In this document: positions 1 through 64,000 of the stretch, piece by piece
Layout: each line of letters opens with the position of its first letter
Position numbering within the stretch: position 1 is the stretch's first letter
Notes under the pieces: generated by a model
What the model was told of the DNA's origin: nothing
The model's database searches: none
What the model saw: only the letters and a program-made list of their open reading frames with translations
Program-made: the position numbers and the translations under genes
Source of the DNA: Opitutia bacterium
GTDB lineage: Bacteria > Verrucomicrobiota > Verrucomicrobiia > Opitutales > Opitutaceae
Assembly (NCBI GenBank): GCA_016187945.1
Contig: JACPIT010000005.1
Span: 992,001 to 1,056,000 of the forward strand
Reading direction: 5' to 3'
DNA length: 64,000 bases

Positions 1-1
1 C

Positions 2-562
2 GACGCCGTGAAATGGGCGATCGCCCAAGGCATTGCCGATCCGAAGCGCGTCGTCATCTCCGGCGCGAGCTACGGCGGCTACGCCACCATGGCCGGCCTG
101 ACTTACACGCCGGAACTCTACTGCGCCGGCATCAACTATGTCGGCGTCACCGACATCATGATGCTCGTCGACAATCCCGGTCTGGGACTCGATGCCAACC
201 GGACTGGCGAGTATGCGTATCGCACCCGCATCGGCGATCCGCACGAGGACGCCGAACGCATCAAAGCCACCTCGCCGGTTCACTTTGCCGACCGCATTCG
301 CGCGCCGCTCCTGATGGGCTACGGCAAGAACGACCGCCGCGTCGAGATCGCTCACGGCGCGGCGATGGTCCGAGCGCTCAAAGCGGCCGGTCGAGTCGAG
401 GGTCGCGATTTCTGGTTCTACGTCGAAAATCGTGAGGGGCACGGATTCCGTCGCGCAGAAGCGCGCATCGCCTTCTACAAACACATCGACGAGTTCCTGA
501 AAACGCAGGTGCTCAGTCGCACGTCGGCGGACGAACTCCCGGCCGGCAGCGGGACGCGTTGA
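2..562 (+). CDS. S9-family prolyl oligopeptidase-like peptidase, C-terminal part
   Basis: The gene enters from the left edge, so only about the last 186 residues are present. They form the end of an alpha/beta-hydrolase catalytic domain of the S9 (prolyl oligopeptidase / dipeptidyl peptidase) type. The nucleophile elbow GASYGGY carries the catalytic Ser (codon about 68-70). The acid Asp is in GKNDRRVE and the catalytic His in EGHGF close to the C-terminus, so the triad is complete. Family members cleave oligopeptides, often after proline, in the periplasm or cytoplasm; a signal peptide cannot be judged because the N-terminus is missing. It converges on tal, and the two genes share a hairpin terminator. 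Confidence 0.9.
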   Translation, partial: DAVKWAIAQGIADPKRVVISGASYGGYATMAGLTYTPELYCAGINYVGVTDIMMLVDNPGLGLDANRTGEYAYRTRIGDPHEDAERIKATSPVHFADRIRAPLLMGYGKNDRRVEIAHGAAMVRALKAAGRVEGRDFWFYVENREGHGFRRAEARIAFYKHIDEFLKTQVLSRTSADELPAGSGTR

Positions 563-590
563 CTCGCGGCGCATCGCTCGCTCCCAAAAC

Positions 591-618
591 AAAGCCCCGG
601 AATCTTCCGGGGCTTTTT
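591..618. terminator. Bidirectional rho-independent terminator
   Basis: Perfect 11-bp arms (AAGCCCCGGAA and TTCCGGGGCTT) with a 2-base loop, followed by TTTTT on the + strand and preceded by an A-rich stretch that acts as a T-run on the minus strand. It serves both the S9 peptidase gene (+) and tal (-). Confidence 0.85.
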
Positions 619-666
619 CGTGCGCGCGAGCGCCGTCGCCGAATGCTCGCGCGCGGCGTGGCGGGC

Positions 667-1617
667 TCACCCGCGCTTCTTCGCGAGGAGCTGCTCGAGC
701 TTCACGATGTCGGCGGAGAATTGGCGGATGCCTTCAGCGGTCTTCTCGGTCGCCATCGCGTCTTCGTTCAGCGTGAAGCGGAAGCTCTTCTCGTCGAACG
801 TCACCTTCGCGAGCGTCGCGTTCTTCGCGGCGGCGGGATCGAGTTTCCGCACGATCGGGGCGTCGCTCTTCGCGAGTTCGCCGAGCAGTTGCGGGCTGAT
901 CGTCAGCAGGTCGCAGCCCGCGAGTTCGACGATCTCGCCCGTATTGCGGAACGACGCGCCCATCACCTCCGTCGCGTAGCCGTATTTCTTGTAGTAGGCG
1001 TAAATCTCGGTGACCGACTTTACGCCCGGATCCTCGGCGGGCGCGTAGTCCTTGCCCGTGGATTTTTTATACCAATCGAGAATGCGGCCGACGAACGGCG
1101 AGATGAGCTGCACGCGCGCCTCCGCACACGCTACGGCCTGCGCGAACGAGAAGAGCAGCGTCAGGTTGCAGTTGATCTTCTCCTTCTGGAGCTGCTCGGC
1201 GGCCTTGATGCCTTCCCAGGTCGACGCGATCTTGATGAGGATGCGCTCGCGACCGATGCCGGCGCTTTCGTAGAGCGCGATGATCTCACGCGCCTTCGCG
1301 ATCGTCGCCGCGGTGTCGAACGACAGGCGCGCGTCGACCTCCGTCGAGACGCGACCGGGCACGATCTTCAAAATCTCGCTGCCGAACAACACGAGCAGCC
1401 CGTCGATCACGGCGCCGAGGCTGGCGCTCGCTGGCGCGTCCTTCACCGCCTTGTCGACGATCCACGCGTAGTCGGGCATCGCCGCGGCCTTCAGGATCAG
1501 GCTGGGATTCGTCGTCGCGTCGCGCGGCGCGAATTGCTTCATGCTGGCGAAGTCGCCGGTATCGGCGACGACGACGGTGAACTGCTTCAGTTGATCGAGC
1601 TGGCTCGTGGAGGACAT
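667..1617 (-). CDS. tal: Transaldolase
   Basis: 316 residues, the usual length for TalA/TalB-type transaldolase. It moves a dihydroxyacetone unit between sugar phosphates in the non-oxidative pentose phosphate pathway, in the cytoplasm. Visible family signatures are the N-terminal [10 protein letters not shown] motif and the active-site segment [12 protein letters not shown], whose Lys (in LIKIAS) forms the Schiff base. The C-terminal QLLAKKRG resembles E. coli TalB. The start 7 bp after the stop of the upstream cca gene suggests a cca-tal operon on the minus strand. The terminator at 591-618 lies downstream. Confidence 0.96.
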
Positions 1618-1624
1618 GAGGCGC

Positions 1625-3031
1625 TCACTTTAGAAACTGAGGATGCGCCCGCAAATAGTTCCTCATCCATAAAACCCCGCCTTCCTCGTCATAGAACGCC
1701 CCATCGAGTTGCGACTCGAAGGCCGCATCCAGCGCCGGCTTGAAGTTCGGCCCGGGCGTCATGCCCAGCGCGATCAGATGGCGGCCGAGCAGGATCGGTT
1801 GCGGTGCGCGGTCGGCGATCGCGAGTCGCGCGGCGGCGTCGCGCAACTCGTGAATGCGCCGCAGCGCCTCCTCCGATACGAGTGGCGGCCGGCCGAGGTG
1901 GTCCGCGGTCATCACCGCGATCAACTCGTCCATCGTGGCCGGCGCGATTTTGCGCGCAAGGCGGCGCACCGTCGTGTCGCGGAAATGTTCCTGGCCGTGG
2001 TGATGCGCGAGGTGATTCACCACGAGCGGCCGCACGAACTCAACCAACTCATGCGGTGCGCCGATGCGCTGGAGAAAACTTTCCGTCAGCGGCGCGCCCG
2101 CCGCTTCGTGGCCCGGACTGACCCAACGCAGCTTGCGATGACGCTCGGCCTGGTGCGTCGTCGTCGCCTTGCCGAAATCGTGCGCCAGCACCGCGAGCGT
2201 GAGCATGCGTCGCACGCGCGCGTCGCCGTTTTGCCAGGCGTCGAGTGTGACGAGAGCGTCGATGCAGTGGCCGGTGTGCGTGAGCGCGTCGCCCTCGGGG
2301 TGCCATTCCGGCTCCTGTGGCAGGCCGTCGAGCTGCGCGATCTCCGGGAAATGTTTCAGCCAGCCGGACTCCTTGAGCACGGCAATGCCGCGCGACGGCT
2401 TGGACGATTTTGTCGCCCATTTTTCCCACTCGCCCCACACCCGCTCGATGGCGAGTTCGCGGTAGGTGTCGGCGATCGACCGGCACAGTTCGGCCGTCTC
2501 GGGCGCGAGCGTCAGATCGAACCGCGCGGCAAACTGGAATCCGCGCAACACGCGCAGCGGATCTTCGGCGAACGCCGCGCTCGTGTGCCGCAGCACGCGC
2601 GCGCGCAGGTCGCGCTCGCCGCCGTGCGGATCGATCACGCGCGCGTCGAGCGGATCGTAGGCGATGGAGTTGATCGTGAAATCGCGCCGTGCCGCCGCGT
2701 CGGCCTCGGTGAGGTCGGGTTCCGGTTCGACCGCGAAGCCGCGGTGGCCCGCGCCCGTCTTCGATTCGCGGCGCGGCAGCGAAAAGTCGTATTCGGCGCC
2801 CGACAGTCGCACTTTCAGCACGCCGAAGCTGCGGCCCACGAGATCCGTCGGCCCGAACGACGCGAGCGCGCGCTGCATTTTTTCGTAGTCGAGGCCGAAC
2901 ACCTCGACGTCGAAGTCCTTCGGCGCGAGTCCGAGCAGCCAGTCGCGCACGCACCCGCCCACGAGCCGCGGGCGTCCGCCGGCGGAGCGGAGCGCTTGGA
3001 GCGCGGAGAGAAGTGGCGGCGGAAGTTGCAT
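1625..3031 (-). CDS. cca: CCA tRNA nucleotidyltransferase / poly(A) polymerase family protein with HD domain
   Basis: 468 residues. The N-terminal nucleotidyltransferase domain shows the family motifs in order: [12 protein letters not shown], the metal-binding DFDVEVFG, and [12 protein letters not shown] followed by the DPHGGERDL neck and the [12 protein letters not shown] segment. An HD domain follows at about residues 230-400 ([28 protein letters not shown]). The family adds or repairs the 3' CCA end of tRNAs; the HD domain has phosphohydrolase activity in some relatives. With no second tRNA nucleotidyltransferase in view, CCA addition is the most likely job, but an A-adding specificity cannot be excluded. 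It lies 7 bp upstream of tal. Confidence 0.88.
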
Positions 3032-3171
3032 GCGACGCGGCGCGGAGGCCGACGCGGCCAGCGTGCAGCGATCCTGTTACGGTGCAAGGCTTGCTCGCGA
3101 CCGCGAGATCGCGCAGCTTGCGGCGCATCGGACGCTCCACGCCGAAACCACGCTTCGTTGTCGCTCCTCCC

Positions 3172-4695
3172 ATGAAATCTCCGCGTCTCCTCGGAATCGC
3201 GCTCGTGTTCTCGCTCGTCGTGCCGGCCACGGCACTGTTCGCCACCTGCGGCGGTGGGGGCGGCGGTGGAGCGGGCGGCGCTGCGTCGTTCGGTGGCGCG
3301 CGCGAGCGCGCGGTGGAGACTTATCGCGTGCCGTGGACGATCTTCAATCGCGCTGCGCCGCTGCCGGGCTTGCCGGGCGCCGGCCTCATCATGCTGTGGT
3401 TTCCGACGAGCAACGACGCCATCGCGGGCTCGCCAATGCTCACCTCGCGCGCGCTCACGCAAGCCGCAGCGCGCGGCGTGGCCGACCTCGTCGTGCCGCC
3501 CGACGACGCCGCGGCGCGCGAGAAATTCCAAGTCCCTGCCGCCGCCGAGGCCGCGTTGCTGATCGAACCCGACGGGCGCGAAGTGAGCCGCGTTTTGCCG
3601 AACGCGAAGGGACGCTTCGAGGTCGGTGCCGTCGACAAACTCGTCGAAACCGAACTGAAGGCACGCGAGAAGAACCTGAAGACACTGCTCGACGCCGCAG
3701 ACAAGAAACTCAGGGCCGGCGACAAGACTGCGCAGACGGACTTCGAAGCCGTGTGGGCGCAGCGCGTGATGTTTCCGAGTCTCGGCAAACGCGCCGCGAA
3801 GGCGCTGCAGAAGCTCGGCCTCAAAGTGAGCTGGCAAGCGCTCGAGCCGCTCGGTCGCGACGAACTTGCCGATCCCCCGCTTGCCAAAAACGCCGAGGTC
3901 GAGCGCGTGCTGCGCGCCGGTCTCGCGGCGGAACTCGCCGCGCGCTACGACGAAGCGGGGCGACTCTACGAACGCGCCGCCGCGCTCGATCCGAGCGATG
4001 CGACGGCGCTGCGTTTCCTGGGAGAGTTTTATCGCCATCAAACCGGCGAGTGGAACAAAGCGGGCAAGGTCTTCCGGCAGATCCTCGCGCAACCCGCCGA
4101 CCCGCTCGCGCGCGCCGTGGCGTTGCACGGACTCGGGAAGATGACGATCCACGCGGGACGTTTCAAAGAAGGCCTGCGGCTCTTCGAGGAATCGCTCGCG
4201 GCGTTCCCGCTGCCGATCACCTATCGCAACCTCGCGGTGTATTGGTTCTCCGAAAAACAGGAAGAGAAGGCGGCGGGTTTCATGCGCCAGGCTCTCGCGC
4301 TCGTGCCGGACGACGCCTACAATCAGGTCTTCGCCGCCGTGTATCTCGCCGCGGCGGGCAAGACGCAGGAGGCGCTGGCGATCGCGCAGCGCAACGAGCA
4401 CCTGATGGAGGCGAGCTACAATCTCGCCGCGATCTGGGCGCAGGCGGGCGACCGCGCGAAGGCGATGGAGTATTTGCGCCGGCATTTCTACACCTATGAG
4501 CGTTTCGAGGCGGTGCGCGCGATGGAGATGAAGGAGGCGCGCGAGGATTGGATGTTCGCCTCGCTGCACCGGAGCCGCGAGTTCGACGAACTCACCAAGG
4601 GCGCGAAGAACGCCTGGATGATCGGCCTCGAGTGGTGCGACCCGACGCAACTCAAGCCCGTCGACGGCCCGCCCGGCCCGCGCAGCATGCAGTGA
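3172..4695 (+). CDS. Exported tetratricopeptide-repeat protein
   Basis: 507 residues from the ATG at 3172, chosen because it begins a clean signal sequence (MKSPRLLGIALVFSLVVPA); the open frame extends further upstream but overlaps cca and lacks export features. A Gly-rich stretch follows the single Cys near residue 27; the lipobox is weak, so lipidation is uncertain. Residues about 30-170 may form a thioredoxin-like or unknown N-terminal domain. From about 245 onward there are helix-turn-helix units typical of TPRs (RYDEAGRLYERAAALDPSD, FKEGLRLFEES, QEEKAAGFMRQAL). Such proteins scaffold envelope complexes. No partner gene is evident, and the specific role is unknown. Confidence 0.75.
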   Translation: MKSPRLLGIALVFSLVVPATALFATCGGGGGGGAGGAASFGGARERAVETYRVPWTIFNRAAPLPGLPGAGLIMLWFPTSNDAIAGSPMLTSRALTQAAARGVADLVVPPDDAAAREKFQVPAAAEAALLIEPDGREVSRVLPNAKGRFEVGAVDKLVETELKAREKNLKTLLDAADKKLRAGDKTAQTDFEAVWAQRVMFPSLGKRAAKALQKLGLKVSWQALEPLGRDELADPPLAKNAEVERVLRAGLAAELAARYDEAGRLYERAAALDPSDATALRFLGEFYRHQTGEWNKAGKVFRQILAQPADPLARAVALHGLGKMTIHAGRFKEGLRLFEESLAAFPLPITYRNLAVYWFSEKQEEKAAGFMRQALALVPDDAYNQVFAAVYLAAAGKTQEALAIAQRNEHLMEASYNLAAIWAQAGDRAKAMEYLRRHFYTYERFEAVRAMEMKEAREDWMFASLHRSREFDELTKGAKNAWMIGLEWCDPTQLKPVDGPPGPRSMQ

Positions 4696-4766
4696 GCGTC
4701 GGGCGGCGCGCGTTCGCGGCCGAGTCGTCGCCCGCCGACGCGCATCCGGCAACGCACCGCGTGCGC

Positions 4767-5153
4767 CTACACGCTCGGCCGCTTCCACGCACTCCACGCG
4801 AGCAACGCCCACCCCGCGAGAAATGCGACGCCGCCGAGCGGTGTGATCGGCCCGAGAAACTTCGGGCCGCCCAACGCGAGCCAGTAGAGGGAGCCGGAGA
4901 AGCAGATCACACCGCCGGTCCACAGCACGGCGACCTTGCCGCTCGGGCCAGCATGCGCGTCGCGCCAGCCGGCGAGCGCGAGCAGCGCGACCGCATGCAC
5001 GAGTTGGTAGAGCACGGCGGTTTTCCAGGTTTCGACGGAGCCGTGCGCTTCGAGCGTCGGCTTGAGCGCGTGCGCGCCGAAGGCGCCGAGAGCGACGCCG
5101 ATGAAGCCCAGAATCGCCGCCGCGAGTGTGATGGTGCGAGTGGAGCCGGTCAT
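4767..5153 (-). CDS. DUF423 family small membrane protein
   Basis: 128 residues with four hydrophobic segments and the conserved family features: an N-terminal ILGFIGVALGAFGAHALK segment, the YQLVHAVALLAL segment, and FSGSLYWLAL followed by ITPLGGVAFLAGW. DUF423 proteins are inner-membrane proteins of unknown function, related to YwdK and YgdD. The start was set at the ATG at 5153, which begins the conserved family N-terminus; the frame continues upstream through a repeat element and is not coding there. It stands alone, convergent with the TPR gene and divergent from the outer-membrane-like protein. Confidence 0.9.
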   Translation of the reverse strand: MTGSTRTITLAAAILGFIGVALGAFGAHALKPTLEAHGSVETWKTAVLYQLVHAVALLALAGWRDAHAGPSGKVAVLWTGGVICFSGSLYWLALGGPKFLGPITPLGGVAFLAGWALLAWSAWKRPSV

Positions 5154-5234
5154 GGGAACCACTGTGTCGACAACCCGTCGAAAACCAACCTTCCTTTCGT
5201 GATGTTCGGTCTGCTGGGCGCGTTTCAGTTTCGT

Positions 5235-5303
5235 GTAGCGGCGGTCTGTGACCGCCGAACGGATGAGTTGCCTCGCTCGCCGGCGGTCATAGACCGCCGC
5301 TAC
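5235..5303. repeat. REPIN, GTAGCGGCGGTCTGTGACCG family
   Basis: Two inverted copies of a hairpin-forming unit, starting GTAG and ending CTAC, separated by a short spacer. It lies between DUF423 and the gene starting at 5322, ending 18 bp before that ATG, so it would be in the 5' untranslated region or promoter. Confidence 0.85.
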
Positions 5304-5321
5304 AGCGCGCAGAAAACGAAG

Positions 5322-6053
5322 ATGCGTCGGCTGCTCCTCATCGTCGGTTGCCTGGTCGCCTCGCGACTCGCGGCCGCCGATGGCGAGTGGACGCGCACGG
5401 TGGACACGACGGTCGAGTCGAAGTTTGTGCGCCGCGGGATCGAGCGCGCCGGCGCGTCGGTGCTGCCGGCAGTTTGGTTGGCGAACGATACCTGGAAATT
5501 CGGCGCGTGGGCGAATTTCCCGTTCGAGGACGCCCGCTGGCACGAACTCGGCGCGAGCATCGGTTACACGCACGCGTTCGATTCCGGCGCGAAGCTCGGG
5601 GTGGAGATCGCGCACCGCCACTTGGGTGAAGCCTACGAAGGGCACCCCGCGCACACCGGCGAGGTGACGGCGTCGTTTTCCGTGCCGGCTGGCCCGGGGC
5701 GCGCGACGGCGAGCGTGACGCGCGATGTGCACCGCCGCGCCGACATCGGCGAACTGAGCTACGCGGGCGAATACGCCCTGACGAGCTGGGGCGCCTTTCT
5801 CAATTACCGCGTTTATCTCGGTTCGGTCGCGGCGGACGATGTGCTCCCGCAACTCGCGACGCCTCGCGTGGCGGATTCCTACATGTTTCATGGCGTCGAC
5901 CTCACGGTGCCGTATCGGGTCGGCGGCCAGACGATCGTTACCGCGGGCGTGCACTATGCCGGCACGAATGGCGCCCGGCCGTTTTGGTCCCCCAACGAAG
6001 CCTCCACCGGGGGAAAGATCTGGTTGAGCCTAGCCGCAAGCTACGAATTTTGA
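5322..6053 (+). CDS. Outer-membrane beta-barrel-like protein
   Basis: 243 residues. The N-terminal signal peptide (MRRLLLIVGCLVASRLAAA) is followed by alternating amphipathic strands and a terminal aromatic residue (ASYEF at the C-terminus), typical of small outer-membrane beta barrels. The pattern TVDTTVESKFVRRGIERAG near the mature N-terminus resembles TorF/Gcw_chp-type proteins, which often begin with a motif for strands and a conserved RG. The function is unknown; porin or receptor roles are possible. The ATG at 5322 was chosen because the upstream frame is non-coding repeat sequence. It is the last high-GC gene before the A/T-richer island. Confidence 0.7.
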   Translation: MRRLLLIVGCLVASRLAAADGEWTRTVDTTVESKFVRRGIERAGASVLPAVWLANDTWKFGAWANFPFEDARWHELGASIGYTHAFDSGAKLGVEIAHRHLGEAYEGHPAHTGEVTASFSVPAGPGRATASVTRDVHRRADIGELSYAGEYALTSWGAFLNYRVYLGSVAADDVLPQLATPRVADSYMFHGVDLTVPYRVGGQTIVTAGVHYAGTNGARPFWSPNEASTGGKIWLSLAASYEF

Positions 6054-6207
6054 GCCGTTAGCCCGTTCCGAGCGCTCCATTTCGGCTCGCGCCGAAAATG
6101 TGAAGTCGGTGGTGTCCTAATTTGGATCGATGCTCTGAAAAAATCCTGTGGAGCTGGCATGGTAACGCACTCGACGGATCAAGCTCGCACGGCTACGGTT
6201 CGGCCCG

Positions 6208-6933
6208 ATGCGATTTCTTTCCCCGCTTCAGCGCCATTGGGACGACGTTAAGGGAAACGCAAAATGGGACTTGTTTAAGGAAGCCATGAAAGCGTCCCCA
6301 TTTTTCGCCTCTCTCGGGACTGGTATCCTAAACGCCATCAGGGAAGCGTCTTGGTGGCAGCTAATAGCCGGACTGTTTCTCGTTTACGTCGGCGCATGGC
6401 TCTTGGCCGCGCTCATTTCCGAGATTGCGTGGTATCTACGCAAACCGTCGCTAGAGGTCACGCTAGAGAATAAAAACACGGTCACCTATTGCAAAGACAT
6501 GCCCAGCATGGGAAGCCGGCTATTCATTCGGAATCCTCACAATAAAACACTCAAAATTGCGCTAGTTCGAATCGGTCAAATGGACACGAATTCGTCCCAT
6601 GTAAACACGGGCATGGCGGCTTTCCCTATCGATCTTTTCCGCGATTCGGACGGAGGGCCAAAACTGTTACATCCGGGCGAACTGTGGGAACTGGATTTCC
6701 TGCTCGAAGGGAAAGCGGTTACTTATTTTGGGAAGGAGTTCATACGAGCCCGTTTTCCTACCACTGGACATCTGCAATTCGTGGCGGGGGGTGATTATCG
6801 GCTTCATCTATGTATCTTAATCGAAGATTTTCCGATGCATGATGAACGGTATTTTTATAGAGTAAGACAAAACGGTTTCGATTATTTGACCGCTCATTTC
6901 AGTCGGATTCCGCGCTGGAAGAAGGCGGATTGA
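6208..6933 (+). CDS. Hypothetical membrane-anchored protein
   Basis: 241 residues. One clear transmembrane segment at about residues 50-73 (WWQLIAGLFLVYVGAWLLAAL) is preceded by a charged N-terminal region and followed by about 165 residues predicted to form a soluble, beta-rich domain. No recognised family motif was found. Codon use is A/T-richer than in the flanking chromosome. It is the first gene of the island and converges on the small lipoprotein gene at 6938, from which it is separated by 4 bp. Confidence 0.6.
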   Translation: MRFLSPLQRHWDDVKGNAKWDLFKEAMKASPFFASLGTGILNAIREASWWQLIAGLFLVYVGAWLLAALISEIAWYLRKPSLEVTLENKNTVTYCKDMPSMGSRLFIRNPHNKTLKIALVRIGQMDTNSSHVNTGMAAFPIDLFRDSDGGPKLLHPGELWELDFLLEGKAVTYFGKEFIRARFPTTGHLQFVAGGDYRLHLCILIEDFPMHDERYFYRVRQNGFDYLTAHFSRIPRWKKAD

Positions 6934-6937
6934 TTAC

Positions 6938-7132
6938 TTAACGCTTCCCGCTCTGCGCCTGCTCTTCCTTCGTAATCACGACCGATGTTTTACTCATTTC
7001 TGTAGCCTCACTTTTCACCGCGTTAATACGTGCCCTCTTCGCCTGTTCGGCGCGCCATTGCGCGTGAGTCATGGGGCGTTGAACACAACTGGTTAATGCC
7101 GCCGCTAGTGCGATAAGTAACACATGTTTCAT
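6938..7132 (-). CDS. Small lipoprotein
   Basis: 64 residues. The N-terminus MKHVLLIALAAALTSC ends in a lipobox-like LTSC, so Cys16 is probably lipidated. The remainder is short, charged and likely helical or unstructured. Its start overlaps the stop of the upstream exported protein by 4 bases (ATGA), indicating translational coupling. Function unknown. Confidence 0.6.
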   Translation of the reverse strand: MKHVLLIALAAALTSCVQRPMTHAQWRAEQAKRARINAVKSEATEMSKTSVVITKEEQAQSGKR

Positions 7133-7926
7133 TTTCCGAAAAACACGCGCTGTTTTTTCTCTTTTAATAAATCCAATTCACGCTGCTTACCTTGAATGGC
7201 TTGCCTATAGTTTGCGCGCGTCTGTTCGTCATGGGCCATGTAAGCTTCGGTTTCAATGCGCTGAAGTCGGGATATTTCACTCCTTAAATTTTCGATCTGT
7301 ATATTCAGTAGATCAATTTCGGACTGCCTGTCTCGATTCGGGGGTGGCGACACCGGAATATTTCGTGATATTGAGCGCGTTGGCTGTTTCTGAGTAGATG
7401 GTGGCAGTGGTTTGTTGAGACTGGGGTGCCTGCCACCCATGCCGTCTTTCACATAAAATCCTGACGTGAACCAATAGTTGGAACTAGATGCCCGTTGGGC
7501 CTCCAATTGGCGTTCTCGAAAGATTCGCCCCTCTTCCGAACGTGCTACCGCCGCCTCGGTTTCTTTCTGGGTGCGGGCCTTTTCCTGTGCGACTCGACGC
7601 TGCTCTTCTGTCGCCCGAGCGATGTAGTAGCTGCGCATCTCATATTCTTTGTCGGAATTTCTGGCCCGATATTCCGTTATGCGCCCGTCAATGACGACGA
7701 CTTGCGCGTCAACCCATCGATAAATAGCTTTATTTCCAGTCTTGGCCTTGGATTGAGGCTGGCCCTTTACGGCAAAAATCTCGGCCTCCGTCTTACCGAC
7801 AAAATCGATCTGCGCGAAAAGCGGAATTGGCGCAAAAAAAGTCAGCATGAGGAAGGTTGCGACTAATCGAGACGCATACGTATTCACAGAACCTAAGCAC
7901 ACCGTAGAAACCTGCGGTGTCAACAA
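7129..7926 (-). CDS. Exported protein with C-terminal coiled coil, unknown function
   Basis: Up to 265 residues. A hydrophobic stretch ending in FFAPIPLFAQ looks like a signal peptide, but it begins about 20 residues into the frame, so the true start may be the later GTG or ATG (mature protein from IDFVGKTEAE). The segment GKTEAEIFAVKGQPQ with a following RW resembles the small SmpA/OmlA-type repeat that often begins envelope proteins. The C-terminal 60 residues (SEIDLLNIQIENLRSEISRL) have heptad spacing of a coiled coil. It overlaps the small lipoprotein gene by 4 bases. Confidence 0.6.
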   Translation of the reverse strand: MLTPQVSTVCLGSVNTYASRLVATFLMLTFFAPIPLFAQIDFVGKTEAEIFAVKGQPQSKAKTGNKAIYRWVDAQVVVIDGRITEYRARNSDKEYEMRSYYIARATEEQRRVAQEKARTQKETEAAVARSEEGRIFRERQLEAQRASSSNYWFTSGFYVKDGMGGRHPSLNKPLPPSTQKQPTRSISRNIPVSPPPNRDRQSEIDLLNIQIENLRSEISRLQRIETEAYMAHDEQTRANYRQAIQGKQRELDLLKEKKQRVFFGK

Positions 7927-7952
7927 TCCTTCCCGCCCGTTAGACTCAACGG

Positions 7953-8162
7953 GTGACCGCCCTTAAATGCCTGCAATTGAATCTCCGCCGACTACGGACG
8001 GAGCGCGGGCTTACGCAGCAGGAAATGGCCGAGAGGGCAGCACTGGACTACAAGTATTACCAGCGTATCGAGACGGGCGCATGGCCAGGGCTGCAACTGC
8101 GCACCGTGGACAAGTTAGCCAAGGCGCTGCACGTTGAGGTGGCAGACCTATTCGTTCGTTAA
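7953..8162 (+). CDS. Xre/Cro-type helix-turn-helix regulator
   Basis: 69 residues, almost entirely one HTH_3 domain: NLRRLRTERGLTQQEMAERA, then YYQRIETGAWPGLQLRTVDKLAKAL. The GTG start at 7953 is the only one that includes the first helix. Such proteins bind operator DNA as dimers. It is divergent from the exported protein gene 26 bp away, so it may control that promoter and its own. Its stop overlaps that of the next small gene on the other strand by 4 bases. Confidence 0.8.
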   Translation: MTALKCLQLNLRRLRTERGLTQQEMAERAALDYKYYQRIETGAWPGLQLRTVDKLAKALHVEVADLFVR

Positions 8163-8362
8163 CGCAGCCCCAGCGCCTTCCGAGCCTTGACGACGATGGC
8201 CTCGGGGCCGGTAAACCCGCCGTCTTTGTTGAAGGTCAATTGGGCGAACTCTTCGGCGGTCAATTTTTCGCGGAGTTTCTGTTGAATCCCCTTTCCGGAC
8301 GATTCACGGAGCTTGTTCAAATCGAGGCTCATTTTGGTGTATCTCCTTGTGTGCTTTTCCAA
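8159..8362 (-). CDS. Small hypothetical protein
   Basis: 67 residues, charged and mainly helical (LREKLTAEEFAQLTFNKDGG, then PEAIVVKARKALG). No family recognised. The first 10 residues could be untranslated if the second Met (MSLDLNKLRES) is the real start. It is convergent with the Xre regulator, their ends overlapping by 4 bases. Confidence 0.5.
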   Translation of the reverse strand: MEKHTRRYTKMSLDLNKLRESSGKGIQQKLREKLTAEEFAQLTFNKDGGFTGPEAIVVKARKALGLR

Positions 8363-8529
8363 ATCAGACTCGCGTTGGCTTACGTGTTCCTGTTCCTCGC
8401 TGGAATACTACGGAGGCTAGGACTATGGTCTCCGTGCATGCGAGTCTGTTTGAGGTTCGCCGGACTAAGGCCGACATTCGTCCAGTTGCCTAACAAACGC
8501 GCTGAATTCACGTTAGTTCAGACGACGCG

Positions 8530-8727
8530 CTAGTGCTGCGGCTTGCGTTTGGGTTGCATCGCCTCCGCGCGCCCAATCAGCGTTTCGCGCATCCAAGTGC
8601 TCAAGGGTGCGCCGCCCGCGACCTTTTTTAGCTCCTCAATTTCGCGCTCAGACAGGCGAATAGGGACGACCTTTTTCTTCTCATCTGAGGGGAGTTGCGG
8701 CCTGCCAATCTTAGGTTTTTTGCTCAT
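8530..8727 (-). CDS. Ribbon-helix-helix-type small DNA-binding protein
   Basis: 65 residues. A basic N-terminus is followed by VVPIRLSEREIEELKKVA, the strand-helix pattern of MetJ/Arc/CopG-like proteins, and LSTWMRETLIGRAEA, the second helix. Such proteins are usually dimeric repressors or antitoxins. It is divergent from the transposase gene, and a 43-bp hyphenated palindrome between the two (8737-8779) is a strong operator candidate. No obvious toxin gene is adjacent, so a regulator role is preferred over antitoxin. Confidence 0.7.
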   Translation of the reverse strand: MSKKPKIGRPQLPSDEKKKVVPIRLSEREIEELKKVAGGAPLSTWMRETLIGRAEAMQPKRKPQH

Positions 8728-8736
8728 GGATTAAAC

Positions 8737-8779
8737 GTAATACGAAAAGTCTTGAAATCAATCAGACTTTAGGTATTAC
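8737..8779. promoter_or_regulatory. Hyphenated palindrome with divergent promoter
   Basis: Arms GTAATACGAAAAGTCT and AGACTTTAGGTATTAC match at 14 of 16 positions around an 11-bp centre. It lies in the 64-bp gap between the RHH-type gene (minus) and the transposase (plus). A plus-strand promoter candidate overlaps it: TTGAAA at 8752-8757 and TATTAC at 8774-8779 with 16-bp spacing, 12 bp before the transposase ATG. A repressor bound here would block it. Confidence 0.6.
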
Positions 8780-8791
8780 AGTAAGTCAAGA

Positions 8792-9619
8792 ATGGCAAAC
8801 ATCCTCCCAATCGAAAAACAGGTGACGGCAATCGGCGCGCTCGCCGAAGGCATGTCCATCCGTTCGGTTGAGGCGATGACCGGAATTCACCGGGATACGG
8901 TGATGCGTCTTGGCGCGCGGGTGGGGGAAGCCTGCCGCCGCATGATGAGTGAACAAATGCGCGAGCTAGATTGCCGCCAAATTCAGGTTGATGAAATTTG
9001 GGGATTTATCGGCAAGAAGCAGCGCAACGTTGACCCGAACGATAATCCCGAGGGTTTTGGCGACGTTTGGACGTTCGTTGCACTAGACCCGGAATCCAAA
9101 GTCGTGCCTACCTTTCATGTCGGGAAGCGCAATTGGGAGGACACGAATGCGTTCGTTCACGATCTCGCTTCGCGCATGAAGAACCGGATTCAGCTCTCTT
9201 CCGATGGTATGAATCAGTATCTCAACACGGTTGAGGATGCTTTCGGAACAGACGTGGATTATGGCCAGATTGTGAAGGTTTACGGTGGCATTGATGATGT
9301 GGAGCAGCAGCGCCGTTACAGCCCGCCGCCCGTTACCGCTGTGAACAAGAAGGCGATTTGCGGCGAACCGGACCTAGACATGATTTCGACTAGCCACGTT
9401 GAGCGACAGAACCTTTCCGTGCGCATGCGCAATCGTCGGCTCACGCGCCTGACGAACGCGTTCAGCAAGAAATTGGAGAACTTCCGGGCTTCGATGGGTC
9501 TGACGTTCTTTTACTATAACTTCTGCAAAATACATAAGAGCATTCGTTGCACTCCGGCGATGGCGGCGGGAGTCACAAATCGCATATGGAAAGTTGACGA
9601 TATTGTCGCTCTTGCATAA
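8792..9619 (+). CDS. IS1-like DDE transposase
   Basis: 275 residues in a single frame. The N-terminal helix-turn-helix (SIRSVEAMTGIHRDTVMRLG) is followed by the DDE catalytic core: VDEIWGF (first Asp), SSDGMNQY (second Asp) and SHVERQN (Glu). This arrangement matches single-ORF IS1-type transposases. The enzyme would cut and join transposon ends. No terminal inverted repeats or target duplication are evident within about 100 bp on either side, so it may be a stranded or domesticated gene rather than a complete insertion sequence. An HNH endonuclease gene starts 12 bp downstream. Confidence 0.85.
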   Translation: MANILPIEKQVTAIGALAEGMSIRSVEAMTGIHRDTVMRLGARVGEACRRMMSEQMRELDCRQIQVDEIWGFIGKKQRNVDPNDNPEGFGDVWTFVALDPESKVVPTFHVGKRNWEDTNAFVHDLASRMKNRIQLSSDGMNQYLNTVEDAFGTDVDYGQIVKVYGGIDDVEQQRRYSPPPVTAVNKKAICGEPDLDMISTSHVERQNLSVRMRNRRLTRLTNAFSKKLENFRASMGLTFFYYNFCKIHKSIRCTPAMAAGVTNRIWKVDDIVALA

Positions 9620-9631
9620 TATTGTCCATAT

Positions 9632-10123
9632 ATGCCGAAGTTGCCAACCTACGATAGTATTGAAATCACCGAAGCGCAGTTAGCAAGTTTTTGGAAAAGA
9701 TTCTGGAATCAAATCGAGAAAACCGAAGATTGCTGGTTGTGGATAGGAGCCAAAACCAAAGCCGGTTACGGCGTAATGTATGGAGCCGCTCATAAACCTA
9801 CCATTTACGCGCATCGGGCCTCATTTGAACTGCACAATGGACCAATCGAGAAAGGGAAAATGATTTGCCACAAATGCGACAATCCCGGCTGTGTGAATCC
9901 AGACCATTTCTTTCTGGGCACCCATTTGGACAATACCAGAGACATGGATAAAAAGGGGCGTCGTCGTTCGGTTTGTCGTCTCACCCCCGAACAAGTGCGC
10001 GAAATTCGACAAAATTATGTGCCGTGGGTTATTTCAAGAAGCGTATTAGCAAAACGCTACGGGGTTTCAGTGGGATGCATCGACGGGATTCTAATCGGCA
10101 AATCATGGAAAACGCTGGTCTAA
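9632..10123 (+). CDS. HNH (His-Me finger) endonuclease of homing type
   Basis: 163 residues. The core shows AHRASFELHNGPI, the zinc-binding pair CHKCDNPGC, and NPDHFFLGTHLDNTRDM, the classic HNH motif of phage-type homing endonucleases. Residues about 113-160 (RLTPEQVREIRQNY then SVLAKRYGVSVGCIDGILIG) form a helix-turn-helix DNA-binding tail like those attached to such enzymes. It would nick or cut a specific DNA site. The tight spacing after the transposase suggests co-transcription. No intron or intein context is seen. Confidence 0.88.
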   Translation: MPKLPTYDSIEITEAQLASFWKRFWNQIEKTEDCWLWIGAKTKAGYGVMYGAAHKPTIYAHRASFELHNGPIEKGKMICHKCDNPGCVNPDHFFLGTHLDNTRDMDKKGRRRSVCRLTPEQVREIRQNYVPWVISRSVLAKRYGVSVGCIDGILIGKSWKTLV

Positions 10124-10167
10124 TCGCTTGTGGACTGTGCGCGACTTGGTAGAGCTGGCCAACTAGC

Positions 10168-10455
10168 ATGGAATACCTAGCCGAGCTGAAACACGCGATT
10201 CGCCAAGTGCATGGGTGCGAGGCAACGCATGTTCAGACGGTGCCGGTCAAAGAGGTGTTTCTGGGGCAGACGGTGTGGGAGGGCGATGTGGAGATTTTCG
10301 ACGTGATCGGGCACGCGAAGGCGAAGCGGTGTTATGCGTGGGGCTACCCGCCCGAGGGGCCGAATCGGCGGATTATCGCCGTGCTGGAAATTCCGCCCGT
10401 GGATTCGCCCGTTACTGCCGTGCGCGCGGCGATTGTGGCTCAGGCCAAAAAATAG
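10168..10455 (+). CDS. Hypothetical protein
   Basis: 95 residues, soluble, mixed alpha/beta. The central part (GDVEIFDVIGHAKAKRCYAW then RRIIAVLEIPPVDSP) suggests a small beta-sheet domain. No signal peptide and no recognised family motif. It follows the HNH gene on the same strand with 44 bp between. Composition is closer to the host than in other island genes. Confidence 0.55.
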   Translation: MEYLAELKHAIRQVHGCEATHVQTVPVKEVFLGQTVWEGDVEIFDVIGHAKAKRCYAWGYPPEGPNRRIIAVLEIPPVDSPVTAVRAAIVAQAKK

Positions 10456-10490
10456 TCGCGTGAGACTTAGAAAAACGAGAGGGTCCAAGC

Positions 10491-10727
10491 ATGGCCCTCA
10501 GTTCGGATAGCACTGGCAAAGAATGGAATGCTCGAACCTTAGTTGAGCGGAAGGAATACGTCACCAGTTTGGCCAAGGTTCTGACGGTTATCAGCAACCC
10601 GAAACGGACAATTGACGGCACCAAATTATTCGCTTTGACCGAGAAGCATTTCGAGGACGCGGCTAATCAAAGTGATTCGGTCCTCGAAGTTATGGGGCAG
10701 CTCATTCGTGACAATAAAGTGGGCTAG
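10491..10727 (+). CDS. Hypothetical protein
   Basis: 78 residues, soluble, probably mostly helical (LVERKEYVTSLAKVLTVISN; EKHFEDAANQSDSVLEVMGQ). A reasonable ribosome-binding site (GAGAGG) lies 9 bp before the ATG. No recognised family. Confidence 0.5.
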   Translation: MALSSDSTGKEWNARTLVERKEYVTSLAKVLTVISNPKRTIDGTKLFALTEKHFEDAANQSDSVLEVMGQLIRDNKVG

Positions 10728-10812
10728 AACTAAGTCTCGCATAATTGCTCTGTAAACGGGGTCGTTTCTGTCTGGGGACATACTTACCGATACACGAAAA
10801 CGCTTCATTTTT

Positions 10813-11046
10813 ATGAAAGACGCATCTCCCACCTTAATCGAATCAGGTCGCCCGGATGGCTCGCCCGCACAAACAGTCGAATACTGCCTAAGACAACTCT
10901 ACGCCGACCGCCACAAGAGCGTGAGGGATGAGGTAGCAAAAGACCTGACGTATGAGGAATTGTTGGGTGCGCTCTTACATGCGCGGGACTCGATCCAAGA
11001 ATTGCGAGACCTACAAAGCCGATTGGAAAACGAATCGGACGATTAG
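10813..11046 (+). CDS. Hypothetical protein
   Basis: 77 residues, acidic and helical, ending in a run likely to form a coiled coil (LLGALLHARDSIQELRDLQS). No recognised family. It is the last plus-strand gene of the island and converges on the gene ending at 11051. Confidence 0.5.
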   Translation: MKDASPTLIESGRPDGSPAQTVEYCLRQLYADRHKSVRDEVAKDLTYEELLGALLHARDSIQELRDLQSRLENESDD

Positions 11047-11050
11047 CGTG

Positions 11051-11452
11051 TTACGGTTGGGCTACCCTCTTCGGCTTCACCAACAGTTGTTCCGCAATCT
11101 TGTGCAGGGGATTAATCCGCGCCGTGCGTTTCGGCGCGACCAAATGGCCTTCCCGGATTGCCTCCGGTTCCTCAATCCAACGCGCGCGCCGTTTCTCTTC
11201 GCCTAGAGACAGACCGAACGGGCTACTGCGCCAGTAGCCTTGGGAAGCTGGTTTCTGTGCCTTTGGGCGCGTCCAAGTGATTTTGAAGGTGGGGCGCTCT
11301 GCCTCCTGAGTGGCCGCGCTCAGGCCACGGGGCTTTAGCTCACGAAGGTGGGGCGGACTCTTTTTCCGGGTAAGGAGAAACCGGATGTAGTCCTGACGCT
11401 GTTTTGCGGAGAGTTTCAACGAAAACGGCGCGTCTTTTCGTGTATCACTCAT
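11051..11452 (-). CDS. Hypothetical basic protein
   Basis: 133 residues, strongly basic, rich in Lys, Arg and Pro (RFLLTRKKSPPHLRELKPRG; EEKRRARWIEEPEAI). It may bind nucleic acid, but no recognised domain is present. It converges on the 10813 gene with a 4-bp gap. Confidence 0.45.
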   Translation of the reverse strand: MSDTRKDAPFSLKLSAKQRQDYIRFLLTRKKSPPHLRELKPRGLSAATQEAERPTFKITWTRPKAQKPASQGYWRSSPFGLSLGEEKRRARWIEEPEAIREGHLVAPKRTARINPLHKIAEQLLVKPKRVAQP

Positions 11453-11518
11453 GCGTGAATCCCTCTCCCAAATGGTTGCCGGTTGAAGTCGCGACAGAAA
11501 GCGGCGCTGAAAAGCGGC

Positions 11519-11833
11519 TCATTCTGACTTTTCCTCGGACAACGGGGCGCTTTGAGCGTCTTTGGGCACGTCTCGCCATTTGCGCACGTATTCTGCCTTA
11601 TAGGTGTAAGGTGGCGCTTTTTCGGAGGACGTGGGCACGGAAATTTCCCACCATTCTTCCGGCCCATCCTCTTGAGTTACTCGCTTTACGAGATACGCGG
11701 CCCCTAGACGCTCTACGAGCCATTCTGGGGACAGGAATCGCACGAAGGCTGTGTGATCCTCAATTAATTCGATGGCACAAAGGGCGGTTGGTTCGCTGGA
11801 GCTAGATTTGAGCTGATAGAGGAGGGCTTTCAT
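11519..11833 (-). CDS. Hypothetical protein
   Basis: 104 residues. The first 75 look like a compact alpha/beta domain (AIELIEDHTAFVRFLSPEWL; GAAYLVKRVTQEDGPEEWWE), followed by a charged tail. No recognised family. It is the last island gene, with a 137-bp gap to rplM. An overlapping open frame on the same strand (11449-11667) is considered spurious. Confidence 0.5.
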   Translation of the reverse strand: MKALLYQLKSSSSEPTALCAIELIEDHTAFVRFLSPEWLVERLGAAYLVKRVTQEDGPEEWWEISVPTSSEKAPPYTYKAEYVRKWRDVPKDAQSAPLSEEKSE

Positions 11834-11970
11834 CGCCCTTCAGTCTCTCCATGCTGCCCAATTAGCGCAAAACCCTTTGCGCGAGAGGAAATTTGAAATT
11901 GGGACACTACCGTGAAGTCTTGGGTGTTGACAGGGTAGGGCGGAGTCTTTCCCTTGGGCCTCTTTCCGCA

Positions 11971-12393
11971 ATGAAAACCTATCTGGCCAAAAAAGAGACA
12001 GTCCAGCCCAAGTGGTATCTGATCGATGCCGAGGGGCAGGTTCTTGGCCGTCTCGCAGTTAAAGTCGCCAACATCATCCGTGGTCGCAATAAGGCCACTT
12101 ACACTCCGCACGTCGATACCGGCGACTTCGTCATCGTCATCAACGCGAGCAAGGTCGTCCTCACCGGCAAGAAGGAAGAAGTGACCGAGTATATGTCGTT
12201 CTCCGGCTACGTCGGCGGCGAAAAATACCGCAAGCTTACCGAAGTCCGCGCCAAGAAGCCGGATTTCATCGTCCTGCAGGCCGTCAAAGGCATGCTCCCC
12301 AAGAATCGTCTCGCCGCGAAGATGCTCACGAAGCTCCGCGTGTTCCCGGGCGCCGAGCACCCCCACGCCGCGCAGAACCCCATCAAGCTTTGA
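11971..12393 (+). CDS. rplM: 50S ribosomal protein L13
   Basis: 140 residues, the usual length, with the conserved WYLIDAEGQVLGRLA, VVLTGKK and VKGMLPKN.LAAKML segments. L13 is an early-assembling protein of the large ribosomal subunit. The ATG at 11971 matches the family N-terminus (MKTYLAKKET); upstream codons in the same frame are leader. A TTGACA hexamer at 11927-11932 could be the -35 of the operon promoter, but no convincing -10 is seen. The island ends only about 80 bp upstream, so the native promoter may have been kept or replaced. rpsI follows after 8 bp. Confidence 0.98.
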   Translation: MKTYLAKKETVQPKWYLIDAEGQVLGRLAVKVANIIRGRNKATYTPHVDTGDFVIVINASKVVLTGKKEEVTEYMSFSGYVGGEKYRKLTEVRAKKPDFIVLQAVKGMLPKNRLAAKMLTKLRVFPGAEHPHAAQNPIKL

Positions 12394-12401
12394 TCTGACC
12401 C

Positions 12402-12800
12402 ATGAGCGCTGACTCCACTGTTTTCACCGGCACCGGCCGTCGCAAGACCTCGACCGCCCGCGTTCGCCTCGTCGCCGGTTCCGGCAAGCTCACGGCCAAC
12501 GACCGTGACTTCGACTCCTATTTCAAGCACGACAACTTCGCCCGTCGCGCCGCGAGCCCGCTCACGACCGCCGACGTGAAGGACAAGTTCGACGTCATCG
12601 CGAACATCGCCGGCGGCGGCATCAGCGCCCAAGCCGGCGCGGTGGCCCACGGCATCGCCCGCGCGCTCCTGAAGTTCAACTCGGAGCTCCGCGTCACGCT
12701 CAAGAAGGCCGGTCACCTCACCCGCGACCCGCGCGAAAAAGAGCGCAAGAAGCCTGGCCAGCCGGGCGCCCGCAAGCGCTTCCAGTTCTCGAAGCGCTAA
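12402..12800 (+). CDS. rpsI: 30S ribosomal protein S9
   Basis: 132 residues with the hallmark [14 protein letters not shown] near the N-terminus, [19 protein letters not shown] in the middle and the basic C-terminal tail ending in FQFSKR, which reaches the ribosomal P site. It forms the standard rplM-rpsI operon with an 8-bp spacing, ended by the hairpin at 12831-12857. Confidence 0.98.
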
Positions 12801-12830
12801 GCGCTGGCCGAAACAGGTTTTCATTCTCAA

Positions 12831-12857
12831 CGGGGTGCCACGAGCACCCCGTTTTTA
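12831..12857 (+). terminator. Rho-independent terminator of rplM-rpsI
   Basis: CGGGGTGC and GCACCCCG arms around CACGA, followed by TTTTTATTT. It lies 30 bp after the rpsI stop. Confidence 0.9.
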
Positions 12858-12902
12858 TTTGCGCAAATCCCCTACGTTCTCCTTTAGTCCACCCTCAATT
12901 AG

Positions 12903-13934
12903 ATGAAAGTCGGCATTGTCGGCGCGTCGGGCTACTCCGGCGAAGTTCTCGTTAAACTCCTCCTCGGTCACCCGCACGTCACTCTGGCGGCGGTCACCTC
13001 ACGCCAGCACGCGGGCAAACCGCTTTCGAGCGTGATCCCGGCCTTGCGCGGCACGGCTGCGGACACGCTCAAGTTCATCGGCTCCGACGCGGTCGAACTC
13101 GCCGCGCGCGACGACATCGGCCTGTGGTTCCTCGCCCTGCCGCACGGCGCCGCCGCGGATTTCGCGAAAGCCCTCGTGCCCGCCGGTCGCAAGGTCGTCG
13201 ACCTCAGCGCCGACTTCCGTGTGGCCGACCTCGCGACCTACGAAAAATACTACGGCCACCACCACGCGCCCGAGCTGCTGCCGCAAGCGCGCTTCGTGCT
13301 TCCCGAGCTGACCGACGCGAAGTGGAAGACCGAGATCAAGCTCGCTGCCGCGCCCGGTTGCTACCCGACCAGCACGCTCGTCCCGCTCGCACCGCTGCTC
13401 GCCGCCGGCCTCGTCTCGCACGAGCACATCGTCGTGAACTCCTTCTCCGGCGTCTCCGGCGCCGGCAAAAAGGTCGACGAAGCCTATCTCTACGTCGAAC
13501 GCGCCGAGAGCGCCAAGGCCTACGGCCTCGTGAAACACCGCCACCTCGCCGAGATCGAGGAGCAGCTCTCGCTCCGCGCGGGGGCGAAGATCGTCCTCCA
13601 GTTTAATCCGCACCTCGCGCCCATGCGCCGCGGCATCATCACGACGATCACCGTTCCCGCCGCCGCCGGCGCGACGCTTGACGCCGTCTACTCCGCCTGG
13701 CGCGCGGCCTACGCGGGACGTCCGTTCGTGTCGATTCTGCCGACTGGCGAGACGCCCGACTCGGCCTACGTCACGGGCACGAACCGCATCGATATTTCCG
13801 CCGTGCACGACGCGCGCACCGGAAACTTCGTGCTCACGTCCGCCGAGGACAACCTCGTGAAGGGCGCGAGCGGCCAAGCCGTGCAGATCATGAATCTCTG
13901 GTGCGGTTTCCCCGAGACCGCCGGATTGCTTTAG
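12903..13934 (+). CDS. argC: N-acetyl-gamma-glutamyl-phosphate reductase
   Basis: 343 residues. It reduces N-acetylglutamyl phosphate to the semialdehyde with NADPH, step 3 of arginine synthesis. The NADP-binding loop VGIVGASGYSGEVL is at the N-terminus and the catalytic Cys is in AAPGCYPTSTL (about residue 155). First gene of argC-argJ-argB-argD, 16 bp ahead of argJ. The ATG at 12903 follows the rpsI terminator, so this is a new transcription unit. Confidence 0.97.
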   Translation: MKVGIVGASGYSGEVLVKLLLGHPHVTLAAVTSRQHAGKPLSSVIPALRGTAADTLKFIGSDAVELAARDDIGLWFLALPHGAAADFAKALVPAGRKVVDLSADFRVADLATYEKYYGHHHAPELLPQARFVLPELTDAKWKTEIKLAAAPGCYPTSTLVPLAPLLAAGLVSHEHIVVNSFSGVSGAGKKVDEAYLYVERAESAKAYGLVKHRHLAEIEEQLSLRAGAKIVLQFNPHLAPMRRGIITTITVPAAAGATLDAVYSAWRAAYAGRPFVSILPTGETPDSAYVTGTNRIDISAVHDARTGNFVLTSAEDNLVKGASGQAVQIMNLWCGFPETAGLL

Positions 13935-13950
13935 CACACACCAACGAAAA

Positions 13951-15183
13951 ATGACCCAACTCACCGTTACGCCGGATAGTGCAGGTATCACGGACGTTCC
14001 CGGCTTCGAGGCGGCAGGCGTCGCTTGCGACATCCGCCAGAAGAACGACCTCAAGCGACTCGACCTCGCTCTGGTTTACTCGCTGCGCCCGTGCACGGCC
14101 GCCGGCACGTTCACCAAAAACGCGGTCAAAGCCGCGCCGGTGCTGTTGTGCCAGAAAAATCTCGAGGAAGGCGGCCCGTTTCACGGCTTCATCGCCAACT
14201 CCGGCAACGCCAATGCCTGCACCGGCCCCGAGGGCCTGAAGGACGCGAACACGATGGCGCAGCGCGCCGCCGCGTCGCTCAACCAGAAACCGCACGCGTT
14301 CTTCGTCTGCTCGACCGGCCGCATCGGCCAGCCGCTCCCGATGGACCGCGTGATCAAAGGCCTCGAGCGCTCCGTGAACGAGAAGGGCCGCACGCCCGCG
14401 CACGGCAAAAAGGCCGCCGACGCCATCCTCACGTCCGATACGAAGGCGAAGACCGTCACCGTCTCGTTCACCTACGACGGCAAGAAGCACACCGTCGCCG
14501 GTTTCGCCAAAGGTGCGGGCATGATCCAGCCGAACATGGCGACGATGCTCGCGTTCCTCGCCACGGATTTTTCCGTGCCGCGCAGCTTCCTCCAGAAGAC
14601 GCTCACCGAAGCCGTCAACGGCACGTTCAACTGCATCACGGTCGACGGCGACATGAGCACGAACGACACCGTCATCATGCTCGCGAACGGCCACTCCGGC
14701 GTCTCCGTCGGCGACAAGAGCCCGCGCGAACTCCGCGTCCTCTTCGCCGAAGCCGTCTGGAAAGCCTGCGACATCCTCGCCGACAAGATCGTCTCCGACG
14801 GCGAAAAGATCACCAAGGTGATCGAGGTGAAAGTGCAAGGCGCCGCCTCCGCCGAGGACGCCGAGAAGTGCGCTCGCGCCATCGGCAATTCCCTGCTCGT
14901 GAAATCGTCCTGGTATGGCGAAGACCCGAACTGGGGCCGTTTGGCCGATGCCGCCGGCTACTCCGGCGCGAAGCTCGTCGAAGCCAAGCTCGACATCCGC
15001 TACAACGACACGCCCGCGATGACCGCCGGCAAGCCGCACCCCGAGCTGAAGCCGAAGTGGAAGGAGATCGTGAAGCAGCGCCGGTTCACCATCACGCTCG
15101 ACCTGCACCTCGGCAAAGCCAGCTACCGCCTGCTCGCGACCGACCTCACCGAAGGCTACGTGAACTACAACAAGAGCGAGTGA
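13951..15183 (+). CDS. argJ: Glutamate N-acetyltransferase / amino-acid N-acetyltransferase (ArgJ)
   Basis: 410 residues. It transfers the acetyl group from N-acetylornithine to glutamate, closing the cyclic arginine pathway; bifunctional forms also use acetyl-CoA. The autocleavage site is in KGAGMIQPNMATMLAFL, where the Thr of ATML becomes the N-terminal nucleophile of the beta chain. NSGNANACTG and the C-terminal FTITLDLHLG segment are also typical. No argA is seen nearby, which fits a bifunctional enzyme, but this is inference. Confidence 0.96.
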   Translation: MTQLTVTPDSAGITDVPGFEAAGVACDIRQKNDLKRLDLALVYSLRPCTAAGTFTKNAVKAAPVLLCQKNLEEGGPFHGFIANSGNANACTGPEGLKDANTMAQRAAASLNQKPHAFFVCSTGRIGQPLPMDRVIKGLERSVNEKGRTPAHGKKAADAILTSDTKAKTVTVSFTYDGKKHTVAGFAKGAGMIQPNMATMLAFLATDFSVPRSFLQKTLTEAVNGTFNCITVDGDMSTNDTVIMLANGHSGVSVGDKSPRELRVLFAEAVWKACDILADKIVSDGEKITKVIEVKVQGAASAEDAEKCARAIGNSLLVKSSWYGEDPNWGRLADAAGYSGAKLVEAKLDIRYNDTPAMTAGKPHPELKPKWKEIVKQRRFTITLDLHLGKASYRLLATDLTEGYVNYNKSE

Positions 15184-15186
15184 ACA

Positions 15187-15268
15187 GTAGCGCCGGTCTC
15201 TGACCGGCGAAGTTATCGGCTGTCGGTCCACTCGCCGCGCCCACCAGCCGCCTGACGGCGGCTGCTAC
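15187..15268. repeat. REPIN with unlike arms
   Basis: Starts GTAGCGCCGGTCTCTGACCG and ends with a different hairpin unit (AGCCGCCTGACGGCGGCT then GCTAC). It lies 3 bp after the argJ stop, between argJ and argB. Confidence 0.75.
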
Positions 15269-15407
15269 GACTTTCCCGCTCTCGCGCACTCGGCGTTTCA
15301 CCGCGGCGCTTGCCGCATTTTTTTAGTGAAATCGCTGCGCGTTGCCTTCAGAAAAATTTCCGCCTGTCACCATCGATGACCACCGGTCGCTCCCTCACCC
15401 TCACGAC

Positions 15408-16298
15408 ATGACCTCTATCAACGTTGAAGAGGTCATTGCCAAAGCGCGCGTGCTGCTCGAAGCGCTCCCCTACATCCAGGATTTCCGCGGCTCCACGTTC
15501 GTCGTGAAATACGGCGGCAGCTTCATGGACGATCCGAATCCCGAGGCGCGCACGCGCGTCGCGGCCGACATCGCGTTCCTCGCGGCGGTCGGCATCAACG
15601 TCGTCGTTGTGCACGGCGGCGGCAAGGCGATCAGCAAGGCGATGGACGCCTCCGGCCTGAAAGCGAATTTCGTCAACGGCCTCCGCGTCACCGACGAAGC
15701 CACGATCGCGATCGTGAAGAAGACGCTCGACGAAATCGTGAACAAGGAAGTGTGCGACACGCTCTCCTCCGTGAAAGCACGCCCGAAGGGCCTGCCCGGC
15801 GACAGCGTGCTCGTTTGCCAGAAACTCGGCGTCGATGACGACGGCAATCCGGTCGACCTCGGCTTCGTCGGCGATCCGACCGAGGTGAAGGTGAAGCTCA
15901 TCAAGAAGGAGATCGCGGACGGCTTCATGCCGGTGATCTCGCCGGTCGCCGAAGGTTACGACGGCAAGCCTTACAACGTGAACGCCGACACCGCGGCCGG
16001 TCGCGTTGCCTCCGCGTTGCGCGCGCGTCGTCTCGTCTACATGAGCGACGTCCCCGGCCTGCTTTCCGATCCGAAGAATCCCGACTCGCTCATCTCGACG
16101 CTCAAAGTCGGCGACGTCGATACGCTGAAAAAGAAGGGCGTCATCGACAAAGGCATGCGCCCGAAAGTCGCCAGCGCCGTCCGCGCACTGCAGGAAGGCG
16201 TGCAACGCGTCCACTTCATCGACGGCCGCATGCCGCACAGCCTGCTGTTGGAAATTTTTACCGACAAGGGCGTGGGCACCGAAATTGTGCACGGCTGA
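15408..16298 (+). CDS. argB: Acetylglutamate kinase
   Basis: 296 residues from the ATG at 15408, which gives the family-typical N-terminus ([16 protein letters not shown]); the open frame extends 22 codons upstream without family similarity. It phosphorylates N-acetylglutamate, step 2 of the pathway. Motifs are [20 protein letters not shown] and [15 protein letters not shown], with [11 protein letters not shown] for nucleotide binding. The N-terminal helix is of the length seen in arginine-sensitive hexameric enzymes, so feedback inhibition by arginine is possible. The 224-bp gap before it holds a REPIN. Confidence 0.96.
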
Positions 16299-16359
16299 AC
16301 TGGTCGGCGCCGAATTTGAGAGTGCGCCGCGCGGCGCACTTCTCTGATTTGTTTTTTCC

Positions 16360-17580
16360 ATGAACCAACCTTCCATCGTCCGCACCAACGCCGCTGAGCT
16401 CTACGACGCGTATGTGATGAAAAACTACGCCAAGGCCCCGCTCACGCTCGTGCGCGGAGAGGGCGTCTGGGCGTGGGACGACACGGGCAAGAAGTATCTC
16501 GATTTCGCGTCGGGCATCGCGGTCAACGCGCTCGGTCACTGCCATCCCGTCTGGGTCGAGGCGATCCGCCGCCAGGCCGGCGAGCTGATCCACTGCAGCA
16601 ATCTCTACCGCAACCCGAACTACGGCGAACTCGCCCGCCGCCTCGTGCAGCAAGCCGGTCCGGGCCGCGTCTATCTCTGCAACTCCGGCACCGAGGCCAA
16701 CGAGGCGATGATCAAACTCTCGCGCTTGCACGGCATTCGGAAGTCCGGCGAAGAGGGCAAGTGCTACAAGGTGCTCGTCGCCAAAAACGCGTTCCACGGC
16801 CGCACCTACGGCGGCATGAGCGCCACACCGCAGGAGAAAATCCAAAAAGGCTTTCGCCCGCTCGTGCCCGGCTTCGCCGCCGGCGAGTTGAACAACGTGC
16901 AGAGTTTCGTCGACCTGATCGACGAGCAGACCGCCGCGATCATGATCGAGACCGTGCAAGGCGAAGGCGGCGTCACGCCGTGCACCGACGAGTTTCTCTG
17001 GGGCCTGCGCCAGCTCTGTGACAAGCACAACCTCCTCCTCATGCTCGACGAAGTGCAGTGCGGCTTCGGCCGCACGGGCGCGTTCTACGCGTTCCAGCAC
17101 TCGGGCGTGCGCGCCGACGTGATCGGCATGGCCAAGGGCATCGCGAACGGTTACCCGATGGGCGCGATCTGGACGGCGGAGAAACACGCCGAACTTTTCA
17201 CGCCCGGCTCGCACGGCACGACGTTTGGCGGTTCACCGCTCGCCTGCGCCGCGGCGATCGCCGTGCTCGACGTGCTCCAACGCGAAGACCTCATCCGCAA
17301 AGTCGCCGTGAACGGCGCCGCTTGGAAAACCCAGCTCGAGCAACTCGCCGTCGAGTTTCCGAAGCAAGTCACCGGTGTCACCGGCCGCGGCTACATGCTC
17401 GGCCTGCGCCTCACCGGCGAGCCGGCGCCGTATCTTCCGCTGCTGCGCGAAGGCGGCCTGCTTTGCCCGATCGCCGGCGGCAACACGATCCGCCTGCTCC
17501 CGCCGCTCATCGCCACGAGCGAGCACCTCACTCTCGCGACCGACATCATCCGCGGCGCGCTCAAGAAAAAGGAAGCGTGA
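16360..17580 (+). CDS. argD: Acetylornithine aminotransferase
   Basis: 406 residues, class III PLP aminotransferase that makes N-acetylornithine. The signatures are the substrate loop LYRNPNYGELA, LCNSGTEANEAMIK, the cofactor Asp in LMLDEVQCGFGRTG and the PLP Lys in GMAKGIANGYPMGAI. Fourth gene of the arg run, with a 61-bp gap after argB. Downstream the pathway order is broken by an inserted cassette before argF resumes. Confidence 0.95.
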   Translation: MNQPSIVRTNAAELYDAYVMKNYAKAPLTLVRGEGVWAWDDTGKKYLDFASGIAVNALGHCHPVWVEAIRRQAGELIHCSNLYRNPNYGELARRLVQQAGPGRVYLCNSGTEANEAMIKLSRLHGIRKSGEEGKCYKVLVAKNAFHGRTYGGMSATPQEKIQKGFRPLVPGFAAGELNNVQSFVDLIDEQTAAIMIETVQGEGGVTPCTDEFLWGLRQLCDKHNLLLMLDEVQCGFGRTGAFYAFQHSGVRADVIGMAKGIANGYPMGAIWTAEKHAELFTPGSHGTTFGGSPLACAAAIAVLDVLQREDLIRKVAVNGAAWKTQLEQLAVEFPKQVTGVTGRGYMLGLRLTGEPAPYLPLLREGGLLCPIAGGNTIRLLPPLIATSEHLTLATDIIRGALKKKEA

Positions 17581-17842
17581 GGGATGCATGCACTCCGTGC
17601 GCGCCGGGAACGTGGTGAAAGGCTTGCAGGTTGAGTTAACCGGCCAAAGGCGCGCCCGTTCAGCTAGTCAAGAGTGTCGATTGACGACTTCGGCTCGACC
17701 CAGCCTCTTGCGGAACGCGTCCTGCCATTGGTTCGTTAATTCGATCAAAACGACTGCCACTTTACCTGTCGGATTCGCTTCCGATGGCGGAACGGACGGC
17801 GCTGACCAATTGACGCATGCAGTAAAATAGCGAACGTAAGGT

Positions 17843-18394
17843 ATGGGCGCTCTCCTTCCCCCTTCGACGCTGCGCTATTCGCGCGGAGTGAACCCTCGCC
17901 GAAACTTGCCGACGGCGTCCAAACGCGGCGAAAGTAATTTTCTGCGAGCGTTCGAGCGCGCCTATCTCGGTTCGCTTTCGCAAGGGCTCGCCCGTGCGGA
18001 GTTCGATCTAAGTGGTTACGGCATCGCCGACCTCGTATGGGTTTCGTGGCAGTCGAACCGGCGGCCGGACGAGGCCACTGCCGTCGGGTTTGCCGAGCGA
18101 CCAAAGGTGCAGATTGTCGCGTTCGAGTTGAAGCTTCAGGATTGGCGACGGGCGTTGCGGCAAGCGTTTCGCTACAGCTATTTTGCGAATCTCGCTATGG
18201 TGGTCGTCCCTCCGGCAGTTGCCCGACGGGCGCAACTGGCGCATTTTCGGCAGCTTGGCGTCGGGCTATGGACGTTTGACGCTGAGACTGGACGTATCCG
18301 CCGGTGCTTTACGCCCCGCAAGCGTCAACCTCGGAGCGCGGTTGCTCAACAGAAGGCGCTCGCCTCATTGCTCGCTCTAGCGAAGCTCCGCTAG
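17843..18394 (+). CDS. PD-(D/E)XK nuclease-like protein
   Basis: 183 residues. The pattern GIADLVWVSW (Asp63), then VQIVAFELKLQDWRRAL with Glu95-x-Lys97, is the metal-binding core of the PD-(D/E)XK fold. The following helix and strand (QAFRYSYFANLAMVVVP) fit the fold. Nuclease activity is likely but not certain, because some members are inactive. The start at 17843 has an AAGG ribosome-binding site. It converges on the unknown gene at 18377, with 18 bp overlap. Its composition is less GC-rich than argD and argF. It is the first member of a three-gene cassette inserted in the arginine cluster. Confidence 0.7.
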   Translation: MGALLPPSTLRYSRGVNPRRNLPTASKRGESNFLRAFERAYLGSLSQGLARAEFDLSGYGIADLVWVSWQSNRRPDEATAVGFAERPKVQIVAFELKLQDWRRALRQAFRYSYFANLAMVVVPPAVARRAQLAHFRQLGVGLWTFDAETGRIRRCFTPRKRQPRSAVAQQKALASLLALAKLR

Positions 18395-19579
18395 CTCGAC
18401 AAAAAGGTCCAGTCCTTCGCCGAGTCCAGCTAGGTGTCGTCCGTCGGATTTGGAATCGAGACGGAGCGGGCTGCGTTCTGCGATCAGTCCGTAGACCTCT
18501 TGGGCTCGGAGGAGCGCCTGCCGGCAGCGTGCGAGCCCTTCATGGATGTCTTCACGCACGAGCGAAGCGTGGAGGTGTTGGAGCGCTTCCCACGTTTGCA
18601 GCGCTTCCGCGTGTCGACCCGCTTGGTCCGCATCGACGAAGAGTTCGTCGGACGGCAAATCATTCAGAATTTCGGGAACTGCGGTGCGGAGCGCGTCCAC
18701 CTCAAACGCGGTTAGGCGATTCAGCAGCGCACAACTCAGGTAACGTGTGAGCGGCTGCCGGCCACGGCTCGGTTCGGGGTTGAATCGGTTCAGACTGAAC
18801 GCCCGCAGGTTCGCCCACCAGCCAGTGGCACCAGCATAGGCGCCGGCGACGCCGAGGAAGGGCGAGGCGAGGTCGGCATAACCGTTGATTACTCGGAAGC
18901 CATTTACCGCCAACGTGTGATTCAAGAGCATCCAGCCCGCCACGACATCGGTGTGGTAAACTTCGGCGCGCGCGTCCGCTTGGTTTACGGCGACGAGGAG
19001 ATAGAAACCATCGGGCGGATTATCCAGCGCTGTGATGTCCTCCAGGAATTCCACCAGTTCCGCCCGGTCCAACAGCGCGTCGCGCGATAGCGCGAGCGTG
19101 GCGTAAACGGGCGGCGTGAACCCTTCCTGCATCGCGACGCTCTTCGCGTGGCGGATGAAGTGTTTGGCGATGACCGCCTCGACTGAATTGCAGGAGCCGG
19201 GAATGACGATGTTCGGGGCGATGAGACCCGTGAGGTCATGGCCGGCTTGAAAGGTGAGCGCCCGGGCCAAATCATCGCGGACCCGGCTTTCGCTCTCTAG
19301 TTGGCTCCGGCGACGGGGCGTTAGGTAGTGCCGGCCATAATCCTCCAAGAGGCTCCCCAATCGGCTGTCAGGATTTCCTGCGAGAAAGCATGCGTAGTAT
19401 TGCGGGTCGAACAGGCGTTCGGCCTCGGCCGACTCACCAGCGAATTCGGCCAGCCGGCCCGCGAGTTTTTCCAACGGCAAATCACGGGGACTAAGGATCA
19501 CGCCATCGAGCGAGCCATTGCGCAGGCCGTCTCGGACTTTGTCGCCGTTTTGAAAACCATGTTGTGCGAGCAATTTCAT
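18377..19579 (-). CDS. Uncharacterised protein coupled to a Ser/Thr kinase
   Basis: 400 residues, soluble, with no signal peptide. The N-terminal GSLDGVILSPRDLPLEKLA followed by LFDPQYY, and later APNIVIPG, FYLLVAVN and GFRVINGYADLASPFLGVAG, have the strand-then-loop rhythm of a (beta/alpha)8 barrel, but I do not recognise the family and no catalytic set can be assigned. Its ATG overlaps the kinase stop by 4 bases (ATGA), so the two are translationally coupled and probably act together. It could be the kinase substrate or an effector enzyme. Its 3' end overlaps that of the nuclease-like gene. Confidence 0.65.
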   Translation of the reverse strand: MKLLAQHGFQNGDKVRDGLRNGSLDGVILSPRDLPLEKLAGRLAEFAGESAEAERLFDPQYYACFLAGNPDSRLGSLLEDYGRHYLTPRRRSQLESESRVRDDLARALTFQAGHDLTGLIAPNIVIPGSCNSVEAVIAKHFIRHAKSVAMQEGFTPPVYATLALSRDALLDRAELVEFLEDITALDNPPDGFYLLVAVNQADARAEVYHTDVVAGWMLLNHTLAVNGFRVINGYADLASPFLGVAGAYAGATGWWANLRAFSLNRFNPEPSRGRQPLTRYLSCALLNRLTAFEVDALRTAVPEILNDLPSDELFVDADQAGRHAEALQTWEALQHLHASLVREDIHEGLARCRQALLRAQEVYGLIAERSPLRLDSKSDGRHLAGLGEGLDLFVELAELR

Positions 19580-20484
19580 GCCGGATTCTCCAGTCGTTGG
19601 ATCAATTGCGCGAGATTACCGCGGAGCATCGGCTGCTTCTTGAGCAACTGGTCGATCAAGGCGGAAAACTCGGCAGAAATCTCCGGTCGCAAGTCGCGGA
19701 GCGACCGCGGCGGCGCGCGAATGGCGCGCGACAGTGTCATCACGAGGTCGTCACCTTGGCGGGCGATGGGATGTTCACGGGTTGCGTATTCGAAGACAGT
19801 GAGGCCAGCGGTGTAGAGGTCGGTGCGGTAGGTGAGACGGTCGCGAAAATCGAGGTTCGCCATTTCCGGCGCGAAGTAGCGATAGGTCGCCGGTGGCATG
19901 CGCTGTGAGGCTTCGTAGGTGAGGGAGGCTTCCGTCACGTCGTAGGCGATACCGAGGTCGAGGAGAACGAATGGTCGGTCCACCCGGGCAAGCTTCACCA
20001 CATTACCGGGTTTTATGTCGCGGTGAATGGTGTTCAGTTCGGAAATGGCCCGAATCGCGCGCAGCAGCGAGAGCAGGAGTTGGCGGCATTCCGTTTCCGA
20101 AGGCAGCGGCGCAGCCACCGGACCGCGGATCATCTGCCAAAGGTCTGGACCGTCGAGCCACTCTTCCGAGTAGCCAATGTATTCGGTCCCCGCGATTGTT
20201 TCCGTGCGGGCGTCAATCGACCCCAATTTGACCACTTCCGGGGTCGTGACGCGGGCGAGCAATTGCACTTCGCGCATGACTCGTCCGAGTTGTTCCCTGC
20301 GGATGCCCTGTTCACGGTCACTGGCGCCGCTGGCGGGCAGGAAGAGAAGTTTGAACGCTTCCTCCCCGCGCGCCGTTTGTGCGCGGTAGACCGCTTTGAA
20401 GCCGCCAGCGGTCAGGAACTGCAGCGTGCGCAACTCGGGATAAGCTTGGAGAATCGCAGATTCGGCAGGAGGTTGGAACGACAT
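19576..20484 (-). CDS. Hanks-type serine/threonine protein kinase
   Basis: 302 residues, a stand-alone kinase domain with no membrane segment or sensor domain. The glycine loop LTAGGFKAVYRA (24-35) is less Gly-rich than usual. Other elements are the ATP-binding Lys45, the alpha-C Glu72, the catalytic loop HRDIKPGN (154-161), the metal-binding DLG (176-178) in place of DFG, and APE (205-207), so activity is expected. The ATG at 20484 gives a full domain; upstream in-frame sequence is not kinase-like. It is divergent from argF and coupled downstream to the unknown 400-residue gene. Confidence 0.88.
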   Translation of the reverse strand: MSFQPPAESAILQAYPELRTLQFLTAGGFKAVYRAQTARGEEAFKLLFLPASGASDREQGIRREQLGRVMREVQLLARVTTPEVVKLGSIDARTETIAGTEYIGYSEEWLDGPDLWQMIRGPVAAPLPSETECRQLLLSLLRAIRAISELNTIHRDIKPGNVVKLARVDRPFVLLDLGIAYDVTEASLTYEASQRMPPATYRYFAPEMANLDFRDRLTYRTDLYTAGLTVFEYATREHPIARQGDDLVMTLSRAIRAPPRSLRDLRPEISAEFSALIDQLLKKQPMLRGNLAQLIQRLENPA

Positions 20485-20622
20485 ATTACGCTCGACGTAG
20501 CCGTCAGCTTTGGCTCCCGGTGCGCCCGGGGAAAGCTCCAATTGTGATCGGCGCACCTCTTGGATCTCGTTGCTTTTTGCTCTGGCGCAGTGGGGCGGCG
20601 GCGACTTAATCGGACAGTTTCC

Positions 20623-21561
20623 ATGAGACACTTCCTCAAGGACACCGACTTCACCCGCGCCGAGGTGGCGCAGATTTTCGATCTCGCGGCGCGCCTCAAG
20701 CGCGAGCGCGGCTCGCACGAGAAGCCGCTCGCCGGGCAGACGTGGGCACTGATCTTCTCCAAGAGCAGCACGCGCACGCGCGTGTCGTTCGAGGTCGGCA
20801 TCCACGAGCTCGGTGGCAATCCGCTTTTTCTCAATCGCAACGACATCCAGATCGGTCGCGGCGAATCCGTCGAGGACACCGCGAAGGTGCTCTCGCGCTT
20901 CGTGCACGGCCTGATCGTGCGCACCTACGAGCAGAGCGAGGTCGAGCGCCTCGCTACCGCCGGCACGATTCCGATCATGAACGCGCTGACGGATTTCCTG
21001 CACCCGTGCCAGATCTACACCGACGCGTTCACGATGACCGAGCGTTGGGCCGGCAACGGCGACCGCTTCGCCTCGCTGAAGGGCCGCAAGATCGCGTTCC
21101 TCGGCGACACGGCGTGCAACATGGCCTACTCGTGGATTCTCGGCGCGGCGCTCTTCGGCATGAAGATCAGCCTCGCGGGCCCGGCGCAATTCGCTCCCGG
21201 CGCGGACATCGACGCTCAGCTCGCGAAGGACGGCCTGCCGAAGAATTACCACTTCACGACCGATCCGTTCGAGGCCGTGAAGGACGCCGACGTCGTCTAC
21301 ACCGACGTCTGGGTGTCGATGGGCAAGGAGGAGGAGACGAAGGAGCGCATCCGCGTGATGTCGCCGTATCAGGTCACCGCGAAGCTCTTCGCCGCTGCCA
21401 AGCCCGACGCGTATTTCATGCACTGCCTCCCGGCGCACGCCGGCGAGGAAGTCGAGCAAGCGGTGCTGGATAATCCGCGCTGCATCATTTTCGACGAGGC
21501 CGAGAATCGCCTGCACGTGCAGAAGGCCATCATGGCCACGCTCGCGGCGGCGCGCCGGTAA
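20623..21561 (+). CDS. argF: Ornithine carbamoyltransferase
   Basis: 312 residues. It makes citrulline from ornithine and carbamoyl phosphate. The carbamoyl-phosphate loop SKSSTRTRVSFEVG, DFLHPCQIYTD, and the ornithine-binding Cys in FMHCLPAHAG are all present. The ATG at 20623 gives the family N-terminus (MRHFLKDTDFTRAEV); the frame extends upstream without similarity. It resumes the arginine cluster after the kinase cassette, whose kinase is transcribed away from it. Its stop is directly followed by a REPIN. Confidence 0.96.
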   Translation: MRHFLKDTDFTRAEVAQIFDLAARLKRERGSHEKPLAGQTWALIFSKSSTRTRVSFEVGIHELGGNPLFLNRNDIQIGRGESVEDTAKVLSRFVHGLIVRTYEQSEVERLATAGTIPIMNALTDFLHPCQIYTDAFTMTERWAGNGDRFASLKGRKIAFLGDTACNMAYSWILGAALFGMKISLAGPAQFAPGADIDAQLAKDGLPKNYHFTTDPFEAVKDADVVYTDVWVSMGKEEETKERIRVMSPYQVTAKLFAAAKPDAYFMHCLPAHAGEEVEQAVLDNPRCIIFDEAENRLHVQKAIMATLAAARR

Positions 21562-21656
21562 GTAGCGCCGGTCTCTGACCGGCGAAAGTATATCCTCGCG
21601 CGCGAATCGTGTTCGCGATCGCCCTCTCAAACACGCCGGTCGCAGACCGGCGCTAC
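21562..21656. repeat. REPIN filling the argF/pseudopilin gap
   Basis: Starts GTAGCGCCGGTCTCTGACCG on the base after the argF stop and ends CTAC. The CTA at 21653-21655 is the TAG stop of the convergent pseudopilin gene. The arms fold as hairpins and could terminate transcription from both sides. Confidence 0.9.
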
Positions 21657-22153
21657 TGCTCGAGAATCAGCGTCACGCGATTCGACTGCGTCTTCTGAAA
21701 GCGCCCCGTGCCCAGATTGCCGTCGTCGAGCTTGGCATCGATCTCTTCGAGCTGTTCGTCGGTGCAAGTCAGGCTGGAAATCGAGATGCCGGCGGCCACG
21801 CCGCTCATGTTGCGATCCCAGTTCCAGCGTCCGCCAATCGTCGTGGTGGCTTGCCACACCGCGGTCTTGAAGTCGCCGGCCATCGACACGGGTGCGGACG
21901 GCACCACGCCGCCGCCGGAATTGTTCGGCCAGAAACCGTTTTGCAGCGCGTAGGTCTCGAACGCCTGTGCGAACACGCGAAAATCGTTCGCGACGCGGGC
22001 GTTTTGCGCGGCACGTTGGACGCGCTGCATCGCCGGGATCGCGAGCGCGGCGAGCAGGCCGATGATGACGACGACAATCATGATTTCGACGAGCGTGAAG
22101 CCGGGCGAGCGGAAGTCGCGGCGGCGCGAGCGGGCGGGGGAGAGCGTGCGCAT
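21653..22153 (-). CDS. Type II/IV pilin-like prepilin
   Basis: 166 residues. A short basic leader ends in Gly before FTLVEIMIVVVIIGLLAALA, the class III signal of prepilins, cleaved by prepilin peptidase after Gly; the Glu five residues after the cleavage site is present. The globular part is short and G-type pseudopilin-like (ATTTIGGRWNWDRN). It may be a minor pilin or a type II secretion pseudopilin. No secretion genes are adjacent; isolated genes of this kind are common in Verrucomicrobiota. Its stop lies inside the REPIN at 21562-21656. It is divergent from argG. Confidence 0.88.
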   Translation of the reverse strand: MRTLSPARSRRRDFRSPGFTLVEIMIVVVIIGLLAALAIPAMQRVQRAAQNARVANDFRVFAQAFETYALQNGFWPNNSGGGVVPSAPVSMAGDFKTAVWQATTTIGGRWNWDRNMSGVAAGISISSLTCTDEQLEEIDAKLDDGNLGTGRFQKTQSNRVTLILEQ

Positions 22154-22303
22154 GACAGGTCTTTGAGTTGCCGTCACTATGCTCCCGCTCGCTCCGGCGT
22201 GCGAGTCGCGAAGGGTCAAAGCCCCGTGAAACGCGCCGCGCAAAATTGACCTATTTTTATTTTGCGAGCGCGGCGCGCCCGGTCTCACACTGCGCGCTCT
22301 ACC

Positions 22304-23530
<1,227 letters not shown>

Positions 23531-23760
23531 GCGCGCACTGACTCCGATCTCCCGCGAGCGGCGCCCGAACGGCGCCCGCTAGCGGGCTGGCCCACTCTCG
23601 CGCTTTTCAGTCTTGGAATTTCGAAGGGAAATCGGGGCCAACTGCATGAGTCCGGCTGAGCGTCGCGACTTTGCGTTGTGTCAGGGAGGAACTCGTTCGT
23701 TCGCCCTAATCTCACGGCGGCCCGGGCTTCGTTCGCCGAGTCGCTTTTTTGCGGCGTCGT

Positions 23761-23849
23761 GTAGGACCGGCTTCAGCCGGTCCCGTCGATCTACGTGCTG
23801 GCCACGCTCGCGATTACGTCCCCGCTGGGCCGGCTGAAGCCGCCCCTAC
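23761..23849. repeat. REPIN, GTAGGACCGGCTTCAGCCGG family
   Basis: Inverted units GTAGGACCGGCTTCAGCCGG and GGCCGGCTGAAGCCGCCCCTAC. It belongs to the same family as the elements at 48765 and 54968. Confidence 0.85.
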
Positions 23850-23865
23850 CGCACGCGCTCGAGCT

Positions 23866-23938
23866 GTAGGAGCGGCTTTACGCCGCGACGGGTTCGAAGC
23901 GTTTGCCGCGCTCGGTCGCGGCGTAAAGCCGCTCCTAC
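23866..23938. repeat. REPIN, GTAGGAGCGGCTTTACGCCG family
   Basis: Inverted units GTAGGAGCGGCTTTACGCCG and CGGCGTAAAGCCGCTCCTAC. Same family as the elements at 28800, 33529 and 42252. Confidence 0.9.
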
Positions 23939-23985
23939 AATTGCCGCTGCGTGCCGCCGTCCCCGGCGGCGAGGCCGGCCAGGCG

Positions 23986-24627
23986 TCACGCCTGGATCAA
24001 TCCGCGGCGGATGGCGTAGCGCACGAGGTCGGTCTGCGTTTGCAGGTTCAGTTTGCGCATGAGGTTCGCGCGGTGCGTCTCGGCGGTGCGGGCGCTGATA
24101 AAAAGTTTTTCCGCGATCTCGGCGGCGCCGAGGCCTTCGGCGGCGAGTTGCATCACCTCGCGCTCGCGCGGCGAGAGCGTGTTGTAGGGATCGCTCGAGT
24201 CGGGCGTCTTCACGGCGAGCGCCGTGATCGCCCACTCGGTGAGCGGCGCGCTGAGGAAACGGCGACCGGCGAGGACTTCCTGCGTGGCCTTCACGATCTC
24301 GTCGGACTCGGAACCTTTCAAAATGTAGGCCGACGCGCCGCTGCGGAGCGCCTCGATGACGTAGGGCTCGTCGTTGTGCATCGAGAGCACGAGCACTTTC
24401 GTGTTCGGGCTCGTGATGCGGATTTGGCGGAGCGCTTCGAGGCCGTGCAGGCGCGGCAACGACAGGTCGAGAAACATCAGGTGCGGTTTGTGTTTCTCGG
24501 CGAGTTGCACGGCGGAGAGGCCGTCGGCGACCTCGGCGACGATCGTGAAACGTCCGTCGGCTTGCAGCACGCTGCGCACGCCGCGGCGGACGATTTCGTG
24601 GTCGTCGGCGAGGATGACGGTGGTCAT
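23986..24627 (-). CDS. NarL/LuxR-type response regulator
   Basis: 213 residues. An N-terminal receiver domain has the acidic pair at residues 8-9, phospho-acceptor Asp54 (MFLDLSLP) and the switch Lys in AYILKGSE. A C-terminal LuxR-type helix-turn-helix (about 145-205) has LSPREREVMQLAAEG and ISARTAETHRANLMRKL. It would bind promoter DNA when phosphorylated by the upstream kinase, whose stop it overlaps by 4 bases (ATGA). Target genes are not identifiable. The ATG at 24627 gives the family N-terminus. Confidence 0.95.
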   Translation of the reverse strand: MTTVILADDHEIVRRGVRSVLQADGRFTIVAEVADGLSAVQLAEKHKPHLMFLDLSLPRLHGLEALRQIRITSPNTKVLVLSMHNDEPYVIEALRSGASAYILKGSESDEIVKATQEVLAGRRFLSAPLTEWAITALAVKTPDSSDPYNTLSPREREVMQLAAEGLGAAEIAEKLFISARTAETHRANLMRKLNLQTQTDLVRYAIRRGLIQA

Positions 24628-26165
24628 GCGGGGAGCGGTGCGACGCCGTTGGCGGCGAGCGGAAATTCGGCGGTGATGCGCGTGCCGGCGCCGGGCGTGG
24701 ACTGGATGTCGATGCGCCCGCCGGCGAGATTCACGCGTTCGCGGAGGCCGGCGAGACCGAGCGAATCGGTTTTCGCAAGGGCGCGGGTGACGTCGAAGCC
24801 GCGGCCGCGATCCGAAATCTCGACGATGAGCTGCTTGTCCTGATGCGTGATGGCGATGGCGGCCTGCTTCGCCTGCGCGTGGCGCGCGGCGTTGGTGAGC
24901 GCTTCCTGCACGATGCGGTAGACGACGGTCTCGAGTTCGCCGGGCAGACGGCCGGGCGGCAGGTCGGCGGCGAAATCGACTTCGATGCCGGTCTGCTTGG
25001 TGAATTGCTTCAGGTGCCACTCGATCGCGGGCTGCAGGCCGAGGTCGTCGAGCACGCGCGGGCGGTATTGCTGGGTGAGCGTGCGGACGTGTTCGAGCAG
25101 GTTGCCCGCGATGGTCATCGCTTCGGCGAAGTGCGTGCGCAGGGGAGTGTCGGTCGAGGCCTTGAGGCCGGCTTCGAGCTGGAGCTTGAGGCCGGTGAGG
25201 AGCTGGCCGATCTCGTCGTGCAGCTCGCGCGCGATGGCGCGGCGCTCGTCCTCCTGGATGCGCAGGAGTCGCAGCGAGAGCGCCTGGAGCTCGCGGGTGC
25301 GCGCGATGACCTGTGCTTCGAGCGAGCGGTTGAGCGTCTCGAGTTCCTTCTGGAGTCGCGCGTTTTGCCGTTCGGTCTCGGCGCGGCGCAGGATGCTGTT
25401 GAGCGAGAAGACTACCTCGGTGAGGTAGTCGGGTTTTTGCAGAATGAAATCCTGCGCGCCGAGCTTGAAGGCGGCGATCGCGGTCTCGCCGTCGCTGCGC
25501 GAGGAGACGAGCACGACGGGCAAGTGCGCGGCGTTCGAGTGGATTTGCCGCAGCACTTCGAGCGGTTTCGTGTTGTGCGGGTTCGGGCCGATGACGATGG
25601 CGCTGGTGGGCGCGCCGGCGGCGAAGAATTGGTTCAGCTCGGCGGTGGTGCCGACGACGTAGAGCTCGAACTGCGGGGCGTGCGAGGCGAAGAACTCGCT
25701 GATGCTGCTCGCGAGCGCGGCGGAGCCTTCGATGAGCGTGACCGGATGCCGGCCGGGGAGCGACGCGGTGACGGGACGCTTCGCGCGCGCCTCGGCGTGA
25801 CGCGCCTGCACGCGTTTCACGATGTCGACGAGTTGGAGGAATTGCGGGGAAGTCTTGTCGACGCAGTCGGCGGCGCCGGCGCGGAGCGCGCGCACGGCGA
25901 GTTCGGTCTGGCCGTGGCCGGTGACCATCACGACGGGCGTGGGGTCGTTACGGCGCGCGAGTTCGCCGAGGATGTGCAGGCCGTCGGTGTCGGGCAGCAC
26001 GAGGTCGAGGAGCAGAATATCGTAGCCGCCGACCGCCATGCGTTCGAGGCAGCGGGTGCCGTTGGGGACGATTTCCAACTCCCAGTCGGGCGCGAAATGC
26101 TCGACGTAAGTGCGCACGATGCCGGCCACGTTCGGGTCGTCCTCGGCGTAAAGGGCACGGATCAT
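24624..26165 (-). CDS. Hybrid NarX/UhpB-type histidine kinase with receiver and pseudo-receiver
   Basis: 513 residues, cytoplasmic, no transmembrane segment. An intact receiver spans residues 1-125 (acidic pair 9-10, Asp54, Lys104). A second receiver-like domain spans about 140-260 and lacks both the acidic pair and the Asp (LIEGSAAL; AIVIGPNPHN), so it is a pseudo-receiver. A coiled coil leads to HisKA_3 with phospho-acceptor His316 (ARELHDEIGQL) and an HATPase domain (EALTNAARHA; DRGRGFD; GLAGLRERV). It probably phosphorylates the NarL-type regulator encoded directly downstream. Signal input through a receiver suggests it sits in a relay. Confidence 0.92.
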   Translation of the reverse strand: MIRALYAEDDPNVAGIVRTYVEHFAPDWELEIVPNGTRCLERMAVGGYDILLLDLVLPDTDGLHILGELARRNDPTPVVMVTGHGQTELAVRALRAGAADCVDKTSPQFLQLVDIVKRVQARHAEARAKRPVTASLPGRHPVTLIEGSAALASSISEFFASHAPQFELYVVGTTAELNQFFAAGAPTSAIVIGPNPHNTKPLEVLRQIHSNAAHLPVVLVSSRSDGETAIAAFKLGAQDFILQKPDYLTEVVFSLNSILRRAETERQNARLQKELETLNRSLEAQVIARTRELQALSLRLLRIQEDERRAIARELHDEIGQLLTGLKLQLEAGLKASTDTPLRTHFAEAMTIAGNLLEHVRTLTQQYRPRVLDDLGLQPAIEWHLKQFTKQTGIEVDFAADLPPGRLPGELETVVYRIVQEALTNAARHAQAKQAAIAITHQDKQLIVEISDRGRGFDVTRALAKTDSLGLAGLRERVNLAGGRIDIQSTPGAGTRITAEFPLAANGVAPLPA

Positions 26166-26428
26166 GGCCGCAGGTTATGGCGCAACCCGTTCTTCGGCAA
26201 GAGCGCGCCCAACACCCGAAATCGGGCGGAATTCGCGAGCCGGTTGGCCGGCGCTTATCGGCCGTTTTCGCGAGAACTTAAGGCAAATCTGCGGCTTGCA
26301 CGTGACTCCCGGAACCCCGCCCGGTCTCTCCCGCATGTCGCGCGGGAAACACCCTAGCGCAAAATGCGAGGCCGGGTCGCGTAGGGGCACGGATAATTGG
26401 AAATCGCGTTTTCGAGGATGCTGGTCGC

Positions 26429-26959
26429 ATGACAACGACCCGCACCCTCCTCCGCTACGCCGCCCTCACCCTCGCGGTCGTCGCGCTCACCCTCTCCGCC
26501 AGCGCCGGCATCAAGAGCCCGCGCCTCCTCACCAAGATCGCGCAGAACACCCCGGCGCCCGTCATCGTCGACAAGGGCAGCGAGATGAAGCTCGCCGAGA
26601 AGTCCGCGAAGGAAAACGGCGGCACCGCGCTCTGGGGCATCGGCCACTCGATGGAGCCGCTCTACGCGCCGGGCACCGCGGTCGTGGTCAAAGAGATCGG
26701 TTACGACGACATCAAGAAGGGCATGACCCTCGTCTACCGGAAGGCGAACGGCGGCCTCGTCGCCCACAGCGTGATCGATGAAGATCGCCGCGGCTACGTC
26801 GTCCAGGGCGTCAACAACGACGAGCCGGACGCGGTTTCCGTGAACGAGAAGAACATCGTCGGCGTGATCGTCGCCGCCTACAGCGCCAACACCGGCGGCT
26901 TCCACCAGACGATGGCGATGAACAACACGAAGAACGCCAAGGTCGTCGCGATGCGCTAA
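26429..26959 (+). CDS. Secreted S26-type signal-peptidase-like protein
   Basis: 176 residues. An N-terminal signal peptide or anchor (LRYAALTLAVVALTLSASA) is followed by a domain with GHSMEPLYAPGTAVVV, where Ser74 matches the nucleophile of S24/S26 peptidases, then DDIKKGMTLVYR and LVAHSVI with His113. A Ser-His pair is the S26B (SipW/Sec11) arrangement rather than Ser-Lys, but the rest is much shorter than a signal peptidase and the protein appears exported. It may be a processing enzyme or an inactive relative. It stands alone. Confidence 0.7.
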   Translation: MTTTRTLLRYAALTLAVVALTLSASAGIKSPRLLTKIAQNTPAPVIVDKGSEMKLAEKSAKENGGTALWGIGHSMEPLYAPGTAVVVKEIGYDDIKKGMTLVYRKANGGLVAHSVIDEDRRGYVVQGVNNDEPDAVSVNEKNIVGVIVAAYSANTGGFHQTMAMNNTKNAKVVAMR

Positions 26960-27086
26960 GCTGCCCCCGCCGAACGAAACAAATCGAACTCATCGACCGA
27001 ACCGACCGCGCGAAAAGCCAGCTCGCCCAACCACTTTCACTCTCCCTCTCACTTTAGCTTTTAGGACTGACAGGTCCGTTGTCACA

Positions 27087-27122
27087 GGAGGCCGCGCAGG
27101 GGTGCGCGGCCTCCGCTTTTTC
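27087..27122 (+). terminator. Probable rho-independent terminator
   Basis: GGAGGCCGCGCA and TGCGCGGCCTCC arms with a short loop, followed by CTTTTTCC. It lies 127 bp after the S26-like gene, so it may belong to a longer 3' untranslated region. Confidence 0.7.
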
Positions 27123-27238
27123 CGGTCACGCAGCGCGCCGCGTGAGGTGAAGCCGGATCTCATTCTCGAAGTCAAAAATCGGACAACTTCGGTCCCGCGC
27201 ACTTCACCGCGCCGGGGACGAGACGAGTAGCGGAGGGC

Positions 27239-27853
27239 GTGAACCCGTTTCTGCTTCGATCAGACTCGCGACCTGCCCACCTGCGCCGATGGCGCGCCGG
27301 GATCGTTTGCGCCTGCCTGGCGTCGATCGGGGTGACGAACGCGGAAGCGAACCGCATGACCACGGGCGTGGTCATCGATCGTGTCACCCTGCTCAAGGCG
27401 ATCGACATCGCGATGGAAGGGAAGGCCGCGGTGCCAGTGACCTTCAGCGCCGAGCACTATGCGCTGGTGCGGCACGAGTGGATATCGGGATTCATGGAGC
27501 GTTTCCGCGAGGATCTTTCGCACAAGAACGTGCCGGTGAGCCTGGTGCGTGCGGACAGCGGCTGGCGTCCGGCGTTCAACTGCACGGCGTTCACCGACCT
27601 GTTTCTCGGCAACGCGGCTGCCGAACTGTTGGTCGATCAATGGCACGATCGAGTGCAGGCGGAACGGCCGGCGATCGTCGCCGTATGGTATACGCCCGAT
27701 CGCGCGCCGCTCGATCGAGAAAACCGTCACCGCCAGGCGCACAGCGTCGTCTTGATCTTCACCGACATCGGACCGGTGTTCGTCGACCCGCAATGCGGCC
27801 CGGTCAGTCTGACGGTTTCGGAACTGCGGACCGTCGTGCACCGGCGCGCGTGA
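27239..27853 (+). CDS. Putative secreted cysteine hydrolase-like protein (paralogue of 50897-51454)
   Basis: 204 residues from a GTG start at 27239. An N-terminal hydrophobic stretch (RAGIVCACLASIGVTNAEA) looks like a signal peptide. The body contains Cys115 (PAFNCTAF), His168 (RQAHSVVLIF) and Asp183 (VFVDPQCG), the order and spacing of papain-like or transglutaminase-like folds. The protein at 50897-51454 has the same three residues in the same surroundings, with an identical His-to-Asp spacing of 15. No named family is recognised; enzymatic activity is inferred only from this pattern. It is convergent with the carboxylase gene, the gap being a GC-rich palindrome. Confidence 0.6.
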   Translation: MNPFLLRSDSRPAHLRRWRAGIVCACLASIGVTNAEANRMTTGVVIDRVTLLKAIDIAMEGKAAVPVTFSAEHYALVRHEWISGFMERFREDLSHKNVPVSLVRADSGWRPAFNCTAFTDLFLGNAAAELLVDQWHDRVQAERPAIVAVWYTPDRAPLDRENRHRQAHSVVLIFTDIGPVFVDPQCGPVSLTVSELRTVVHRRA

Positions 27854-27931
27854 CGTGGAGGGCCCGCGTCCCCGCGGGTCGCGCTCCGTCCGCGCATGCG
27901 TATCGGCCCGCGGGGACGCGGGCCCTCCGGC
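27854..27931. repeat. GC-rich palindromic element (GGAG type)
   Basis: GGAGGGCCCGCGTCCCCGCG near the left end and its complement near the right end, separated by a spacer. It fills the whole gap between the convergent genes ending at 27853 and 27932. Confidence 0.8.
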
Positions 27932-29656
27932 TCACACCTGGAGCACGCCGGTGTGGAAACTCGCGCTCGGGGTCGGACGACAGGCGAGAGCGAAGGCGCG
28001 GAGAAGTGTCGCGCGGGTCTCGTGCGGTTGGATGAGCGCGTCGACCCAGCCGCGCGCGGCGCCATAGCGGATGTCGGTTTGCTCCACGTAGCCGGCTTTC
28101 ACCTGCGCGCGCAGCGCGTCGAGTTCCTCCTTCGTGCGTTCCTGCTTGGAGGATTTGGCGAGGATGTTGAACACGACGTCGCTCGCCTGCGCGGCACCCA
28201 TGACGGCGTATTTGGCGTGCGGCCAGGCGAAGATGAAGCGCGGGTCGAAGGCCTTGCCGCACATCGCGTAGTTGCCGGCGCCGAACGAGCCGCCGGTGAC
28301 GACGGTGATCTTCGGCACGGTGGAGTTGCTGAGCGCGTTCACCATCTTCGCGCCGCTGCGGATGATGCCGCTCTGCTCGGCGTCCTTGCCGACCATGAAG
28401 CCCGACACGTCCTGCAGGAACAGCAGCGGCACGCGCGTCTGGTTGCAGTCCATGATGAATCGCGCGCCCTTGTCGGCGCTGTCGGCGTAGATCACGCCGG
28501 GCATCTGCAGGCCCGCGGCGCCGGCGGCTTTCGACTGCACGCGCATGCGCTGGTTGGCGACGATGCCGATCGGCCGGCCGCCGAGCCGCGCGAAGGCGCA
28601 GACGATGGATTTGCCGTAGTCGGCCTTGTATTCGTCGAGCGAGCCGGTGTCCACGAGGCAGCGAATAACGTCGCGCACGTCGTATTCCTTGCGTCCGTCG
28701 ACGGAGACGAGTTCGTAGATGCGGCTCGCCGGAAATTCCGGCGAGAGTTGAGAGTTGAGAGCTGAGGGTTGAGAGCTGGGAACTGTGGAGACGGTTTCTG
28801 TAGGAGCGGCTTTACGCCGCGATTCGTCCGGCTGCGTGGCTGCATCGTCGCGGCGTAAAGCCGCTCCTACAGCTTCCGCCGGCAGCAGCGCAATCAAGCT
28901 GCGCAACCGCTTCAGCGCCGCGGGATCGTCCTTCTCCTTGAAATCCACCGTGCCGGAAATCTCCGCGTGCATCGCGGCGCCGCCGAGCGTCTCGGTGTCG
29001 GTTTCCTGGCCGATGGCGGCTTTCACGAGCTGCGGGCCGGCGAGGTAGAGGCCGCTACCCTCGGTCATGAGGATCTTGTCGCAGAGCACGGGCAGATACG
29101 CGCCGCCCGCGACGCAGTTGCCCATGATGGCGGCGTATTGCGGGATGCCAGCGGCGGAGATGACGGCGTTGTTGCGGAAGATGCGGCCGAAGTCGTCCTC
29201 GTCGGGGAAAATCTCGTCCTGCATCGGCAGGAACACGCCGGCGGAATCGACGAGGTAGACGAGCGGCAAATTGCACTCGAAGGCGATGCGCTGCGCGCGG
29301 AGGACCTTCTTGCACGTCATCGGGACGAACGCTCCGGCCTTCACGGTGGCGTCGTTGGCGACGATCATGCACGGATGGCCGGCGATGTCGCCGATGCCGG
29401 TGACGACGCCCGCGCCGGGGAACGCGCCCCACTCGCGATACATGCCGTGCGCCGCCCAGAGGCCGACCTCGAGGAACGAGTCCGGCGAGTCGATCAGCGC
29501 CGCGATGCGTTCACGGACGAAGAGACGCCCGAGCTTGTGCTGGCGCTCCTGCCCCGCCGCGCCGCCGCCGTCGCGCAGGGCGGCTTCCTGCTGTGCGACT
29601 TCATTGCAGCGGTCGAGAAGGGCGGGAGTGGTGGAAGGGGTGGTGGGTTTGTTCAC
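27932..29656 (-). CDS. Acyl-CoA carboxylase, carboxyltransferase beta subunit (MCC/PCC type)
   Basis: 574 residues. It transfers carboxyl from biotin to an acyl-CoA. The N-half has GAGVVTGIG, DSAGVFLPMQDEIFPDEDDFG and GNCVAGGAYLPVL, close to methylcrotonyl-CoA carboxylase; the C-half has GGRPIGIVANQ and VTGGSFGAGNYAMCG. The exact substrate is open (methylcrotonyl, propionyl or geranyl type); the nearby IcmF-type mutase favours branched or odd-chain acyl-CoA metabolism. The biotin-carrying alpha subunit is not in the window. About 45 residues at 255-300 between the two halves are encoded by a REPIN and an adjacent GAGTTGAG-type repeat and look like an in-frame insertion. Confidence 0.9.
   Translation of the reverse strand: MNKPTTPSTTPALLDRCNEVAQQEAALRDGGGAAGQERQHKLGRLFVRERIAALIDSPDSFLEVGLWAAHGMYREWGAFPGAGVVTGIGDIAGHPCMIVANDATVKAGAFVPMTCKKVLRAQRIAFECNLPLVYLVDSAGVFLPMQDEIFPDEDDFGRIFRNNAVISAAGIPQYAAIMGNCVAGGAYLPVLCDKILMTEGSGLYLAGPQLVKAAIGQETDTETLGGAAMHAEISGTVDFKEKDDPAALKRLRSLIALLPAEAVGAALRRDDAATQPDESRRKAAPTETVSTVPSSQPSALNSQLSPEFPASRIYELVSVDGRKEYDVRDVIRCLVDTGSLDEYKADYGKSIVCAFARLGGRPIGIVANQRMRVQSKAAGAAGLQMPGVIYADSADKGARFIMDCNQTRVPLLFLQDVSGFMVGKDAEQSGIIRSGAKMVNALSNSTVPKITVVTGGSFGAGNYAMCGKAFDPRFIFAWPHAKYAVMGAAQASDVVFNILAKSSKQERTKEELDALRAQVKAGYVEQTDIRYGAARGWVDALIQPHETRATLLRAFALACRPTPSASFHTGVLQV
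28800..28870. repeat. REPIN inside the carboxylase gene, in frame
   Basis: Starts GTAGGAGCGGCTTTACGCCG and ends in the complementary unit. Read on the minus strand it encodes VGAALRRD...SRRKAAPT. A GAGTTGAG-like repeat (28742-28785) adjoins it. It lies between the two crotonase-like halves of the enzyme. Confidence 0.9.
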
Positions 29657-29662
29657 GCGGCG

Positions 29663-30082
29663 TTAGCGTTTAGAAATTTCCATGTGCTCCTCCGGGCCGA
29701 ATCGGTCGAAAACGTAGTGCGAAATCGTAACGCCCTTAAGATTCCATGTGTGGCTGGGGAAACCTTCTGATCCGGGCGTGGAATAGTTCGGTTTGCCGAA
29801 TACGGACTCGAAGCTCCGCTGAAACCCATCGAATGATACTCGTTGGTCGGAATAGTCATGTCGGAAGAATTCAAGACGAGTGAGTCGCCCGGTTTCGTGC
29901 AGGTGAAATCCCACGAGGCAATGGAGGCCCGCAATAGGCTGCGCTTCGATCGTGTAGTATCCGGCCGTAACTTTTTTCAGAGAAGGGATCGACGCGAGCA
30001 GTTGCTCAAGGGCGACGCAGTCAATGCTCCAAGGGATAAATATCCGTGGCTCGAAAATCTCAAATCCGTCGCTGATGTTCAT
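29663..30082 (-). CDS. Hypothetical protein next to toxin-antitoxin genes
   Basis: 139 residues from the ATG at 30082. It is soluble and looks alpha/beta (FIPWSIDCVALEQLLASIPS; FFRHDYSDQRVSFDGFQRSF). No family is recognised; small single-domain proteins like this are often immunity proteins, but nothing proves that here. Composition is A/T-richer than the flanking metabolic genes. Upstream in the same direction lies a duplicated fragment of the mutase gene and the ParE-type toxin; downstream the carboxylase gene starts 6 bp after its stop. Confidence 0.6.
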   Translation of the reverse strand: MNISDGFEIFEPRIFIPWSIDCVALEQLLASIPSLKKVTAGYYTIEAQPIAGLHCLVGFHLHETGRLTRLEFFRHDYSDQRVSFDGFQRSFESVFGKPNYSTPGSEGFPSHTWNLKGVTISHYVFDRFGPEEHMEISKR

Positions 30083-30086
30083 CTTG

Positions 30087-30200
30087 ATCACACCATCGGC
30101 CGGAACTTGCCGACTACGCCGGTGAGACAGGCCGTGATTTGGCCGAGGGAGCAAACTTCGACGGTGTTCACGAGTTCGCCGAAGACGTTGCTGCGAGTTG
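30087..30200 (-). pseudogene. Duplicated 3' fragment of the IcmF-type mutase gene
   Basis: About 112 bp nearly identical to the last part of the mutase gene at 30779-30895, with a handful of mismatches and one 6-bp gap. In the mutase frame it would read the family C-terminus (FGELVNTVEVCSLGQ...VGKFRPM), but it has no start and no upstream body. The two copies bracket the toxin-antitoxin pair as direct repeats. Confidence 0.85.
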
Positions 30201-30215
30201 AAATGATCGCGCTCA

Positions 30216-30506
30216 TCATCTGAGCTGCTGACGAATCCAGTTCGGCGAGCGACGGCAGTCCAGAACCGCCGCGACAAAGACGGTATCGCCTTCGACGGCG
30301 TAGTAGATGCCAGTCGAGAATTTGCGAACCAGGTGACGATGGTAGCTTGCCACGCGCCGATGGATGCCGGCAGTGGTGGAGAGCGAGTCGATCTCAGCTT
30401 TCAGCGTGCGGACGTAGTGGCTCCCCACTCCGGGCGATTGTTTTTCGTAGAACCAAAAACCAGCCAGCAGGTCGAGCTGGGCTCGGTTAAGAATCACGAC
30501 TTTCAT
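30216..30506 (-). CDS. ParE/RelE-superfamily toxin
   Basis: 96 residues. The pattern ILNRAQLDLLAGFWFYEKQS followed by HYVRTLKAEIDSL, and the C-terminal strands (RKFSTGIYYAVEGDTVFVAA then LDCRRSP), is typical of ParE-type toxins, which poison gyrase, or RelE-type ribosome-dependent RNases. Sequence alone does not choose between the two. Its start overlaps the antitoxin gene stop by 20 bases. A fragment of the mutase gene follows it. Confidence 0.85.
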   Translation of the reverse strand: MKVVILNRAQLDLLAGFWFYEKQSPGVGSHYVRTLKAEIDSLSTTAGIHRRVASYHRHLVRKFSTGIYYAVEGDTVFVAAVLDCRRSPNWIRQQLR

Positions 30507-30735
30507 TTGGGCGGCCGCGTGCGATGGCCTCGTCGATCTGCCGCTTGGCGACTTCCCAATCGATGTAGTGCTCCTTGCCTTCCTTCACGAGCTGTTCGCG
30601 CTCGCGCAGGATTTCGAGGTGCCACTCGGGGATCGGAATGTCGTCAGGATTGCGACTGAGATCGGCCCAAATCTCTTCCATCAGCCGGAGCTTCTCCTCG
30701 ACCGTCATCTTATCGAGTGGAAGGGTGATGTTCAT
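30487..30735 (-). CDS. Addiction-module antitoxin
   Basis: 82 residues, matching the addiction-module component family: LPLDKMTVEEKLRLMEEIWADL, the IPIPEWHLEILREREQ segment, then DWEVAKRQIDEAI. Such proteins neutralise the cognate ParE/RelE toxin and usually repress their own operon. It is first in the pair, as is usual for antitoxins. It starts 43 bp after the mutase stop, on the same strand. Confidence 0.88.
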   Translation of the reverse strand: MNITLPLDKMTVEEKLRLMEEIWADLSRNPDDIPIPEWHLEILREREQLVKEGKEHYIDWEVAKRQIDEAIARGRPNESRDS

Positions 30736-30778
30736 GGGCGGAACGTAGGCGGGGTGAAGGGTGAGGCAAATCCAGAAA

Positions 30779-32650
30779 TCACACCATCGGCCGGAACTTG
30801 CCGACTACGCCGGTGAGGCACGCTGTGACTTGGCCGAGGGAGCACACTTCGACGGTGTTCACGAGTTCGCCGAAGACGTTGCCGTTGCTGCGGGCGACGT
30901 TTTCGAGGCGTTGCAGCGCTTCGGGGGCTTTCTTTGCGTGCTTCTTCTTGAAGGCTTTCAGACGCTCGACTTGCAGGCGCTGCTTCTTCGGCGGCGTGCG
31001 GGCGAGGGGGACGTTCGGGTGCGCTTCCGCGGAAACGTATTTGTTGAGGCCGATGATCGGGCGCTGGTGCGCGTAGATCTGTTTTTCGTAGGCGTGGCCG
31101 GCTTCCTGGATTTTACTGCGCTGGTAGCGTTGCTCCATCGCGGCGATGACGCCGCCGAGCGTGTCCATCTCGCGGAAGACATCGAGGATGCCTTTCTCGA
31201 CCTGGCGCTCGAGCGCGAGCAGGCCGGGCGCGCCGCCGAACATGTTCATCATGTGCTTAAACACGCCGGACTCCTCGAGGATGATCGATTGGCCGTGCGA
31301 GGCGAGGAGCGCGTATTTTTCCGTGGGCGTGGTGAACGGCTCGTCGGCGGAGTTCGAGTGGCACGAGTTGCTGTAGTTCATGTAGGCCAGCATCAGCTCG
31401 ACGGCGGTGCGCGTGAGGTTGTTCTGGAACTCGGCGGCGATGAGCGAGCGGCCGGAGGTCTGCGTGTGCAGCTTGAGGATCTGCGCCTTGGCGTCGGCGC
31501 CGAAAACGTCGCGCATGCCGATGGCCCAGATGCGGCGGCAGACGCGGCCGAGCACGAGGTATTCGACGTCGAGGCCGCAGTCCAAGAAGAACGAGAGACG
31601 CGGACCGAAGGCGTTCACGTCGGCGCCGCGCTGCTTGAGCAGCTCGACGTAGGTGAAGCCGTTCGAGAGCGTGAACGCGGCTTGTTGCACGGGCGTGGCG
31701 CCGGCTTCGGCGATGTGGTAGCCGGAGATCGAGACGGGATACCAGCGCGGCATGTTGGGCACGCACCACTCCATCATGTCGCCGAGGAAGCGCAGCGAGG
31801 CGTCGATGGGGAAGATGACTTCGTTCTGCGCCTGCACTTCCTTGAGCATGTCGGCCTGGATCGTGCCGCGGAGATTGCCGACGCAGTCGGGGCCGAAGCG
31901 GCGCTTCGCAGCGGCGATGAACATTGCGAGGATGATCGGCGCGGGCGCGTTCATCGTCATGGAGACGGAGGCGTCCTTGCGCGTGAGGTCGAAGCCGGCG
32001 AAGAGCCGCTGCATGTCCTCGACCGTGTCGATCGCGACGCCGCCTTCGCCGACTTTGCCGAGCACGCCTTCGTGATCGGAATCGAGGCCGTAGAGCGTGG
32101 GGCCGTCGAACGCGGTGGAGAGGCGCAGGCTCTTTTGGTTTCGCGAAAGGTATTTGAAGCGCGCGTTGGTGTCCTCCGCCAGGCCGAGGCCGGCGAAGAG
32201 GCGCATGGGTTCCTCGCCGGTGGGAGCGGTAATGGGAGCGGAGGAGGCGGATGCCTTGGGGGGGCGCGCGTTGACCTCAACGCGCGTGGAACTCTCGCTT
32301 GCCGGCGCGGCTTTGAGCGCGTTGGGGGCAACGCGCTCCACCTTTTCGGACACGTCGCGGTCGAGATACATCTCGCGGTAGGCGGCGGTGGCGTAGGGGA
32401 ACTGGCCGGGTAGGCCTTGGCCGAGGAGGTAGTCGGCGATGGCGCCAGGCTCGTCGGTGTCGGGGAGCGCGAGGCGCGGGAGGCGCGTGCCGGTGGGCGA
32501 GGTGGTGTGGTCGACGCGCGCGCGGATTTTTTCCCAGCGCGCGCGGAGGTCGGCGGCATAAGCGGCGTCGGTGCGCGCGCGCGCGACTTCGGTGCGGACG
32601 AAGGCGTTGTAGGTGTCGACGGAGTCGGCGATGCGGCCGAGGGAGCTCAT
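30779..32650 (-). CDS. IcmF-type acyl-CoA mutase, substrate-binding (mutase) subunit
   Basis: 623 residues. It is the TIM-barrel half of a cobalamin-dependent acyl-CoA mutase (isobutyryl-CoA/n-butyryl-CoA type, or a relative). Typical segments are EEPMRLFAGLGLAEDTN with RFKYLS, YGLDSDHEGVLGKVGEGGVAI, VSMTMNAPAPIILAMF, ISGYHIAEAGA and AYMNYSNSCHSNSADEP. The C-terminal FGELVNTVEVCSLGQVTACL is IcmF-like. The B12-binding and GTPase chaperone parts are encoded just upstream at 32790-34115, so IcmF is split in two here; together they total 1064 residues, close to fused IcmF. A REPIN adds about 27 residues near position 103-130, before the barrel. Confidence 0.9.
   Translation of the reverse strand: MSSLGRIADSVDTYNAFVRTEVARARTDAAYAADLRARWEKIRARVDHTTSPTGTRLPRLALPDTDEPGAIADYLLGQGLPGQFPYATAAYREMYLDRDVSEKVERVAPNALKAAPASESSTRVEVNARPPKASASSAPITAPTGEEPMRLFAGLGLAEDTNARFKYLSRNQKSLRLSTAFDGPTLYGLDSDHEGVLGKVGEGGVAIDTVEDMQRLFAGFDLTRKDASVSMTMNAPAPIILAMFIAAAKRRFGPDCVGNLRGTIQADMLKEVQAQNEVIFPIDASLRFLGDMMEWCVPNMPRWYPVSISGYHIAEAGATPVQQAAFTLSNGFTYVELLKQRGADVNAFGPRLSFFLDCGLDVEYLVLGRVCRRIWAIGMRDVFGADAKAQILKLHTQTSGRSLIAAEFQNNLTRTAVELMLAYMNYSNSCHSNSADEPFTTPTEKYALLASHGQSIILEESGVFKHMMNMFGGAPGLLALERQVEKGILDVFREMDTLGGVIAAMEQRYQRSKIQEAGHAYEKQIYAHQRPIIGLNKYVSAEAHPNVPLARTPPKKQRLQVERLKAFKKKHAKKAPEALQRLENVARSNGNVFGELVNTVEVCSLGQVTACLTGVVGKFRPMV
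32261..32341. repeat. REPIN inside the mutase gene, in frame (81 bp)
   Basis: GTGGAGCGCGTTG-type element, 81 bp (27 codons). On the minus strand it encodes VERVAPNAL...STRVEVNAR. Same family as two elements inside the copper ATPase gene (58723-58776 and 58957-59040). Confidence 0.85.
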
Positions 32651-32659
32651 GCGAAGGAA

Positions 32660-32764
32660 ATCTTTCTCTTAATCTTTCTCTTTCCTCTTTCTCTCGGCTG
32701 GGGAGCTTTCTCGTGCGTGTTCTCGGAGGGGAGAAAGAGAAAGATTAAGAGAAAGAGGAAAGAT
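32660..32764. repeat. Pyrimidine/purine inverted repeat between the two IcmF halves
   Basis: A pyrimidine-rich arm at 32660-32694 and a purine-rich arm at 32731-32764 are complementary over more than 20 bases around TTTCTCTTAATCTTTCTCTT. It takes up most of the 139-bp gap between the split IcmF genes and could form a long hairpin in the message. Confidence 0.85.
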
Positions 32765-32789
32765 TGCGGAGGCGTGGGTCGGGAGTCGG

Positions 32790-34115
32790 TTAGAGTTTGA
32801 GCTGGCAGGCGGGTTCGCCGCCGGTGGAGACGGTGAGGCCGGCGCGGGCGGCGATGGCGTCGAAAAGAGCGCTCACGCCGGGGTCGAAATGTTTCGCCGC
32901 CGTCGTGGTGTGGAGCGTCTGGTCTTTGCCGTTTTGGTCGAGGCGCGCTTGAATCTCGGCCTTCGCGGTGTGGGCCATTGGGTGGTCGCACTTGTTCAGC
33001 GCGACGAAATCGGCTCCATTGAGCAGCGCGATTTTTTGGAGCTGGATGCGGCCGCCGTAGTAGGGCGCGAGGACAAAGAGCGAGGCGTCGACGAGCTTCT
33101 GGCTGCCGAAGACGCCGAAGGGATCGCTCTCCTGGCCGACGCCGACAGACTCGACGAGGATGAGGTCGAACTCGCCGGAGTTTCTCAAAATTTCGATCGC
33201 GGCCGGGGCGGCGGCGCTGAGGCCGGTGAGGCTGCCGCGCGTGGCCATCGAGCGGAAGAACACGCGGTCGTCCTGCGCGTAGATCGCGCTGACGCGGTCG
33301 CCAAGGATCGCGCCGCCGACCCGCAAGCCTGCGGACTCGGCGCCGCCGACCCGCGAACTCGCGAACTCGGCGCCGCGCGAACCGGGATGCGACGGGTCGT
33401 TGGCGAGGATGGCGATGCGGCCGGTGGGACAGTGACGCAGGAAACGCGAGGTGAGTTCGTCGATGAGCGTGGATTTGCCGGCGCCGCCGGGGCCGGCGAT
33501 GCCGAGGACGTGCGCGCGGTGCGAAGCTGTAGGAGCGGCTTTATGCCGCGATTGCTTCGAGCGCGATGCCGCGGTCGGATCGCGGCGTAAAGCCGCTCCT
33601 ACAGTAAACGCTTCGGTCTCCGCGAGGGTGATGGCGCGGGCGAGGGCGCGGTCGCCGCGGAATTTCGCGTTCGGTTTCGCGTCGCGCGCGTAGTCGCGCT
33701 TGATGAGCTCCATGATGTCGTCGAGCGGCGTGCCGGCGAAGAAGATGCGGTCGGTGCCCTGGCGCTTCATCACGCGTTCGTCGGCGGGCGTGATCGTGCC
33801 GCCGCCGCCGCCGAAGACGGGGATGTCGCCACTGCCGCGGGCTTTCAGTTGATCGACGACTTCCTTGAAGAAGACGATGTGGCCGCCGTTGTAGGAACTG
33901 AGGCCGACAACGTTGACGTCCTCCTGAATCGCAGCGCGGGCGATGGCCGTGGCCGACTGGTGGTAACCGAGGTAGATGACCTCGATGCCGTGGCGGGCGA
34001 GTTCGATGTTGATGGTCGTGACGGCGCTGTCGTGCCCATCGCAGATCGGCACCGCGGTCAGGATGCGGAGCGGAGCGGCGGGGGCGGCAGCGCGGCGGGG
34101 AGTGGCGGCGGCCAT
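32790..34115 (-). CDS. IcmF-type B12-binding and G-protein chaperone subunit
   Basis: 441 residues. Residues about 15-145 are a B12-binding domain with the base-off signature (ICDGHDSAVT, His as cobalt ligand; GLSSYNGGH; VFGGGGGTITP). Residues about 200-430 are a MeaB/ArgK-type GTPase with Walker A GPGGAGKSTL, DPSHPG, LVESVGVGQ and the NKCD guanine motif; it gates cofactor loading and protection of the mutase. The ATG at 34115 was chosen by fit to the domain; an upstream ATG at 34154 would add 13 residues. A REPIN adds about 25 residues between the B12 and GTPase domains. The mutase subunit follows after 139 bp. Confidence 0.9.
   Translation of the reverse strand: MAAATPRRAAAPAAPLRILTAVPICDGHDSAVTTINIELARHGIEVIYLGYHQSATAIARAAIQEDVNVVGLSSYNGGHIVFFKEVVDQLKARGSGDIPVFGGGGGTITPADERVMKRQGTDRIFFAGTPLDDIMELIKRDYARDAKPNAKFRGDRALARAITLAETEAFTVGAALRRDPTAASRSKQSRHKAAPTASHRAHVLGIAGPGGAGKSTLIDELTSRFLRHCPTGRIAILANDPSHPGSRGAEFASSRVGGAESAGLRVGGAILGDRVSAIYAQDDRVFFRSMATRGSLTGLSAAAPAAIEILRNSGEFDLILVESVGVGQESDPFGVFGSQKLVDASLFVLAPYYGGRIQLQKIALLNGADFVALNKCDHPMAHTAKAEIQARLDQNGKDQTLHTTTAAKHFDPGVSALFDAIAARAGLTVSTGGEPACQLKL
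33529..33602. repeat. REPIN inside the IcmF GTPase gene, in frame
   Basis: Starts GTAGGAGCGGCTTTATGCCG, ends in the complementary unit. On the minus strand it encodes VGAALRRD...SRHKAAPT, the same peptide ends as the element in the carboxylase gene. It lies in the linker between the B12 domain and the GTPase P-loop. Confidence 0.9.
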
Positions 34116-34334
34116 AGGATAGCTATGACATACGGCGGCGCGAAGCATGCGCAACCTCCCAACGGCGCCGGGCGCGCAGAGTGCAGAGTCGCTAATGTAG
34201 CCCTATGAGCGGCGAATGGCCGCGTAAACGGCGCGGTGCGCCGACGCGGTTGGGGGGGGCAGGCGCGTTCCCGTTTGGCAGGGCGCGAGCGGTGGCGCGT
34301 TCGACAGTGGGGTGCGGATGTGTAGGGTTGGCGG

Positions 34335-35288
34335 ATGCAATTCCGGGATTTGAACGAGGCGCAGTTGCTGGCAGTGGCGATCGGCGCGGAGGAGGAGGAC
34401 GCGCGGATTTATCGGGATTTTGCGGAGAGGCTGCGGGGGAATTTTCCGGCGTCGGCGGACTTGTTCGCGCGCATGGCCGAGGAGGAGGACGGACACCGGC
34501 ATCGGCTGATCGATGTATACCGCGCGCGTTTCGGTGAACACATTCCGCTCATTCGGCGGCAGGACGTGAAAGGATTTCTGGTGCGTCGGCCGTCGTGGCT
34601 GGCGCAGACGCTTCGCCCGGAGCGGGCGCGCGAGGAGGCGGCGATGATGGAGATCGAGGCGCGGCGTTTCTACGAAGCGGCGGCGGCGCGCGCGGGCGAC
34701 GCGGGCGTGCGGCAATTGCTCGGCGATCTGGCGCAGGAAGAGGGGCGCCACGAGGCGACGGCGGTGATGGTCGACAGCGCGCAGCAGGCATCGGGGCAGG
34801 TCGAGGAAGAGGCGCACGCGGCGCGGCGGTTGTTCGTGCTGCGCTTCGTGCAGCCGGGGCTGGCGGGATTGATGGACGGCTCGGTGTCGACCCTCGCGCC
34901 GCTCTTCGCGGCGGCGTTTGCGACGAACAACACGGTCGAGACGTTCAAGGTCGGGCTCGCGGCGTCGGTCGGCGCGGGGATCAGCATGGGGTTTGCAGAG
35001 GCGTTGTCGGACGACGGCAAGCTGAGCGGGCGCGGTGCGCCGTGGCTGCGCGGCGTGGTGTGCGGGTTGATGACGACGCTCGGCGGCATCGGGCATACGC
35101 TGCCGTATCTCGTGGATAATTTTCGGCTGGCGACGAACGTCGCGATCGCGGTCGTGGCGGTGGAGCTCGGCGCGATCGCGTGGATCCGGAAGCGCTACAT
35201 GGACACCCCGCTCACGTCGGCGGTGTTTCAGGTCGTGGTGGGCGGCGTGCTCGTGTTTCTCGCGGGCTGGTGGATCGGCGTGGGGTGA
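34335..35288 (+). CDS. mbfA: Membrane-bound ferritin-like iron exporter, erythrin-VIT1 fusion (MbfA type)
   Basis: 317 residues. The N-terminal half is a ferritin-like four-helix domain with repeated ExxH and E/D motifs ([52 protein letters not shown]) that would bind a di-iron centre. The C-terminal part is a VIT1/CCC1-type transporter starting [20 protein letters not shown] with about five membrane helices. MbfA proteins export iron from the cytoplasm and protect against iron and peroxide stress. It is divergent from the IcmF operon, and the 219-bp gap between them holds both promoters. Confidence 0.92.
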
Positions 35289-35295
35289 GCGCGGG

Positions 35296-35403
35296 GTCGG
35301 CTCCGCACCGAGCCGGCTCGTCGGGACGACTCGCCCTACCTCTTGCGCTGCGGTGGCGACCGAGCGCAAAATCGCGGCGGCGAGGGGACTCGCCGCCCTT
35401 CCT
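35296..35403. repeat. Degenerate palindromic repeat region
   Basis: Contains GGCTCGTCGGGACGACTCGC then CCTACC, close to the right ends of the elements in cusA, followed by a second palindrome (GGCGGCGAGGGGACTCGCCGCC). It lies between the convergent mbfA and PEP-CTERM genes and is probably an eroded REPIN. Confidence 0.45.
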
Positions 35404-35420
35404 CGATGGCGCCGGTCGAC

Positions 35421-38400
35421 TCAGCTTGCGCGGGAGCGGCGGCGCCAGACGGTGCCGGCGACGGCGAGCAGGCCGAGGCCGAAGAGTGCGTAGGTCGACG
35501 GCTCGGGGACCGGCGTGAAGTTCAGCATCAGCGCGGTGCTGTCCTGACTGAGCGAGAGCGTGAACGAGCCGCCCTGGTAGGCGGTGAAGCTGGAGGGATC
35601 GAGGACGAGATTGCTCGTGCCGGCGTCGCCGGTGCCGATGAGGCCGGTGATGGGCGCGGAGGTTTGCACGATGGCGAGCGAGATCGGCGTGCTGAAATCG
35701 GTGGTGAGTGCGCCGAGGCTGTCGCTCGTGGCGGACCAGGAGTTGACGCGGATGGAGAACGGATTCTCGACCGTGGCGGTGATGGCGAACGTGCCGGTGC
35801 TGGAGACGACGATCTGATCCCAGCCGCTGCCGGCTGAACCGGCAAAATTGGAGATGTCGAAGCTGGCCGCGCCGTTGGCGGCGAAGGTGAGGCCGCTCGT
35901 GAAGGTGAGCTGGCCGGGCGAGTTGCCGGGCGCGATCGTGACGTGCGAGTCGGCGACGATGGCGGAGCCGATGGAGCCGTTGCCGCCGAGGGTGCCGCCG
36001 GCTGTGCCGAAGGTGATCGGGTTGGTGAGCGTGTAGCCGGCGGCCGCGCCGATGCCGCCGCCGTCGAGGACGATGGTGCTGGTGCCGAAGGCGGAGGTGC
36101 TGCCGGCGAGGAGCAGGCCGCTCTTGATGGTGGTGGTGCCGCTGTAGGTGTTGGTGCCGGCGAGCGTGAGGGTGCCGTAGCCGGTCTTCACGAGCGAGGC
36201 GTTCACGTCGGCGGTGGTGGTGCCGGAGAAGTTGGCGGGCGTGCCGCCGATGTTGGCGTAGAGGGTGGAGTCGCTGCTTTGGTTGATCGTGAGCGTGGAG
36301 CTGGGGGCGAGGGCGATGAAGGAGCGGTTGTTGGTGTCGTAGCCTTGCGTGTAGCCGCCGCTGAGATTGCCGACGCTGGGGGCGGCGCTGGTGAACTGCA
36401 GGTCGGCGCCGGTGCCGAGGTAGATCGAGTTGTAGGAGTTGGCGGCGCCGAGGGCGGTGTCGGTGTTGGCAACGACGAGTGGCGTGCCTTCGGAGAGCGA
36501 GTAGCTGCCGATCTGGACGGAGTAGGCGAAGAGGCTGCGGTTGTCGCCGTTGAGGGTAAACGTGCCGTTGCCGGCGAAGGAGAGCATGTAGGTCGAGCCG
36601 CTGAGGTGGCCGTTCAGCGTGAGGCCGTTGTTCACGTAGGATTGGGCTTGGGAAGCGGATTTGTCTTGGTCGCTCGTTACGGGAACGCCGAGCTGGAGCA
36701 GGCCGCCGGAGAAAACGATGTCGTTGTGCAGGGTGACGTTGGAGTTCGTGGCGACGAGCGCGGCGGGGTTGTCCCAATTGTAGTTGCTGGTCACGCTGAG
36801 CGCGCCGGTGCCGAGCGGGCCTTGGGTGATGACGCCGTCGACGAGCGTGCTGGAGGCGCCGAGGAGGAGGTAGCCGCTGTTATGGGTTGTGCCGCCGGAG
36901 AAGGTGCTGTTGCCGGAGGTGAGTTCGACGTAGCCGCGGCGGTGGAGGTCGGAGTAGTTGGAGCCGACGTTGAGCGAGTTCATGCCGGGGGCGCCTTCGG
37001 TGGGGGCGAGCAGCGCGCTGTCGATCGTGAGCCAGCCGCCGTTGATGCCGGTGACGGAGAGCTGCCCGGGCGAGGTGGCGGTCTCGCTGTGGGGCGCGGT
37101 GATCGTGCCGGTGAGGTGGACGTGCGTGCTGGTGCCGACGAAGACGTTATTGAGGGCGCGGAGATCGATCGGATCGGCGATGTTGCGGCCGGCGGGGAGG
37201 TTGGCGGGCGCGGTGTCGAAGCCGAGGATGGAGTCGAAGTTGTAGGCCGTGCCGGCGAGACGGGAGATGAACTGGCTCGGCGTGACGGTGCCGGTGCCGC
37301 CGGCGGTGAAGTTTTCCGTGTAGCCGACGTAGGCGCCGGAATCCATGGAGAAGCTGGAGCCGGTCGGCAGGGCGGTGGCGGAGTCGAGCACGACGATCGA
37401 GTGATCGCTCAGGAGATTGCCGGTGAAAGTATTCGCGCCGCGCAGCCAGACGGTGAGCGGATCGTCGCCGTAGAACGTGCGGACGCGGACGCCGGCGCTG
37501 GGGGAGTTTTCCGGCGCGCCGAGGTTCGTCTCGACGTAGAGTTTGCCGGAGCCGCCGCCGAAGACGTAGTTGCCGCCGGTGGGCGGAGTGATGGCGCCGG
37601 TGAGTGTGGCGCTGGTCATCGAGCCGAGGCCCCAAAAGCCGCTCGTCGAACTGCCGTTGTCGTTGACGAAGCTCGCGAGGTTGACGGTGTCGGTGAAGAC
37701 CGTGGGCGTGGAGGCGAGGTCGGGGTTGGTGTCGAAGCCGAGTGCGCCGTCGAAGGCGGTTGCTCCTCCCGGCGCGGCGGCGATTTTCGGGAGGATGGCT
37801 TCCATGCCGCCGCTGTAGCCGGTGCCGACGTAGCCGCTGTAGGCGGTGATCGAGCTGGTTTGGCCGAGGGCGCCGGGGGAGAAGAAGATCACGCCGGCGT
37901 TAGCGGCGATCGTGGCGCCGGTGTAGGTGTTCGTGCCGGTGAGGACGACGACGGGGAACGAGTCTTTGGTGCCGGTCGCCGACGTGGCGGAGAGGAGTTG
38001 GTCGTTGCTCTGGTAGTCGTTGGTGAACGTGATCGTCGTCGCGCCGCCGGGTGCGTCGGCGATGGCGCCTTGGAGGAAGAGCGCTCCGTCGACGCCGACG
38101 CGGAGGGTGGTGTTGGTTTCCTGTGGCGTGATGGCGCCGGCGAGGGTGATGCTGTTGGGCTCGGACGAGGAGCCGATGGTGACGTAGTTTCCGAGCGAAA
38201 TCGGGTTATGCAGCGTGACGTCGTCGTTGTAGGTGTTCGTGCGCAGGCTGGTGCCGCTGCCGAGCGTGAGCGTGCCCGAGCCGACGGGGCCGGTGATGAG
38301 CTGCGAATCGCCGAGGGAGGAGCTGGCGCCGAGGTAGAGCGTGCCGCTCTGGAGGTTGAGGCCGCCGCTGAAGTCGCTGTTGCCGCTGTTGAGCGCGAGG

Positions 38401-38930
38401 GAGCCGTTGCCCGTTTTCGTGAGCGAGGTGCCGGCGGCGGATTGCGTGATCCGGCCGTAGACGTAGACCGAGCCGGCATCGATCAGCCAATTCTGATTGC
38501 CGAGCAGTTCGATGTGGGAACCGATCCCCACCGAAGTGTAGCCGGAGCCGTTGAGCTTGAAGCTGCTCTCGCCTTCGCCCGAGCCGGCGAGGCTCAGCGT
38601 GCCGCCGTCGTCGCTGTAGAGATAATAGCTGGGCATCGGCGCGTTGAATTCGAGGCCGCGCACCTGGAACCGATACGGAAATTCCACGCTGAGGGATCTG
38701 TCGTTGGAAATGCCGCCCGACGCGCCGAAGATGAGCACGGTGCCGGCGTCGGAGGTCGGCGCGACGCCGCCGATCCAGTTGCCGGCGCTGTCGACGCGAG
38801 CGTTGCCGTAGTCGGACACGATCGTTGCGGCGTTGCCCGACCAGGTGAACGAGGGAGTGGTCTGGGCGGCGAGCCATCCGGGCAACAGCACGCAAGCGAG
38901 CAACAGAGCGGGGCAACGCAAGGCGATCAT
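35421..38930 (-). CDS. Large PEP-CTERM protein with autotransporter-type beta-strand repeats
   Basis: 1169 residues from the ATG at 38930, which starts a good signal peptide (ALRCPALLLACVLLPGWLA); a TTG at 38966 would add 12 residues. The body is low-complexity, Gly/Ser/Thr-rich and full of passenger-associated repeats such as TLTLAGTNTYSGTTTIKSG and VVLTGTNTYTGATIAANAG. The C-terminus is a PEP-CTERM anchor: VPEPSTYALFGLGLLAVAGT then WRRRSRAS. Such proteins are exported, sorted by an exosortase system, and become part of the surface or extracellular matrix. There is no outer-membrane barrel, so it is not a true autotransporter. Confidence 0.92.
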   Translation of the reverse strand: MIALRCPALLLACVLLPGWLAAQTTPSFTWSGNAATIVSDYGNARVDSAGNWIGGVAPTSDAGTVLIFGASGGISNDRSLSVEFPYRFQVRGLEFNAPMPSYYLYSDDGGTLSLAGSGEGESSFKLNGSGYTSVGIGSHIELLGNQNWLIDAGSVYVYGRITQSAAGTSLTKTGNGSLALNSGNSDFSGGLNLQSGTLYLGASSSLGDSQLITGPVGSGTLTLGSGTSLRTNTYNDDVTLHNPISLGNYVTIGSSSEPNSITLAGAITPQETNTTLRVGVDGALFLQGAIADAPGGATTITFTNDYQSNDQLLSATSATGTKDSFPVVVLTGTNTYTGATIAANAGVIFFSPGALGQTSSITAYSGYVGTGYSGGMEAILPKIAAAPGGATAFDGALGFDTNPDLASTPTVFTDTVNLASFVNDNGSSTSGFWGLGSMTSATLTGAITPPTGGNYVFGGGSGKLYVETNLGAPENSPSAGVRVRTFYGDDPLTVWLRGANTFTGNLLSDHSIVVLDSATALPTGSSFSMDSGAYVGYTENFTAGGTGTVTPSQFISRLAGTAYNFDSILGFDTAPANLPAGRNIADPIDLRALNNVFVGTSTHVHLTGTITAPHSETATSPGQLSVTGINGGWLTIDSALLAPTEGAPGMNSLNVGSNYSDLHRRGYVELTSGNSTFSGGTTHNSGYLLLGASSTLVDGVITQGPLGTGALSVTSNYNWDNPAALVATNSNVTLHNDIVFSGGLLQLGVPVTSDQDKSASQAQSYVNNGLTLNGHLSGSTYMLSFAGNGTFTLNGDNRSLFAYSVQIGSYSLSEGTPLVVANTDTALGAANSYNSIYLGTGADLQFTSAAPSVGNLSGGYTQGYDTNNRSFIALAPSSTLTINQSSDSTLYANIGGTPANFSGTTTADVNASLVKTGYGTLTLAGTNTYSGTTTIKSGLLLAGSTSAFGTSTIVLDGGGIGAAAGYTLTNPITFGTAGGTLGGNGSIGSAIVADSHVTIAPGNSPGQLTFTSGLTFAANGAASFDISNFAGSAGSGWDQIVVSSTGTFAITATVENPFSIRVNSWSATSDSLGALTTDFSTPISLAIVQTSAPITGLIGTGDAGTSNLVLDPSSFTAYQGGSFTLSLSQDSTALMLNFTPVPEPSTYALFGLGLLAVAGTVWRRRSRAS

Positions 38931-39084
38931 GGCCGAGGTGGTATCCGGCGCGGTCGTTTTGCTCAAGATTTTTGCATCTACCTAGGCGATCGGACACGGC
39001 GGGAATGCGGTCTTGCCGCTCTGCCGGCGCAGTGCGAGATGTAGCGCGCGGGTGCCGGTTGGCCGCGGCATCCCGCCAGAACGG

Positions 39085-40773
39085 ATGAAAGCCCTCCTGT
39101 TGCGCACGTTGGTCGTGGCGCTGCTCTTCGCAGCGACGGGCCTGCGCGCCGACGCGCAGGAGCTGGCGCTCACCGCGGAGGAAAAGGCGTGGCTCGCCCG
39201 GCATCGCGAGATCCGCGTCGGCTACGACCCGAACTGGCCGCCGTTCAGCGTGACGGACGCGAGCGGGCGGTTCGTGGGCATGGACGCCGATCTGCTCGCT
39301 CTCCTCGGGCAACGGCTCGGGGTGCGCTTCGTGCCGGCGCCGGCCGCGAGCTGGCCGGAGGCGTATCGCGCGGCGCAACGCGGTGCGGTCGACCTGCTCG
39401 TGGGCACCGCGCGCACGCCGGAACGCGAGCGGGAGTTCCATTTCACGGAGCCCTACGTGAGCTTTCCCGTCGGCATCGTCACGCGCAGCTCGGAGGATTT
39501 TTATTGGTCCACGCTCGATCTCGAAGGCCGCACGGTGGCCTCGCCGCGCGGCTACGTCACGACCGCGGCGCTCGTGCGCGACTTCCCGCGCGTGAAGCTG
39601 CGGCTCACGGACAGCGTCGCGGATTCGCTCGAGCTCGTCACCGACGGCCGGGCCGATGCGGCGATCACGAACCTCGTGAACGCGAGCTACATCATCAAGA
39701 CACGCGGCTTCTCGAATCTGAAAATCTCCGGCGTGCTGCCGGACACCTTCGAGCTGCGCTACGCCGTGCGCCAGGACTGGCCGGAACTCGTGCGCCTCCT
39801 CGATCGCGCGATCGCCTCACTCTCGCGCGCCGAAGTGCAGTCGCTCCACCACCGCTGGGTGCGCGTCGATTACGCGAAGGTCATCCGCTGGGATCTCGTC
39901 TGGAAAACCGCCGCGATCGTCCTCGCCGTGCTCGGTGCCGTGATCGGCTTTCTCGTCTGGCACTATCGCGCGGTGCGCATCGAGCTCGCGAAGCGCAAGC
40001 TCGTGCAGCAGGCGCTCGAGGCCGCCAACACGCGCCTCAACGTCGCGAACGGCGAACTCATCACGCAGCACGAGGAAATCTCCGAGCTGATGCGCGTCGC
40101 CGCGCACGACCTGCGCAGTCCGCTGACGGCGATCACGCTCGGCGCGGATGTGTTTCGCGAGACGCTCGCGGGCGCCGCCCGCGCGCAGGCGGAGTCGATG
40201 CTCGGCGCCGCGCGACAGATGATGCAGCTCATCGACGACCTGCTGGAGGTGCACGCGCTCGAGCAGGGCGAGCGCCGTTTCGAGTTCGTGGAGACGGACG
40301 TGGCCGCGCTCGTGCGCGAATCGGTCGCCGCGCTCGAACCGCTCGCGCAGCGCAAGAGCATGGTGCTCGACCTCGCTGACGTCGGCGCACCGCCGTTCGT
40401 GAAGGCCGACGCGCGCGCGCTGCGGCAGGCGTTCGAGAATCTGCTGTCGAACGCCTTCAAGTTTTCCCCGCCGGGCGGGATCGTGCGCGTGCGCGCGTTC
40501 GTCTGGAACGAATTCGTGCGCGTCGAGGTGATCGATCAAGGCCCCGGCGTGCCGCCGAACGAGCGCGAGCGCATCTTCACCAAATACGCGCGCGGCACCG
40601 CACGGCCGACCGGCGGCGAAAAATCGACCGGACTCGGTCTCGCGATCGTGCGCGAAACGATCTCGGTTTTGAACGGCCGCACCTGGTGCCAGGAAGCGCC
40701 GACCGGCCGCGGTGCGTGCTTCGTGATCGTCGTGCCGTTCCTGCAAGCCGAGGAATCGCGCGTCGCGATCTGA
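39085..40773 (+). CDS. Sensor histidine kinase with periplasmic solute-binding domain
   Basis: 562 residues from the ATG at 39085. Signal peptide (LLRTLVVALLFAATGLRADA), a periplasmic family 3 solute-binding domain (about 27-255; VGYDPNWPPFSV, LLVGTARTPERE), a membrane helix (about 275-297), a coiled coil, then HisKA with phospho-acceptor His341 (AAHDLRSPLTAI) and HATPase (ENLLSNAFKFSP; DQGPGVP; STGLGLAIVRE). It would sense a small ligand, perhaps an amino acid, and signal inwards. No response regulator is adjacent. A paralogue lies at 46528-48162. It is divergent from the large PEP-CTERM gene. Confidence 0.93.
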   Translation: MKALLLRTLVVALLFAATGLRADAQELALTAEEKAWLARHREIRVGYDPNWPPFSVTDASGRFVGMDADLLALLGQRLGVRFVPAPAASWPEAYRAAQRGAVDLLVGTARTPEREREFHFTEPYVSFPVGIVTRSSEDFYWSTLDLEGRTVASPRGYVTTAALVRDFPRVKLRLTDSVADSLELVTDGRADAAITNLVNASYIIKTRGFSNLKISGVLPDTFELRYAVRQDWPELVRLLDRAIASLSRAEVQSLHHRWVRVDYAKVIRWDLVWKTAAIVLAVLGAVIGFLVWHYRAVRIELAKRKLVQQALEAANTRLNVANGELITQHEEISELMRVAAHDLRSPLTAITLGADVFRETLAGAARAQAESMLGAARQMMQLIDDLLEVHALEQGERRFEFVETDVAALVRESVAALEPLAQRKSMVLDLADVGAPPFVKADARALRQAFENLLSNAFKFSPPGGIVRVRAFVWNEFVRVEVIDQGPGVPPNERERIFTKYARGTARPTGGEKSTGLGLAIVRETISVLNGRTWCQEAPTGRGACFVIVVPFLQAEESRVAI

Positions 40774-41034
40774 CGGTGCGCTCGCGCCGGGGCGCGCTGA
40801 CTTCCGAGCGGTAGCGCCGAGAGCACGCACTCCGTCGCGCCCCGCCGACAAGCGGTGGCCCGCACCTGCCGAGGGCAGCGCGCGAATTCGTCGCGAGCGC
40901 GTCCCGCGCGCGGGAAAATCGCGGGCGAAGATTGGTGGTGGGCCGAAAGCCGTAGCGGAGCTACTCGCGCTGGCTGCGCGATTTGCGGAGGCGGAAAAAT
41001 CGCGGCACGCGCATTGCATTGCGGCGTGTGGCCC

Positions 41035-42255
41035 ATGATTTCGTTTCGCCCGCTCCCGCTTCTGCCTCTCGTCGTCCGCCGTCGCGCGCTCGCGTTCCTC
41101 GGCTGCGCGCTCGCCGCGCTGCCGGCTTCGCTCCGCGCCGGCTACGAGGACATCGTCAACGCGTTCGCCACGATCCGCTCCGACACGACGTTTCCCGTGC
41201 AGGGAAAAACGTTCGACGACATCGAGGAAACCTTCGGTCCGCGCCGGCAACCCTCGCTCAGCGGCAGCTACGACTGGCACCGCGGCATCGATATCGACGG
41301 CGCCGGCGGCGAGAACATCCTCGCCGCCTACGACGCGCAGTTCGAGAAACTCGATTACTCGGCGAGCGCCGGCAACTACGTCGTGTTGAAACACACGCTG
41401 CCGAGCTCGGTCGCGTTCGGCTCGAATCCCGACAAGCAGACCTGGACGACGTTCTACACTTACTACATGCACCTGAGCGACGACAGCGTGACGCTGATCA
41501 ACAACCAGGGCTGGGCGAAGGGCGATGCGATCGCGAAGGGCACGACGATCGGTCACCTCGGCAACACCGGCGGCTCGGGCGGCGAGGCCTACGCCTACCA
41601 CCTGCACTTCGAGTTGCGCTTCGGCACCTCGAACCCGCTCGAGAACCAGATCGCCGTCGGCGGCCTCACGGCGACGGACGCGTGGTTCGATCCGCACATG
41701 CATCCGATGCTGCTCTTCAATCCGAACGACGCCACGCTGCGCGGTGCGTCGAGCGGCGCGACCTACGCGCAATCGCTCTCGCTTCTCGCCGCCGGCACGC
41801 ACGCGGACGGTCTGACGTTTCAATACGCCTCGTCGCTCGACGAACTGCCGCTGCTGAATCGCTTCGACGTGCAGGTGCGCGAGATCGCCAGCGGCAACGT
41901 CGTGCTCAGCCACGCCCTCGACTTCAACCAGCGCACCGGTTTCGACGCCACGACCAACGCGCTGCTCGACGTGCAGGACACGACGGCGCCCTACAGCGCG
42001 CCGCAATTCTTCGAGGACACGGACACGACGTTCTCGTCGCAACTCGTCGTGCCCACGAGCTGGCTCGGCGCCTACAGCTCGGCCGCGTATTCCGTCACCG
42101 TGACGGCGAGCGACATCTGGCTGAACTCCATCGCGCTCATGGTCTCCGCGTCGGCCGTGCCGGAGCCATCGACCTACGCCGCGCTCGCCGGCGCGTTGGC
42201 ACTCGGCGTAGCCGCGTGGCGTCGTCGCGGCAACGCTCGCGCGCGCGACCTGTAG
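41035..42255 (+). CDS. M23 peptidase with PEP-CTERM anchor
   Basis: 406 residues. A twin-arginine-free but basic signal (LPLLPLVVRRRALAFLGCAL) precedes an M23/LytM zinc-peptidase domain with DWHRGIDIDG, TYYMHLSDDS, LGNTGGSGG and the His-Leu-His motif (YAYHLHFEL). Family members cut peptidoglycan cross-links. After a beta-rich region comes the sorting signal VPEPSTYAALAGALALGV and basic tail, so it should be sorted like the protein at 35421. The ATG at 41035 gives the signal peptide; the frame extends upstream without similarity. Its TAG stop comes from a REPIN end. Confidence 0.9.
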   Translation: MISFRPLPLLPLVVRRRALAFLGCALAALPASLRAGYEDIVNAFATIRSDTTFPVQGKTFDDIEETFGPRRQPSLSGSYDWHRGIDIDGAGGENILAAYDAQFEKLDYSASAGNYVVLKHTLPSSVAFGSNPDKQTWTTFYTYYMHLSDDSVTLINNQGWAKGDAIAKGTTIGHLGNTGGSGGEAYAYHLHFELRFGTSNPLENQIAVGGLTATDAWFDPHMHPMLLFNPNDATLRGASSGATYAQSLSLLAAGTHADGLTFQYASSLDELPLLNRFDVQVREIASGNVVLSHALDFNQRTGFDATTNALLDVQDTTAPYSAPQFFEDTDTTFSSQLVVPTSWLGAYSSAAYSVTVTASDIWLNSIALMVSASAVPEPSTYAALAGALALGVAAWRRRGNARARDL

Positions 42256-42325
42256 GAGCGGCTTTATGCCGCGATTGGTTCGGAGCGCATGCCGCATTCG
42301 CATCGCGGCGTAAAGCCGCTCCCAC
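42252..42325. repeat. REPIN after the M23 peptidase gene
   Basis: Starts GTAGGAGCGGCTTTATGCCG; the TAG at 42253-42255 is the stop of the peptidase gene. The right arm ends CCAC instead of CTAC. Confidence 0.9.
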
Positions 42326-42418
42326 AATCGCGCTGCGCACGCGAGGGAGCGATTGACGCTGGCAGGAGCACTTGGTGGATTGATTCTCGGATCGATCGGG
42401 CCGTCGTTCCGCTCCCCT

Positions 42419-44824
42419 ATGTTTTCGGACCTTCGCGTCGTGTGCCGCTCGCTGGCACGCGCTCCCGGCTACGCTATTACCGTCATCCTGACGCTCGCTC
42501 TCGGCATCGGCGCCGCGGCGGCGTTGCACAGCACCCTCTCGGGTTCGCTGCTGCTGCGCTTCAATTTTCCGCGGATCGACGAACTCGTCCGCATCGAGGC
42601 GATCTCCCAGGGGGCGCGGTTTTCGAACCCGACTTTCCTCGCGCGTTTCCTCGCCTACCGCGAGCGCGCGAAGTCCTTCTCCGCCCTCGCGGGTGGCACG
42701 ACCGAAACGCTCAACCTCGTCGTCAACGGCGAGCCCGAGGGCGTGGCGGTGGCGCGCGTGACGGCGAATTATTTCACCGTGCTCGGCGTCGCGCCGCTGA
42801 TGGGCCGCACGTTTCTGCCCAACGACGAACAGCCCGGCTCGGACAACGTCGCGCTCCTCACGTATTCCTATTGGAAGAACCGGTTCGGAGCGGACCCGGC
42901 CATCCTGGGCAAGGAGATCCGGCTCAACGAGCGGAACTACCAGGTCGTCGGCGTGCTGCCGGAGGATTATCGCGCGCCGTTCAACACCGCGGGCGGACGT
43001 CTCTGTGTGCCGCTGGTCGTGCCGCCCGTCGCGACGCCGCAGACCGCGTTCAACAGCATGGCCACGATCGCGCGCCTGCGGCCGGGCGTGACGCTCGCGG
43101 CTGCGCGGACCGAGTTGCGCGGCATCCTCCCGGAGCAGGGGCAGCCTTACGCGGAGGCGATGGGCAAGTTCAACGCCGTCCTGAAACCGATCGACGCGCC
43201 GCCGGAGTTCGACGGCTACCAGCGCTTCGTCGTCATGCAGTGGACCGGCGTCGTCGCCGTGACGTTTCTCTATCTGATTGCCTGCGTGAACGCCGGCAGC
43301 CTCATGCTCGTGCGCTCGCTCGATCGCCGGCGCGACACCGGCATCCGCCTCGCGCTCGGCGCCGGACGCTGGGCGGTGGCACGGCCGCTCTTGATCGAGG
43401 CCCTCGTGCTCGCGGCGACGGCGATCGCGTTCGGCGTGATGGTGGCAAAATGGCTGTTGCCGGCGCTGATGGCGGTCGCGCCCGGCAGCGAGGAAAACGC
43501 GTTCAAGGCGATCGCGCTGAGCTGGGAAACGCTCGGCTACCTCGCGCTCCTCGGCGTCCTGACCGGCATGCTCGTCGCCAGCGGCCCGGCGTGGCGCGCG
43601 GCGCAGATGAACGTGAACGACGCGATGAAGGACGGCGGTCAGGGCACTGGCGAGAGCCGGCGTCTGCGCCTGCTGCGCAACACCCTGGTCGTGGTCGAGG
43701 CGACGCTCGCCGTCGCGCTTCTCGCGGGCACCGGACTGATGATCCGCACGTTTCAGCGATTGCAGGAATACGATCCGGGTTTCCGGACGGCGAACCGCTT
43801 CGTCGTGAACCTCCGCATCTCGCGGGACGAAAATATGAAGGCGGATGTGCGCCTCGAGCGGTTCAAGCAGATCGTCGAGCGCCTGAAAACCGTGCCGGGT
43901 GTGACGGGCGCGAGTTTTGTCGGGTCGAACTTTGCGCCGAGTTTCTTCGGACCGGCGAAGGTGAAGCTGTCGAGCCGGCCCGACGCCGGCGAAGTCGAGG
44001 CGGCGGCGCACCTCATGATGCCCGACGTGCTGGAGCAGCTCGGCGTCCCGCTGCGCGCGGGTCGCTCGCTCGCGGAGTTGCGGCCGGGCGATCCGGTGTC
44101 GGTCGTGGTCAGCGAGACGTTTGCGCGAAATTACTTTCCCGGACGCAGCCCGCTCGGCGAGCGGATCGAAATCACGCCGCACGACGTGTGGGAAATCGTC
44201 GGCGTCGTCGGCGACATCCGCTCCGCGCGCCTCGAGGCGAAGCCGCGATTCTATTTTCCGTATTGGCAGCAGAAGGGGAACACGAACTTCAACGTCCTCG
44301 TGCGCACCGCGGCGAAACCGGGCCCGAAATTCAACAGCGACCTGCGCCGCGCGATCTACGAGGTCGAGCCGAAGTTCGCCGTGATGTCCGTGAACAGCTT
44401 CGAGCAGCAGCTCAGGTGGGAGATCAGCACCGAGCGCTTCGTGATGACCGCGCTCGAAGTGCTCGGCGGGCTCGCGCTGTTGCTGGCGGTGCTGGGGCTC
44501 TTCGCGATGATCGCCTACTCGGTGGCGCAGCGCCGCGCGGAATTCGGCATCCGGCTGACGTTCGGCGCGACGCCGGCGTCCTTGCAATGGCTGGTGGTGC
44601 GCGGTGGCCTCGTGCTCGCGGCGCTCGGCGTCGCGCTCGGGCTCGGCATCGCGTGGGGCTTGGCGCGGCTGATGACGGCCGTGCTCTACGGCACGCGCGG
44701 CGCCGATCCGGTCATTTTCGGCGTCGTCGGCCTCGTGATGTTCGTCGTCGCGCTGCCCGCATGCTGGTGGCCGGCGCGCCGCGCGGGCCAGGTTGACGTG
44801 GTGAAGCTCCTGCGCGCGGAGTAG
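42419..44824 (+). CDS. ADOP-type (MacB/FtsX-like) ABC permease
   Basis: 801 residues. Two MacB-type periplasmic domains alternate with two FtsX-like membrane modules: N-terminal helix (SLARAPGYAITVILTLALGI), then SLDRRRDTGIRLALGAGRWA, a second helix set (LLRNTLVVVEATLAVALLAG) and YSVAQRRAEFGIRLTFGAT near the end. This duplicated architecture is the orphan permease type abundant in Acidobacteria and some Verrucomicrobia. No ATPase gene is adjacent, which is normal for this family; the ATPase partner and substrate are unknown. The ATG at 42419 (MFSDLRVVCRSL) fits the family start better than the one at 42353. Its TAG stop overlaps a REPIN by one base. Confidence 0.88.
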   Translation: MFSDLRVVCRSLARAPGYAITVILTLALGIGAAAALHSTLSGSLLLRFNFPRIDELVRIEAISQGARFSNPTFLARFLAYRERAKSFSALAGGTTETLNLVVNGEPEGVAVARVTANYFTVLGVAPLMGRTFLPNDEQPGSDNVALLTYSYWKNRFGADPAILGKEIRLNERNYQVVGVLPEDYRAPFNTAGGRLCVPLVVPPVATPQTAFNSMATIARLRPGVTLAAARTELRGILPEQGQPYAEAMGKFNAVLKPIDAPPEFDGYQRFVVMQWTGVVAVTFLYLIACVNAGSLMLVRSLDRRRDTGIRLALGAGRWAVARPLLIEALVLAATAIAFGVMVAKWLLPALMAVAPGSEENAFKAIALSWETLGYLALLGVLTGMLVASGPAWRAAQMNVNDAMKDGGQGTGESRRLRLLRNTLVVVEATLAVALLAGTGLMIRTFQRLQEYDPGFRTANRFVVNLRISRDENMKADVRLERFKQIVERLKTVPGVTGASFVGSNFAPSFFGPAKVKLSSRPDAGEVEAAAHLMMPDVLEQLGVPLRAGRSLAELRPGDPVSVVVSETFARNYFPGRSPLGERIEITPHDVWEIVGVVGDIRSARLEAKPRFYFPYWQQKGNTNFNVLVRTAAKPGPKFNSDLRRAIYEVEPKFAVMSVNSFEQQLRWEISTERFVMTALEVLGGLALLLAVLGLFAMIAYSVAQRRAEFGIRLTFGATPASLQWLVVRGGLVLAALGVALGLGIAWGLARLMTAVLYGTRGADPVIFGVVGLVMFVVALPACWWPARRAGQVDVVKLLRAE

Positions 44825-44887
44825 TAGCGCCAGTCTCTGACTGGCGAGGGACAGCGCAGCAGTCCGCCGGTCACAGACCGGCGCTAC
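44824..44887. repeat. REPIN filling the permease/asnS gap
   Basis: GTAGCGCCAGTCTCTGACTG unit at the left, inverted unit ending CTAC at the right. It starts at the last base of the permease stop codon and ends 1 bp before the asnS stop. Confidence 0.9.
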
Positions 44888-44888
44888 A

Positions 44889-46289
<1,401 letters not shown>

Positions 46290-46527
46290 GGCGAAAGGAC
46301 GGTCAACCAAGCGGCGCGCGCGGTGGTTGGCAAACCCGATATGACGCGGGGACGCAGCACCGGCTTCCGGTCGGCCGCGACGCTCCCGGCAGATTGTTGC
46401 TTATTAGCCCCAATGCCGCTCGGGGCCGGCGCTGGTCGCCGGGTGGCGGTGGAAAATTTGTCGGGAATAAACCGGCGCGGGCTCGCCGGAAATAGCCCGC
46501 GTGCGCCGTGCCTCCCACGCCAGCTCC

Positions 46528-48162
46528 ATGCCGTCCGCCGTCTCACGCGTTTTTGCTTTCGCCGCGCTCGCGCTCGCCGCCGCGGCGGCGGAGCCCGCGC
46601 GGATCAAACTCGCGAGCGACCCGCAATGGCCGCCGTTCAGCTTCGGCGAACCGGCGCGGCTCGTCGGTCTCGATGTCGATCTCGTGCGGCTGGTCGAGCG
46701 GCAGCTCGGCGAGCGTTTCGAGCGCGTGGCGGTGCCGGATTGGAGCACGGCGCTGCGGCTCGCTCGCGCGCGCGAGATCGAGGTGTTGAGCGGCGTGGCG
46801 CGCACGCCGGAGCGCGAACGCGACTTTCTGTTCACCGCGCCGTATCTGCGGCAGGCGTTCGGCATCATCACGCGCACCGAGGCGCCGTTTCTCGCCACGC
46901 TCGATTCGCTTGCAGGCCGGCGCGTCGCCGTCGTGCCCGACCACGCGGTCACGGAGCGGCTGCGCGTCGATCAGCCGCAGGCGCACTTTGTCGTCGCGCG
47001 CAACACCGAGCAGGCGCTGCGGCTCGTCGCGGCGGGCGAGGCCGACGCGGTGCTCACCGACCTCATGAACGCGAACCACCTCATCAAGGCGAACGGCCTC
47101 ACGAACCTGAAAATCGCCGGGCTCGCCGGCTACCACTTCGAGCTGCGCTTCGCCGTGCGGCGCGATCGCCCTGAACTCGCCGCCGCGCTCGATGCGGCGA
47201 TCGCGGCGCTCGATCCCGCGGAGAAACAGGCCGTGGTCGATCGTTGGGTGCGCGTGGACCACTCGGACATGCTGCGCTGGGAGGAAGTGCGCCGCGTGCT
47301 CGCGACGGGCACGGCGGTGCTGCTTCTCGTCGTGAGCGCGGTGTTCTGGCACAATCACCGCCTGCGCCGCGAGCTGCTCGAGCGCCGCCGGGTCGAGGCG
47401 GAGTTGCGCGCGGCGCACACGCGGCTCGAGGAACTCAGCCGCGAGCGCGCGCAGTTGCTCGGCATGGCGGCGCACGACCTGCGCAATCCGCTCACCGGAC
47501 TCGTGCTCTCGCTCGATTTCGTCGACGTCGACAACCGCGACGCACGCCGCCGCGTCGTGCGCGAAATGAAACAGCTCGCGACGCACGTGCTGGATTTGCT
47601 TTCCGACCTGCTCGACGCGCAGGCGCTCGAGGACGGCCGCCGGCGATTGCGCCCGGAGCGCGTGTGCCTGGCGACGCTCGCGCGCGAGGCGGTCGTGGAG
47701 CATCACCGGCGGGCGGTGCGGAAGATGCTGCGCCTGCGCGTCGAGGCGCCGGACGCGGCGGAGTTGCTGGCGGACGCGGGCGCGTTGCGGCAGGTGCTCG
47801 ACAATCTGCTCTCGAACGCGATCAAGTTTTCCCCGGCGGGGCGGCGCATCGATGTCGTCGTCGAATGCGACGAGCGCGCGGCGAAATTCACCGTGGCGGA
47901 CGAAGGTCCGGGCATCGCGCCGGCGTCGATGGACCGGCTGTTCACGAAGTTCGCGCGGCTCGACGCGCGGCCGACGGCGGGCGAGAGCTCGGTGGGCCTC
48001 GGACTCGCGATCGTGCGCCAGCTCGTCGAGGCGATGGGCGGGCGCGTCTGGTGCGAGAGCGAACTCGGCCGCGGCACGCGTTTCATCGTGGAGTTGCCCA
48101 TCGAGGGAGCGGTCGATTTGCCGGCCGCGAACGCCGGAGCGATCGCGCCGCAAACGGTCTGA
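46528..48162 (+). CDS. Sensor histidine kinase with periplasmic solute-binding domain (paralogue of 39085-40773)
   Basis: 544 residues from the ATG at 46528. Signal peptide (SRVFAFAALALAAAAAEPA), a family 3 solute-binding sensor domain (ASDPQWPPFSFGEP; LSGVARTPERERDF), a membrane helix (ATGTAVLLLVVSAVF), HisKA with His316 (AAHDLRNPLTGL) and HATPase (DNLLSNAIKFSP; DEGPGIAP; SVGLGLAIVRQ). The two paralogues share layout and most motifs but differ in the ligand pocket, so they may sense different compounds. No response regulator lies nearby. Confidence 0.93.
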   Translation: MPSAVSRVFAFAALALAAAAAEPARIKLASDPQWPPFSFGEPARLVGLDVDLVRLVERQLGERFERVAVPDWSTALRLARAREIEVLSGVARTPERERDFLFTAPYLRQAFGIITRTEAPFLATLDSLAGRRVAVVPDHAVTERLRVDQPQAHFVVARNTEQALRLVAAGEADAVLTDLMNANHLIKANGLTNLKIAGLAGYHFELRFAVRRDRPELAAALDAAIAALDPAEKQAVVDRWVRVDHSDMLRWEEVRRVLATGTAVLLLVVSAVFWHNHRLRRELLERRRVEAELRAAHTRLEELSRERAQLLGMAAHDLRNPLTGLVLSLDFVDVDNRDARRRVVREMKQLATHVLDLLSDLLDAQALEDGRRRLRPERVCLATLAREAVVEHHRRAVRKMLRLRVEAPDAAELLADAGALRQVLDNLLSNAIKFSPAGRRIDVVVECDERAAKFTVADEGPGIAPASMDRLFTKFARLDARPTAGESSVGLGLAIVRQLVEAMGGRVWCESELGRGTRFIVELPIEGAVDLPAANAGAIAPQTV

Positions 48163-48241
48163 GGCGCCGCGCGCCGGCCCGATGCACAGGGGAGGATTTT
48201 TTCCGGGCAACCCGGAGCCGCGCGCTTCACTCTAACGCGGC

Positions 48242-48685
48242 ATGAAACCGACAGCTCATGCTTCCGAAGATCACGCGACGGGATTGCTGCTCGCGGTGCT
48301 CGCTGGCGCGGGGTTGGCCCTGCTCGCCGGTTGCGGTTCCGAGACCGTGGCGCCCGTGCCGCCGCCGGCCACGCCGCCGACTCAGACCGTCGTTGTCGCT
48401 CCGGCTGTCACGCCTGCGCCGCAAACCACGGTGATCGGCGCGACGCCGTCGGGCCAAATCATCGTCACGCAAGCGCCGCCTGTGGGCGTGCAACCGCAGG
48501 TCATCAGCGCCCGCCCGTCCGTCGAACACGTGTGGGTCGCGGGTTGGTGGGTGTGGCGCGACGGACACTACGAATGGCGCTCGGGCGAGTGGGTGATCCC
48601 GCCGCGCCGAGGCGCCGTGTGGGTGCCGCCGCGTTGGGAACGCCGCGACGACGGCTACGTTTTCGTCGAAGGCTTCTGGCAATAG
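48242..48685 (+). CDS. YXWGXW-type lipoprotein
   Basis: 147 residues. A hydrophobic leader with lipobox LLAGC (Cys31) is followed by a long Pro/Thr/Val-rich linker and then a C-terminal domain of tryptophan repeats (VWVAGWWVWRDGHYEWRSGE; WVPPRWERRDDGYVFVEGFW), as in the YXWGXW repeat family. Likely an envelope lipoprotein of unknown role. A hairpin without a T-run (around 48730-48757) follows it. Confidence 0.8.
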   Translation: MKPTAHASEDHATGLLLAVLAGAGLALLAGCGSETVAPVPPPATPPTQTVVVAPAVTPAPQTTVIGATPSGQIIVTQAPPVGVQPQVISARPSVEHVWVAGWWVWRDGHYEWRSGEWVIPPRRGAVWVPPRWERRDDGYVFVEGFWQ

Positions 48686-48764
48686 CCGGCCGCGTGCGCG
48701 GCGCGCCCGTCGCAGACTCTGCACACGCGAATGGCGCGGGGGTTCCTCCGCGCCATTTGCGCGA

Positions 48765-48855
48765 GTAGGTCCGGCTTCAGCCGGACCAGTTGGTCGTTGA
48801 TCGCGGGCTAAATTTGCGCGCGGGAGTCGGCTGGGCCGGCTGAAGCCGGCCCTAC
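48765..48855. repeat. REPIN between the YXWGXW lipoprotein and M14 genes
   Basis: GTAGGTCCGGCTTCAGCCGG unit at the left, inverted unit ending GCCGGCCCTAC at the right. The CTA at 48852-48854 is the TAG stop of the M14 peptidase gene. Confidence 0.9.
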
Positions 48856-50693
48856 TTCACGGCGCCGCTCAGCGGTGCGCTTTCGTCGCGTTCGATCCCG
48901 ACGGGGTAGAGCAGGTAGCGGTCGTCGTAGAACTTCGTGCGTTGGTAGAACCACTGGAGACGCGCGGTCGGGCTCTTCGCGAACTCGGGTTCGGCGGCGA
49001 GCTTGGCCTCGAACTCGGTTTTCAGCTTCGGGTCGTCGGCGAGCATTTTTTCCGCGAGCGGCGCGAGGACGTAGCCTTCGATATACTCGGTGCGTTGGAG
49101 AATTTCGGGGAAGAAGCCCCACGCGAGGAACGACTCGTCGCTGACCGGATCGAGCAGCATCATGGCGAGATCGCCGAGCGGTTGGTCGGTCGACACGCGC
49201 ACGGAGCCGGCGGGATAGACTTCGTCGCGCGTTTCCCAGGTGACGCGGTCGAACTTGAGCGGGTGATGGCCCTCGAAGGGCGTCGCGGCGGGCTTCGGGC
49301 CGGCGAGGCGCGCGAGCGTGACGCGAACGGTGGTTTCTTCGCTGAGTTCGTCCAGCTCGATGCCGTGCGCGTGCAGGCGCTCGATGATTTCGGGCTTCGT
49401 CACGGACACGTAGAACGCTTTCGGTCGCGCCAGCAGGGCGCCGTGGCGATCGAGGTGAATCGGCAACCCGGCGTAAGTCTTCGGCGTGCCGAGCCAGCGC
49501 ACTTCCTTGGTGCCGGAGGCGGGTGACTCGTAGGTCTCGAACGCGATGCCGGCGAAGTCGATCTGCGCGCCTGTCTCGCGCGGCAGGTCGAAGTTGGCGG
49601 GGAGTTGCGCGGGGCGCGCGGCGCGGTCGGCTTCGATGGCGGCATGGACGCTCGCGGCGTTTTCACCGAGCGCGCGGAGCGCGGCGGCGAGGAGCACGTA
49701 GGTGCCGAGGACGCGTTGCCGGTAGGGTTTCAGCGAGTGGTTCTCGACGAGGATCGACGGGATGTGGCGGAGGTCGCCGTAGCCGTTGGAAAAACGCGGG
49801 GTGGCGACGCCCATGCCGAGGCCTTCGGCGAGGTCGCGGTTGTTTTGCGCGAAGACGAGCGGGCCGGGGATGTGGCCGGCGTCGGCGAGCGCGCGATCGA
49901 CGACCGGCCGGAGCGTGTCGGCGAGCCACGCGCCGATGCGGGGCGACCAGGTGAAGATGCTGCGCTCGCCGTTGAAGCCGTAGGTGATGTCGTAGGCGTA
50001 GTCGATGCCGTCGGTAACGTGGAGGTCGAGGTAGAGCGAGGGTTGCCAGGTATCGAGCACGTCGAGAAGGCCGCGCATCTCAGGGGAGTCGGCTTTCATG
50101 TAGTCGCGGTTGAGGTTCAGGTTTTGCGCGGTGGTGCGCCAGCCTTGGTGGATCGGGCCGCGCTGGTTGGGGCGGTTCCACTCGGAGCTGCGCTCGTGGC
50201 CGTCGGCGTTGAAGACGGGAATGAAGAGGAAATTCGCCTTCTCGAGCAGCGCGGCCCGATCGCCGAACGCGAGATCGCGCAGGAGCATCAGGCCTGCGTC
50301 CTTGCCGTCGATTTCGCCGGAGTGGATGCCGGCTTGCGCGAGGAGCGTGGGGCGGCCGTTGGCGTCGAGTTCTTCGGGCGAGGCGGCGCCTTCCTTGCTG
50401 GCGACGACGAGATAAAGCGGACGGCCCTGCGCGGTGGCGCCGAACTCGACGAGTTTCACGCGCGGCGAGGCGGCGGCGAGTTTCTCGAGCCACGCGATCG
50501 TGTCGGCGTAGTTGGGCGAGTCGGCGAGGCCGGTCTTTTCCGCGGGCGTGATCCACGGGTGATCGGGTCTGGCGAGGAGCCCTTCGCTGGCGCCGTGCCA
50601 CGCGGGAGCGGGCGGCAGGAAGTCTTGCGGAGAACTGGCGCGCGCGAACGGCGCGGTGGCGAGGAAAGCGGCGAGCAGCAGGCGGGTTTTCAT
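48852..50693 (-). CDS. M14-family zinc carboxypeptidase, exported
   Basis: 613 residues from the ATG at 50693, giving a signal peptide (MKTRLLLAAFLATAPFARA). The zinc site is built from HSGEIDGKD (HxxE), and a later His in YLDLHVTDG; the catalytic Glu is in LVENHSLKPY. The catalytic domain fills about residues 50-340. The C-terminal 270 residues are of unknown function but conserved in layout in this subgroup. Members trim peptides in the periplasm or outside. It converges on the YXWGXW gene, its stop coming from the REPIN end. Confidence 0.9.
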   Translation of the reverse strand: MKTRLLLAAFLATAPFARASSPQDFLPPAPAWHGASEGLLARPDHPWITPAEKTGLADSPNYADTIAWLEKLAAASPRVKLVEFGATAQGRPLYLVVASKEGAASPEELDANGRPTLLAQAGIHSGEIDGKDAGLMLLRDLAFGDRAALLEKANFLFIPVFNADGHERSSEWNRPNQRGPIHQGWRTTAQNLNLNRDYMKADSPEMRGLLDVLDTWQPSLYLDLHVTDGIDYAYDITYGFNGERSIFTWSPRIGAWLADTLRPVVDRALADAGHIPGPLVFAQNNRDLAEGLGMGVATPRFSNGYGDLRHIPSILVENHSLKPYRQRVLGTYVLLAAALRALGENAASVHAAIEADRAARPAQLPANFDLPRETGAQIDFAGIAFETYESPASGTKEVRWLGTPKTYAGLPIHLDRHGALLARPKAFYVSVTKPEIIERLHAHGIELDELSEETTVRVTLARLAGPKPAATPFEGHHPLKFDRVTWETRDEVYPAGSVRVSTDQPLGDLAMMLLDPVSDESFLAWGFFPEILQRTEYIEGYVLAPLAEKMLADDPKLKTEFEAKLAAEPEFAKSPTARLQWFYQRTKFYDDRYLLYPVGIERDESAPLSGAVK

Positions 50694-50896
50694 GCGCGAA
50701 GTCCGGGAAGATGTCGGGCGCGCGCGAAAACGAAAGGCCCAAACGACTGTGGTGGGCGCGGGAGTCGCAACCTGATTGGCGCGCGGGCCGGACGGTGGAT
50801 CGGGCGCGGTGGATGGGGTGTTGCGGCGCATGCGAAGGAGGCGCGGCACGCCTGCCGCGGTGCGCGGGCGGCGGCTATTTTCAGCGGCACCCCCCG

Positions 50897-51454
50897 ATGC
50901 ACGCTTACTGGTCGAGTTACCCCGATCTGCGCAGCGCGCTGGTGTTGGCGCTGGCGGTGCTGGCGCTGTCACTGGCGAGCTGCGCGTCGCGGCAGCTCGC
51001 ACAGCCATCGGCCGAGATGGCCGCGCCGATCACGACCGGGCGCGTCTACTCGCTGAGCGAGGTGCGCGCGCGCATCCCGGTGATGTATTTCGGCGACGAC
51101 AGCTACGCCGAGGTGAACAGCGCGTGGCTGGGCAAATGGTATCGCGAATACCGCACGCAGCTCTCGCGCGTCGGCATCGTCGATTGGAACGAGCGCTTCG
51201 ATTGCAACCGCTTCGTGGAGTTCTACACGGGACTCGCGCAGGCGTATTATTTCCGGGAATCGTTTCATGCGCGGAATCCAGGGCACGCGCTCGCGCTCGG
51301 GCCGATCTGGTATGTGCGCGACAACGGGCGTTCGCGGCACGCGCTCGTCCAGGCACTGACGGAGCGCGGTCGGGTGTTTTTCGATCCGCAGAACGGCCAC
51401 GAGGTGCAACTCACGCCGACGGAGCAGGCGAGCGCGTATCTGATGATGTTTTGA
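50897..51454 (+). CDS. Putative cysteine hydrolase-like lipoprotein (paralogue of 27239-27853)
   Basis: 185 residues. Signal peptide with a lipobox-like end (LSLASC, Cys29). The body has Cys103 (RFDCNRFVEFY), His148 (SRHALVQAL) and Asp163 (VFFDPQNG), in the same order and context as the protein at 27239 (FNC, AHSVV, VFVDPQCG). The His-to-Asp spacing is 15 in both. This is the arrangement of papain- or transglutaminase-like hydrolases. The family is not recognised and activity is inferred. The ATG at 50897 was chosen for the signal peptide. It is followed by a REPIN. Confidence 0.6.
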   Translation: MHAYWSSYPDLRSALVLALAVLALSLASCASRQLAQPSAEMAAPITTGRVYSLSEVRARIPVMYFGDDSYAEVNSAWLGKWYREYRTQLSRVGIVDWNERFDCNRFVEFYTGLAQAYYFRESFHARNPGHALALGPIWYVRDNGRSRHALVQALTERGRVFFDPQNGHEVQLTPTEQASAYLMMF

Positions 51455-51481
51455 GCGGTGCGCGACTGCGACGACGTATGG

Positions 51482-51543
51482 GTAGGGCGCGGACTCCGTT
51501 CCGCGCCACGCATGTCCGGCGGCGAACGGAGTCGCCGCCCTAC
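51482..51543. repeat. REPIN between the cysteine-hydrolase-like and GNAT genes
   Basis: GTAGGGCGCGGACTCCGTTC at the left, inverted unit ending CGCCGCCCTAC at the right. The CTA at 51540-51542 is the TAG stop of the GNAT gene. Confidence 0.9.
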
Positions 51544-52028
51544 TTGAGGTCGAGCCCGGGTTTTTCCATGCGCAGGAAACCGCGTTCTTCGCGCGTGTCG
51601 ACGAAGCCGAGCGAGCGATACAGCGCGCGGGCGCGGACGTTTTCCGGATAAACGTAGAGCGAGAACGCGCGCACCGACAGGAACCTCGGCGCGACCCGGA
51701 GCAGCTCGCGGCAGAGCGTGCGGCCGAGTCCTTCGCCGCGGCGCGTCGGCGAGACGATGATGCGGGCGAGATGCGCGAAATCGTCCTCGCGATGCATCAC
51801 TTGGCCGAAGCCCACGATCTCGTCCCGTGCGGCGGCGCACAGCACGAAGGCCTCGCCGGTCACGTGGTGGAGGTTTTCCCAAAATTGCTGGCGCGCGACC
51901 GGGAAGCCGATCGTCGGGCCCGCCCACATCCGCATCGCCTCGGCGTCCGGCGCCCACGGCAGCACGACATCGAGGTCTTCGAGGCGGGCGGGCCGCAGGC
52001 GCGGGGCGTTCGGGGTTATTTCAGGCAT
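51540..52028 (-). CDS. GNAT-family N-acetyltransferase
   Basis: 162 residues, a single GNAT domain: N-terminal RPARLEDLDVVLPW, the acetyl-CoA loop ARIIVSPTRRGEGLGRTLCR and the C-terminal VYPENVRARALYRSLGF. It transfers acetyl groups to an unknown amine. Its start overlaps the end of the upstream PLP-enzyme gene by 13 bases, which suggests co-translation and a possible shared pathway. Its stop is inside a REPIN. Confidence 0.9.
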   Translation of the reverse strand: MPEITPNAPRLRPARLEDLDVVLPWAPDAEAMRMWAGPTIGFPVARQQFWENLHHVTGEAFVLCAAARDEIVGFGQVMHREDDFAHLARIIVSPTRRGEGLGRTLCRELLRVAPRFLSVRAFSLYVYPENVRARALYRSLGFVDTREERGFLRMEKPGLDLK

Positions 52029-53848
52029 TCGGCGAACCGCGGCTGCGCGGCGGCGTGGCGGCGGTGGACGTCGAGATAGACTTCGTCCACCAGCCGGTCA
52101 ATCGCCGCGCCGTGCATGAACTTCGCGCTGAAGCCCGGGTGTTCGCGGTCGAGCGTGTGGCGCGCGGCGGTGAGGAAGTCGCCGATGATCTCGCGCGGCG
52201 CCTCGTCGCCGACGGCGATGCGGATCGTCGTCAGCGTGATGCCGGCCTCGCGCAGCGCGTCTTCGCCGAGTTCCGAGTGCGACGTGAGCGCGGGGCAGAG
52301 CACGAGCGTGTTGCTCTGGCCGAGCGAGACCATGTGGCCGAACATCGGCGCGAGCGAATCGAAGAAACGCTCGAGCGTCTCGCGCGAGATCAGCGCCTTC
52401 TCCAGGTCGATCGTGAAGAGCGGCGCGGGCAGGCCGAGGTAGGCGATGCGCTCGGCGATGGCGGCGTTTGCGTCGCGCGGATTGGCCGGACCGTGGACCG
52501 TCACGAGCGGGTTCGAGGCGAGCCAGCGGGCAAAGATCGCGGTGTTGATGCATTTTTTGAGCATGCGCAGCTCGAGCGTCTTCATGCCGGTGAGCACCTC
52601 GAAGGCCTTGTCGGAATCGAGGAACGCGCCCTTCACGTAGTAGACGTTCCAGAACAGCGTGTCGTCCCAAGTCTTGCCGGCGTGCGTGTGCTCGCCCTTC
52701 GGGAGGAACATGTCTTCGTTGCGCCCGATGACGACGCCGGCGGTGGTGGTGCCGTGGCCGGTGAGATCCTTCGTGTAACTGTGCAGCACGAAGTCCGGGC
52801 GCGCGGCGGGATCGGGATGTTGCAGCGGCCGCGTGAGGAACGGCGTGCCCACCGTCGAGTCGCAGATGACCGTGAGGCCTTCGGCGTGCGCGAGGCGGCA
52901 GATTTCCGGCACGTCGAGGAAGACGCCGTGCGGGTTGCACGGGCTCTCGAGGTAAACGTAGATCCAGCGGCCGGCAGTCAGGCGATCGGCGAATTTGGCC
53001 TTCGTGTCCGCGAGCGCGCGGGCGAAATCCTCAGCGGTGGCGCCGTCGAAGAACGACACGCCGACATCGAGGTTCGAGCGTTTGCCGAACCAGTCGTGGA
53101 TGAGCTGGTAGGCGCCGCCGTAGATGTTGCGCGAGGAGAGGATCACGTCCTGGTAGCCGACGAGGTGCGAGAGCAGCGAGTCGATCGCGGCCATACCGGA
53201 GTTGAAGTTCCACGCGAGATACTCGCCGGCGAACGGTCCGCACTCGATGTCGACGATGTGGTTGGCGAGCGAGATCGAGGTCGGGTTGAGCAGGCGCGAG
53301 TAGATCTCGTGCAGCGGCTCCTTGCCTTGGAACGCCTCGTCGATCCATTCGGAGCACGCGTAGAGATAAGTCGCGGTGCGCGTGATGACGGGATTGGCGG
53401 AGAAGAGCGCGGTGACGTTGTCGAAGACCGGATACGGGCCCTTGGCGAGCGTCGTGGCGTTCGAGTAGCGCAGCGACTGGTGCGTCTTGCGCGTGGGGTT
53501 TTGCAGTGTGTCGAGGAGCTTCGCGAGTTGGAACGCGAGGAACTTCTTCGCGTTGAACAGCGCGAGCCGGTCCTCGCGCGGCAGGTGCGCCAGCTCGTGC
53601 GTGGTCGCTTCCCACAGCTCCATCACGTCGCCGTGCGACGCGTAGATTTTCTCGGCCAGCGCCAGCAACGGCCGGCCGACGGCGGAGTGGGGATCGATGT
53701 TGAAGTGCTGGAGTTGCTCGAGCGCGAGCTCGTGCAGCGTGGTGGCGTGGGTGGTCTTGCGGAGCGGGGAAAGGAGTCGCGCGGCGGGCGGCTCGGGAGT
53801 GACCGGCTTCTTGCCGACCGGTCGACGGACGGAAGTGAGAGTAGCCAT
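52016..53848 (-). CDS. Long PLP-dependent Cys/Met-metabolism-type enzyme
   Basis: 610 residues. The C-terminal two-thirds are a fold-type I PLP domain of the cystathionine gamma-synthase group: NFNSGMAAIDSLL, YLESPCNPHGVF, VICDSTVGTPFLTRPL and the cofactor-binding Lys in LHSYTKDLTGHGTT. The family is usually about 400 residues; the first 190 here are an extra helical domain (LALFNAKKFLAFQLAKLLDT). The reaction may be gamma- or beta-elimination or replacement on a sulfur amino acid; the substrate is unclear. It precedes the GNAT gene with a 13-bp overlap. Confidence 0.8.
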   Translation of the reverse strand: MATLTSVRRPVGKKPVTPEPPAARLLSPLRKTTHATTLHELALEQLQHFNIDPHSAVGRPLLALAEKIYASHGDVMELWEATTHELAHLPREDRLALFNAKKFLAFQLAKLLDTLQNPTRKTHQSLRYSNATTLAKGPYPVFDNVTALFSANPVITRTATYLYACSEWIDEAFQGKEPLHEIYSRLLNPTSISLANHIVDIECGPFAGEYLAWNFNSGMAAIDSLLSHLVGYQDVILSSRNIYGGAYQLIHDWFGKRSNLDVGVSFFDGATAEDFARALADTKAKFADRLTAGRWIYVYLESPCNPHGVFLDVPEICRLAHAEGLTVICDSTVGTPFLTRPLQHPDPAARPDFVLHSYTKDLTGHGTTTAGVVIGRNEDMFLPKGEHTHAGKTWDDTLFWNVYYVKGAFLDSDKAFEVLTGMKTLELRMLKKCINTAIFARWLASNPLVTVHGPANPRDANAAIAERIAYLGLPAPLFTIDLEKALISRETLERFFDSLAPMFGHMVSLGQSNTLVLCPALTSHSELGEDALREAGITLTTIRIAVGDEAPREIIGDFLTAARHTLDREHPGFSAKFMHGAAIDRLVDEVYLDVHRRHAAAQPRFAECLK

Positions 53849-53933
53849 GGCGGCAAACTATCGCGGCGGACGCGCGGTCGCAAGAGGCGGGGACTTTTTC
53901 GACCTCGTCAGCACGAGCGTTAATGGTGAGAAA

Positions 53934-54967
<1,034 letters not shown>

Positions 54968-54971
<4 letters not shown>

Positions 54972-55059
54972 GGCCGGCTTCAGCCGGCCCGGGAGAACTC
55001 GCGCTCGCGGCCCTCACGTGCGAGCGACGCCGAATTGGACCGGCTGAAGCCGGCCCTAC
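54968..55059. repeat. REPIN filling the IMPase/GH95 gap
   Basis: GTAGGGCCGGCTTCAGCCGG at the left, inverted unit ending GCCGGCCCTAC at the right. TAG at 54969-54971 is the IMPase-like stop; the GH95 stop begins on the next base after the right end. Confidence 0.92.
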
Positions 55060-57357
55060 TCAGCGCCAGACGAATTTCTCACCGGCGGCGATGGCGAGCG
55101 GGCGCGTTTCGTCGTTGTAGCGCACCGTCGTCGCGCGGCCGAGCGTCGAACGAATGCGCGCTTCGGTGAGCCGGCCGTCGTGCCAGGCGAGATCGACGAC
55201 GTAGCCGCCGCGAGCGCGGAGGCCGGTGACGCGGCCGGCCGGCCAGGCTTTCGGCAGCGCGGGGAGCAGGTGCAGTTCGCCATTCTGGCTTTGCAGGAGC
55301 ATCTCGGCGATTGCGGCGGTGGCGCCGAAGTTGCCGTCGATCTGGAAGGGCGGATGCGCGTCGAAGAGATTCGGGTAGGTGCCGCCGTGGGCCATGTTGT
55401 TCGGCGTCGCAGGATCGACGAACTGGAGCTGGCGCAGGAGCATCTTGTGCGCGTGATCGCCGTCGAGCAGGCGTGCCCAGAAATTGGTTTTCCAGCCGAG
55501 CGACCAGCCGGTGCCGTCGTCGCCGCGGAACTCGAGCGAGCGGCGCGCGGCGGCGAAAAGCTCCGGCGTGCGGGGCGATATCTCGTTGCCCGGGTGCAGC
55601 GCCCAGAGATGCGAGACGTGGCGGTGCGTGCTCTTCGGGTCGTCGGCGTCGACGAGCAGCCACTCCTGAAGCTGGCCGTGCCGGCCGATCTTGTTCGGGA
55701 TGAGTTTCGCGGCGGTCGCGCGGAGTTGCGCGGCGAACGCGGCGTCGGTGCCGAGTTCGTCGGCCGCGCGTGCGGTCCAGTCGAACAAGCCGCGGATGAT
55801 CTGGTGATCCATCGCCGGTGCCATCACGAGCCCGCGTTGCTCGGGCGAGTTCGACGGCCCCGACATGAGCTGGCCGTCGGCTGGCGCGGGCACGAGGTAA
55901 TCCATGAAAAACTCCGCCGCGCCCTTCATCACGGGATACGCGCGCGCGAGGAACGCGCGGTCGCCGCCGAATTGATAATGCTCCCACAGGCTCTGACAGA
56001 GCCACGCGCCGCCCATCGGCCAGATGCCGTGATCGGAATTGTTGATCGGCGCGCTGCCGCGCCAGAGATCGGTGTTGTGATGCAGCACCCAGCCGCGCGC
56101 GCCGTAGTGGTGCTCGGCGGTGAGGCGGCCGCTCGGCACGAGATCCTCGATCATCGCGAACAGCGGCTCGGTGCACTCGGGCAGCGCGGTCGCCTCGGCG
56201 GGCCAGTAGTTCATCTCGGTGTTGATGTTCACCGTGTATTTGCTCTCCCAGGCGGGGCGGAGATCCTGATTCCAGACGCCCTGCAGATTTGCGGGCTGAT
56301 CGCCCGGGCGGCTGCTCGCGATGAGCAGGTAACGGCCAAACTGAAACGCGAGCGCGGCGAGCTGCGGGTCGTCGGCCTTCCTCTCGGAGCGGAGGCGTTC
56401 GTCGGTTGGCAGCGTGGCGGCTGGCGACGTGCCGAGGTCGAGCGCGACGCGGCGAAAGAGCGCGCGGTGATCGGCCTGGTGCGCCGCGAGCAACGCCTCC
56501 GATGGCGCGGCGGCGAGCGCCGTGAGTTGCGCCGTGCAACGCGCGACGAGATCGGCGTCGGAGAGTTGGTCCGAGGAAATGAAGTTCGTCGCCGCGGTGA
56601 GCACGAGCGTCACGCGATCGGCGCCGGTCACGCGCAGCGTGTCGCCTTCGCGGGCGACGCGACCGCCTTCGACGCGCGCGTGCACCTGTGCGGCGAAGCG
56701 CATCGCGCCTGCCTTCACGCGGCCCTCGAGCGCGAGACCCGGCAGCGCGGTGTCGCGCGGCGTCGCGCCTTCGTGCGGACTCGTGAGGCGGAGCGCGAAG
56801 GTCAGTTGTCCCGCGCGATCCGCGTCGAGGCGAACGACGATCGCGTTTGACGGGTGGCTCGCGAACGCCTCGCGCGTGAACGTCGTCTCGCCGACGCGGT
56901 AGCGTGTGGTGGCGACGGCCGCGTCGAGATCGAGTTCGCGGCGGTAGTCGGTCGCGGCGTCGTGTCCGGGAAATTCGAACTGGAGATCGCCGCATGGCTG
57001 ATAGGCGGTCTGGTGCAGCGGCACGCTCATGAATTCGCGCAGCGCGAGCGCCTCGGCCTCCTTTTGCTTTCCTGCCGCGAGCAGCGCGCGGAGTTCGGGG
57101 AGGAATTTCGCCGCGCCGACGTGGTGGTAGCGATGCGGCTGGCCGGTCCAGAGCGTGTCCTCGTTGAACTGGATGCGCTCCGTGCCGGTGCCGCCGAAGA
57201 TCATCGCGCCCAGGCGGCCGTTGCCGATGGGCAGCGCCTCGACCCACGCGGCGGCCGGGCGCCGATACCAGAGGCACAATTCGCTCGCGCGAGCCGCGAG
57301 CGAGAGGATCGAAAGCAAGACGAGGCCGAACAGCGGACGAGGTGCGAGCGACAGCAT
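55060..57357 (-). CDS. Glycoside hydrolase family 95 (alpha-L-fucosidase type)
   Basis: 765 residues from the ATG at 57357 (a TTG at 57369 would add four). Signal peptide ([15 protein letters not shown]). The family landmarks are the N-terminal beta domain ([20 protein letters not shown]), the (alpha/alpha)6 barrel, the water-positioning Asn residues in [10 protein letters not shown], and the base Asp in [22 protein letters not shown]95 enzymes release alpha-1,2-L-fucose or act as galactosidases on plant and host glycans, so the protein is expected in the periplasm. No SusC/D-like partners are adjacent. Confidence 0.94.
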
Positions 57358-57404
57358 CGCGGCAGGCAATCTGCCCGCCGATCGCGGCGCAAGCCGCGCG
57401 CGCG

Positions 57405-57857
57405 TCAGTCCTTCGTCTGCTCGATGACGGTGACTTTGCCGTTCTGGAACGTGACGCGGATTCGCTCCTCGACTTCGGGGCGATAGACGTCGGCGTAGAC
57501 GGGTTGGTAGTAGACGCGATACGTGTTCAGGTAGCGGTCGTAGTAGACGCGGCGGTGATAGCCGGCGAAGTGCGTGCCGTCGTAGCGCTCGAAATAGGTG
57601 CTGTAGATCCAGGTCGTCTGCGAACCGGTGGCCGTGCGGGCCTCGCGCTTCTGATCCGGCGCACCGAGGGCGAGGTAGACCATGTCTTCGGTGTAGCCGA
57701 TATCGATGATGCCCTGCTTGATTTTCTCCTGGGTCGCGGTGTCGAGGCTGGCGAAGAGCTGCGGATTTTTCGCGATGCGGGTGTCGACGGTCTCGCAGCC
57801 GGCGACGAGGAGGAGCGCACCGAGCGTGAGAAGGAGCGGGAAAAGTCGGGCTTTCAT
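57405..57857 (-). CDS. Small lipoprotein, unknown function
   Basis: 150 residues. Leader [17 protein letters not shown] with lipobox, Cys21 lipidated. The mature part begins [20 protein letters not shown] then [20 protein letters not shown], the start of a SmpA/BamE-like or DUF-type domain, followed by a Tyr-rich region ([20 protein letters not shown]). Probably an outer-membrane lipoprotein. It ends 47 bp ahead of the GH95 start on the same strand, so they may be co-transcribed, but there is no functional link that I can see. Confidence 0.75.
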
Positions 57858-58000
57858 GATGGGAGGAAAGACGCCGCGAAACCTACTTGGGTTCCGCGGA
57901 AAGGCGAGCGTCGCGCAAGAGGTTGTCGATCCGCGGGACTTCGTTCGTAACCGTTGCCCAGAAACCGGCGGTCCAAAGTCGCGAGAGCGCCCCAAGGCAG

Positions 58001-58091
58001 TTTTGTAGTCTATTAGACTACAAAACCGGCCTGGTCTCTCGGTGTTCCCGAGGGAAGCGGCTGAATGCACTTGTAGTCTAATAGACTACAA
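58001..58091. repeat. Pair of perfect GTAGTCTA...TAGACTAC palindromes
   Basis: A perfect 25-bp palindrome (58001-58025, core GTAGTCTATTAGACTAC) and a perfect 21-bp one (58071-58091, core GTAGTCTAATAGACTAC), each followed by ACCGGC, with centres 68 bp apart. They lie between the lipoprotein and copper ATPase genes. The outer bases GTAG and CTAC make this look like an A/T-rich REPIN. Confidence 0.85.
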
Positions 58092-58104
58092 ACCGGCTGG
58101 GCGG

Positions 58105-60237
58105 TCACAGCTTCGCGCGGCGCAGGCGAAGGGCGTTGGTGACGACGGTGATCGAACTGACGCTCATCGCGGCGCCGGCGAACATCGGGCTGAGCAGCCA
58201 GCCGAAGAGCGGGTAAAACGCGCCGGCGGCGAGCGGCAGGCCGAGAGCGTTGTAGATGAACGCCCAGAAGAGGTTTTGCTTGATGTTGCGGAGCGTCGCG
58301 CGGCTGAGGTGCACGGCGCGCACGAGCGCTTGCAGGTCGCCCTTCACGAGCACAAGTCCGGCGCTGTGCATGGCGACGTCGGTGCCGGTGCCCATCGCGA
58401 TGCCGACGTTCGCGGCGGCGAGCGCGGGGGCGTCGTTGAGGCCGTCGCCGGCGAACACGACGCGCTCGCCGCGCGCCTGATGCTCGCGGACGAGCTCTTG
58501 TTTGCGCGCGGGCGTGACCTCGGCGTGGAAACCGTCGAGGCGCAACTCGCGCGCGAGCGCCTCGGCGGTCGCGGTGCGGTCGCCGGTGACCATGTAGACC
58601 TTGAAGCCGAGGCGTTGCAGCTCGGCGACCGCGGCGGGCGTGGTGGATTTCACGCGATCGGCGAGCGCGATGGTGCCGGCGAGTTGACCGTCGAGCGTGA
58701 CGGCGATGACGGTGGCCGTGGGGTGGAGCGCGTTGACCCCAACGCGCTCAGCCGTGTTGAGGTCAACCCGGCCCACCTTGACGCTGCGGCCGTTCACGCG
58801 CGCGGAGACGCCGGCGCCGATCTCGGCGCGGAAATCCGTTGCGCTCGCAAGCGCGAGGCCGCGCGCTTTCGCGGCGGCGACGATCGCGCGCGCGAGCGGA
58901 TGCTCGCTCGGCGATTCGGCGGCGGCGGCGAGCGCGAGCAGATCGTTTTCCGAAAGGTGGAGCGGCTTGTCCCCAAGACGCTCGTTGGACTCTCGCGGCG
59001 AGCCCGCGCGACCGAGCGCGTTGGGGTCAACGCGCTCCACCTGCACGGCGACGACCTCGGGGCGCCCTTCGGTCAGCGTGCCGGTTTTGTCGATCAGGAG
59101 CGTGTTGGCGCCGGCGAGGGCTTCGAGGGCTGCGGCGTCTTTGACGAGCACGCCGGCTTGCGCGCCGCGGCCGATGCCGGTGACGAGCGACATCGGAGTC
59201 GCGAGGCCGAGCGCGCACGGGCACGCGATGATGAGCACGGAAACGGCGTTGATCAGGCCGTAGAGCCAGCCGCGCTCGGGCGCGAGCAGCGTCCACGCGA
59301 CGAACGACGTCGCCGCGATCGCGATCACGACCGGGAAGAACCACGTGATGACTTTGTCGGCGAGGCGTGCGATGGGCGGCTCGCTGTCGATGGCTTGCTC
59401 GACGAGGCGGATGATCTGCGCCAGCAGCGTGTCGGCGCCGACGCGCTCGGCGCGGTAGACGAACGAGCCGGTGGTGTTGAGCGTGCCGGCGCTGAGTTTG
59501 TCGCCGGATGATTTGACTACCGGTAGCGGCTCGCCGGTGAGCATCGACTCGTTCACCTCGGCGGCGCCGTCGGCCAGCACGCCGTCGACCGGCAGGTTTT
59601 CGCCGGGGCGCACGCGGAGCAGGTCGCCGGGATGAACGTCTTCGACCGGCACGTCGTGCTCCGTGCCGTTCGCATCGACGCGGTGCGCGATCTTCGGCGC
59701 GAGATTCATGAGCGCGCGGATGGCGGCGTCGGTGCGCGCGGTGGCGCGTTGCTCGAGGATTTGGCCGAGCAGGACGATCGTCGTCGTGAACGCCGTGGCT
59801 TCGAAGTAGAGCGTCGCGCCGTGGCCGGAGAAGAATTGCGCGGGCAGGTGCTCCCACAGCAGCACGACGGCGGCGCTGAAGAAATACGCGGCGCCGGTGC
59901 CGGTGACGGTGAGCAGAAACATGTTCGGGTCGCGCTCGCGAATCGCTTTTGCCCAGCGGCGGATGAACGGCCAGCCGCTCCAGAAGAACACGGGCGTCGT
60001 CAGCACGAACTGAATCCACGCCGACTGCTGCATCGTCAGCCAGTCGTAGAGGTTGTGCGAAGCCATCGGCCACATCGCGAGGACGAGCACCGGCAGCGAG
60101 AGCGCGGCGGCGACGTAGAATTTCGGTCGCAGGTAACGCTCGTGCGGCAGGCCCATGTGCACGGGCTGATCGGGCGGGGGCAACGCGGCGGACGTGGCCG
60201 CGTCGCCGGACGCGGGAGTGGGCGAGTGGGCGTGCAT
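58105..60237 (-). CDS. Copper-type P1B ATPase
   Basis: 710 residues. Exports Cu+ or Ag+ using ATP. The ion-binding CPC (IIACPCALGLATP), phosphorylation site DKTGTLT, TGEP actuator loop and GDGLNDAPAL hinge are all present, with eight membrane helices. The usual N-terminal heavy-metal-binding domain is missing; only a short unstructured N-terminus is present. Two REPINs (58723-58776 and 58957-59040) lie in frame in the nucleotide-binding domain. The start is the ATG at 60237, 2 bp after the cusA-type stop (a TTG at 60243 would overlap it). It is last in the efflux operon. Confidence 0.93.
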   Translation of the reverse strand: MHAHSPTPASGDAATSAALPPPDQPVHMGLPHERYLRPKFYVAAALSLPVLVLAMWPMASHNLYDWLTMQQSAWIQFVLTTPVFFWSGWPFIRRWAKAIRERDPNMFLLTVTGTGAAYFFSAAVVLLWEHLPAQFFSGHGATLYFEATAFTTTIVLLGQILEQRATARTDAAIRALMNLAPKIAHRVDANGTEHDVPVEDVHPGDLLRVRPGENLPVDGVLADGAAEVNESMLTGEPLPVVKSSGDKLSAGTLNTTGSFVYRAERVGADTLLAQIIRLVEQAIDSEPPIARLADKVITWFFPVVIAIAATSFVAWTLLAPERGWLYGLINAVSVLIIACPCALGLATPMSLVTGIGRGAQAGVLVKDAAALEALAGANTLLIDKTGTLTEGRPEVVAVQVERVDPNALGRAGSPRESNERLGDKPLHLSENDLLALAAAAESPSEHPLARAIVAAAKARGLALASATDFRAEIGAGVSARVNGRSVKVGRVDLNTAERVGVNALHPTATVIAVTLDGQLAGTIALADRVKSTTPAAVAELQRLGFKVYMVTGDRTATAEALARELRLDGFHAEVTPARKQELVREHQARGERVVFAGDGLNDAPALAAANVGIAMGTGTDVAMHSAGLVLVKGDLQALVRAVHLSRATLRNIKQNLFWAFIYNALGLPLAAGAFYPLFGWLLSPMFAGAAMSVSSITVVTNALRLRRAKL
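58723..58776. repeat. REPIN inside the copper ATPase gene, in frame (54 bp)
   Basis: GTGGAGCGCGTTGACCCCAA unit with an inverted, eroded partner. 54 bp (18 codons). On the minus strand it reads RVDLNTAERVGVNALHP. Confidence 0.85.
58957..59040. repeat. REPIN inside the copper ATPase gene, in frame (84 bp)
   Basis: GTGGAGCGGCTTG at the left, CAACGCGCTCCAC at the right. 84 bp (28 codons). On the minus strand it begins VERVDPNALG and lies just after the phosphorylation site region. Confidence 0.85.
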
Positions 60238-60239
60238 GG

Positions 60240-63200
60240 TCAAATTTTCGCGAGTTCGCGCTCACGCAGCCACGCGAAAATCACCGGTGTGACGACGAGG
60301 ATGTGGACGAGCGACGACAGCATGCCGCCGACGACGGGTGCGGCGAGCGGCTGCATGATTTCGACGCCGGTGCGCGAACTCCAGAAGATCGGCAACAGCG
60401 ACGCGACGGTCGTCGCGACCGTCATGACTTTCGGTCGGAGGCGGAGACGCGCGCCTTCTTTCACGGCGGCGAGGAGTTCGTCGCGGGTGAGAGCAGGTAG
60501 GGCGCGACCGCTGGGCGCGCCGTCATTCGAGAGTCTTTGCGGCTCGTCCGGAGGACTCGCCCTACCTTTCGTTGCGCGCGCTTTCGTCACGGCTTCCTCC
60601 AAATACACGACCATCACCACGCCGGTCTGGATCGCGGTGCCGAAGAGCGCGATGTAGCCGACCCAGACGGCGACGGAAAAATTGAAGCCCATGAACGCCT
60701 GCAGCAGCACGCCGCCGGTCAGCGCGAACGGCACGGCGAGGATCACGTGCGCGGCTTCCGCGACCGAGTGGAACGTCACGATGAGCAGCGCGAAGATGAT
60801 GAGGATCACCGCGGGGAAAACGTAGAGCAGCGTCTGCCGCGCGCGGATCTGGTGCTCGTATTGGCCGGAGTATTCGATCGTCATGCCGGGGTCGAGCGTG
60901 ACCTCCTTGGCGAGGCGCTCCTTGATCTCGTCGACGAAACCGCCGAGGTCGCGGTCGCCGACGTTGGCCTGCACGAAGACGCGGAGGCGGCCGTTTTCGC
61001 TCTGGATTTCGTTCGGACCGACGACGCGCTTCACGTCGGCGACCTGGCGGAGCTGCACGACGGCGCCGGACGGCGTGGGGAAACTGAGCTCGCCGAGCTT
61101 CTCGATGTCGCTGCGGTCTTCGGAGTCGAGTCGCACCTGAATCGGGCGACGCTCGCGGCCGTTGATCGTGGTCGAGACGTTCGCGCCGCCGAGGCCGGCT
61201 TCGACGTATTCGTAGACCTGTTTCACGCTGAGGCCGTAGCGCGCGAGGTCGGGGCGGCGGACGGCGATCTCGAGGTAGGGCTTGCCCTGCACGCGCGACG
61301 GCGCGACGCCGGTGGCGCCTTGGATGCGGTTGATGACGCGTTCGACTTCGAAGGCCTTCGCCTGGAGTGCGTCGAGGTTGTCGCCGAAGATCTTCACGCC
61401 GACCTGCGCGCGAATGCCGGTGCTCGTCATCAGAATGCGGTTCTCGATCGGCTGGAGGAACCCGGGCACGTAGCCGGGGACGCTCATGAGCTTCGCGGAG
61501 AGATCGGCGATGATGCTCTCCTTCGTCGTGCCGGCAGGCCACGCGGAGGTCGGCTTCAACATGATCGTCGTCTCGATCATCTCGACCGGCGCGGGATCGG
61601 TGGCGGTCTCGGAGCGGCCGAGTTTGCCGGCGACGGAGGCGACGGCGGGATGCTCGCTCATGACTTTGTCCTGCCACGCCATGATGCGCTTCACCTCGGT
61701 GAGCGACGTCGCGGGCAGCAGCACCGGCATGAACAACAGCGAGCCTTCCTCGAGCGTGGGCATGAACTCGCTGCCGAAGCCGCCCGCGACACGCGCGGGA
61801 AGCTCCAAACCCCAACCTCCAAGCACCGACGTGACCTTGCGCGGCAGGCCGAACGCGACGACGAGGCAGACCGTGAGCAATGCGAACGCGGCGCCGAGCA
61901 CGCTCTTGCGGTGCGTGAGCGCCCAGTCGAGCACGGGGTCGTAGATTTTCAGCAGCCCACGCATCAGCCAATTCTCGTGCTCCGGCTTGAACGGCCCGCG
62001 CACGAGCAGCGTGCAGAACACCGGCACAGCGGTGATGGCGAGCAGCACGGCGCCGAGGAGCGCGAAGCTCTTCGTGTAGGCGAGCGGGTGGAAGAGCTTG
62101 CCCTCCTGACCGCTGAGCAAAAACACCGGCACGAACGCCAGGATGATGATCAGCATCGAGAAGAACATCGGGCGGCCGACCTGCGTGGCGGCTTCGAGCG
62201 TGAGGTCGAAGACTTCGCGAGCGCTGAGGTCGGGCCGGGGTAGGGCGAGGCGTCCCGGCCGAGCCGCTTCGGACGACGGCTCGTCCGGAGGATTCGCCCT
62301 ACCTTTCGCTTCCAGCGCGCGCTCGCAGTGGCGAATGACGTTTTCCGTCATCACGATTCCCGCGTCGACCAGCACGCCGATCGAGATCGCGATGCCGGTG
62401 AGCGACATGATGTGCGATGGGATGCCGAAGCGATCCATCAGGATGAACGAAATCAGGATCGAGGCCGGCAGCGGCAGCGTGACGATCAGGATGCTGCGGA
62501 AGTGAAACAAAAACAGGATGTGCGCGAGCGTCACGAGGATGACTTCCTCGACGAGCGCGTGCTTCAGCGTGTCGATCGCGCGCGAGATGAGATCGCTGCG
62601 ATCGTAGAACGGCTGCACCGTCACGCCCTTCGGCAAACCGGCGGAGAGCGACGCGAGGCGCGCCTTGACGTCTTCGATCACGCGGTAGGCGTTCTCGCCG
62701 TATCGCATCACGACGATGCCGCCGACGACTTCGCGGCCGTTCACGTCGAGCGCACCGCGGCGGAAATCGCCACCGAGCCGCACGGTCGCGACGTCGCGCA
62801 GGTAGAGCGGCGTGCCGTTGCGCGGCTTGAGCGCGATCGTTTCCAGGTCGGCGGCGCTCTTCACGAGGCCGACGCCGCGCACGATGTATTCGGCGCCGTT
62901 TTCCTCGATGGTCTTGCCGCCGACGTTGAGGTTGGCCGCGGCGACGGCGTCCATCACTTCGCCGAGCATCACGTCGTATTGGCGGAGTTTGAGCGACGAG
63001 ACCTCGACCTGCCACTGGCGCACGAAGCCGCCGAGGCTCGCGACCTCCGCGACGCCGGGCACGGCGGTGAGTTGGTAGCGGAGAAACGTGTCCTGCAACG
63101 TCCGCAGCGAGCCGAGGTCCTGCGTGCCGGAGTCGTCCTTCAGGTAATATTGATAGATCCAGCCGAGGCCGGTGGCGTCGGGACCGAGGCGCGCGACGAC

Positions 63201-63572
63201 GCCGGACGGCAGCAGGTCGCCGAGGGAGTTGAGGCGCTCGAGCACGCGCGTGCGGGCGAAGTAGGTGTCGATCTTGTCCTCGAAGATCACCGTGAGAAAC
63301 GAGAAGCCGAACATCGAGGTGGCGCGCACGCTCTTCACGCCGGCGAGGCCTTGGAGCGAGGTGCTCAGCGGGTAAGTGATCTGGTCCTCGACTTCCTGTG
63401 GCGAGCGTCCCGGCCAGTCGGCGTAGACGATGACCTGGTTTTCCGAGAGGTCGGGGATCGCGTCGATCGGCACGCGCTGCAACGCGACGACGCCCCACGC
63501 GCACAGCGCGAGGAAGCCCGCGAGCACAATGAAGCGGTTATTGAGCGACCAGCGAATGACGGCGTTGATCAT
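60240..63572 (-). CDS. cusA: CusA/CzcA-type RND heavy-metal efflux pump
   Basis: 1110 residues from the ATG at 63572 (MINAVIRWSLNNRF), the family N-terminus; an upstream in-frame Met at 63611 gives no similarity. Twelve membrane helices in two pseudo-repeats, with two large periplasmic loops. The N-terminal PIDAIPDLSENQVIVY and ADWPGRSPQEVEDQI segments are typical of heavy-metal pumps; the GIAISIGVLVDAGIVMTENV proton-relay helix is present. A CusA-like Cu/Ag specificity is inferred from the copper ATPase next door. Two REPINs of one family lie in frame at matching cytoplasmic loops of the two halves. Confidence 0.93.
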   Translation of the reverse strand: MINAVIRWSLNNRFIVLAGFLALCAWGVVALQRVPIDAIPDLSENQVIVYADWPGRSPQEVEDQITYPLSTSLQGLAGVKSVRATSMFGFSFLTVIFEDKIDTYFARTRVLERLNSLGDLLPSGVVARLGPDATGLGWIYQYYLKDDSGTQDLGSLRTLQDTFLRYQLTAVPGVAEVASLGGFVRQWQVEVSSLKLRQYDVMLGEVMDAVAAANLNVGGKTIEENGAEYIVRGVGLVKSAADLETIALKPRNGTPLYLRDVATVRLGGDFRRGALDVNGREVVGGIVVMRYGENAYRVIEDVKARLASLSAGLPKGVTVQPFYDRSDLISRAIDTLKHALVEEVILVTLAHILFLFHFRSILIVTLPLPASILISFILMDRFGIPSHIMSLTGIAISIGVLVDAGIVMTENVIRHCERALEAKGRANPPDEPSSEAARPGRLALPRPDLSAREVFDLTLEAATQVGRPMFFSMLIIILAFVPVFLLSGQEGKLFHPLAYTKSFALLGAVLLAITAVPVFCTLLVRGPFKPEHENWLMRGLLKIYDPVLDWALTHRKSVLGAAFALLTVCLVVAFGLPRKVTSVLGGWGLELPARVAGGFGSEFMPTLEEGSLLFMPVLLPATSLTEVKRIMAWQDKVMSEHPAVASVAGKLGRSETATDPAPVEMIETTIMLKPTSAWPAGTTKESIIADLSAKLMSVPGYVPGFLQPIENRILMTSTGIRAQVGVKIFGDNLDALQAKAFEVERVINRIQGATGVAPSRVQGKPYLEIAVRRPDLARYGLSVKQVYEYVEAGLGGANVSTTINGRERRPIQVRLDSEDRSDIEKLGELSFPTPSGAVVQLRQVADVKRVVGPNEIQSENGRLRVFVQANVGDRDLGGFVDEIKERLAKEVTLDPGMTIEYSGQYEHQIRARQTLLYVFPAVILIIFALLIVTFHSVAEAAHVILAVPFALTGGVLLQAFMGFNFSVAVWVGYIALFGTAIQTGVVMVVYLEEAVTKARATKGRASPPDEPQRLSNDGAPSGRALPALTRDELLAAVKEGARLRLRPKVMTVATTVASLLPIFWSSRTGVEIMQPLAAPVVGGMLSSLVHILVVTPVIFAWLRERELAKI
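60497..60565. repeat. REPIN inside cusA, C-terminal half, in frame (69 bp)
   Basis: GTAGGGCGCGACC at the left, GGAGGACTCGCCCTAC at the right; 69 bp (23 codons). On the minus strand it encodes GRASPPDEP... in the cytoplasmic loop before EGARLRLRPKVMT. Confidence 0.85.
62240..62302. repeat. REPIN inside cusA, N-terminal half, in frame (63 bp)
   Basis: GTAGGGCGAGGCG at the left, GGAGGATTCGCCCTAC at the right; 63 bp (21 codons). On the minus strand it encodes GRANPPDEP... in the cytoplasmic loop before EVFDLTLEAATQVGRPMFF. Confidence 0.85.
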
Positions 63573-63634
63573 GGGAGAGAAAGTCGAAGCAGGCGCCGCG
63601 CGTCGCGGCATGGACCGGTGCGTGGCGTCCGCGC

Positions 63635-63654
63635 AATGTTCCTATTAAGCAACA
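63635..63654 (+). repeat. 20-bp direct repeat, copy 1
   Basis: AATGTTCCTATTAAGCAACA, identical to copy 2 at 63743-63762, upstream of cusA. ATGTT and AACA at the ends are partly palindromic, which would suit an operator, but it also resembles a dispersed repeat. Confidence 0.8.
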
Positions 63655-63742
63655 AGTGGCCGGGCGACTGCCGCCGCGGTATGTGCGCGTTACCGAGGGC
63701 GCGAGCGCGGCGGCGGCCGATACGGCAGCGTGCCCGCGGGGG

Positions 63743-63762
63743 AATGTTCCTATTAAGCAACA
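63743..63762 (+). repeat. 20-bp direct repeat, copy 2
   Basis: AATGTTCCTATTAAGCAACA, 108 bp from copy 1, just after the stop of the adaptor gene. Both copies lie in the adaptor/cusA gap. Confidence 0.8.
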
Positions 63763-63766
63763 TCGC

Positions 63767-64000
63767 TCACTCGATTTCCTCGCCGCACTCGAGCATGGCA
63801 GAGCCGAAGAAGGGATTGCGGAGCGTCTTGCTCTTCGAGAGCCAGCGGCCGGTGCCGAGGACAGGCGCCATCGGGCACTGGAATATCGTCAGGTTCTCCT
63901 TGTGGTGGAGGTGTTGCGCCTTCACGAGGTCGGCCAACTCGGTGCTGAACGGTTCGAAGGCGCGGCGTGCGGCGTCGAGGTCGGGGCCGTCGACGAGCGC
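63767..64000 (-). CDS. CusB-type efflux adaptor or DUF3347 protein, C-terminal end
   Basis: Only the last 77 residues are in the window. They contain QHLHHKENLTIFQCPMAPVL, then GRWLSKSKTLRNPFFGS and MLECGEE, the C-terminal domain found at the end of some CusB-type adaptors and in DUF3347 copper-binding proteins, with the CPM...W...NPFFG...CG pattern. It ends 194 bp before cusA on the same strand, so it is probably the periplasmic adaptor of the same pump. The N-terminus is beyond the right edge. Confidence 0.75.
   Translation of the reverse strand, partial: ALVDGPDLDAARRAFEPFSTELADLVKAQHLHHKENLTIFQCPMAPVLGTGRWLSKSKTLRNPFFGSAMLECGEEIE

Follow-up and report, generated by a model that had tools for sequence, protein, structure and literature searches.

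The arginine gene cluster in the stretch of DNA analysed here (64,000 nucleotides, hereafter the window) carries, inserted between argD and argF, a compact trio of genes encoding an intact kinase, a 400-residue protein with a predicted TIM-barrel fold (P400) and a PD-(D/E)XK-type protein; these three proteins are inherited together, and further copies of the set occur on plasmids, in prophage-like contigs and close to restriction systems. We consider it probable, though far from settled, that the trio represents a horizontally transferred anti-phage (or anti-mobile-element) module, with both function and mechanism being inferred without an experiment. The trio could not be matched to a described defence system, nor was it found described in the literature searched, a scope that left out most subscription papers.

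All three genes lie where an earlier note on this DNA had placed them. A stand-alone Hanks-type Ser/Thr kinase (P0001; 302 aa ORF) is encoded at 20484-19576 on the minus strand, followed on the same strand by P400 (P0002; 19579-18377; 400 aa ORF), while the PD-(D/E)XK nuclease-like protein (P0003; 183 aa ORF) is encoded at 17843-18394 on the plus strand. As also noted earlier, the kinase and P400 genes are coupled through a shared ATGA (19576-19579, minus strand), and the convergent P400 and nuclease genes share their last 18 bp (18377-18394). The claim that both junctions overlap thus holds inside the trio; it does not hold on the sides of argD (16360-17580, plus strand) and argF (20623-21561, plus strand), which flank the trio on the left and right, respectively, across ordinary gaps (17581-17842 between argD and the nuclease gene and 20485-20622 between the kinase gene and argF). 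NCBIfam models confirmed the previously named argC, argJ, argB, argD and argF, and argG in addition. A scan of 17500-20700 for promoters and terminators yielded a count not above that of shuffled sequence.

Comparison with argD/argF regions of the same genus delimited an inserted segment of approximately 3.0 kb carrying the trio (17575-20618), with DNA similarity ending at about 17574 and restarting at about 20573-20618. Among 10 other same-genus genomes with this argF, argD and argF lie within about 110 bp of each other in six, and the site is empty or otherwise filled in nine, argD not being seen in the tenth; the presence of both empty and filled sites in the genus bears out the proposal that the trio interrupts the arg genes as an insertion. 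The trio genes had been described as less GC-rich than their flanks, which is correct to a small extent for overall GC content (61.1-62.0% versus 62.5-67.4% in six arg genes) and to a large extent for GC3 (66-71% versus 84-91%), which is foreign to the arg surroundings. P400 was not detected in any of 12 same-genus genomes searched (five of them less than 90% complete), and was present in 4 of 141 relatives, 6 of 387 genomes of the phylum and 2 of 198 genomes drawn from the phylum of the Nitrospiria locus, each count including the centre genome. Among the flanks read by eye, this was the only locus seen between argD and argF; the module of another MAG, L006, sits approximately 5 kb from that gene pair.

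An initial scan of genome contigs with a single P400 protein found no relative; a scan with an alignment identified 11 loci. Overall, 27 distinct P400 loci were recognised, and 20 of them have the full trio, closely packed, a recurrence that exceeds chance. Hosts belong mainly to the Verrucomicrobiota, and the trio was also found in two genomes of Nitrospirota, on a Polaromonas plasmid (L038) and on a haloarchaeal plasmid, which gives no fewer than four named groups of hosts (Verrucomicrobiota, Nitrospirota, Betaproteobacteria and Halobacteria); five IMG/VR contigs (predicted viral) are also among these loci. Recurring co-occurrence in varied hosts is what the earlier note had named as support, and the finding that it had set as a refutation, a kinase pair without the nuclease and always at the arg locus, was not obtained, as the nuclease was seen at 24 of the 27 loci, its expected place being beyond the contig end at two, and was not found in one remnant. 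Seven P400 loci fall outside the 20: one where the kinase reads as a C-lobe only, near a contig end (L012/L006), one close to L008 whose P400 is truncated and has no kinase upstream, the contig itself being odd (L015), one where the contig ends after kinase and P400 (L017), two with P400 and nuclease at a contig start (L021 and L023), the remnant in which no nuclease was found (L022/L081), and one with nuclease and P400 without kinase (L033). Nuclease relatives without P400 were also found, at L027, L028 (contig end), L034, L035 and L036; L034 to L036 combine the nuclease with only an N-lobe fragment of the kinase, and at L027 the other two parts are not within about 5 kb. The incomplete loci L033, L034 to L036 and L027 indicate that the parts of the trio are separable, which weighs against the module reading. 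Matched divergence was nevertheless strong in Mantel comparisons (r of 0.952 for kinase and P400, 0.883 for P400 and nuclease, and 0.896 for kinase and nuclease), with none of 2000 permutations reaching any of these values (best permuted r, 0.583); this correlated divergence shows joint travel of the three proteins, not function. Phage and E. coli records yielded no match; no plasmid record contained the window P400, and one plasmid record matched the P400 of L029 and two that of L025.

With regard to the kinase, the window protein matches PF00069 (E 1.1e-22; 81.1 bits versus a cut-off of 31.7), and its catalytic residues K45, E72, HRD 154-156, N161 and D176 are found in all 19 sequences compared, so that on the basis of cut-off and residues it is classified as a Hanks-type Ser/Thr kinase. 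At P400 loci, the trio is the usual unit in which this kinase occurs. Its best PADLOC match is to the PD-T4-6 kinases (PDLC04042; E 2.2e-31; residues 22-293); PD-T4-6, however, is a single-gene system, whereas the window kinase has two partners. The kinase also matches mad6, the kinase MAD6 of the methylation-associated defence system (MADS), in PADLOC (E 4.6e-22), but does not meet the NCBIfam cut-off for MAD6 (56.5 bits versus 460) or that for PglW of BREX/Pgl (17.3 bits versus 990). Among defence proteins, PglW (type 2 BREX) and DndF variants likewise combine a Hanks-type kinase with a restriction-endonuclease-type domain, a NERD-type restriction endonuclease domain being joined to S/T/Y kinases (PMC12839542, PMC10853773). 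In those cases, both domains are part of one large protein of a many-gene system, whereas the trio consists of separate small proteins and adds P400.

P400 had been described as a protein of unknown family, and profile searches and a predicted structure still name none, so that membership in a known housekeeping family, which would have counted against a defence module, was not found. The window protein had no match in Pfam, NCBIfam, PHROGs, PADLOC or PDB sequence searches, six divergent members had at most weak Pfam or PADLOC matches (best E 0.014), the P400 profile reached an E of only 0.48 against the PDB, and PADLOC (2023) contains neither a P400 model nor a model for the trio nuclease. 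An AF2 model (pLDDT 85.9; pTM 0.89) predicts a TIM barrel with C-terminal helices. Conserved positions include D58-P-Q-x-Y62 (the DPQxY signature), P122, G191-x-Y193 and G253...F261; the most conserved residues, D58, Q60, Y62 and Y193, are located in or just after barrel strands. The best-ranked solved fold by Foldseek is archaeosine tRNA-guanine transglycosylase (TGT) 1iq8 (E 4.9e-5; TMq 0.47), with 1j2b at rank 8, and a viral putative queuine tRNA-ribosyltransferase is at rank 11 in BFVD (E 0.028).

The nuclease-like protein has no sequence family and no PDB profile match (Pfam, PADLOC, PHROGs, NCBIfam and PDB). Its AF2 model (pLDDT 83.6) has a helix-strand-strand-strand-helix-strand core, and the previously noted residues are in place, with GIADLV providing D63 and ELKLQDW beginning at E95; E95, K97 and Q107 are present in 19 of 19 sequences, as is D63 by motif, and E30 is less constant (14 of 19). 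As modelled, the protein meets the definition of a PD-(D/E)XK fold by core topology and D...ExK motif, features shared with NucS, Cas4, XisH, AspBHI and HindIII; DNA cutting is inferred. No solved-fold match is significant: NucS, XisH, AspBHI, HindIII, MspJI, BamHI and chains of a Cas4-Cas1-Cas2 complex are among the 50 Foldseek matches listed, but with E from 0.0099 to 1.2 and with unrelated folds mixed in, every E in the list being above 1e-3, even if the leading matches are mostly what we take to be PD-(D/E)XK nucleases. Three long nuclease forms were scanned with Pfam, yielding weak HTH matches in L029 (E 0.043 and 0.081) and no HTH in L032 and L037.

Restriction genes (type I, IIG or III) were identified within approximately 3.5 kb at eight P400 loci, of which six have the complete trio, one is truncated by its contig end and one is a remnant; placement in defence islands was a further point that the earlier note had proposed to check. 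The genes are type IIG genes at L008 (with DarTG), L009, L017 and L037, type I genes at L016, L082 and the remnant L081, and type III genes at L018. Twice, the trio is located between hsdS and hsdR, and in L025 and L026 it lies between ImmA/IrrE and integrase genes. Recurrence near defence genes, occurrence on mobile elements and patchiness, which serve as criteria for anti-phage systems, are all observed, which supports the general form of an anti-phage or stress module suggested earlier; an anti-phage function is inferred, and a stress module is not excluded. Inspection by eye, without an HMM scan, found no restriction genes near five other chromosomal loci, apart from that of the window, at which the trio is complete (L007, L010, L011, L013 and L014), which counts against a defence role; in the sole HMM scan among these five, one gene about 7 kb from the L007 trio matched PADLOC PDC-S02.

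As a possible mechanism, the kinase and P400, whose window genes are translationally coupled, could form a sensing and control unit in which P400 would bind or convert an infection-linked nucleotide or nucleic-acid ligand, and the kinase would phosphorylate P400 or the nuclease, releasing the latter to cut phage or host DNA. As the gene for the nuclease mostly lies on the strand opposite to kinase and P400, the level of the nuclease could be set independently of its controllers. Tentatively, and as a possibility to which we do not commit, the trio may be an undescribed immune system that bacteria, archaea and prophage-like elements have in common. P400 would then represent a new TIM-barrel family that detects or produces a molecule linked to infection and acts through its dedicated Hanks kinase to license the PD-(D/E)XK nuclease, the whole amounting to a three-protein device for phosphorylation-gated restriction.

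Alternatively, the trio could be an addiction (toxin-antitoxin-like) module of mobile elements, maintained through the death of cells from which it is lost, with the nuclease or the kinase as a toxin checked by the kinase-P400 pair and any effect on phage being secondary. We judge this unlikely without dismissing it: the trio is small, patchy, packed and found on plasmids and IMG/VR contigs, with neighbours that include DarTG (L008), a PIN_3 protein (L016) and an HTH gene with a small overlapping ORF upstream (L088), but the nuclease gene is convergent to and outside the coupled pair, an arrangement from which most two-gene toxin-antitoxin operons differ, and two large partners per nuclease exceed the needs of a plain addiction module. 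Repeated location within or near restriction operons also points to defence, even though toxin-antitoxin genes gather there as well.

That same location, together with the TGT and viral queuine tRNA-ribosyltransferase fold matches, would suit a modification-dependent restriction pair, in which P400 is a transglycosylase-like base modifier marking DNA or RNA, with the kinase as a switch and the PD-(D/E)XK protein as the enzyme that cleaves DNA lacking or bearing the mark. This has only a slim chance of being correct, as many unrelated TIM barrels, a fold common to many unrelated enzymes, score nearly as high as TGT, and a profile comparison by hhalign did not link P400 to seven PF01702 proteins taken from relatives (probability 0.4% and 0.1%), a modest test given that these seven are closely related. 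Position between argD and argF, and near them in L006, might finally suggest that the trio belongs to the arg operon and is inherited vertically, with a regulatory role in arginine metabolism or general stress; this idea is scarcely credible and already contradicted by the distribution of the trio, given that its P400 was not found in the 12 other same-genus genomes searched, and given the nine of 10 sites empty or otherwise filled, GC3 lower by 13-25 points, and unrelated neighbours, by eye, at other loci.

In one genus of Verrucomicrobiota, this junction in the arg operon appears to serve as a site of insertion. To our knowledge, how kinases act in bacterial defence remains poorly understood. 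If the trio is an anti-phage module, it would add a defence system with an unnamed protein family, P400, with members as far apart as Verrucomicrobiota and a haloarchaeal plasmid, and would provide a compact case of a small kinase gating a nuclease in immunity, with three small separable proteins that lend themselves to study more readily than PglW or MADS.

Between argD (16360-17580) and argF (20623-21561), both assigned by NCBIfam, which also confirms argC, argJ, argB, and argG in the window, the source genome (5.47 Mb in 16 contigs) carries a trio of genes encoding a nuclease-like protein (17843-18394, forward strand), a Hanks-type kinase (20484-19576, reverse strand), and P400, a 400-residue protein of unknown family (19579-18377, reverse strand). 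The end of the kinase gene is joined to the start of the P400 gene by an ATGA overlap, while the P400 and nuclease genes share their last 18 bp in a tail-to-tail arrangement. GC3 is 66-71% in the trio as compared to 84-91% in six arg genes; overall GC is only a few points apart. DNA similarity between the window and same-genus sites ends near 17574 and restarts near 20573-20618, and the insert thus consists essentially of the three genes. An ArgF search that covered 13 genus members, including the source genome, found this argF in ten others, with two more showing a distant paralogue only. Among these ten, argD and argF are about 110 bp or less apart in six (G001, G005, G006, G007, G009, and G011) and separated by 2.0-3.0 kb of other ORFs in three (G002, G003, and G010); in G004, argD was not found in the 5.8 kb upstream of argF. 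P400 was not detected in the 12 other genus members searched (five of which are <90% complete), and neither kinase, P400, nor nuclease was detected in five argF-region stretches from G001-G004 and G010. More widely, P400 was found in 4 of 141 relatives, and a sample of 387 genomes from the phylum yielded six with P400 (source genome included in both counts). Full-length strong matches among those six were limited to the source genome and G368; the match is cut in G462, a remnant in G280, and divergent in G238 and G465. As judged from sequence comparisons, the trio is an insert and not part of the arg gene set.

The argD-argF junction in this genus looks like a small insertion hotspot (17575-20618 in the window; 1440-3458 in locus L075, 1786-4820 in L076, and 3482-5714 in L078). 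In two genomes it holds a short ORF that by eye resembles a nucleotidyltransferase, plus one further ORF, and in a third genome three ORFs that could not be assigned to any kind; PADLOC defence-system models matched neither nucleotidyltransferase-like ORF, and NCBIfam gave no match for the one in L075. The window ArgD shows 93-94% identity to G001/G007 and 89-90% to G002/G003; ArgF, by contrast, shows only 74-75% identity to G001/G007, yet 93-94% to G002/G003, an opposite pattern that may reflect recombination around the insert. Elsewhere in the window, an ORF at 9632-10123 resembles, by eye only, an HNH endonuclease with a C-terminal HTH.

P400 loci were collected by scanning a single genome of each species with a profile (11 loci), from scans of IMG/VR, which added more, and from PLSDB (two plasmids). 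The full trio was found at 20 of the 27 distinct loci, namely ten assigned to Verrucomicrobiota from record titles or relatedness (the window, L007-L011, L014, L016, L080, and L082), one without an assigned host group (L013), L018 from Nitrospiria and L088 from a genome drawn from the same phylum, five in IMG/VR (L025, L026, L029, L031, and L032), and one each on a plasmid of the archaeon Natribaculum breve (L037) and on Polaromonas plasmid pPNAP03 (L038). Incomplete loci comprise three with two genes left at contig ends (L017, L021, and L023), a remnant (L081), L015, whose P400 is truncated and sits on an odd contig, P400 and nuclease without kinase (L033), and L012, where only the kinase C-lobe is present near a contig end, representing either a broken gene or the end of the assembly. 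In this last genome, an Opitutales MAG (L006/L012), the module lies about 5 kb away from argD-argF. Among 19 measured trios, 15 have the nuclease and P400 genes in convergent orientation, with an overlap in 14 of these, and the other four have the same-strand order nuclease, kinase, P400. The kinase gene is never more than 25 bp from the P400 gene, and the two overlap in 10 of the 19. In the L088 trio, outside the 19, the nuclease and P400 genes are likewise convergent and overlap.

Across 19 loci, the pairwise identities of the trio's proteins are strongly correlated (0.952, 0.883, and 0.896, whereas 2000 permutations of the labels reached 0.583 at best), and this correlated divergence indicates that the three proteins travel together, even though common descent and functional coupling are not separated. 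All three single-gene trees pair L014 with L016, L082 with L007, L025 with L026, L031 with L038, and L018 with L088 (support of at least 0.96), and all place the window with L011, supported at 0.96 for the kinase, 0.67 for the nuclease, and only 0.38 for P400; deep branches are poorly supported. Since the distance of the L018 proteins from the Verrucomicrobiota copies is roughly that seen among the Verrucomicrobiota copies themselves, and since an archaeal plasmid carries the trio, these data speak for horizontal transfer.

The kinase matches PF00069 (81.1 bits), and K45, E72, H154-R155-D156, N161, and D176 are kept in 19/19 sequences. For the nuclease-like protein, an AF2 model (14 sequences; pLDDT 83.6) predicts a core of helix 25-43, strands 48-56, 60-70, and 88-96, helix 101-111, and strand 117-122; this is the PD-(D/E)XK order, with D63 and E95-x-K97 at the expected places. 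Foldseek matches were weak throughout (best E 0.0099), with unrelated folds intermixed, and the leading ones are mostly nucleases of the PD-(D/E)XK type. The spacing from D to the E of ExK is 89-96 residues in six nucleases (L025, L026, L029, L032, L037, and L080) and 14-36 in the other 13; the long-spacer forms belong to divergent trios. Among three long-form proteins scanned with Pfam, the extra part of L029 gave sub-threshold matches to HTH_36 and HTH_Crp_2, and L032 and L037 gave no HTH matches. The P400 AF2 model (11 sequences; pLDDT 85.9, pTM 0.89) can be read as a TIM barrel with C-terminal helices. G8, D58, P59, P122, and Y193 are conserved in 19/19 and Q60 and Y62 in 18/19; in the model, D58-P-Q-x-Y62 directly follows strand 54-57, P122 follows strand 119-121, and Y193 lies within strand 191-198, from which we infer that the strand ends likely harbour a site. 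The best Foldseek match in the PDB was archaeosine tRNA-guanine transglycosylase (TGT; E 4.9e-5, TMq 0.47). Because unrelated barrels score close and a profile comparison with seven TGTs failed (a modest test, as the seven are closely related), we consider P400 a barrel family of unknown chemistry, for which no name was found.

Neighbours that looked promising by eye, and only these, were run against Pfam and PADLOC. Eight loci have restriction neighbours, six of them complete trios (L017 is cut by a contig end and L081 degraded): a type IIG gene lies upstream at L008 (followed by darT and darG), at L037, and directly upstream of the kinase at L017, and accompanies an AAA/SMC-like gene at L009; an hsdS end lies directly upstream at L016, with hsdR about 2 kb downstream of the nuclease; hsdM and hsdS lie directly upstream and hsdR downstream at L082; type III mod and res follow directly downstream at L018; and the L081 remnant adjoins hsdR pieces. 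No restriction genes were seen by eye at five complete chromosomal trios besides the window (L007, L010, L011, L013, and L014); L007 has a PADLOC PDC-S02 match about 7 kb away. At L025 and L026, the trio is flanked by an ImmA/IrrE (PF06114) gene and a tyrosine integrase, a common position of prophage cargo, and L029 has a D5-type primase gene nearby. As a yardstick, PF02384 (N6_Mtase) gave 78 matches, some being pieces of one gene, in 41 family genomes (180 Mb), so that a stretch of 21-25 kb would contain one by chance in roughly 0.9-1.1% of cases. Pfam placed it near 3 of 12 chromosomal loci (L008, L009, and L017; binomial tail 1.5e-4 to 2.6e-4), or 4 of 12 if the PADLOC HsdM of L082 is added (3e-6 to 6e-6). 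This comparison is an indication only, as controls were unmatched, flank lengths vary, and the 12 (the window, L007-L014, L016, L017, and L082, leaving out L018, L080, L081, L088, L021, and L023) were not fixed beforehand. Calcineurin-like phosphoesterase genes adjoin the trio at L029 (238-996, reverse strand) and L037 (7201-7890, forward strand); they may encode a phosphatase counterpart of the kinase, although nothing can be concluded from two cases. Directly upstream of the L088 trio, an HTH gene with a weak RstR-family match and a small overlapping ORF (together at 6151-7334) resemble a toxin-antitoxin pair.

The data show directly which genes make up the trio, how the proteins are predicted to fold, that the catalytic residues are intact, and that the trio is mobile and has a defence neighbourhood. 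That it is a defence system in which the kinase and P400 control the action of the nuclease seems to us somewhat better than an even bet; the details are held with less confidence. We infer that sensing and control would fall to the kinase together with P400, with the nuclease as effector and phosphorylation as the switch, leaving unspecified the phosphorylated protein, the P400 ligand or product, and whether phage or host DNA is the target. Membership in MADS and in BREX failed NCBIfam cut-offs. The nearest named themes are, on the kinase side, the PADLOC PD-T4-6 and MAD6 kinases and, likewise joining nuclease with kinase, PglW and DndF variants, which differ in combining a NERD nuclease and kinases in a single chain (PMC12839542, PMC10853773). 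We class the trio as a new candidate system of a kind already known, i.e., kinase-containing defence with a nuclease effector.
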